From: a virus
Direction: 5' to 3' (one strand)
DNA length: 26,506 nt
Virus record (IMG/VR): IMGVR_UViG_3300050139_000132
Location: 1-26,506 of that record
Shown here piece after piece: positions 1 through 26,506 of this stretch. Made by a program: the position numbers and the translations under genes. Below the pieces are notes generated by a model. The model saw only the letters and a list, made by a program, of their open reading frames with translations, was not told the DNA's origin and searched no databases. Position 1 is the stretch's first letter. The number at the start of each line of letters is the position of its first letter.

Positions 1-1339
1 ACGCGCCACTCGCCGAGAACCTCATCGCTCCGGCGTTGTTGAGCCAGAACCCGGTGGTCTTGTCGAAGGAACAGGTAATAGAGGGGGCGCCTACTACCCC
101 CTCGCCCACTGCAAGACGCCCATCATGGAACAGGAAGGCGGCCGTGGTCAGGTCCATATCCATAATGCCGCCGATAACGGTCGTCGGGTTGGTAAAGGAA
201 GCGAGCGGCTGACCCCCCTCTGCGTAACAACCGAGGAACAGGCAGCGGGAGTTGATATTGTCGGTCTTGTAGCTCCCGGTCGTGTTCGAGGCGGTGTGAC
301 ACTCGATATAGGTATTGCCCAGGAAGGATGAATCGAAAAAACCGATGCCCGCGTTGCTGCTGCAATCCAAAGCGGAGATGAGGCCAGCGTTGGCGTCGGA
401 CCCGCTAACTCGCAAACCGTGACCCCCGCAGGACTGGACGCGGCCCCCTTCGATATGGAAGCCGTTGCAGTTTCCGGTAACTCCCGCTTCTCCGTAGATA
501 TTGATCCCATCCGAGCGAAACGAGTCGATTGCTATTTGCTCAAGGCGGCACGTCGTTCGTATCTCAATTCCATACCCCGTGGTGCCTACCGCACCGCCCG
601 GCCCCAACATCGAGACGTTGATGAGCGCCGCGCCGCTCGCGGAGAACCCGCTCGGACTGCTTATCTTGTCGTCAATTATGAAGCCGGTGGTGTCCTGGGG
701 GAAGACGAACCGACTTGCGCCTTCGCTGTTCCCCGTCACAGGGCATTCGCACTCGATGGCAACGGCGCGGTCCACAATGACCGAACCGTCCATGTAATAA
801 TTACCGCCGCCATAGACCATCGGGACCAGGATGTGGCCGCCCATGCCGTAGTACCCGAAGCCATTACCAGCGTCGGCGGGACTGGCAAAGTCGTTGATCG
901 CTGCGGCCATCGCGGCGCTGTTCGCCATCATCGCCGCAGAGCCTGAGTTATCGGGTATCGCGCCGTAGTCGAGGATGCTGATCGGCTCGCGCATTTTGCT
1001 GAGCACGGTGCGCGGAACCGCGCCGGCGCCGCGTTGCAGGAACGAGCTGTAGGTCAGGGTGGTGGCGATCGCGATCCACCGGCCAGTGGCACCCGCGCCG
1101 TAGGGCTTGAGCACCGTGGCATTGTCGTCGGGGGCGTTGGCTACATCACTCCAGAAGAACACCGAGCCATAGCCGTCGTTGGGGGTGGTCTGCCCCCGCG
1201 CGAAGACCTGCATCCCCATGACCCCCGTGAGGTCGCGCAACTGATCGAAATTGTCGCAGGTCTGCTGGAACGTGTTCAGCATGTCCGCCGAGACGACGGA
1301 CTGGCCTTGAACAAACCGAGTGAGCGCGGGAGCGGCCAT
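1..1339 (-). CDS. Tailspike/tail fibre protein, partial (runs off left edge)
   Basis: The minus-strand frame stays open from the ATG at 1339 to the window edge, giving 446 codons and no stop. The N-terminus (about residues 1-95) reads like a virion-attachment domain of phage fibres. It has a DMLNTFQQTCDN stretch, then TTPNDGYGSVFFW, DDNATVLKP and GRWIAIA. This is followed by ILDYGAIPDNSG (about 120-131), the usual entry of a pectate-lyase-like right-handed beta-helix, and then by Gly/Asn/Ser/Cys-rich strands. It would bind, and perhaps degrade, a surface polysaccharide. The start overlaps the stop of the upstream membrane protein by one base (TAATG). The catalytic or receptor-binding end is not visible, so enzymatic specificity cannot be judged. 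Confidence 0.88.
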   Translation of the reverse strand, partial: MAAPALTRFVQGQSVVSADMLNTFQQTCDNFDQLRDLTGVMGMQVFARGQTTPNDGYGSVFFWSDVANAPDDNATVLKPYGAGATGRWIAIATTLTYSSFLQRGAGAVPRTVLSKMREPISILDYGAIPDNSGSAAMMANSAAMAAAINDFASPADAGNGFGYYGMGGHILVPMVYGGGNYYMDGSVIVDRAVAIECECPVTGNSEGASRFVFPQDTTGFIIDDKISSPSGFSASGAALINVSMLGPGGAVGTTGYGIEIRTTCRLEQIAIDSFRSDGINIYGEAGVTGNCNGFHIEGGRVQSCGGHGLRVSGSDANAGLISALDCSSNAGIGFFDSSFLGNTYIECHTASNTTGSYKTDNINSRCLFLGCYAEGGQPLASFTNPTTVIGGIMDMDLTTAAFLFHDGRLAVGEGVVGAPSITCSFDKTTGFWLNNAGAMRFSASGA

Positions 1340-1707
1340 TATACCCGGGTCTTCCTTATTTCGAGGATCGTGACGGGGACTACCGTGAACAGCACATAGA
1401 CGACCAGCACACCCAGCCCCAAGACACTCTTGGTGGTCAGAACGAGCACGGCGAGGACGAACGCCCCGGTCAGTGCGAGCAGCAGTAGCGCGCGCGCCGA
1501 GAGGGCGTAGCCGAGCCCCGTGAACGCCGTAACGACCGCGCTCATGGCCCCGGGGTCCGCTGCCGGTCGAGCCGCAACCGCTCGGACGCCAGCAAACCCG
1601 GATTGAAGAGTGAGGTCGCGCTCGGCCTGCTCCTGTCGCAGCCGCGTGACATCTGCCTGTAGGCCCTCCATAGCCGCCAGGAGGCGATCATCCTCATGAA
1701 CCTGCAT
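1339..1707 (-). CDS. Coiled-coil protein with two C-terminal TM segments
   Basis: This is 122 residues from the ATG at 1707, where GGAGG lies only a few bases upstream. An in-frame ATG at 1809 would overlap the preceding gene by about 110 bases and is less likely. The first part (MQVHEDDRLL, then a heptad-like region with LQADVTRLRQEQ) looks like a short coiled coil. The last 50 or so residues hold two hydrophobic segments, around ALLLLALTGAFVLAVLVL and GLGVLVVYVLFTVVPVTIL, ending in a basic tail (RKTRV). It sits between the ejection-protein module and the tailspike. Coiled coil plus TM pair at this place would fit a holin or a virion membrane protein, but I recognise no family. Confidence 0.7.
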   Translation of the reverse strand: MQVHEDDRLLAAMEGLQADVTRLRQEQAERDLTLQSGFAGVRAVAARPAADPGAMSAVVTAFTGLGYALSARALLLLALTGAFVLAVLVLTTKSVLGLGVLVVYVLFTVVPVTILEIRKTRV

Positions 1708-2002
1708 CTCCTCCACCAGATGGAGCGTCTTCGGCCGTCTCGGAGCCGCGTCGACGGCCTCGTACCTTAGTCTCGCTACTGTCGCCTCGGAACCGTCTGT
1801 GGAGTTCATTGAATTTACTCTCGCCTAGTTTCTTGGGTGGTTCGGCCTTGGCCCTGAGCGCCGCGTAGTCGACGACCGAGTCAAAGACCTTGATCCGCTC
1901 CTTGACCCCGTCCGGGTCGTCAGAATAAGCCATGTCGCTTAGCAGGTCCAGCATCTTGACCGCCGCGTCGTCGAGTGCCGCAAAGAGGACGTCGGTGCTC
2001 AT
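1694..2002 (-). CDS. Small charged protein, unknown function
   Basis: This is 102 residues. The start overlaps the stop of the 904-residue protein as ATGA (1999-2002), which fixes the start and implies translational coupling. The N-terminal half is acidic and probably helical (MSTDVLFAALDDAAVKMLDL). The C-terminal half is basic then Gly/Ser-rich (KVRGRRRGSETAED). I do not recognise a family. Its place between an internal virion protein and the holin/tailspike genes suggests a late function, possibly a minor virion or assembly protein. Confidence 0.7.
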   Translation of the reverse strand: MSTDVLFAALDDAAVKMLDLLSDMAYSDDPDGVKERIKVFDSVVDYAALRAKAEPPKKLGESKFNELHRRFRGDSSETKVRGRRRGSETAEDAPSGGGDAGS

Positions 2003-4713
2003 GGCGTGGCAGGCTCCGCATACTTCGCGTACGGGTCCTCCCCGGGGCCTGCGGCTTCTGGGATGGGTGCCGCGACGTACTTCGCGTAAGGGTCGCTCGG
2101 GTCCGGGGGTGCGGCCTCCGGGCCCCCTTCCGTAGGAGCAGGAACGTCAGTACCCCCACCTTGAGGCAGGGGGGCCCAGTTGACAGGTACTTTGTCTCCC
2201 GAGGGGGAAACCACTGGCGCTGCGAACGCGCCCCCGATTGCGCCCCCCAGTGTTGAAGAGAGACCAAACTGAACGGCCTTGGCAACGTGGCTCTCTGGAT
2301 GCTGCTTCATGATGCGCAAAATCTCGGCCGTGTCCCCTAGTGCATACTGCCTTAACGCATGCGCCTCTTCCGGGCTGATTAGCGCGCTATCGTGCAAGGC
2401 GTCGCGAACGGACTGCATGACCATCGCCATCATGCTTGGATGCGCCAACATTTTGCTGACCGACTCCTCATCGCCGAGGTCGTGCGCGGTAAGGCTACTG
2501 CCCCCGCCGCCGACAAACTGCGCGGACTCAAAGTCCTTGCGTTGCTGCCTCGCCCAACCGATCAGCCGATTGCCCTCGTCATCTCCCAAGACGTGCTTGA
2601 TATTATCCTGAAGCCCGCCAGTACCGTCCGCGATCTTGTTCAACAGGCCCGCCGCATCGACGCCGCGTTTACCGCGCCCTTCGAGCGCATCGCGCAAGGA
2701 GACACGCAGATCGTTCTTTATCTGAGAGATAAGCTCCGGCTTTTGCTCCGGCGGCACTTTCTCCGTCAAACCATCGAACCATGCCTGAAACTTACGAGTG
2801 CTGTCCCCCACCAGATGCCCCTCACCCTCTCGCAAGGCACCCATCCGGATACTGTGGGCATGGTAGACCGCGCGCGCCTCGGCGAGATGGGGCACCTGGT
2901 CGAGGGCCCGCCCGAGCGACGACGCACGCTGCCCGATCGCCACCCCCAGATCATGGGTGGGCTTGGGTTCCCCGCCGGGCACGTTCTTGAGGCTCTCGGA
3001 GAGGCGCTGCGCCGCGATACGAATACGATCGAGCGCGCCGCCCGTTATCGTTGGCGGCGTTGGCACTACTGGCTCGGCGACCCGCTGGCCGCCTAGTTGT
3101 TCGAGGAGAGTGTCCCGCATGGTCGGGTTGGCTTTCTCAAGGAACGCTTTCTGGGTGGGGTCGAGCGCCGACAGGTCCCACCCACCGCTCTCCGTCCAGG
3201 CGGCGTGATCCGCCTCATACTTGTCGAGCGAGGTGAAATAATCCTCCAGCTTGCCAATGTCGTGAACCTGCTTCGCTGCCTCCGGGTCGTCCAGCCGCGC
3301 TGCCGCGACCCGCTTGGCCTGGCCCATCGCGGCGCGCATCTCGCGGTTGTCGAGTGTGTCCATAACCTGGTCGGTCATCTCGACCGGTTCCGCATAGGAC
3401 GTGCGGAAGTCCCCCACCGCCAAATCGGACCGAGCCGCGTTCAACCGTGCAATTTCCTGCTCCGTAGTATTCTCGGTGTGCGGTGCGATAATCCGGCCCT
3501 GGTCGCGCAAGGCTACCGGCTCGTTCACCGTGACGGCGCGCATCTCCGCTTTGAGCGCTTCCGGGTCCGGGCCGAGCTTACGCCCCGAAACCCGGAACAG
3601 TTTGCGCAGGTTTGGCGCGTGCTCGCTCTGATACGCCTTGGCGGGGGGTAGGCCCTGCTTGGCCCGCTCCTCACTCTCCGCTTCGATATTCTTCGTAGTG
3701 ACCGTGTCGTGCCTTCCCACCGAGGCTATCCGGCGTTCAGCGGCACGCTGCGCCGGGATGGTACCCGGCGAGCGGTCGCCCTTCAACGTATCCAGCGCTC
3801 GCGAACCCACGTAGCCTATCTTTGCGTCAGCAGCGCGAGCCAGAGCTGGAATGGCTTTTCCCGCGAAACGGGCGGCAACTGGAACAGCGCCGCCCGCCAC
3901 TCCCCCCCCTATAGCCCCTTCGACGCGATGGCCCTCGCCCGCTTCTCCCGCACCCGAGAAGGCACCTACCGCCGCACTTGCGAGCGTCTCCAGAGGGTGG
4001 GTAGCCAACGAGTACCCGGCCGCACCGCCTTCGGCTGCGTGCTGCCAGTCGCCGCCTTCTTCATACCCCGCCGCAGCCCCCGCCGCCGCGCCACCTACTC
4101 CTGCTAAATGGGACGCAGCCCCGGTGCCAACCATCCCCCGCGCCAGACCAGCCGGGAGAAACGGCCCCGCTGCTCTCCCACCCAAGTACATGCTGGCGGC
4201 GGAACCGGCGAGATTGGCGGCAGGCGCCGCCACCCAGTGCTGTTTGTAGTATTTTGCCCGCTCTTGCCGGATCGCCTGGTCGTAACCCTCTGCGTACTCC
4301 TTGCCGTGGGTGGCCTCCATGACCTTCTTGTCGAAGTCTAGGCCCCAACCTTGAAAAATACCCTGGTAAGCCTCGTCGTGATGACCCCACCCAGCGTAAC
4401 GCGCGTCAAAATACCCCATCATGCGGGGGCTGGCACCACTCTTCTCCATCTTCTCCCGCTGCTCGGACCAGACCTTTCGGTCCTGCACGAACTTTTGAGC
4501 ACCCTCCGCCACGTCCGCTCCAGCTGCTACCCCCTGAGCAACCGAGCCAACAACACGCGCGACAGAGTGCCAGTCAGGCTTAGGCACCTTGTCCGGCGCA
4601 GGTGGTGCCACCACGGCGTCCGCTACCTCGGAGCCCAGCCACGATCCGAGACGCGCTGCCCCGGTAGTTGGTGAAAGCGCCCCAAGAACAGAGTCTGTCC
4701 AGCCGCCAGCCAT
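1999..4713 (-). CDS. Large internal virion / DNA-ejection-type protein
   Basis: This is 904 residues and starts at 4713, its ATG overlapping the upstream stop (TGATG). Residues about 165-300 are Gly/Ala-rich and weakly hydrophobic (AANLAGSAASMYLGGRAAG, then alternating GGAAAGAAAGYEEGG). Such segments are common in podovirus ejection proteins that enter the membrane. The middle is helical and charged. The C-terminus carries two copies of a DPYAKY motif (…PSDPYAKYV… and …GEDPYAKYA…), a tag seen in many phage internal and tail proteins. No lytic transglycosylase motif is obvious, and the neighbouring small peptidase may supply wall hydrolysis. The role in genome delivery is inferred from size, composition and context. 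Confidence 0.75.
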   Translation of the reverse strand: MAGGWTDSVLGALSPTTGAARLGSWLGSEVADAVVAPPAPDKVPKPDWHSVARVVGSVAQGVAAGADVAEGAQKFVQDRKVWSEQREKMEKSGASPRMMGYFDARYAGWGHHDEAYQGIFQGWGLDFDKKVMEATHGKEYAEGYDQAIRQERAKYYKQHWVAAPAANLAGSAASMYLGGRAAGPFLPAGLARGMVGTGAASHLAGVGGAAAGAAAGYEEGGDWQHAAEGGAAGYSLATHPLETLASAAVGAFSGAGEAGEGHRVEGAIGGGVAGGAVPVAARFAGKAIPALARAADAKIGYVGSRALDTLKGDRSPGTIPAQRAAERRIASVGRHDTVTTKNIEAESEERAKQGLPPAKAYQSEHAPNLRKLFRVSGRKLGPDPEALKAEMRAVTVNEPVALRDQGRIIAPHTENTTEQEIARLNAARSDLAVGDFRTSYAEPVEMTDQVMDTLDNREMRAAMGQAKRVAAARLDDPEAAKQVHDIGKLEDYFTSLDKYEADHAAWTESGGWDLSALDPTQKAFLEKANPTMRDTLLEQLGGQRVAEPVVPTPPTITGGALDRIRIAAQRLSESLKNVPGGEPKPTHDLGVAIGQRASSLGRALDQVPHLAEARAVYHAHSIRMGALREGEGHLVGDSTRKFQAWFDGLTEKVPPEQKPELISQIKNDLRVSLRDALEGRGKRGVDAAGLLNKIADGTGGLQDNIKHVLGDDEGNRLIGWARQQRKDFESAQFVGGGGSSLTAHDLGDEESVSKMLAHPSMMAMVMQSVRDALHDSALISPEEAHALRQYALGDTAEILRIMKQHPESHVAKAVQFGLSSTLGGAIGGAFAAPVVSPSGDKVPVNWAPLPQGGGTDVPAPTEGGPEAAPPDPSDPYAKYVAAPIPEAAGPGEDPYAKYAEPATP

Positions 4714-5024
4714 CAGCCCTCTCCGATCACGACGTGCCAGTGCGGGCCTGTCGTCATGCCTGGGATCGGGTGGGTCACCTCGTTACGCGACTCGATGACC
4801 TGATACCCAGCCTGTTGGATGCGCTGGATGAACTGCTCGAAAGTCATACCTGGTAGCGACGCGGGGCGCACGTCCGCTGCGGCATTGCTCTTGTGGTGCC
4901 AGTCGGTCATCGACCCGGTCCGGTTATCTGGACCCCGGTGCTGGTCATTGATATGTACCCCCGGGAATATCCGCTCAAGCACCGGGCGAACGTCACTCAC
5001 CGGCCGGAAAGGTACCCGGCGCAT
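4713..5024 (-). CDS. M15-like D,D/L,D-peptidase (virion-associated wall hydrolase)
   Basis: This is 103 residues from the ATG at 5024. That start is chosen because AAGGAGGTG lies nine bases upstream inside the preceding gene. The zinc-peptidase pattern of M15-type enzymes is visible. HKSNAAAD (H44, D51) matches the H-x(6)-D half of the S-x-H-x-x-G-x-A-x-D motif, with Asn at the Gly position. PHWHV (H95, H97) is the terminal H-x-H. Between them are GMTFEQFI and VIESRNEV, with E82 a likely catalytic or structural acid. It overlaps the ends of the 504- and 904-residue ejection-type genes, so it probably acts in the virion to open peptidoglycan during entry, although a lysis role is possible. It is short for a free endolysin. 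Confidence 0.7.
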   Translation of the reverse strand: MRRVPFRPVSDVRPVLERIFPGVHINDQHRGPDNRTGSMTDWHHKSNAAADVRPASLPGMTFEQFIQRIQQAGYQVIESRNEVTHPIPGMTTGPHWHVVIGEG

Positions 5025-6507
5025 TATGCACCGCACCTCCTTCGTGCAGGAGGCGTTCCGCTGCGCCGGGGCCGAAATGCTTGTCGAAAAAGTGCGCGGT
5101 TCCCGGGTGCGCCTTCAAATCGGCGATCGCCCCCTCCGGGGGTTTAGGGAATTTACCCACCGGAGACGCAGCGGGGTTCGGGTGATACTCTGGGTCCGCG
5201 ACGACATCCGGGTCAAGCCCTAGGCGCTTGGCAGTGTCGCGGTTATTGACCACCTGGTCCGCCTTGAGCTTGTCGAGGTTATTCCGGTAGTCGTTGATGA
5301 TCCCGATAAGTTCCGAGGCGGACTGCGGCGCAAGCACGCCACCGCCATCGGCTGCAAACCGGCTGATCGCGAGCTGTGCCTGCTGGATGTAGGGCGCGTG
5401 ATCGGTGCCGAGCCGAACCAGTCCGATACGCACCGCCTGGTTGTTGAGGATACGCTGCGCCGCATCGACCACATAGGCTGACATCTGGTTGTCGAGGCTG
5501 CCGCGCGTGCGAAGCTGTTCCGCCGCGCGGTCGACTACCGGGAGCAAACGCTGCAATTCAAGCCAGGGCTTGCCCACTCCGACCGTCTGCATGTCGTGGC
5601 GCATCTTGATCTCAAGCTGCGCTTTCTGCGCCGCGGTCAGCATGCTGTACTTGGGATCGATAGTACCCATCATCTCCATAATGTCGGCAAAAGCGGCGTG
5701 GTCTCCTTTGCTCACGCGGGCCAAAGCATCCTTGAACTCGGGCGTTTCCTGGAGCTTGTGCGCCAGAACGGCGCGCTCCTGCTGCACCTCAATATCCGCA
5801 GCATGCATGGCCAACCGGTCGAAGTGATTAGTCATGTCGCGATTAAGACCGCGCAAGCCGTCCAGCCCGTAACGGTCGATCATGACCAGCGCCTTCTCGT
5901 CATTAAACGAGATGGCGAGCGCCCTCGCCTCAGACGTTGCGGTGCGGACCTTGTCGGAATACTCCTTCTCGGACATCGCCTCACGCTTGTCGACTTCGCC
6001 GATCGCCTTGTCATAAGCCCGCTGTTGGTACTCGTACATCTTCGCCGCGTTTGTCGATTCGACCTGCCACTTTTTGAAAGAAAGCTCGTACTGTTCCATG
6101 TCACCTTTATGGAACGCCGTGAGCGCCGCCGCCGCAGCGTTAAGCGCCGTGGTCATCGGCGTGCGCGTCAACAGCGACCCCATCATGGCGATGAACATCG
6201 CCGAGGAGCCCCACGCCTTGAGTGGGTCGGTTGGCTTGAACTTTGGCTGTGTGGTCGGCTTCTCCGGCACCGGCGGCGTCATCGCCGAGCGCCGGTCCGC
6301 GATCTGGGTCTTCTCGCTCTCCCGCTGCTGCTCGGCGTCGCCAACCCGCTTGCTGAAGCTCTCAACGCCTTTCTTGGTCTCGCTGCGTAAATTGTGCGCC
6401 TGATCCATAATGCTTTGGTAGCCGCCAGCGAGCGCGTCGACCGCAGCCGACGTTCCCGGCCCGCTGGCTGGCGCCCCGCCGCCCAAGGTATCGGCTGCGG
6501 TAGGCAT
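4993..6507 (-). CDS. Internal virion / ejection-type protein
   Basis: This is 504 residues, and its start directly follows the stop of the upstream gene (TAAATG). The Ala/Gly-rich N-terminus leads into long charged helices (EKTQIADRRSAM, and AMSEKEYSDKVRTATSEAR). A short hydrophobic stretch (AMFIAMMGSLL) lies near residues 103-113. The C-terminus carries EGAIADLKAHPGTAHFFDKH then FGPGAAERLL. This is close to a recurring motif (aI..Lk..P....FD..FGpGaa...L) at the ends of phage internal and tail proteins. The function as a DNA-injection protein is inferred from this motif, the helical composition and its place between two other ejection-type genes. Confidence 0.72.
   Translation of the reverse strand: MPTAADTLGGGAPASGPGTSAAVDALAGGYQSIMDQAHNLRSETKKGVESFSKRVGDAEQQRESEKTQIADRRSAMTPPVPEKPTTQPKFKPTDPLKAWGSSAMFIAMMGSLLTRTPMTTALNAAAAALTAFHKGDMEQYELSFKKWQVESTNAAKMYEYQQRAYDKAIGEVDKREAMSEKEYSDKVRTATSEARALAISFNDEKALVMIDRYGLDGLRGLNRDMTNHFDRLAMHAADIEVQQERAVLAHKLQETPEFKDALARVSKGDHAAFADIMEMMGTIDPKYSMLTAAQKAQLEIKMRHDMQTVGVGKPWLELQRLLPVVDRAAEQLRTRGSLDNQMSAYVVDAAQRILNNQAVRIGLVRLGTDHAPYIQQAQLAISRFAADGGGVLAPQSASELIGIINDYRNNLDKLKADQVVNNRDTAKRLGLDPDVVADPEYHPNPAASPVGKFPKPPEGAIADLKAHPGTAHFFDKHFGPGAAERLLHEGGAVHNAPGTFPAGE
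5034..5042 (-). promoter_or_regulatory. Near-perfect Shine-Dalgarno for the M15-like gene
   Basis: The minus strand reads AAGGAGGTG, followed by nine bases (CGGTGCATA) and the ATG at 5024. It is one of the strongest ribosome sites in the window and lies within the 3' end of the upstream coding sequence. It decides the start of the peptidase over the in-frame GTG codons at 5036 and 5000. Confidence 0.75.
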
Positions 6508-7896
6508 TTATGCCGCCGCCGCCAGCTGCGGACGAGAGGCCATGCCCGCCATGGCCCCGGCGAAGTTGCTGATTGCAGCCGACGCCTGGTTGTCTTGCGT
6601 TGTCTGGGCTTGCATGAGCTGCGCGTATATCTGGTCGCCGAGCTGCGTCTCCTGCACGCCCTGCGAGTAGAGCTGGATCGCAAGCTGCGCGCCTTGCGCC
6701 GAGGCGCGCTCGGTTACCGCCTGCAAATCCTGCGCTTCGGCACTCGACCCGGACATGCCCCGCGCCGCGTACTGGGACTTGATCGTGGCATGCGCGGCCT
6801 GCGTCGCCTGGTCGATCCCGGTCTGCAACCCGGGAGGCAACGTCCCGCTGGAAAGATAGCTTTCCATTAAAGATCCTTGCGTCGTCAGACTCGACGCCGC
6901 GCTGGTGAGGTTTGCGCTATAGGGCGAAGGCTTGTTACCCCCGAGCAGATTGGCGCCCATCCCGAGCATACTCATCGCCATCATCGGGTTGGACGTAAGT
7001 GACTTCATGAAGCCCCCGCCGCCTGGCGCTGCTGCAGCAGCGGGAGCCGCGCCGCCCAAAGCTGCAGCAGCTGATGTGTCGTAAGGGGTTCCTGCGAGTA
7101 GGTCTGTCGGGCCCATATGCGAAGCTCCTGGCGCCAAAGAAGAGGGTGCCGACGTACCCCCGGCGCCGGTACCGAAGGTCGCGTCAAAATTAGAGTTTAA
7201 CCCAGTTGTTGTCGCCGCGCCAGCATCGGTTGTTATAGCCCCCGTCGAGTTCGCCGCCGGGAGGCCCGGCACACTCCCCGCCTCTGTTACTCCAGTACTC
7301 GCCGGGCCACCCGCACTGCCCCCCGCTGCCGCACCGCCACCGACCGAGCCCGGCAAACCGGTACCGCCACCACCCGAGCCGGGAAGCCCCGTACCTCCGG
7401 CAGTCACGCCGCCGCTCGCCGCTGCCGCCACTGCGCTTGGGTCGGTCGCGGCGATACCTGGTGGGGCTGCCGCCGCTGCCGCGCTGGACGTGCCTCCGCC
7501 TGGCGCTGGGGCCGCTGGCGTGCTTCCACCGAAGGGCTTGGCCGTGCCACCTAATGCGGAGGACAGGACGCCGGCTTCAAGACCGCCAAGCGCTCCTTTA
7601 CCGAGCGACTGGCCCGTGATAGCGCTGGTAGCGAGGCCACCCAAGACGTCGCCACCGATCGTAGCGAGAGCGGGGGAGATGCCAAGTCCCAAGGACTCAA
7701 GAGCGCTACCGGCGACCCCCCCAAGGCCCATAGTCAGGCCGCCAGTCAAAGCACCAAGACCGATATTTCCCCCCGAGATAGCGCTGGTCCCGGCGCCTAA
7801 CGCTGCGCCTTCAACAAGCGTCGCGCCGATCCCCGCCACCGTCGAGCCGACGCCGATGGACTCGAAAAGGCCAGAAATTAGCGCTGTGATACCCAT
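6508..7896 (-). CDS. Gly/Ala-rich internal virion protein
   Basis: This is 462 residues. The N-terminal 110 residues alternate Gly/Ala with hydrophobic residues (GITALISGLFESIGVGSTVA), as in membrane-active ejection proteins. A low-complexity Ala/Gly/Pro/Thr region follows. The last 120 residues form a helical domain with THAT-type motifs such as ATIKSQYAARGMSGSSAEAQ and a Gln-rich helix. That C-terminal pattern (IK..YA..G.sGSsa) is common in small internal proteins of podoviruses. The start abuts the GNAT stop. A role as the first of three ejection proteins is inferred from order and composition. Confidence 0.7.
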   Translation of the reverse strand: MGITALISGLFESIGVGSTVAGIGATLVEGAALGAGTSAISGGNIGLGALTGGLTMGLGGVAGSALESLGLGISPALATIGGDVLGGLATSAITGQSLGKGALGGLEAGVLSSALGGTAKPFGGSTPAAPAPGGGTSSAAAAAAPPGIAATDPSAVAAAASGGVTAGGTGLPGSGGGGTGLPGSVGGGAAAGGSAGGPASTGVTEAGSVPGLPAANSTGAITTDAGAATTTGLNSNFDATFGTGAGGTSAPSSLAPGASHMGPTDLLAGTPYDTSAAAALGGAAPAAAAAPGGGGFMKSLTSNPMMAMSMLGMGANLLGGNKPSPYSANLTSAASSLTTQGSLMESYLSSGTLPPGLQTGIDQATQAAHATIKSQYAARGMSGSSAEAQDLQAVTERASAQGAQLAIQLYSQGVQETQLGDQIYAQLMQAQTTQDNQASAAISNFAGAMAGMASRPQLAAAA

Positions 7897-8364
7897 CTAT
7901 CGCAACCGTTTCGAGAAACCGCTCTCAACCTTAACATGACCCCGCATATTAAGCAAAAATCCGGCTTCGGGATGGGCCTCCTTGATCGTGGTGTGCATAA
8001 CGTCGACACCCTTGACAGCGAGCGCCGCTTCGACGTTCTCGAACAGCAGCGTGCCCACGCCTGCGTTCCGGTGGTCCGGATGCACCCAGAACAGGTCCGC
8101 GAGCGCCCAGGTGTGGCTGCGATAATGCGGGTGCTTGCGGACCAGGTAAACCGCGTAGCCAATAATCGCGCCGTCCTTGCGTACAATGAACGGCGCGAGC
8201 ACCCCGGCCTTGTCGAGCGCGAGGTAGACATCGTAGTCCGGGTCGAGCGGGATGTCCTCCTGGTAAAGGGCGAGCTCACGCCAATGCTCCGCGAACAGCG
8301 GCTTGAGCTCGTCGATCAAGTCGGCGACCCGCTCCTCCTTAAATTCCAAGAGCTGTTTCGGCAT
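7897..8364 (-). CDS. GNAT-family N-acetyltransferase
   Basis: This is 155 residues from the ATG at 8364, preceded by AGGA eight bases upstream. A longer start at 8391 is possible. The acetyl-CoA loop is clear: DLFWVHPDHRNAGVGTLLFE (residues 90-109), with R99-N-A-G-V-G matching R/Q-x-x-G-x-G/A. It is preceded by the usual beta4 strand (AIIGYAVYLV) and followed by the EAAL helix and GFLLNMRGH, as in other GNATs. The acceptor is unknown. The gene lies inside the virion module, overlapping the previous gene by 26 bases. Acetylation of a phage or host protein, or of a small molecule, is possible. Confidence 0.85.
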   Translation of the reverse strand: MPKQLLEFKEERVADLIDELKPLFAEHWRELALYQEDIPLDPDYDVYLALDKAGVLAPFIVRKDGAIIGYAVYLVRKHPHYRSHTWALADLFWVHPDHRNAGVGTLLFENVEAALAVKGVDVMHTTIKEAHPEAGFLLNMRGHVKVESGFSKRLR

Positions 8365-8671
8365 CGCGGTGTTCCTGAGCGTGAATCGCAATCCAGGCGA
8401 TCTTCTCGGCTTCGTTCTTGAAGTCCACCGTCAAGAGATCGACCCCCGAAAGACGAAGCGCGGTGTTCATGTCCGAGTGAAGTTGGGCGTTGTACTGAAG
8501 GAAGTCCGCGATATGCGGCTCGTCAATCGGGTCGATCGGGTAACTCACCAAACGAGGCCCCCCTTTCGCCGCGATCGCCTGCCTGATCCGGTCGTGGCTA
8601 TCGAGATGGTCGAAACTCCACCGCAGCCAAGTCCCCGGAACACGCGGCACCTCGAACAACGCCGCGAGCAT
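8339..8671 (-). CDS. Conserved phage virion-module protein, unknown function
   Basis: This is 110 residues from the ATG at 8671, two bases after the preceding stop. The sequence has LRWSFDHLDSHDRI, then PIDPIDEPHIADFLQYNAQL, HSDMN, and a C-terminal AWIAIHAQEHRDAETALGI. Regular His, Asp and Trp positions and a final LGI are typical of a small conserved protein found beside the stopper gene in podovirus-like genomes. I know no proven function. A larger frame from 8776 would overlap the 65-residue gene almost fully and is less likely. Confidence 0.72.
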   Translation of the reverse strand: MLAALFEVPRVPGTWLRWSFDHLDSHDRIRQAIAAKGGPRLVSYPIDPIDEPHIADFLQYNAQLHSDMNTALRLSGVDLLTVDFKNEAEKIAWIAIHAQEHRDAETALGI

Positions 8672-8673
8672 GG

Positions 8674-8871
8674 CTACTCCCCGGTACGGTTCGAGCGCCC
8701 CACCGGCCGCGTCCGGTCCGGCTCGACCTGCGGCCACGTATATGGCCCAAAGTCGTTCCAGCCCGTTCCCCGCCAATGCGCCGTGCCGTTGGGCGTCTGG
8801 GCGGTAAACCCGAGCGGGTTCTCGCCCTCGTCGAGGATGCTCTCAAAGTCGAGCTTGCGTTTGCGTGACAT
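8674..8871 (-). CDS. Small hydrophilic protein, unknown function
   Basis: This is 65 residues. The start at 8871 is fixed by a strong AAGGAG five to eight bases upstream, placed in the 11-base gap after the stopper gene. It begins MSRKRKLDFESILDEGENPL, then has GTAHWRGTGWNDFGPYTW, and ends Arg-rich. The W-R-G-T-G-W and P-Y-T-W elements suggest a small folded protein. No family is recognised. It is co-transcribed with the stopper-like gene. Confidence 0.72.
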   Translation of the reverse strand: MSRKRKLDFESILDEGENPLGFTAQTPNGTAHWRGTGWNDFGPYTWPQVEPDRTRPVGRSNRTGE

Positions 8872-8882
8872 ACTGTTTCTCC

Positions 8883-11800
8883 TTAGCCCATATGCGCCGA
8901 AATGTCGGAATAGGTAAACGACAAATTCGCCAGAATGAAATCCGGTGATCGCGTCGAAAGACGTAGTCCCGCTGAAAAGAACGAGACCCCGGGCGTTTTG
9001 GTCGCAAACACCGGCCAATAGGGCGGGTCCGCTGGAAAAGATGGCGGGAACACCCACGGGTTAAGTAATATCCGATCCGGCACCGAAACCAGCCCCGGGT
9101 CACTAGGCTGCGGCGTCATGCCCGAAACGGCGAGGTCCACGGTACAGTCGATCCCCGCCCCAGATTGATCCTGTGCTTGAATATACAGGTACACCAAATC
9201 CTTGATGAGAAAATTGTTCGACCCTCCGCCATAGAGCTTGGTATCGAGACGCTTCGTCAGGGTCGTCGACGGTTGGCGGAACATCGGCCAAAGCACGCGA
9301 CCGTCTGTCCCCCAGGCGTAGAGCTTCGAGGCGATCTTTTGCGTGCCAATAAAAGTCAGGTTACCCGGCGACTGCGAGACGATAACCCAGTCTTTCTCGT
9401 TCCACGCCGCCATCACCGTTCGCAGGTTGCCCGTGTCGGGGTCCTTTGTCGTCACCAGCACCAAGTAGTGCTTGATATCAAACAGGGTGGCACACGCCGC
9501 CGAGGGCACGACCCCGCCTTGTCCCGGCGTGAACACCGCGTTCTGCCACACGTCGGTCAGCTTCGCTGAAGCTAGAGTTGCCGAGCCGCCATACAGCCCA
9601 AACACCCCCACCTCGTTGGCGAACAGGATAGTCTTGCCAAAATCCTGTAAGGCGTAAGGGAAAGGAACCCCCGTCTGCGGGTCGACATTCTGGTAATTAA
9701 ACACGGTGGTCGCTGGGTTGCCACTGGTCGACACCCCCGAGATAATACTCACCGAGCCGTCACCAAACATATAGAGATAGCCGTTCGACTGGCGGATCGC
9801 GGTGTATTTGGTCTGTAAGAAACCGTCGGAATTAGTGAACAACACGCCCCCATCCGAGGTCGCGAAATCCGAGAACGATTCCGGCGCCGAGACGCTGAAA
9901 TTCCCGCCTGGCGGCAATGAGACATTAACCCCGGCATGTGGGTTCGCGATCCATACCCTCTGCTGGTAGGTCTCCATCGCCGAGCCACTGACCCCGAAGG
10001 GCATCAGCGAAACCGTGGCGGCCGCCGCGTTATTGCTGCCCGGCGCGATCTCGATAGTCGGCGCTGAGGTGTAGCCGCGCCCTACCGACGAGATCAGGAC
10101 CCCGGCGATCCCTACCGGCGCGAGCACCGCCTGCGCTGCGGCTCCCACACCGGGGTCGTTCACCTGCGCGGCCGTCGAGGACGCCGCGCTCTTGATTGCC
10201 GGCGTAATCACTACCTGGGGCTGCGTTGTGTAGCCCGCGCCACCATCCGAAACCACGATCTGAACTACTTGTCCTTGAGCCAAAACGGCAGTAGCCGTCG
10301 CATCGGTTGTCGCCCCACCTCCAGTGAAAGTGATGAGCGGCGGGATCTGGTATCCCGAGCCCCCCGCGGCCATATTAACGCGAACAATCGAAGTCGCCTC
10401 CAACTGCACAACCCCGGTTGCGCCCGCGCCGCCACCGCCTATAAAAGTAATGCCCGGAGCTGAGATAAACCCGGACCCCGGGTTAACAACCGTGATACCA
10501 CCTACGCCCCCGGGATTGACTGACGCAACGCCCGCCGCTCCGGTTCCATTGCCAGTGAACCCCACGGTCGGCGCCGCCGTGTACCCCGTGCCTGGGTTCG
10601 TGATGACAACTCCCGTAATGATCCCGTTCTCGACCGTCCCGCTTCCAACCGCCCCTGTCCCATCTCCATTGATCGTCACCGTGGGAACCCCCGTGTACCC
10701 GGACCCGGGGTTGGTGAGCGTGAGGCTTGTCACCTGCCCCCCGGTCACCGTCGCTGTTGCAGTCGCTCCGGTACCACCTCCACCTGATATGACCACTGAC
10801 GCCCCAGTGTACCCCGACCCCGCCGTGGTGACGAAAACTGTCGAAACCCCCGACCCGATCGTCGCGGTGCCCGTCGCTCCCGAGCCCCCGCCGCCACTGA
10901 AGGACACTATGGCGACCCCGGTATACCCGGACCCGGGGGCGGTCACATTCACCGCCGCTACGCCGCCTGCGTTAAGCGTCGCTTCGAGGATAGCCGAACT
11001 ATCCGACCCACCCCCTACGATCGAGACCGTCGCTTTAGTGTACCCCGTGCCCGTACTGACCAACGTAAGCCCGGTTACCGAGCCTCCCGCCACCGTGGCC
11101 GTAGCAGCTGCTCCGGTTCCATCTCCTGTGATAACGACCGTTGCTTCCGAGTACCCCGAGCCGTGGCCCACAAGTGTAAGCGCAGCCACTTGTCCTGCTG
11201 ATATAAAGGCCGTAGCCGTCGCTCCCGTCCCGCTGCCACTGAACGCCAACTGCACGATATCCCCCACCTGATAACCCGTACCGGGGTTGTCCACATGGAT
11301 ATCCACTACTCCTCCGCCTAGAATCGTGGTCGTGAAAGTCATTCCGGTACCACTGCCCCCAAAGGCAGCGACCGTGGGTACCGCCGTATAATTGCTGCCC
11401 GACGACAGTAAATTCACCCCCTCCGGTTGCGCACCCCCCGCTGCGAACAGAGTGACCCCATCCCAAGCCCAATAGTCGTTTGGGGTGTTGCGGTTGCTGA
11501 TAAGCAAGAGCTGCGTGCCCCACGACGCTACGGCTGGAAGCTCGCCGCCGGGGGTATAGAAGGTATGCACCGGCCCGATGGACGTGATCTCTCCCGAGTT
11601 GGTGTCGACCTGCGCCGCCGAGCCGTCGTCAAAGAACACCGCGACATAGTAGCTCGTGCCGAGCGTGTAGAAATAGAAGCAAATGATCGAATGTGCGCTA
11701 GCCGCCGCGTCGACGATCAGCGGCGCCCCAATATCCCACGCGGTGCGCAGCTTGCCTTCGCCAATCCGCAGGAAATTCTCATTCCAGACGAACTCATTAT

Positions 11801-11933
11801 CCGGGATCGCGGTAGGTGACGCCTGCTGGTTCATGCCGCCAAAGGGGAACGGCGAGTAAAACTTCGTGCCGGGAGGAATGCCCAGGCTCTGCGAGACAGC
11901 GCTACCTATGCCCTGCTGCGGGCGGCTAGCCAC
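8883..11933 (-). CDS. Stopper/gp10-like beta-propeller virion protein with a long repeat insertion
   Basis: This is 1016 residues. Residues 1-173 and 651-1016 read as one propeller-like protein. The N-terminus has PFPFGGMNQQASPTAIPDNE, then NENFLR and TYYVAVFF-type strands and WAWDGVTLF. The C-terminal part resumes with YQQRVWIANPHAG, GYLYMFGDGSVSII, TILFANEVGVFGLYGG and AAWNEKDWV. This is the style of P22 gp10-like head-closure proteins. Residues about 174-650 are about twelve 37-45-residue repeats built on G-(S/T)-G-Y-T, described separately. Without the insertion the protein would be about 540 residues. It follows the adaptor and a conserved virion gene, as expected of a tail stopper. The exact structural role is inferred. 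Confidence 0.75.
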   Translation of the reverse strand: MASRPQQGIGSAVSQSLGIPPGTKFYSPFPFGGMNQQASPTAIPDNEFVWNENFLRIGEGKLRTAWDIGAPLIVDAAASAHSIICFYFYTLGTSYYVAVFFDDGSAAQVDTNSGEITSIGPVHTFYTPGGELPAVASWGTQLLLISNRNTPNDYWAWDGVTLFAAGGAQPEGVNLLSSGSNYTAVPTVAAFGGSGTGMTFTTTILGGGVVDIHVDNPGTGYQVGDIVQLAFSGSGTGATATAFISAGQVAALTLVGHGSGYSEATVVITGDGTGAAATATVAGGSVTGLTLVSTGTGYTKATVSIVGGGSDSSAILEATLNAGGVAAVNVTAPGSGYTGVAIVSFSGGGGSGATGTATIGSGVSTVFVTTAGSGYTGASVVISGGGGTGATATATVTGGQVTSLTLTNPGSGYTGVPTVTINGDGTGAVGSGTVENGIITGVVITNPGTGYTAAPTVGFTGNGTGAAGVASVNPGGVGGITVVNPGSGFISAPGITFIGGGGAGATGVVQLEATSIVRVNMAAGGSGYQIPPLITFTGGGATTDATATAVLAQGQVVQIVVSDGGAGYTTQPQVVITPAIKSAASSTAAQVNDPGVGAAAQAVLAPVGIAGVLISSVGRGYTSAPTIEIAPGSNNAAAATVSLMPFGVSGSAMETYQQRVWIANPHAGVNVSLPPGGNFSVSAPESFSDFATSDGGVLFTNSDGFLQTKYTAIRQSNGYLYMFGDGSVSIISGVSTSGNPATTVFNYQNVDPQTGVPFPYALQDFGKTILFANEVGVFGLYGGSATLASAKLTDVWQNAVFTPGQGGVVPSAACATLFDIKHYLVLVTTKDPDTGNLRTVMAAWNEKDWVIVSQSPGNLTFIGTQKIASKLYAWGTDGRVLWPMFRQPSTTLTKRLDTKLYGGGSNNFLIKDLVYLYIQAQDQSGAGIDCTVDLAVSGMTPQPSDPGLVSVPDRILLNPWVFPPSFPADPPYWPVFATKTPGVSFFSAGLRLSTRSPDFILANLSFTYSDISAHMG
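9984..11414 (-). repeat. About 12 tandem G-x-G-Y coding repeats
   Basis: The minus strand encodes about a dozen diverged units of roughly 37-45 residues. Each starts like NPGSGYTGVPTVTINGDGTG and continues with Ala/Thr/Val strands and a hydrophobic turn. The conserved core is P-G-(S/T)-G-Y-(T/S)-x-x-P-x-V, often followed by F/I-x-G-G-G-x-G-A. Units differ enough at DNA level to be old, not a recent slippage tract. Similar units occur in the product of the gene at 13315-14394. Confidence 0.88.
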
Positions 11934-12428
11934 TTACTGCTCCGCGGGCTTGGGGGCCCGATCATCATAGATCACGACGCCTTCGGGAGTCACCAACTGG
12001 TCCTTCTCGTTCCAGGAGGGCGCTGTTGCTGGGTTGGCCCACTGGCTCTCCGCCGAGAAGCTCTCGTGATATGGCGTCTTCCAATAATCTGGGTAGTGCA
12101 ACCGCTGGTCGTTCGGATCAACCGCCGACACTGCCCTCGGGTCCTGCGATTGCAAAGCCCTCCAGAACCCCCTCATATCATAGTCCGTCGTCGCCGCGGC
12201 TGGATCGAAAGGAACCCCATGCGCCGCCACCCACTGGCGGAATTGCGCCTCTTGCTCTGGGGGAAGCGGCGTATTGTACGTGTGGTCCCCCGGCGCGAGA
12301 TACGCCTTATTCCGCTCATATACCGGGTCCGTCGGCGGGGGCGCGGACACTTGAGCCGCAGGAGCAAGCGCTTGTGCGGAGGCCGCCACTCCGGGCGCCA
12401 ACATGGCATAGGGAGCTAGTGCGTCCAC
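11934..12428 (-). CDS. Conserved virion-type protein with YDMRGFW and KTPYHESFS motifs
   Basis: This is 164 residues. The start is a GTG at 12428 whose G is the last base of the upstream TAG, and the stop touches the next gene's ATG. The N-terminus is Ala/Pro-rich. The core has TTDYDMRGFWRALQSQDPRA, then HYPDYWKTPYHESFSAESQW. This combination (YD.RG.W … H.PD..K.P.H.TFS.ES) recurs in phage proteins encoded near the head-tail genes. Its function is not established to my knowledge. It lies between adaptor and stopper, which suggests a connector or decoration role. Confidence 0.75.
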   Translation of the reverse strand: MDALAPYAMLAPGVAASAQALAPAAQVSAPPPTDPVYERNKAYLAPGDHTYNTPLPPEQEAQFRQWVAAHGVPFDPAAATTDYDMRGFWRALQSQDPRAVSAVDPNDQRLHYPDYWKTPYHESFSAESQWANPATAPSWNEKDQLVTPEGVVIYDDRAPKPAEQ

Positions 12429-13234
12429 TAGAACACGCTCGGGTAGTACAGCGGCGTCTTGCCCCGATCGCGCGCGACGACATCATAGCCGATGCTGCCC
12501 ATGAAGCGCTGCTCCATCGCCTCGGACTGGGCATAGCGCTGCGCCGTCAGGAAAGCGAGGGACGCCGCCTTATATTTGACCGTGTTGCGCATCTCCTCGG
12601 GGAGGGCGTCCACGTCGTCGTCGCTGTAAATGTCCGCTGGCACGCACGAGACATAGGCTTCGATCTCGCACGCCTGGCTGGGAACCGGGAACATCCACAG
12701 CTCACCCGCCTCGCCGTCATTGAACGTCGACCACACAGCTGGGTATGAGGTCGTCTGATTGGAGTAGGCCCGGCAATATGCCTGGAAATCGTCCCACGGC
12801 ATCCAGGTCAGCGCGGGCCGGAAAGTACCCTCCCAGGCCACGACGATCTGCACGACGTCAATGATCCCGCGCAGCCCTGCGTACTGCGCGCAGAGCACTG
12901 GGTTAAAGAAACCTTTATATGGGTAACGCTCGACCCCCGCGATCGTGGTCATCCCGTTCTGGGCGGTGTTCAGACTATAGAAGGGGTTGCTCGCCGCCGG
13001 GAAAGCATCTGGCAGAGCGCCCGGTTGGATCGCCCCCGCGAGCATCCCGCCTGCTTGCGCCGACGCCCCCTCGGCGGATTGACCCGCGAGGAAACGCTGG
13101 CAGCACCCGGTAATCTTGGCCACGTCGCGGCGCGCTTCGTTGATCCAACGTGTAATCTGGTTATCAGAAGTGAACAACCCCAACTCGTCATGGAGCAGGC
13201 TCCGTGTGTCCTGAACGTAAAACTGATAACCCAT
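12428..13234 (-). CDS. Head-tail adaptor protein (SU10-adaptor-like)
   Basis: This is 268 residues. It starts at 13234 with TAGGA upstream, just after the intrinsic terminator. The N-terminus reads as an adaptor: VQDTRSLLHDELGLFTSDNQ, then ITRWINEARRDVAKITG, a helical start common to gp4/SU10-type adaptors. Later it has strand-rich parts (VVQIVVAWEGTFRP, GELWMFPVPSQACEIEAYVS) and a C-terminal helix with LPEEMRNTVKYKAASLAFL. It would bind the underside of the portal ring and connect it to the stopper encoded downstream. The assignment rests on pattern and position. Confidence 0.75.
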   Translation of the reverse strand: MGYQFYVQDTRSLLHDELGLFTSDNQITRWINEARRDVAKITGCCQRFLAGQSAEGASAQAGGMLAGAIQPGALPDAFPAASNPFYSLNTAQNGMTTIAGVERYPYKGFFNPVLCAQYAGLRGIIDVVQIVVAWEGTFRPALTWMPWDDFQAYCRAYSNQTTSYPAVWSTFNDGEAGELWMFPVPSQACEIEAYVSCVPADIYSDDDVDALPEEMRNTVKYKAASLAFLTAQRYAQSEAMEQRFMGSIGYDVVARDRGKTPLYYPSVF

Positions 13235-13250
13235 GCCGCGATCCTAACAG

Positions 13251-13285
13251 AAAAAACCACGACCCGCCACAAGGACAAGTCGTGG
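13251..13285 (-). terminator. Rho-independent terminator after the coat/repeat-protein genes
   Basis: On the minus strand CCACGAC (13279-13285), a 15-base loop, then GTCGTGG (13257-13263) form a perfect 7-bp stem. It is followed directly by TTTTTT (13251-13256). It lies in the 80-base gap between the repeat protein and the adaptor. It would reduce read-through from the coat operon and so keep coat protein in excess over adaptor. Confidence 0.78.
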
Positions 13286-13314
13286 CTTCTCTCGCCAACC
13301 ACCCCAGCGGAGGC

Positions 13315-14394
13315 TTAGGTCGTCAGAACCACGGATACGTCGGGGAGGCCGCCGACCGCGCAGGTCACCACCGGAGCGGTAGTAATGATCGAAGCGGTAG
13401 CCAGCACCAGCACGGTTGGTGCCGAGGTGTAACACCCACCATCATAGACCACCGCGCCCGTCGCCGTCACGCCGTTACTTGACGTCGGAGCGAGAATGTC
13501 TGCATTGCGCGTCCGCACCAATTTCGACTGGGTCGAGACGTTGCGGTAGGCCGGAGCCGTCGCCGGGAAATTATCTTCTGCCGTGATGCGAACCACCGCT
13601 CCAGCCACACCCGCGCCGGCCGTACCGGCAGTAATGCCTGTAATTGCCCAGTTCATGATCGTCGTCGCCGCACCCGAGGCACCGCCACCGCCCGAGAAGG
13701 CGAGAGTGGGGATCGCGGTCAGGGCGGTGCCGTGATCGACACAAACCAGGCCAGTGATCGTGCCCGCGCCCGTGAGCGTGGCCGTAGCCACCGCGCCCGA
13801 GCCGGAACTGAGGCCGTTCTGGCCTTCGCGCGGATCGTTCGACAGAACGACGGTTGGAGCGGTAACATAACCCGCGCCCTGATCGACCACAGTAACCGTA
13901 ATGGTGCCCGCCGACAGGGCCGCGTAGGCCGTTGCCTGGATGCCACCCGGAGGAGGAGCCGAGATCGTCACCTGCGGCGCATAGACATACCCCGAGCCGC
14001 TGTTGTTCACAGTGATCGTAGTGCTAATCGCACCGCCAATGATCGCACGCCAGATCGAACCACCTGTCGAAGGCGTGACCACCGGTGCCGAGGTATAGCC
14101 CGTGCCCGCGTTGGTAATGAGCGCACCCACCGCGCAACCCGACTGGTTGGCGAGCCGGTAGTTGACGCCATCCGAATAGATGAACTGGACCGAGCCACCC
14201 GTCGTGCCACCACCGATCGTGCGCCACATCTGCGTGATCGGGTCATACTCCTGTAGAACGGTGTAGAGCCCAAGCTGGATATTATACCAACCGGCCGGGG
14301 TCAGGGGGTAAACCTGAGCCGCCTGAAGCGAGATGACGTTGCTAACCGCACCCTTGAGGCTCGGGGTAACGCCAGGACCAGAGAAAAGACCCAT
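13315..14394 (-). CDS. G-x-G-Y repeat virion protein (candidate decoration or head fibre)
   Basis: This is 359 residues. The start at 14394 is preceded by AAGGAG in the 12-base gap after the coat gene. Residues 1-88 are a unique domain (LQAAQVYPLTPAGWYNIQLG, then QEYDPITQMWRTIGGG). After this come about five units of the G-x-G-Y type: NAGTGYTSAPVVTPSTGG, NSGSGYVYAPQVTISA, DQGAGYVTAPTVVLSN, a degenerate DHGTALTAIPTLAFSG, and GGCYTSAPTVLVL. The same repeat fills the stopper-like protein. Its place right behind the coat gene, its own strong RBS and the terminator after it suggest a high-copy capsid decoration or head-fibre protein. This is inference. Confidence 0.75.
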   Translation of the reverse strand: MGLFSGPGVTPSLKGAVSNVISLQAAQVYPLTPAGWYNIQLGLYTVLQEYDPITQMWRTIGGGTTGGSVQFIYSDGVNYRLANQSGCAVGALITNAGTGYTSAPVVTPSTGGSIWRAIIGGAISTTITVNNSGSGYVYAPQVTISAPPPGGIQATAYAALSAGTITVTVVDQGAGYVTAPTVVLSNDPREGQNGLSSGSGAVATATLTGAGTITGLVCVDHGTALTAIPTLAFSGGGGASGAATTIMNWAITGITAGTAGAGVAGAVVRITAEDNFPATAPAYRNVSTQSKLVRTRNADILAPTSSNGVTATGAVVYDGGCYTSAPTVLVLATASIITTAPVVTCAVGGLPDVSVVLTT

Positions 14395-14406
14395 CTCAAT
14401 AACTCC

Positions 14407-15477
14407 TTAGATGACTGCCGGGGACGTGCCGGGGACGTTCGGCCACGCCACCCCAGTGATACCAGTGACATGCGCGCCCGAGGACGGCTTGGCACAAATG
14501 AGATCGGCTGCCGAGATCAGCACGCCGATATCGGAAATCTGCCCGACCGGGATCTGGCTCTCGAAGCCGCTAAAGGTCATCGGCGCGTGCTCGGACATAT
14601 AGAGCCCGGTGTAACGCGAGTTGATGAAATACATCTCACCCAGCGGGCAGAACGGATCGGGGAAGATAGGCGTGTCCATGACACGAATGCCGCGGAACCC
14701 GGTGTTCACCACGTCATCCTTGCCATAGATCGACCGAGGCGTGGTAGTGTACATCTCGAAATTCTGGAAGTCGCTCATGAGCACGGCGTAATTGGCCGGG
14801 TTCATCACCGCATAGTCCGGAGACTCGCCGCCGGCGCCCTGCTGAACGCGCAGCAACATCTGCGCCACGCCGACGCGCGTAGTCGCCGCGCCGCCGGTGT
14901 TGGTGATGAGCTGGCCCTTGAAATAGGTGCTACCCGAGCGGGTGATACCGCCGTAAGCCGGTACGTTCGTACCATCGTCATACGCCTGATATAGCGAGTC
15001 CCAAGCCTGACCGTTGGCGTAGTTATTGGAGTAAAGCGCCTGCGCGTAAGCCTGCTTGATAACCACCGCCGCGTCGGACATGACCGCGCGCAACTTGGGG
15101 ATCACCGTCTCGCTCGACTGCAGGATGGCTTCCATCCCGAAGAAACCGATCGGGACCATACCGAGCTTCAGGTTGAACTGCGCATTCTGGATCGCAGCCT
15201 GGTCGGTTGGCATCGGGAAGTCGCCAGCGAACGAACCCCAGTTAAAGGTCGTGAACGAAGCACCCAGGACCGGGATCGTGATCTGGCCAACGCCGCCCCG
15301 CGCCGCCTTCGCATTCGACATGAACAGCGAGAGCAACGGGTGCGACTGATAAATCTGCACGTAGAGGCTCGGAATGAAAGCTCTGCGCGTTATGGCGGCT
15401 AATTGTGCCCCCAGGGCGCCACCGGGAGTGATGCCGTTATTCGTGATCGGGCCCACGGGGGCGATAGGAAAAGCCAT
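14407..15477 (-). CDS. Major capsid (coat) protein
   Basis: This is 356 residues with GGAG nine bases before the ATG. It reads as an HK97-fold coat. It has an N-terminal arm, then YVQIYQSHPLLSLFMSNAKA, GGVGQITIPVLGASFTTFNW, and FNLKLGMVPIGFFGMEAIL (P-domain-like strands). The long helix VIPKLRAVMSDAAVVIKQAY is next, then A-domain elements SPDYAVMNPANYAVLMSDFQ and GFRGIRVMDTPIFPDP. No N-terminal protease-delta domain is seen, and a separate scaffold gene lies directly upstream. Order (scaffold, coat) and length are normal for podovirus-type coats. Confidence 0.9.
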   Translation of the reverse strand: MAFPIAPVGPITNNGITPGGALGAQLAAITRRAFIPSLYVQIYQSHPLLSLFMSNAKAARGGVGQITIPVLGASFTTFNWGSFAGDFPMPTDQAAIQNAQFNLKLGMVPIGFFGMEAILQSSETVIPKLRAVMSDAAVVIKQAYAQALYSNNYANGQAWDSLYQAYDDGTNVPAYGGITRSGSTYFKGQLITNTGGAATTRVGVAQMLLRVQQGAGGESPDYAVMNPANYAVLMSDFQNFEMYTTTPRSIYGKDDVVNTGFRGIRVMDTPIFPDPFCPLGEMYFINSRYTGLYMSEHAPMTFSGFESQIPVGQISDIGVLISAADLICAKPSSGAHVTGITGVAWPNVPGTSPAVI

Positions 15478-15491
15478 CTCTTAAATCTCCG

Positions 15492-16079
15492 TTAAGCCGC
15501 GAAAGTCTCCGCGACGTACTTGTCCGGATCAGCCGCGAACCGCGAGAGCTGGTCGTCCTGGTACGCCAGGGGGTTGATATGAAGCAATTTAAAGTCCGCT
15601 TCCTCCGATTCCTCGGCGGAGCCAAACAGATTGATCTTGCGCGGCAACCAGTCGGCCTTGTTCACGGTCTTGGCGGGCGTCTGCTGCGCCACCCAAGCCG
15701 CCGAAGCGTCGGCGTCGGCATAGTTGCCCGTCTCTTTCATCCGGGCAACCATCTTGTCGAAGCCTTCGTCGGTCAGATTATACTTCTGACGCGCGCCGGC
15801 CAAAGCGTCTTCGAGGTTCGAGCGCGCGGAGGCTTCCTCGCGCGCTTCCTTCTCGGCCAGACGCTCGGCGCGCATCGCGGCGAGATCTTCCTTGGCCGCG
15901 TTAAGCTCGTTCTGAAGCGGCGCGATCATTGGGGAGAACTGGTCCTCCGGAATGTTGACGTCCGGATACATCTCCTTGGCCTTGGCGCGAACCTTCGAGC
16001 CAAGGCTCGAATCGTTCCATAAGGATTCAAGCAGTTCCTGAGCGCGGGCGGCAGGGTCGATGGCGGTTGCCTCGGCCAT
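15492..16079 (-). CDS. Capsid scaffolding protein
   Basis: This is 195 residues, acidic and largely helical. A strong coiled coil lies at about residues 55-90 (LQNELNAAKEDLAAMRAERL, EKEAREEASARSN). The N-terminus has SKVRAKAKEMYPDVNIPEDQ, a recurring motif of phage scaffold-like proteins. The C-terminal part is folded or extended (ADWLPRKINLFGSAEE, INPLAYQDDQLSRFAADP). It ends 14 bases before the coat gene and starts one base after the 58-residue gene. It would template procapsid assembly and then leave or be degraded. Confidence 0.82.
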   Translation of the reverse strand: MAEATAIDPAARAQELLESLWNDSSLGSKVRAKAKEMYPDVNIPEDQFSPMIAPLQNELNAAKEDLAAMRAERLAEKEAREEASARSNLEDALAGARQKYNLTDEGFDKMVARMKETGNYADADASAAWVAQQTPAKTVNKADWLPRKINLFGSAEESEEADFKLLHINPLAYQDDQLSRFAADPDKYVAETFAA

Positions 16080-16080
16080 G

Positions 16081-16257
16081 CTACTTCACCGCGTCCTTGC
16101 TGACGTGCTCGATGCTGCCTGGACCATCCGAGGCGCGTGCAGGCATGCCCGACTTACGGGCGCCGAGGTCCATATAGTTGAGTGGCACCATGATGATGCC
16201 GGGAGTCTTGCCGGCTTCGGGGATGTCTTGAATATATGGTTTTGGAAATCTCGCCAT
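16081..16257 (-). CDS. 58-residue conserved-looking small protein
   Basis: The minus-strand frame starts at the ATG at 16257 with AAGGACAAG upstream and ends in TAG one base before the scaffold ATG. It reads MARFPKPYIQDIPEAGKTPG, then IIMVPLNYMDLGARKSGMPA, and ends IEHVSKDAVK. Codon use matches its neighbours and the frame fills the whole gap, so I regard it as real. The function is unknown. Its place in the scaffold/coat operon suggests an assembly factor or minor virion protein. Confidence 0.78.
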   Translation of the reverse strand: MARFPKPYIQDIPEAGKTPGIIMVPLNYMDLGARKSGMPARASDGPGSIEHVSKDAVK

Positions 16258-16267
16258 GATCTTGTCC

Positions 16268-16690
16268 TTACGCTTCGGGGGGTGGGGGCATTGGCGGCAT
16301 CCCGCCGCCCATCGGGGGTGGGGGCATTGGCGGCATCCCGCCCGGCATCATCGCCGCCATCGGATGCGGGCCGCCGCCCGCTTGTGCGGCGCGTGCCGCT
16401 GCGGCGAGCTGCTGGATCACATCGGTCGGAGCCGGCTGGGGGGATGCCTCGCTCATGTGCTTCGAGAGGTCGGTAACCGCCTTGAGCACCGAGGAGTGCA
16501 GCGGCGAGCCTAGCGGGACCGACACGAGCGCCTTTTGCAGGAGCTCAAGCGCGGTCTTCACGCTAGCGGTACCTTGCGCTCCCGCCCCGGCCATCGGCGA
16601 GGGTACTGTCGCTCCGCCCGTTCCACCCGCAAGCCCGGGCGGGAGCGCGGGGGCTCCACCTGGGGCTGGCATCGGGGGACCTGACATCAT
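16268..16690 (-). CDS. Pro/Met/Gly-rich protein of the capsid operon
   Basis: This is 140 residues, starting at the first of two ATGs with AAGGAA upstream. The N-terminus is Pro/Gly-rich (MMSGPPMPAPGGAPALPPG). The centre is one amphipathic helical pair (VKTALELLQKALVSVPLG, then SSVLKAVTDLSKHMSEA). The C-terminus is low complexity with duplicated GGMPPMPPPP units. The central helices may oligomerise. I recognise no family with known function. It stands upstream of the scaffold gene, where several phages carry small proteins of this composition. Confidence 0.72.
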   Translation of the reverse strand: MMSGPPMPAPGGAPALPPGLAGGTGGATVPSPMAGAGAQGTASVKTALELLQKALVSVPLGSPLHSSVLKAVTDLSKHMSEASPQPAPTDVIQQLAAAARAAQAGGGPHPMAAMMPGGMPPMPPPPMGGGMPPMPPPPEA

Positions 16691-16719
16691 CGACGAAATT
16701 CCTTAGTCTGTCCCGGCCC

Positions 16720-16741
16720 GGGGAGTAAACAGGGAGTAAAC
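16720..16741. repeat. Short tandem direct repeat in the coat-operon leader
   Basis: Two copies of GGGAGTAAAC (plus strand, 16721-16730 and 16733-16742 region) lie head to tail between the 15-residue peptide gene and the Pro-rich gene. The 74-base gap holds no gene. The copies could be a protein-binding or RNA regulatory element, or simple duplication. Confidence 0.5.
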
Positions 16742-16764
16742 CTTCCCGAGCCGGAACGGGTTGG

Positions 16765-16812
16765 TTACTTACGCGTACCGCGCTTGTGACCACGCTTGCC
16801 ACGACGAGCCAT
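16765..16812 (-). CDS. 15-residue highly basic peptide MARRGKRGHKRGTRK
   Basis: The ATG at 16812 is preceded by AAAGGAGAT six bases upstream, one of the best ribosome sites in the window. The frame ends in TAA after 15 codons. It is the first frame behind the strong promoter at 16877-16903, about 55 bases from the expected transcript start. Eight of 15 residues are Arg or Lys. The strength of the signals argues that it is translated. It could be a nucleic-acid-binding micropeptide, a leader peptide that controls the coat operon, or a relic. No family is recognised. Confidence 0.6.
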   Translation of the reverse strand: MARRGKRGHKRGTRK

Positions 16813-16876
16813 GGGGATCTCCTTTCCTCGTTAGAGTTGCCGAGAGAGATACGCTAAAACCTCGGACAACCGCAAA

Positions 16877-16903
16877 AATATATGATAGGAATTAGTGTGT
16901 CAA
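16877..16903 (-). promoter_or_regulatory. Sigma70-type promoter for the scaffold/coat operon
   Basis: The minus strand has a perfect -35 TTGACA (16898-16903). A -10 follows as TATATT (16877-16882, 15-base spacer) or TATTTT (16875-16880, 17-base spacer). The region is AT-rich compared with its surroundings. Upstream lies ATACTATC (16922-16929), also present upstream of the promoter at 25765-25792. It faces away from the portal gene. Confidence 0.72.
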
Positions 16904-16932
16904 CTACCATCGAAGCCATAGGATAGTATAAC

Positions 16933-18696
16933 ATGCGGATACCTAACCGAAATTTGGAAAGGTTCGTTCGTGAGGTCGCTGACGAATGCCTAATCTCGCA
17001 GCGTGATCGCAGCATCAAATACGAATACTTCAAGAACTACTTCCTGTTCGGCTCCGACGACCCGGCAAGTGCGGCGATCTACAACAAGACCTTCGCCTAC
17101 CTCGACGATCTGGAATCGTTGCTCTACTCGCCCTTATCGCTACGATTCCGTATCTCCAACCCACTACTACCCAATGTACTGGAAGAAGCCAAGGGCCGCG
17201 CCACCTCGAACTACCTGCGCTCTATGTCGAAAAGCTCGGACACCGATACCCGCATCTCCGAAGCGGTGCTGTGGTCGCTCATCAAGGGCAAGACCTTCAT
17301 CAAGGGAACTTACAAGCGCGGGCAGATTGTCTCGGACCTGGTGCAGCCCGAGGACATGGGTGTACTGCGCGAGAACCACAACAAACTCGACGAGGACATG
17401 GAAGCCTTCACGCAGACCATGTATATCACCCCCTACCAGTTCGAGCGCATGATCTGGAACCACCCGGACAAGAATCTGCTACGCAAGCGCGCCAACCGCT
17501 ACGCCGCGGGTCAACGCCCGACCACCGGCGGACGCATGACCGTCACGACCGGCGGCATGCAGCCATTTCAGGCGGGCGGCGCCCAGAATATGTCGCCACC
17601 GCAGCGCGGCATGGTCGACTGGATGACCACACCTGCTCCCATCCTCGCGGCTTCCCTCGAAAACCGCCTGCTGCGCCTCGACGAGGTGTGGATCTGGGAT
17701 GACAAGCGCCGCGACTGGGCAACGTTCCAGCTCATCGGCGACGACATCCTGATTATGGGCAAATACTCGATCTTCAACGCCCTAGCCCACAATCCCGAGA
17801 CGATGCAGCCTAATGATGCGCTGGTCGGCCACCATCCTTACACCGAGTTCTCACCGAACCGCATCGACCAGTATTTCTGGGGTCGCTCCGAGATCGTCAA
17901 CATTGCACTGCTACAAGAAGCGATCAACAGCCGGATCAACGGCACCAACCGTCTGCTGCGTCTCCAGGAGGACCCACCCAAGCAGTTCAGCGGCTCGTCT
18001 GGCGTCAACCAACAGGCGCTCGCCCGTTTCAACAAGCCCGGCGGCTACTGGACCGACAGTAACCCCCAGGCCCAGGTCAAGCCGATGGCGCCCGAGATCC
18101 CCGAGAGTCTGTGGGGCTCGCTCCACGAGTACGAACGGATGTTCGACGAAATGGGCGGCCTGCCGCCGATCGCACGCGGCCGCGGCGAGGCCGGGGTGCG
18201 CAGTCAGGGCCACGCCGAGACGCTGGTTCGCATGTTCTCACCCCGCTTCAAGGACCGCGCGCTCCTGATCGAGCGCGACGTCTCCGCTCTGGGTACTCTC
18301 ATACTCAACCTCGCGCGCGCCCACGTCGGGAGCAAGCTGGTCGCCTGGGTACCCGAGAAACAAGCTGGGATGGAGGGCGAGCCTGCCAATCCACTAATCG
18401 TACCGCCGGCCGAGGGTCTGGTCGCGGTGCCTTTCCTGATCGCGGACCTGTCCGATGACGTGACGCTAAGTGTCGACTCGCATTCATCGAGCCCGGCGTT
18501 CAGCGCCGACGCCAAGAACCTGATGTTCGATTTGTTCAAGATCCACGCCGCGAGCGCCGAAGACGTGATCGAGCATACCGACGCGCCCGATCCGGAAGGA
18601 ATGATCTCAGGGATTATGCGCCGCGAGATTGCTGCTGCCAAGGCGCAGGAAGCCGAGAACGCCGCGACCGCCGCCGGGAAAGCCGTGAAGCACTAG
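16933..18696 (+). CDS. Portal protein (opposite strand to all other virion genes)
   Basis: This is 587 residues, starting at 16933 with a weak AGGA ten bases upstream. It reads as a portal: RDRSIKYEYFKNYFLFGSDD, FAYLDDLESLLYSPLSLRF, a wing region with RISEAVLWSLIKGKTFIKGT and QPEDMGVLRENHNKLDEDME, and then strands (EVWIWDDKRRDWATFQLIGD). The stem/crown part has RSEIVNIALLQEAINSRING and GGLPPIARGRGEAGVRSQGH. The C-terminus is Ala/Glu-rich and helical. It forms the dodecameric packaging vertex that binds TerL and adaptor. It is divergent from the coat operon. Its TAG stop shares the palindrome CTAG with the stop of the minus-strand gene at its end. The plus-strand promoter is not obvious. Confidence 0.88.
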   Translation: MRIPNRNLERFVREVADECLISQRDRSIKYEYFKNYFLFGSDDPASAAIYNKTFAYLDDLESLLYSPLSLRFRISNPLLPNVLEEAKGRATSNYLRSMSKSSDTDTRISEAVLWSLIKGKTFIKGTYKRGQIVSDLVQPEDMGVLRENHNKLDEDMEAFTQTMYITPYQFERMIWNHPDKNLLRKRANRYAAGQRPTTGGRMTVTTGGMQPFQAGGAQNMSPPQRGMVDWMTTPAPILAASLENRLLRLDEVWIWDDKRRDWATFQLIGDDILIMGKYSIFNALAHNPETMQPNDALVGHHPYTEFSPNRIDQYFWGRSEIVNIALLQEAINSRINGTNRLLRLQEDPPKQFSGSSGVNQQALARFNKPGGYWTDSNPQAQVKPMAPEIPESLWGSLHEYERMFDEMGGLPPIARGRGEAGVRSQGHAETLVRMFSPRFKDRALLIERDVSALGTLILNLARAHVGSKLVAWVPEKQAGMEGEPANPLIVPPAEGLVAVPFLIADLSDDVTLSVDSHSSSPAFSADAKNLMFDLFKIHAASAEDVIEHTDAPDPEGMISGIMRREIAAAKAQEAENAATAAGKAVKH

Positions 18697-18863
18697 CCCT
18701 GAGCGGCGGCGTTCAGATTGTCAGCTACAGTTTGGAGCGCAGCGGAGGCTGCGTCAATGGCGCGCTGGTCAGCTTCGAGATCCTGAATAAGGTCCTCGAT
18801 GATCTCGCGCTCGGGATCATAAACCCCGCACGCCCGCAGCCATGCAATGACCCGGTGGGCCAC
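18693..18863 (-). CDS. 56-residue small protein, paralogue of the upstream gene
   Basis: It starts at GTG 18863, one base after the TAA of the 63-residue gene, and ends in TAG sharing CTAG with the portal stop. It begins MAHRVIAWLRACGVYDPERE and continues with an acidic helix (IIEDLIQDLEADQRAIDA). The end, AASAALQTVADNLNAAAQG, matches DSASATLQTIANSLTAAA of the upstream product, so the two probably arose by duplication. The function is unknown. Confidence 0.68.
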   Translation of the reverse strand: MAHRVIAWLRACGVYDPEREIIEDLIQDLEADQRAIDAASAALQTVADNLNAAAQG

Positions 18864-18864
18864 G

Positions 18865-19056
18865 TTACGCAGCAGGCGGAGTCGGGGGCGTCGCTGCGGC
18901 GGTCAGGCTGTTGGCGATGGTCTGCAGGGTGGCAGAAGCCGAATCAACCGCGGTCTGGTCCGACGAGGAGCGCAGCGTATTGATCGAAGCGATCGCAGCG
19001 TCGCTCGCGGTCTGAACGGCAGCAACGGTTGCGGTGAGAACAGTGGTGTCAGCCAT
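18865..19056 (-). CDS. 63-residue helical Ala/Ser/Thr-rich protein
   Basis: The start at 19056 has AGGAT about seven bases upstream. The product is a single, possibly two-helix coiled structure (VLTATVAAVQTASDAAIASI, then DQTAVDSASATLQTIANSL) with a Pro-rich tail (TPPTPPAA). The second half resembles the C-terminus of the downstream gene product. The 50-base gap upstream holds no clear promoter. A small structural or assembly role is possible. Confidence 0.7.
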   Translation of the reverse strand: MADTTVLTATVAAVQTASDAAIASINTLRSSSDQTAVDSASATLQTIANSLTAAATPPTPPAA

Positions 19057-19106
19057 GAGATAATCCTCGGGTAGGCGGGTAGGAAGCGCGGAGACTACAC
19101 CCGCTG

Positions 19107-19532
19107 TTACCGTTCGAGCAAGAGAATTGTTCCACCGGTGCTACTATCACGCCCCGCGGCGATCCTGACTGCCTCGTATGCCCCCTTGCCACAATCTATC
19201 GCCGCCAACGCAAAGTCCATGCCGCTACCGATCGCCGCGACGCAGTGCTCGGGCATAGACAAACACTTCTCATCGTAGGACAGAACCGAACCGTCTGGAT
19301 GAAGCACGAGCGCTGAGAAATTATTCGTCAAATCGGGTTTATTCGTTTTATCCCCTCCTTCTTCGAGCCACTTCCTGAAAGCAACCGAAGAATACCCCGA
19401 CCCCGAACAGCCTACTATCCTGCCGTCCGAGAGCTTCGTGATCTTCACGAAAGCCGTGTCCGTTATCGTACCCCCGGCTAAGACCAAGCCGTCCGCCGCC
19501 ATCGAAGTTCCATCAGTTGCGATCGTCGTCAT
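19107..19532 (-). CDS. HslV-like Ntn hydrolase (proteasome beta-type fold)
   Basis: This is 141 residues. The start is fixed by ATGA overlap with the upstream gene. It begins MTTIATDGTSMAADG: the second residue is Thr, which becomes the N-terminal nucleophile after Met removal. Asp14 and Lys30/Lys33 stand where HslV has its Asp17 and Lys33 counterparts. IVGCSGSGYSSVAFRKWL matches the conserved Gly-rich strand and first helix. AAIGSGMDFALAAIDCGKGA matches the GSG helix and A-x-x-A-L pattern. About 35 residues shorter than HslV. No HslU-like ATPase is seen, so it may act alone on unfolded or virion substrates. It is coupled to TerL-side genes and lies next to portal and scaffold. Confidence 0.8.
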   Translation of the reverse strand: MTTIATDGTSMAADGLVLAGGTITDTAFVKITKLSDGRIVGCSGSGYSSVAFRKWLEEGGDKTNKPDLTNNFSALVLHPDGSVLSYDEKCLSMPEHCVAAIGSGMDFALAAIDCGKGAYEAVRIAAGRDSSTGGTILLLER

Positions 19533-20074
19533 GTGCTCGTCCCGATCCGCCGCAGCGCAGACTCGCCCGGCTGGCCCGGGAACACGTCCATCGGCGCGAC
19601 CGCCATACTACGGTATGCGCCCGAGAGCGCACGTTTGGCGATCAGTTGCGCCTGCTTGGGGTTCATGCCGGTCAGGCCCGCACCCGGCGCGAAGTAATTA
19701 TCCGCCGCCTGCTGCATCTTGCCGGGCAGCTTCGGCGCCATGGTCTCGCCCATCCGCACGTCGTCGCGCAGGTTGGTCATCTTATAGTCTTCCATGACCT
19801 GGGTTGCCACCGAGTCGATCACGCCAACGATCGGCTTGTCGCCGATAATGCCTGGCGCGGTGCGGCTCTCTACCACCCGGGCGATGTTCTCGGCGGCACG
19901 CGCCGCCTCGATCGCCTTGCATGCCTTGAGTGGGCAAGGCGCGTCAGGTACGCTAAGCGACTTGGCGATGCGGGAATACTCGTGGCCGCAGCGCAGGCAA
20001 CGGTAGTGTATCCGCAGCCTGGACGGCGCATGGTACCCCTCCTGCTCCTCACGCTCGTGACCCAGATATTCCAT
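19529..20074 (-). CDS. Zinc-ribbon-like protein of the packaging module
   Basis: This is 181 residues from the ATG at 20074, which overlaps the upstream stop as ATGA. A GTG one codon earlier is possible. The N-terminal third has CLRCGHEYSR (two Cys) and APCPLKACK (two Cys), together a probable zinc-binding site. The rest is helical, with VMEDYKMTNLRDDVRMGETM, PKLPGKMQQAADNYF and the ending GMNPKQAQLIAKRALSGAYR. Similar proteins lie near TerL in podovirus-like genomes, but I know no function. Confidence 0.75.
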   Translation of the reverse strand: MEYLGHEREEQEGYHAPSRLRIHYRCLRCGHEYSRIAKSLSVPDAPCPLKACKAIEAARAAENIARVVESRTAPGIIGDKPIVGVIDSVATQVMEDYKMTNLRDDVRMGETMAPKLPGKMQQAADNYFAPGAGLTGMNPKQAQLIAKRALSGAYRSMAVAPMDVFPGQPGESALRRIGTST

Positions 20075-20433
20075 CACTCAGTCCCCGCCGGATACCAGCC
20101 GCTCGGCTCGAACGGCACCCGCATCGGCGTTCCCCAAATGGCCCAATAGCTGAACTCGGCCCACTTGCCGCCATCGAAACGCCGCGAGGGGCGCCAGTAT
20201 GCTTCGTACTGCTCCGGCGCGTCGTCTGAAACCAGCCAGACCCGGGAGCCATCGGTGGGGGCACCGTCCATGCCTGAGGCGGGCGACGCTGGGGCTGGTT
20301 CCTCGGGTGCCTCCTCGCCGCCCGCCTGTAGCAACGCCCCGGGCACCGCGACGTGCGCGGGCTCACTGCTCTCGACCTGCGCCAAGAGAGCCTCGACGTC
20401 CTCTTCCGCCCGCATCGTTTTTGCTGTTGCCAT
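20074..20433 (-). CDS. Acidic protein behind TerL, unknown function
   Basis: This is 119 residues from the ATG at 20433, one base after the TerL stop. A low-complexity Ala/Glu/Pro region (GGEEAPEEPAPASPASGMDG) is followed by a folded C-terminus with WLVSDDAPEQYEAYWRPSRR and FSYWAIWGTPMRVPFEP, rich in Trp and Tyr. It is translationally coupled to its neighbours. No family is recognised. Confidence 0.72.
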   Translation of the reverse strand: MATAKTMRAEEDVEALLAQVESSEPAHVAVPGALLQAGGEEAPEEPAPASPASGMDGAPTDGSRVWLVSDDAPEQYEAYWRPSRRFDGGKWAEFSYWAIWGTPMRVPFEPSGWYPAGTE

Positions 20434-20434
20434 G

Positions 20435-22330
20435 TTACAGTCCTCGCTCCGTTCGCCATGTCGGCTGGTCATTGTCGTCGTTCCCGGCTTGCGCCGCCAT
20501 ATGATTCCAGAACCGCGTCACCATGCCGTTGAGTGACCGGGTGCGGGCATTGGTAGTCCCGCTCTCCTCGTCTGTCACGACCTGCCAGGTCTGGTTAGCC
20601 ATCATCATCTCGGGCCGCCGCCAGTTAACCCAGGCGCGATGCGCGAAAGCAGTGGCAAACACCCGGTCGTCCTTATGGTTCGGATCGCTGCTCTCGGGCG
20701 CCCCGATCGTCGAGCCGTCCTGCACCACGTTCATCATCTCGGCAAGCAGCGGGATCGAGCGCACCATCAGCTCCCTGGTGACGTAAGAGCCGCGCATACC
20801 GTGCATCAGCTCCTGCTTGGTACGCCATGTCGTCTCGAAGTTGAACGCATAGCCGCCCGACATCGAGTCGGGACGGGTGAACAGATACCACCGCGCATTG
20901 CTCAGCGCGTCCTCCCACTCGGCCCGGTTCGGCTGGTTTGCGCTCATCTCCGAGTTAATCATCATCTTCAAGTGTTCCCACTCGTGCATGATGATCCGGC
21001 CGCCGCCGCCCAGCTCGACGTTGACTATACAATCGCTATAGGCGCCAGCGAGATGCGCGAGCACCCAGGCCGCGTACTTCACCTCAACCTGATAGGTCGC
21101 GTACTCGGCGACCTGCACCAACCGGTCGGCGTAACAGCGGAACACCTGGATCGCGATCTGGTCCTTGTGGTCGTTGCGCCCATAGGCCGGGTCACAACCG
21201 ATGACATATTTACCCTGGGCTACCGGCTCCTCCCAAACGCGCAGCTCGATATCCTCGGCGTCCTCGTCGTCCCCCAGGGGCACCATCTGCAAGTCGAAGA
21301 ACGTGTTACCAAACTCGTAGCGGTAGGCGAGGTAGCCATAATCCTCGCCGCCGTCCTCGATGATCTGGCGGTCTTTGTGGACCTGGCGCACCGGGAAGAA
21401 GCTCTGCCCGGACATGATGAAGGCGTCGCGCGCGGTCCAGGGCTGGTTCTGGTCGAGCATGCCGCCGTCCGCCTCGCCGGCGTGTACGCGGTAGCGGTAC
21501 CAGGCGAGTTGCTCGCGGCTGACCTCGAAGTTGTAGAGGTCCTTGACCAACTTAATCTTCTCGCGCTCCTCCTTGTCGGGCTTGTCGGTCCCAAACAGGG
21601 GGAAGCGCGGGTCGGACTGCTCGATACAGTTGGTCCCCGAGGCCCACCAGCCGATGAAGAACGAGCGCTGTCGATGCGGGTCCTTGAAGCCGCCCTGCCA
21701 GCTATCATGCCACATATTATGGCCCTTAGCTGTTGATTCATAAAGGAAAATCGAGTCCGGATTGTTCTGGGCGAAGCTCTCCTCGAAGGACTTCAGACCG
21801 TCCGCCGAGCCGTAGCTCGCGAGCTCGGTCAGATGGCACGCGGCGTAACCTTCGCCCTCTCCCCAGGAGGTGCCCTTGTCCTTGGTGCCGGCAACCTTGA
21901 AGTCGAAGCGGGAGCCGTTCGAGAACTTCATCATCTGCCGGTTGTCGGCGACGATCTTGAAGCTCTCGCCGAAGTAACCTTCGGGGAAGCTGTTGACGTA
22001 CTGCTTCAAGACCGTCCGGTTCTTGTCCCGGTTCGCCTCGTTCTCGGTGACCAGCGCCATGGTGATCCCGGGGTGCATCGCCGCCCAGAACAGGTCGACC
22101 GCGAGCGACACGGTGGTGACCCCAAGCTGACGACTCTTGAGACATTTGAATACCTTCTGGCCTTGGTCGAGACCCTCGGCCACCTCGCGCAAGAAGCGCA
22201 GCTGCGACTCCCACAGTACCAGAGGCACGCCCTTGCCGTCCTGGCTGGTGGTCTCCTTCGAGCTGATCCGCAGGTCGCCAACGAACTCCTCGAACAGCGG
22301 GAGCCAACGCGAGGGTTTAAGTGCCGCCAA
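20435..22330 (-). CDS. terL: Terminase large subunit (ATPase and nuclease)
   Basis: This is 631 residues. The start is TTG at 22330, chosen because AGGAG lies eight bases upstream and no ATG or GTG fits near the N-terminus. The ATPase domain has a deviant Walker A (KSRQLGVTT, 65-73), a Walker B region (HLTELASYGS, with E169) and a coupling motif (FLYESTAKG, 195-203). The nuclease domain begins at VIGCDPAYGRNDHKDQIAI (D380), then VNVELGGGGRIIMHEWE (E439), and a late acidic site near HKDDRVFATAFAHRAW. It pumps and cuts genome concatemers at the portal. The length is normal for the family. Confidence 0.93.
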   Translation of the reverse strand: MAALKPSRWLPLFEEFVGDLRISSKETTSQDGKGVPLVLWESQLRFLREVAEGLDQGQKVFKCLKSRQLGVTTVSLAVDLFWAAMHPGITMALVTENEANRDKNRTVLKQYVNSFPEGYFGESFKIVADNRQMMKFSNGSRFDFKVAGTKDKGTSWGEGEGYAACHLTELASYGSADGLKSFEESFAQNNPDSIFLYESTAKGHNMWHDSWQGGFKDPHRQRSFFIGWWASGTNCIEQSDPRFPLFGTDKPDKEEREKIKLVKDLYNFEVSREQLAWYRYRVHAGEADGGMLDQNQPWTARDAFIMSGQSFFPVRQVHKDRQIIEDGGEDYGYLAYRYEFGNTFFDLQMVPLGDDEDAEDIELRVWEEPVAQGKYVIGCDPAYGRNDHKDQIAIQVFRCYADRLVQVAEYATYQVEVKYAAWVLAHLAGAYSDCIVNVELGGGGRIIMHEWEHLKMMINSEMSANQPNRAEWEDALSNARWYLFTRPDSMSGGYAFNFETTWRTKQELMHGMRGSYVTRELMVRSIPLLAEMMNVVQDGSTIGAPESSDPNHKDDRVFATAFAHRAWVNWRRPEMMMANQTWQVVTDEESGTTNARTRSLNGMVTRFWNHMAAQAGNDDNDQPTWRTERGL

Positions 22331-22586
22331 GACCCCGCTCCTGTCGCCAGTTACGCGTCGGCGGCTCGTCGGACTGCGGCTCGGCGTAGACCACGGGCGC
22401 TGGCACGCCGGTCAGGACCGCCGCGATGAAATGCGCAGTCACGGCGAGCTCACCGGGATTGATCGGGGACTTGAGGACCTGCTCGATCGCCCATTGCCTC
22501 TGCTCTACGGGCAGCTCGCGCCATTCCTCATAGGATATCATTGGCAAGACGTGCTGCTCAACCTGCGTTTCGGGTAAGGTGCTCAT
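22317..22586 (-). CDS. 89-residue protein upstream of TerL, unknown function
   Basis: The start is fixed by the ATGA overlap at 22583-22586. The sequence has VLPMISYEEWRELPVEQRQW and AIEQVLKSPINPGELAVTAH, then FIAAVLTGVPAPVVYAEP. It ends 14 bases inside TerL. Position suggests a small terminase, but no helix-turn-helix is evident and the length is short for TerS. I leave it unnamed. Confidence 0.7.
   Translation of the reverse strand: MSTLPETQVEQHVLPMISYEEWRELPVEQRQWAIEQVLKSPINPGELAVTAHFIAAVLTGVPAPVVYAEPQSDEPPTRNWRQERGLGGT
22338..22342 (-). promoter_or_regulatory. Shine-Dalgarno supporting the TTG start of TerL
   Basis: AGGAG stands seven bases before the TTG at 22330, inside the end of the upstream 89-residue gene. 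It supports TTG as the start and indicates modest, coupled expression of TerL. Confidence 0.6.
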
Positions 22587-22771
22587 GACCCCCATCCTCG
22601 CCACATCGCCACGTTCGTCAAGGGGTAACGCTCATACTTGCCGACGCGAAGCGGATGGCTCGCAGGCGGACCGGCCCAAGCCCATAGCCGCTCGGTCACA
22701 GTTATCACATCGATCTCCGCCTCACAGATCGACCCCGCAAGCGGGCCGCCGAGGAGCTTGATCGTGGTCAT
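22583..22771 (-). CDS. Small GGPL-motif protein, unknown function
   Basis: This is 62 residues. The start overlaps the upstream stop as ATGA. It begins MTTIKLLGGPLAGSICEAE, and a strand-rich middle leads to KYERYPLTNVAMWRGW. The K-L-x-G-G-P-L-x-G start is a recurrent feature of small phage accessory proteins. No function is known to me. Confidence 0.7.
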   Translation of the reverse strand: MTTIKLLGGPLAGSICEAEIDVITVTERLWAWAGPPASHPLRVGKYERYPLTNVAMWRGWGS

Positions 22772-22929
22772 CCCAGCGCCGCGACGACGATCCGCCGCGC
22801 CAGCTCGGTCTTACCCATCTGCGCGGCAGCAGCGGCTGCTTCGAGCCTCCCCATCATGGCGGGGGTGAGCGGGATGGTGAGCTTGGCGGAGAGCGCGTTC
22901 TCGCCCTTGGTGGTGTAGACGCGGGGCAT
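22768..22929 (-). CDS. Ribbon-helix-helix-like small DNA-binding protein
   Basis: This is 53 residues from the ATG at 22929, which overlaps the KTSC gene stop as ATGA. After a basic N-terminus, SAKLTIPLTPAMMGRLEAAA reads as a beta strand followed by the first helix of a CopG/Arc-type fold. AQMGKTELARRIVVAALG reads as the second helix. Such proteins are dimeric repressors. The target may be a phage promoter. Assignment is by pattern only. Confidence 0.62.
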   Translation of the reverse strand: MPRVYTTKGENALSAKLTIPLTPAMMGRLEAAAAAAQMGKTELARRIVVAALG

Positions 22930-23132
22930 CAATACCTCCCCTTGAGCTCGGTGGCGACGAACCTGCCCGGGCTGGACGCCTGCTGGAACGCCGCCCACAC
23001 AGTGTCAGGGACGTTCTGGTAGACGTAGGTGCTGCCGTCGCGGGCGAAGGTTACCGCCAAGGCCCGAGTCTCGGTGTCATACTCGGCGCTCTCAACATTG
23101 GTCGAGACGAACGAGGCTTGCTCGGTGGTCAC
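22929..23132 (-). CDS. KTSC-domain protein
   Basis: This is 67 residues from the GTG at 23132, chosen because it overlaps the previous stop as GTGA. An ATG at 23156 would lengthen the overlap. SFVSTNVESAEYDTETRALA is followed by VTFARDGSTYVYQNVPDTVW and then AFQQASSPGRFVATELKGRY. This matches the KTSC pattern (S..i..i.Yd...L.V.F..G..Y.Y..VP..v…A.S.G.f….Y). The family is found in phages and bacteria and its biochemical role is unclear. Confidence 0.8.
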   Translation of the reverse strand: MTTEQASFVSTNVESAEYDTETRALAVTFARDGSTYVYQNVPDTVWAAFQQASSPGRFVATELKGRY

Positions 23133-23347
23133 GCCGGACTGGCCGCGAGCCCACACCAGCCGCGCCGCTCGGGCAGTGGGGCGGGCGTGTCGTCAGGCGC
23201 TGCGCCCTTGATGGACTTGGCCGGCGTGTCGGCCTGCCAGCGCCAGGCCATGCACATGCTCGCGACGCACATATTGTTGACGACGATAGACTTGAACTGC
23301 GGGCCGCAGCAGACGCGGTGCTGGGCCTCGGTGGGGGTGAGATACAT
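23129..23347 (-). CDS. CMAWRW-motif small phage protein
   Basis: This is 72 residues from the ATG at 23347. The N-terminal MYLTPTEAQHRVCCGPQ is followed by CVASMCMAWRW (27-37) and a C-terminal RRGWCGLAASP. The spaced Cys residues (13, 14, 27, 32, 65) could bind metal. Proteins with C-x-x-x-x-C-M-A-W-R-W and a terminal G-x-C-G-L-A recur in phage accessory regions, but I know no function. It is next to the probable Acb2-like gene. Confidence 0.75.
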   Translation of the reverse strand: MYLTPTEAQHRVCCGPQFKSIVVNNMCVASMCMAWRWQADTPAKSIKGAAPDDTPAPLPERRGWCGLAASPA

Positions 23348-23349
23348 GT

Positions 23350-23571
23350 TCAATCGACCCAAGTGATCGCCTTGACGGCCCACATCTGCGCGGTCTGGGC
23401 CTCGGTGATCGCCACGCTGCAGAGCCGGGCCTGCTCGCCGGTAATGCCCTCGCGACCCTTAAGCGAGAACATCCGGTCAATCACCGCCGCAAACTCGCGT
23501 TTACAAGCGTCAACGTCCGGGTTGCTGCTGGGATTGAAGGATAGTCCGACTGCTTTCTCACCATACGTCAT
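23350..23571 (-). CDS. Acb2/Tad1-hairpin-type protein (probable cyclic-nucleotide sponge)
   Basis: This is 73 residues with GGAG seven bases before the ATG. It has VGLSFNPSSNPDVDACKREF (8-27), then helix 1 to about residue 36, a short turn, and helix 2 LCSVAITEAQTAQMWAVKAI (50-69). The N-P-x-V…K…ID … AIT..E.A.MWAVKA pattern is that of the small helical-hairpin family of anti-CBASS/anti-Thoeris sponges. These proteins bind cyclic oligonucleotides or gcADPR and block defence signalling. The call rests on pattern memory, not on a search. The gene has its own candidate promoter and lies in the accessory gene block. Confidence 0.65.
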   Translation of the reverse strand: MTYGEKAVGLSFNPSSNPDVDACKREFAAVIDRMFSLKGREGITGEQARLCSVAITEAQTAQMWAVKAITWVD

Positions 23572-23595
23572 ATGCTGCTCCTATCGAAGGGGGTT

Positions 23596-23624
23596 AGCCT
23601 ACTCATCGGATATTATGATGTCAA
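23596..23624 (-). promoter_or_regulatory. Candidate promoter for the Acb2-like gene
   Basis: The minus strand has TTGACA (23619-23624), a 17-base spacer and TAGGCT (23596-23601). The -35 lies within the last codons of the 39-residue membrane gene. It would start transcripts about 18 bases before the Acb2-like ATG. Confidence 0.5.
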
Positions 23625-23732
23625 GGCCGCGTAAATTACGATCCCACCCACGAGCGCTGGTAACCAGACGCAGCGGGACAGGCACATGGCCGCCCAGAAC
23701 ACTACGAGGGCGAGAGCGAGGTCCCCAATCAC
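23613..23732 (-). CDS. 39-residue membrane protein
   Basis: The GTG at 23732 overlaps the previous stop as GTGA. The product has IGDLALALVVFWAAMCLSR, then CVWLPALVGGIVIYAALTS, which reads as two TM helices with a short basic turn. It could be a small holin-like or membrane-modulating protein. No family is recognised. Confidence 0.62.
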   Translation of the reverse strand: MIGDLALALVVFWAAMCLSRCVWLPALVGGIVIYAALTS

Positions 23733-23863
23733 TCGGGAGGCTCCCCGTAATGGAACCCTTCCTCGTCCTCGTCCTCGTAGCCGATCGGGGCGTGCTCGAT
23801 CGCAAGCCAGACGAAGTATGCACAGACTGCGAGAAGCAGGGCGATAATGATGAGCGTCGTCAT
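23729..23863 (-). CDS. 44-residue single-TM protein with acidic tail
   Basis: The ATG at 23863 overlaps the cupin stop as ATGA. MTTLIIIALLLAVCAYFVWL is a clear N-terminal TM segment. The tail is acidic and hydrophilic (EHAPIGYEDEDEEGFHYGEP). It lies directly before the 39-residue membrane gene, with GTGA overlap. Function unknown; a membrane pair is possible. Confidence 0.66.
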   Translation of the reverse strand: MTTLIIIALLLAVCAYFVWLAIEHAPIGYEDEDEEGFHYGEPPE

Positions 23864-24321
23864 TCTCCACACCCCCGCCCAACCTGGCCTTTGTCGCCCG
23901 GTGCGCAGAACTGCTGCCACGGCACCCAGCCTTGCGGACAGGCAAACCCCCAGTCGCGCATGCCCGGCCCCGTGGTGAACAGCGAGAGCGCCCGTTTGCC
24001 TTGGGGTATCTCCAGCCGGTGCAGCGCCTCGGCAGGCCGCGTCACCACGTCGCCCGCGACGCGCATATGCGACCCTTGGGGGGTATGCTCGACATAGCAC
24101 CCTTCGAGCAGCCACGAGCTGTTGGCCCACGGATGGTCGTGCAGGGCGCGGTCGTCGTTGCTGTGCAGGATCTCGTGCAGGTAGATATTGCACACCTTGT
24201 TGCGCGGAACCACCCACCAACGGCGCAGGTAGTTGTCCCCGATCACAAAGTCTGGCTCACGCTGCATGACGCCGCGCGCCCAAGTCCGCATCTCGGCGAG
24301 GTCCGCCACGGGGTGGGTCAT
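23860..24321 (-). CDS. Cupin-fold protein
   Basis: This is 153 residues from the ATG at 24321, fixed by ATGA overlap. NIYLHEILHSNDDRALHDHP (46-64) followed by WANSSWLLEGCYVEH is the first cupin motif, with H61 and H63. ALHRLEI (99-105), with H101, is the second. The metal-binding half-barrel is thus intact. The C-terminus is Trp/Cys-rich (MRDWGFACPQGWVPWQQF). The substrate is unknown. Cupins of this HDHPW type occur in several phages as small accessory proteins. Confidence 0.78.
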   Translation of the reverse strand: MTHPVADLAEMRTWARGVMQREPDFVIGDNYLRRWWVVPRNKVCNIYLHEILHSNDDRALHDHPWANSSWLLEGCYVEHTPQGSHMRVAGDVVTRPAEALHRLEIPQGKRALSLFTTGPGMRDWGFACPQGWVPWQQFCAPGDKGQVGRGCGE

Positions 24322-24818
24322 GTCCGCGTCCTCCGTGGGGTGTTGTCGTCGGCTAAGGCATTGATATGCTTCACCGCGTCGCCAAGCAATAGTCCGCGCA
24401 CGGGAAGCTCCAACCGCGTCCACGCCTCCTGTGCCTCGCTCAAGTGGTAGGCCGCCTCGCGCAGATGGGCGACCGCCGCGACGATAGCCTGCTCGCGGCT
24501 GATCCCGTCACTGACCCCGCCACTCGGAGCAGCCTCCGTGCTAACCCGTCGCTGCGTAGTGGTATCGTGCTCGGGCTCGCCCTTGCGCCAACGCTTCATG
24601 TCGGCCGCTACCATCTCGGCGTCGGTACACTTAGTGAGCTCGGCGCGGCGCTGCGCGGGGTCGATCAGCTTGAGGGCGTCGGCGCGGGCGCGGTCAACCC
24701 AATGCAGCACCGTGGCGGGTGCATGGACGTCGCGCCCGACAAGCGTGAACACTGGCTCGTCGGGGCGGGCACTAACCAGCGGGTCGTAGGGACCCGGTTG
24801 GGCGGCGGTGCTGGTCAT
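24318..24818 (-). CDS. 166-residue protein, unknown function
   Basis: The start is fixed by ATGA overlap at 24815-24818. The N-terminus PYDPLVSARPDEPVFTLVGR then DVHAPATVLHWVDRARADAL resembles a conserved phage domain (RPDEPvF.L.grD..AP..V..W). The C-terminal part is a separate helical domain with AIVAAVAHLREAAYHLSEAQ and GLLLGDAVKHINAL. No biochemical function is known to me. Confidence 0.72.
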   Translation of the reverse strand: MTSTAAQPGPYDPLVSARPDEPVFTLVGRDVHAPATVLHWVDRARADALKLIDPAQRRAELTKCTDAEMVAADMKRWRKGEPEHDTTTQRRVSTEAAPSGGVSDGISREQAIVAAVAHLREAAYHLSEAQEAWTRLELPVRGLLLGDAVKHINALADDNTPRRTRT

Positions 24819-25078
24819 GGTTGGCCCAAGCGCCGCTGCGCCTCGACGCGGTGTTCGTGCGTCTGGCCGGTGTGGCGGTTGACCGACGCGGGAACGAACC
24901 CGGGCGGCGGGAGCCTGGTCCACGCTTCGTATTGATAGGATCGAAGCACGGCTTTACGTCGCATCTTTTCGTCGTGAGCGCGGCGACGCTCCGGGATGGG
25001 GCCAACCCGCTCGCTGTACCCACCATTCACGACAGTGTTACCTAAGAATGACGAGTCGTAAATTTCGTTAGTTATCAT
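24815..25078 (-). CDS. 87-residue Arg-rich protein, unknown function
   Basis: The ATG at 25078 has GGGAAC upstream and lies three bases after the previous stop. It begins MITNEIYDSSFLGNTVVNGG, then is Arg-rich (ERRRAHDEKMRRKAVLR) with SYQYEAWTRLPPPGFVP. It ends by ATGA overlap with the next gene. No family is recognised. Confidence 0.68.
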   Translation of the reverse strand: MITNEIYDSSFLGNTVVNGGYSERVGPIPERRRAHDEKMRRKAVLRSYQYEAWTRLPPPGFVPASVNRHTGQTHEHRVEAQRRLGQP

Positions 25079-25081
25079 GGC

Positions 25082-25246
25082 TTAATGTTCCCAGTGTTGC
25101 AGCAGCATACCCAGCGGCCTCAGTCGGGGCAGGCGCAGGGGGCGCTTGCGGTCAAGATAGTGGGCGTAGCGCATGGCCGCCAGTGCGATCGTGGCGGTCC
25201 CAAATAGAAGGGTGGTGGCGAGGTAGGCCGCTTCGGCGGGGGTCAT
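25082..25246 (-). CDS. 54-residue single-TM protein
   Basis: The ATG at 25246 overlaps the previous stop as ATGA and the frame ends in TAA at 25082. MTPAEAAYLATTLLFGTATI then ALAAMRYAHYLDRK is one TM helix followed by a basic Arg/Leu-rich tail (RLPRLRPLGMLLQHWEH). Function unknown. Confidence 0.65.
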   Translation of the reverse strand: MTPAEAAYLATTLLFGTATIALAAMRYAHYLDRKRPLRLPRLRPLGMLLQHWEH

Positions 25247-25557
25247 GACTCGCCCACCTTACGCAGCGTCACGCCATACACGACCAGCCGCGTCGCGATC
25301 CGGTAGGCGAGGGCCTCGTAGTCGGCGGCCCCAATGCTCTTGTCGGTGGCGAGCACGTTAGCCAGCGCCTGGGCGGTGGGGTCTCGCGGCGGGTCCTCGT
25401 GCTCTGCGATATAGCGGGCGAAGGCGTGGAGCGATGCGGAGAAAGGGTTAATCGCCCGAAAATCTGGCTTCGTTACTAGGAACTCCGCGCGGTCCCGAGC
25501 CCACTTGGGTATAGAGGCGGACCCGCCGCCCGCTTCCCAGTGCGTTGCCTTCTCCAT
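25243..25557 (-). CDS. First gene of the leftward accessory operon, unknown function
   Basis: This is 104 residues if it starts at the ATG at 25557 (MEKATHWEAGGGSASIPKWA), where GGAG lies nine bases upstream. Upstream in-frame ATGs (25572, 25602, 25758) exist. The extra N-terminal 67 residues read as random Arg/Pro-rich sequence and are probably untranslated leader. The body is helical, with RDRAEFLVTKPDFRAINPFS and HAFARYIAEHEDPP, and QALANVLATDKSIGAADYEA. Function unknown. Confidence 0.66.
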   Translation of the reverse strand: MEKATHWEAGGGSASIPKWARDRAEFLVTKPDFRAINPFSASLHAFARYIAEHEDPPRDPTAQALANVLATDKSIGAADYEALAYRIATRLVVYGVTLRKVGES

Positions 25558-25764
25558 AATTATACGCTCCATGTGATACGATCCGTTGGCGTGGGTTTCC
25601 ATAAAAAAATTATGGGTTGGGGGACATTGGACGTCCCCGCACGCAAATTTCACGCGACCCAACGCGCCGGGGCCTGCCGGCGATCGGCGATCCGTCGCGG
25701 CTCGCGGCCTGGCGATCGGCCCGGAGGGGGCGGCGCGGGAAGTGCGATTCGTTTTCATTCCCCC

Positions 25765-25792
25765 TCAATAGCGAGTCGCTAGCTTATGTCAA
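25765..25792 (-). promoter_or_regulatory. Candidate promoter of the leftward accessory operon
   Basis: The minus strand has TTGACA (25787-25792), a 16-base spacer and TATTGA (25765-25770). Just upstream lie CTATCGGAT repeats and ATACTATC, the latter shared with the coat-operon promoter. The -10 match is moderate. Confidence 0.52.
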
Positions 25793-25800
25793 GCCATATC

Positions 25801-25824
25801 ATCCGATAGTATGCGATCCGATAG
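25801..25824. repeat. Direct repeat ATCCGATAG (15-base period), possible operator
   Basis: ATCCGATAG occurs at 25801-25809 and 25816-25824. They sit 9 bases upstream of the -35 of the leftward promoter. A 15-base spacing is not one helical turn, but two half-sites are possible. An imperfect copy of ATCCGAT also lies in the spacer of the Acb2-like promoter. Confidence 0.5.
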
Positions 25825-25831
25825 GGCAGGG

Positions 25832-25875
25832 CCTAGTGGAGCGGTACGTTATGGCGCGTATTGTGTACCACTAGG
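25832..25875. repeat. Inverted repeat CCTAGTGG…CCACTAGG
   Basis: Perfect 8-base arms (25832-25839 and 25868-25875) enclose 28 bases. GTAC next to each arm extends the pairing with a 4-base bulge. It could be an operator, a structured RNA or part of an origin. It is followed directly by the GCCCGATCGGGC palindrome. Confidence 0.55.
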
Positions 25876-26086
25876 GCCCGATCGGGCTTTATGGAGCGTT
25901 CCAGCTGGGCGAGGGGCTTTTATGGGACGTATCTTGCCCAGGCGCTGCAGCTGCGATCCGAAACGAATCGAGCGCGGTGAATTATAGGGCTTGGCTAACG
26001 CGTGGTCTTGGCGTGGCGCTGCGCACACGACGATTTATAGAAATTTATGGCTCATATCCTCATAATTATAACGTGTCATTTAATGC

Positions 26087-26114
26087 TTGACCTTGTGACG
26101 CAATCTGATAATAT
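26087..26114 (+). promoter_or_regulatory. Candidate promoter of the rightward small genes
   Basis: TTGACC (26087-26092), a 16-base spacer and TAATAT (26109-26114) lie 31 bases before the first ATG at 26145. The flanks are AT-rich. Confidence 0.6.
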
Positions 26115-26144
26115 GGGGCTATCGACAACAAGAGGTGATTCGAA

Positions 26145-26213
26145 ATGACTTACACTCAAGCCCAGTATGAACACGAGCGGGCAATCTGCGATACGTGGGC
26201 GCCTAGTAAGTGA
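26145..26213 (+). CDS. 22-residue peptide
   Basis: The ATG is preceded by AGAGGTGAT, six bases upstream, a near-consensus ribosome site. The product is MTYTQAQYEHERAICDTW then APSK. Its stop overlaps the next start as GTGA, so the pair looks translated. Function unknown. Confidence 0.55.
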   Translation: MTYTQAQYEHERAICDTWAPSK

Positions 26214-26296
26214 CTCTAAACCAATTTCTCACCCTCGCCTTGCTCTTGTGCTGCTATCTCGCAGCCAGGGGCGCTGATGACAAATGGAAGGACTGA
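26210..26296 (+). CDS. 28-residue hydrophobic peptide
   Basis: It starts at GTG 26210 in a GTGA overlap. LNQFLTLALLLCCYLAARG is a hydrophobic segment of about 18 residues with two Cys, followed by a short charged tail (ADDKWKD). It may be a small membrane protein or a signal peptide-like sequence. Function unknown. Confidence 0.5.
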   Translation: MTLNQFLTLALLLCCYLAARGADDKWKD

Positions 26297-26301
26297 CTGA
26301 C

Positions 26302-26506
26302 ATGACACAATACACCGAACGCAACGGCTGGCTTACCGACTCCGCCAATAACCGCGCTTCAATCGCCTACTGGGGCTCACGCGAAGCGGCGGAAGCCTCT
26401 CTCGCCTCGCTCAAGCATTGCCGCAATTGCGTGAACTGCTCGGACTGCTCGCGCTGCTCGGACTGCTCGAACTGCTCGCGCTGCTCGGACTGCTCGCGCT
26501 GCTCGG
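26302..26506 (+). CDS. Cysteine-triplet repeat protein, partial (runs off right edge)
   Basis: The ATG at 26302 has GGAAGGA upstream. The first 38 residues form a normal domain (TQYTERNGWLTDSANNRASI, then AYWGSREAAEASLASLK). From residue 40 on, cysteine occurs at every third residue without a break (HCRNCVNCSDCSRCSDCS…), ten times in 28 residues, mostly C-S-D, C-S-R or C-S-N. The frame is open at the edge, so total length is unknown. I recall similar cysteine-repeat proteins in other phages, all of unknown function. Metal binding, disulphide-ladder or beta-helix folds are possible. Confidence 0.75.
   Translation, partial: MTQYTERNGWLTDSANNRASIAYWGSREAAEASLASLKHCRNCVNCSDCSRCSDCSNCSRCSDCSRCS
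26437..26506 (+). repeat. 9-base tandem repeat TGCTCGNNN
   Basis: From 26437 on, TGCTCG recurs every nine bases to the edge (seven full units plus part), with third triplets GAC, CGC, GAC, AAC, CGC, GAC, CGC. It encodes C-S-D/R/N. Near-identity of units suggests recent expansion by slippage or unequal recombination. Confidence 0.9.

Follow-up and report, generated by a model that had tools for sequence, protein, structure and literature searches.

A phage cysteine-triplet repeat protein as a candidate length-adjustable solenoid rod

The window analyzed here, an entire virus record of 26506 bases, stops inside a gene that places a cysteine at every third residue. This raises the question of whether such a gene is real and, if so, what kind of structure a run of Cys-x-x triplets would form. 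The original prediction, made from the sequence alone, considered a metal-binding rod, a disulfide ladder and a beta-helix.

The array gene at the end of the record

The visible part of the gene encodes 68 amino acids, reading MTQYTERNGWLTDSANNRASIAYWGSREAAEASLASLKHCRNCVNCSDCSRCSDCSNCSRCSDCSRCS, and is open to the last base (Table 1). All ten cysteine codons are TGC and are spaced exactly 9 bases apart from position 26419 onward, which confirms that the cysteine at every third residue is encoded by a 9-base repeat. The units in the window are TGCCGCAAT and TGCGTGAAC, followed by TGCTCG plus GAC, CGC or AAC, and variation is found almost only in the third codon. TRF run on the window reports 8 copies of period 9 at 26435-26506, and also a period of 27 (93% match). 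The ribosome site that had been judged good is present ahead of the start codon.

Table 1. Features of the array gene and of other genes in the window
Feature	Coordinates	Strand	Remarks
3'-open ORF	26302..26506	+	N-cap plus first triplets of the (Cys-x-x)n array; alternative start, in frame, at ATG 26284
N-cap domain, type A	26302..26418	+	98/102 occurrences lead into an array; modeled with confidence in relatives
Cys array of 9-base units	26419..26506	+	Ten Cys codons visible; cut by the end of the record
GGAAGGA ribosome-binding-like site	26286..26292	+	9 nt before ATG 26302; read from sequence
Sigma-70-like promoter match	26087..26114	+	TTGACC-16-TAATAT, TG before the second hexamer; consensus match only
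Tiny upstream ORF	26145..26213	+	Overlaps the next ORF
Tiny upstream ORF	26210..26296	+	Directly upstream of the array gene
Glycine-rich repeat protein	8883..11933	-
Glycine-rich repeat protein	13315..14394	-

Two tiny overlapping ORFs lie directly upstream of the array gene. One is MTYTQAQYEHERAICDTWAPSK, and the other is a GTG-started hydrophobic peptide of 28 residues, VTLNQFLTLALLLCCYLAARGADDKWKD. The sigma-70-like match in Table 1 is upstream of both the small ORFs and the array gene, and two such sites were found upstream on the + strand versus 0.6 expected in shuffles. The gene had been placed early in a rightward operon. The early position agrees with its relatives, in which the genes within about 3 kb (YqaJ, DUF3799, RecT, ERF, HTH_3 and Peptidase_S24 repressor-type) form an early or recombination-type neighborhood. 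For the rightward operon, the two sigma-70-like sites and the two tiny ORFs give a weak indication.

The repeats have probably broken the assembly at the edge of the record. Of the 18 related ORFs truncated by a contig end, 16, with the window ORF among them, stop inside the array, and two contigs have the N-terminal half of the gene at one terminus and the C-terminal half at the opposite one (3300010218_000019, with halves L020 and L089, and 3300002098_000051, with halves L033 and L076). The repeat array would account for short-read assembly breaks at the array gene in such phages.

Relatives and domain architecture

A profile of the N-terminal domain (N-cap) finds 102 distinct ORFs, and in 98 of these a Cys array with six or more triplets follows; the remaining four are truncated at a contig end or contain a frame break. 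Because N-cap and array recur together in this way, the cysteine-array gene is real beyond chance, and the ordinary N-terminal domain that had been proposed ahead of the array is a recurrent one. The type A N-cap carries the motif W-[LI]-x-D-x-x-[GN]-N-[RK]-x-S-x-x-[YR]-[FW]-G-[ST]-x-E-A-A-x-x-[AS]-L-x-[ST]-L. Other N-cap types also occur, for example ...REDKxxNGVSxxFA...GCWNC in L022, L030 and gp68 of Vibrio phage 1.238.A. A conserved helical C-terminal domain with the motif W-H-x-C-x-T-T-H-C-R-A-G-W ends 69 of the 82 complete array ORFs.

When viral contigs were scanned, the window protein had 32 relatives, while the full-length alignment matched at least 153 stretches and the C-terminal domain 403; relatives are present in at least 150 viral contigs. 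Among bacteria, relatives occur in a few genomes, such as those of Kaistia, Bosea and Dyadobacter; in one bacterial order, 4 of 297 genomes carry the C-terminal domain. Five weak genome matches (L042-L045 and L047), which look like chance or other-frame repeats, were left out. The reverse-strand CNR/CNH "Cys" ORFs seen at some loci were rejected as antisense readings of the same arrays.

Several phages carry three to five or more tandem paralogues (L008, L031, L139 and L143). In L031 (8 kb), L137-L142 and L143 the Cys-array paralogues stand side by side with strongly diversified triplets, and they offer a natural data set for the coil period.

The family is already in databases, as PHROGs and under one InterPro label. 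PHROG 15341 matches residues 8-67 of the window protein with an E value of 9.7e-10 and relatives with E values down to 1e-29, and PHROG 31265 matches the C-terminal domain at about 1e-27 to 1e-29. These two profiles cover N-cap plus array and the C-terminal domain, respectively; both are annotated as unknown function, with no description of fold or repeat. No model in Pfam or NCBIfam reaches its cut-off for array, N-cap or C-terminal domain. A tblastn search of phage genomes with the window protein gave no match, probably through removal of the array by the low-complexity filter. In the open-access literature searched, we found no account of these phage proteins and no earlier description of the architecture, the pentapeptide exchange or the triplet constraint.

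Flavobacterium phage FL-1 (L131 480-1311; KY421186.2 at about 26440-27271) also has a Cys-array protein, which its annotation lacks. Because the frame of the deposited sequence is interrupted within the C-terminal domain, the annotation has only unrelated or partial ORFs there. Proteins of Gordonia phage Yvonnetastic (gp92; L128 1519-1986) and Synechococcus phage S-CRM01 (L129 1327-1857) contain a related CGTxxCxAGW motif as stand-alone proteins with no repeat rod, and may belong to a wider domain family.

Exchangeable repeats ahead of the C-terminal domain

The C-terminal domain is found behind more than one kind of repeat. Among 142 distinct C-terminal domains, 77 follow Cys arrays of the form (CSx)n and 63 follow pentapeptide repeats, which match Pfam PF00805 with E values of 6e-36 and 1e-44 in two examples. 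This Pfam family matches only in the alternative fusions and neither in the window protein nor in its Cys-array relatives. A single case in a Hyphomicrobiales genome (L146) fuses the same C-terminal domain to an LRR-like repeat, SGTAITALPEGLSVRGSLYL. The phage pentapeptide proteins share the layout and the variable repeat number of the Cys-array proteins, and D, R, S, G and N are likewise frequent at their non-core positions. They differ in having a five-residue repeat, a Leu/Ala core and a different N-terminal region. In a careful tree, the Cys-array domains fall on one side of a branch (84/73), and a single exchange between CSx and pentapeptide repeats is enough to explain it. Repeated swapping, suggested by a quick tree, was not upheld by the careful one. 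When the C-terminal domain was searched against the PDB with hmmsearch, RbfA (8e-4) and phytochrome B (0.1) were returned; both were set aside as chance matches, the domain model being all-helical.

Pentapeptide and leucine-rich repeats are solenoids. As repeats of both kinds also precede this C-terminal domain, the Cys array is most simply read as a further solenoid, and a rod of this type is its most likely form. Ahead of the tail domain the array can give way to a rod-forming repeat unrelated to it, which further suggests that phages use the array protein as a length-adjustable, cysteine-cored molecular rod.

The most serious alternative is that the array binds metal, either as a phage metallothionein or as a Zn, Cu or Fe-S cluster wire, with the conservation of cysteine reflecting this function. 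One residue in three is a cysteine, the CxxC spacing is essentially invariant, CxxCxxC is a classical metal or cluster motif, and the C-terminal domain has a conserved H-x-C...H-C. However, the same C-terminal domain is joined to pentapeptide or LRR-like repeats without such thiols, no metal-binding family is found in Pfam or NCBIfam, and the sampled neighbor genes include no metal-handling family. We consider this reading unlikely. Since other repeats replace the Cys array, thiol or metal chemistry would not seem to be common to the whole family. The thiols may bind metal, yet this would not be the shared function if the pentapeptide versions do the same job.

Fold of the array

AlphaFold2 was run on a full-length relative and on a near gap-free alignment of the N-cap and 24 triplets. 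The N-cap is modeled as strand-strand-helix with a pLDDT of about 80-92 and the helical C-terminal domain is confident, but in both runs the array has a pLDDT of 30-40. Structure prediction, which had been proposed as a check, thus gave no fold for the array with either alignment, and the array model was not used for the claim about its fold. Foldseek found no match in the PDB; in BFVD its only match covers 74 residues at 51% identity (E 2.4e-3), which fits the short C-terminal-domain ORF of phage FL-1. Lag autocorrelation and the modulus of array length gave no clear coil period, with a weak excess at lags of 4-5 triplets in diverse arrays.

By analogy, the best structural counterpart of the array would be the beetle antifreeze protein TmAFP. 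In beetle antifreeze proteins the side chains at residues 2, 5, 8 and 11 of a 12-residue coil point inward (PMC8038014). TmAFP and DcAFP (IPR016133; 1EZG) resemble the phage array in their tandem repeats and variable copy number, and on the solenoid reading the array would share with them the inward residue at every third position and the Cys-rich core. They differ from it in their 12-residue unit with two cysteines per coil (2 of the 4 inward residues), and in being secreted, disulfide-bonded and equipped with a TxT ice face. The phage array has cysteine at all every-third positions, lacks a TxT face and is joined to an N-cap and a C-terminal domain. TmAFP (1ezg) is among the weak phmmer matches with E values of 0.2-0.7, which are not significant and are driven by cysteine composition.

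These parallels give some room to an oxidized beta-helix with Cys-Cys bonds in each coil, exported or acting after lysis. An inward spacing at every third residue would be that of TmAFP (PMC8038014), and the relative from Vibrio phage 1.238.A (gp68) is labeled "insect antifreeze protein" by InterPro IPR016133. On the other hand, no signal peptide is evident in the array protein, the TmAFP consensus TCTxSxNCxxAx with its TxT ice-binding motif is absent from the arrays inspected, cysteine makes up only half of the inward residues of a TmAFP coil, and the sampled gene neighborhoods contain no pointer to ice or export. A disulfide ladder is less probable still than metal binding. Of the three structures named at the outset, the exchange with pentapeptide and LRR-like repeats favors a beta-helix-like solenoid.

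Constraint on the triplet and variation in length

In a set of 119 distinct arrays, cysteine takes 3073 of the 3080 in-phase positions (99.8%), a figure that is partly due to construction, as arrays were seeded on Cys runs and extended across single breaks. Serine occupies position 2 in 74% of cases in the same set, and D, G, R, N, Y and S predominate at the third position. In 46 diversified arrays cysteine is kept at 99.5% versus 46% for serine, and position 3 varies among D, N, G, S, Y and R. The strict three-residue period is borne out as a trait of the protein by this difference. The alternating charge that had been read into the window array is not general. The arrays are near neutral, with a mean net charge of -0.13 per triplet, and R-D neighbors are only slightly more frequent than in shuffled order (ratio 1.1-1.2).

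Within one array the Cys and Ser codons are near-uniform, but between phages many synonymous combinations occur (TGC/TGT with TCG/TCC/TCT/TCA/AGC/AGT). This indicates that selection keeps the pattern of the protein rather than the DNA, and the simplest reading would be repeated re-expansion of the unit in each lineage together with selection on the encoded pattern.

Comparison of repeat number across related phages gave arrays of 6-56 triplets with no preferred modulus. The suggestion that copy number may vary between isolates holds for two near-identical phages, L027 and L028, which are about 99.5% identical over 10 kb and carry 19 and 35 triplets, respectively, in frame and with both ends intact; the arrays of L027 and L029 agree with each other. 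Few relatives (L092, L210, and phage FL-1 inside the C-terminal domain) show the loss of frame that had been named beforehand as a sign against a protein, and in these it may be real or a sequencing error.

It is very improbable that the 9-base repeats serve as iterons or as a substrate for recombination or slippage, with the protein reading incidental. The units within an array are nearly identical DNA, and replication or recombination genes lie nearby in some phages. However, an iteron was rejected on the synonymous differences between the units of different phages, which keep the protein pattern, and on the retention of cysteine in diversified arrays; moreover, the frame is maintained through to the C-terminal domain, and other kinds of protein repeat can replace the array. 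Least probable of all, and largely refuted, is a TOMM precursor of the heterocycloanthracin type, in which Cys and Ser of the repeats are cyclized to thiazole or oxazole: Bacillus precursors likewise carry Cys-Xaa-Xaa repeats whose copy number differs between strains (PMC2674419), but they are short leader-plus-repeat peptides that end with the repeats and have a YcaO/cyclodehydratase system, whereas the phage arrays run up to 56 triplets, a conserved folded domain follows them in 69 of 82 complete ORFs, and none of 24 records, with the whole Kaistia and Bosea genomes among them, contains YcaO/cyclodehydratase (PF02624), whereas control genomes are positive.

Proposed model

We propose a modular protein consisting of an N-cap, a narrow beta-solenoid rod with a cysteine core, and a helical C-terminal domain, which would be made early and act on a host or DNA-processing target; we give this reading a probability of roughly 50%. 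The more specific proposal is tentative. It holds that a three-residue solenoid with an all-cysteine core is used by phages as an interchangeable rod of tunable length, which takes the place of a pentapeptide beta-helix before a shared effector or dimerization domain.

The protein would start with the small strand-strand-helix N-cap, followed by the rod of (Cys-Ser-x)n triplets with the cysteines as its core. The helical domain that follows the rod in most relatives presumably lies beyond the edge of the record for the window gene. The rod is most likely a narrow beta-solenoid of the TmAFP type, with every third side chain pointing inward and nearly all inward residues cysteine. The cysteines are perhaps packed thiols rather than disulfides, because the protein is probably cytoplasmic, no signal peptide being evident. 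Such a rod could fix a distance, with S, D, G, R, N and Y exposed on its outer face. Its length and surface pattern would then shift in steps of three residues, with the frame kept, when the 9-base units undergo slippage or unequal crossing-over.

The C-terminal helices may dimerize the rod or dock it on a partner, as in pentapeptide-repeat proteins. Dimerization is suggested because pentapeptide solenoids typically dimerize through their C-terminal helices (PMC10886550). The protein is probably made early, from a recombination or control region, and would act on a host or DNA-processing protein. The gyrase-binding DNA mimics MfpA and Qnr, rod-shaped pentapeptide solenoids with C-terminal helices, offer a comparison of working mode only. 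They have no homology to the Cys array, and the near-neutral phage arrays are not strongly acidic, so that an acidic rod acting as a DNA mimic was rejected.

If the array is a solenoid, it would rank as roughly the smallest regular protein repeat whose core is all cysteine, strongly constrained in hundreds of phages and yet replaceable by a chemically unrelated repeat. It would provide a natural experiment on how much change a solenoid core tolerates without loss of function, a possible source of thiol-cored nanorods, and a route to the function of the widespread, unnamed phage C-terminal domain (WHxCxTTHCRAGW).

Other genes in the window

Two further genes, both on the minus strand (Table 1), encode proteins with many glycine-rich units of the form GxGYxxxPxVxxxGxGAxAxAxVxxGxVxxIxV, which are probably another solenoid repeat. 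For the 1016-aa glycine-rich protein, the matching PHROGs are those for virion structural, baseplate wedge and head-closure proteins.
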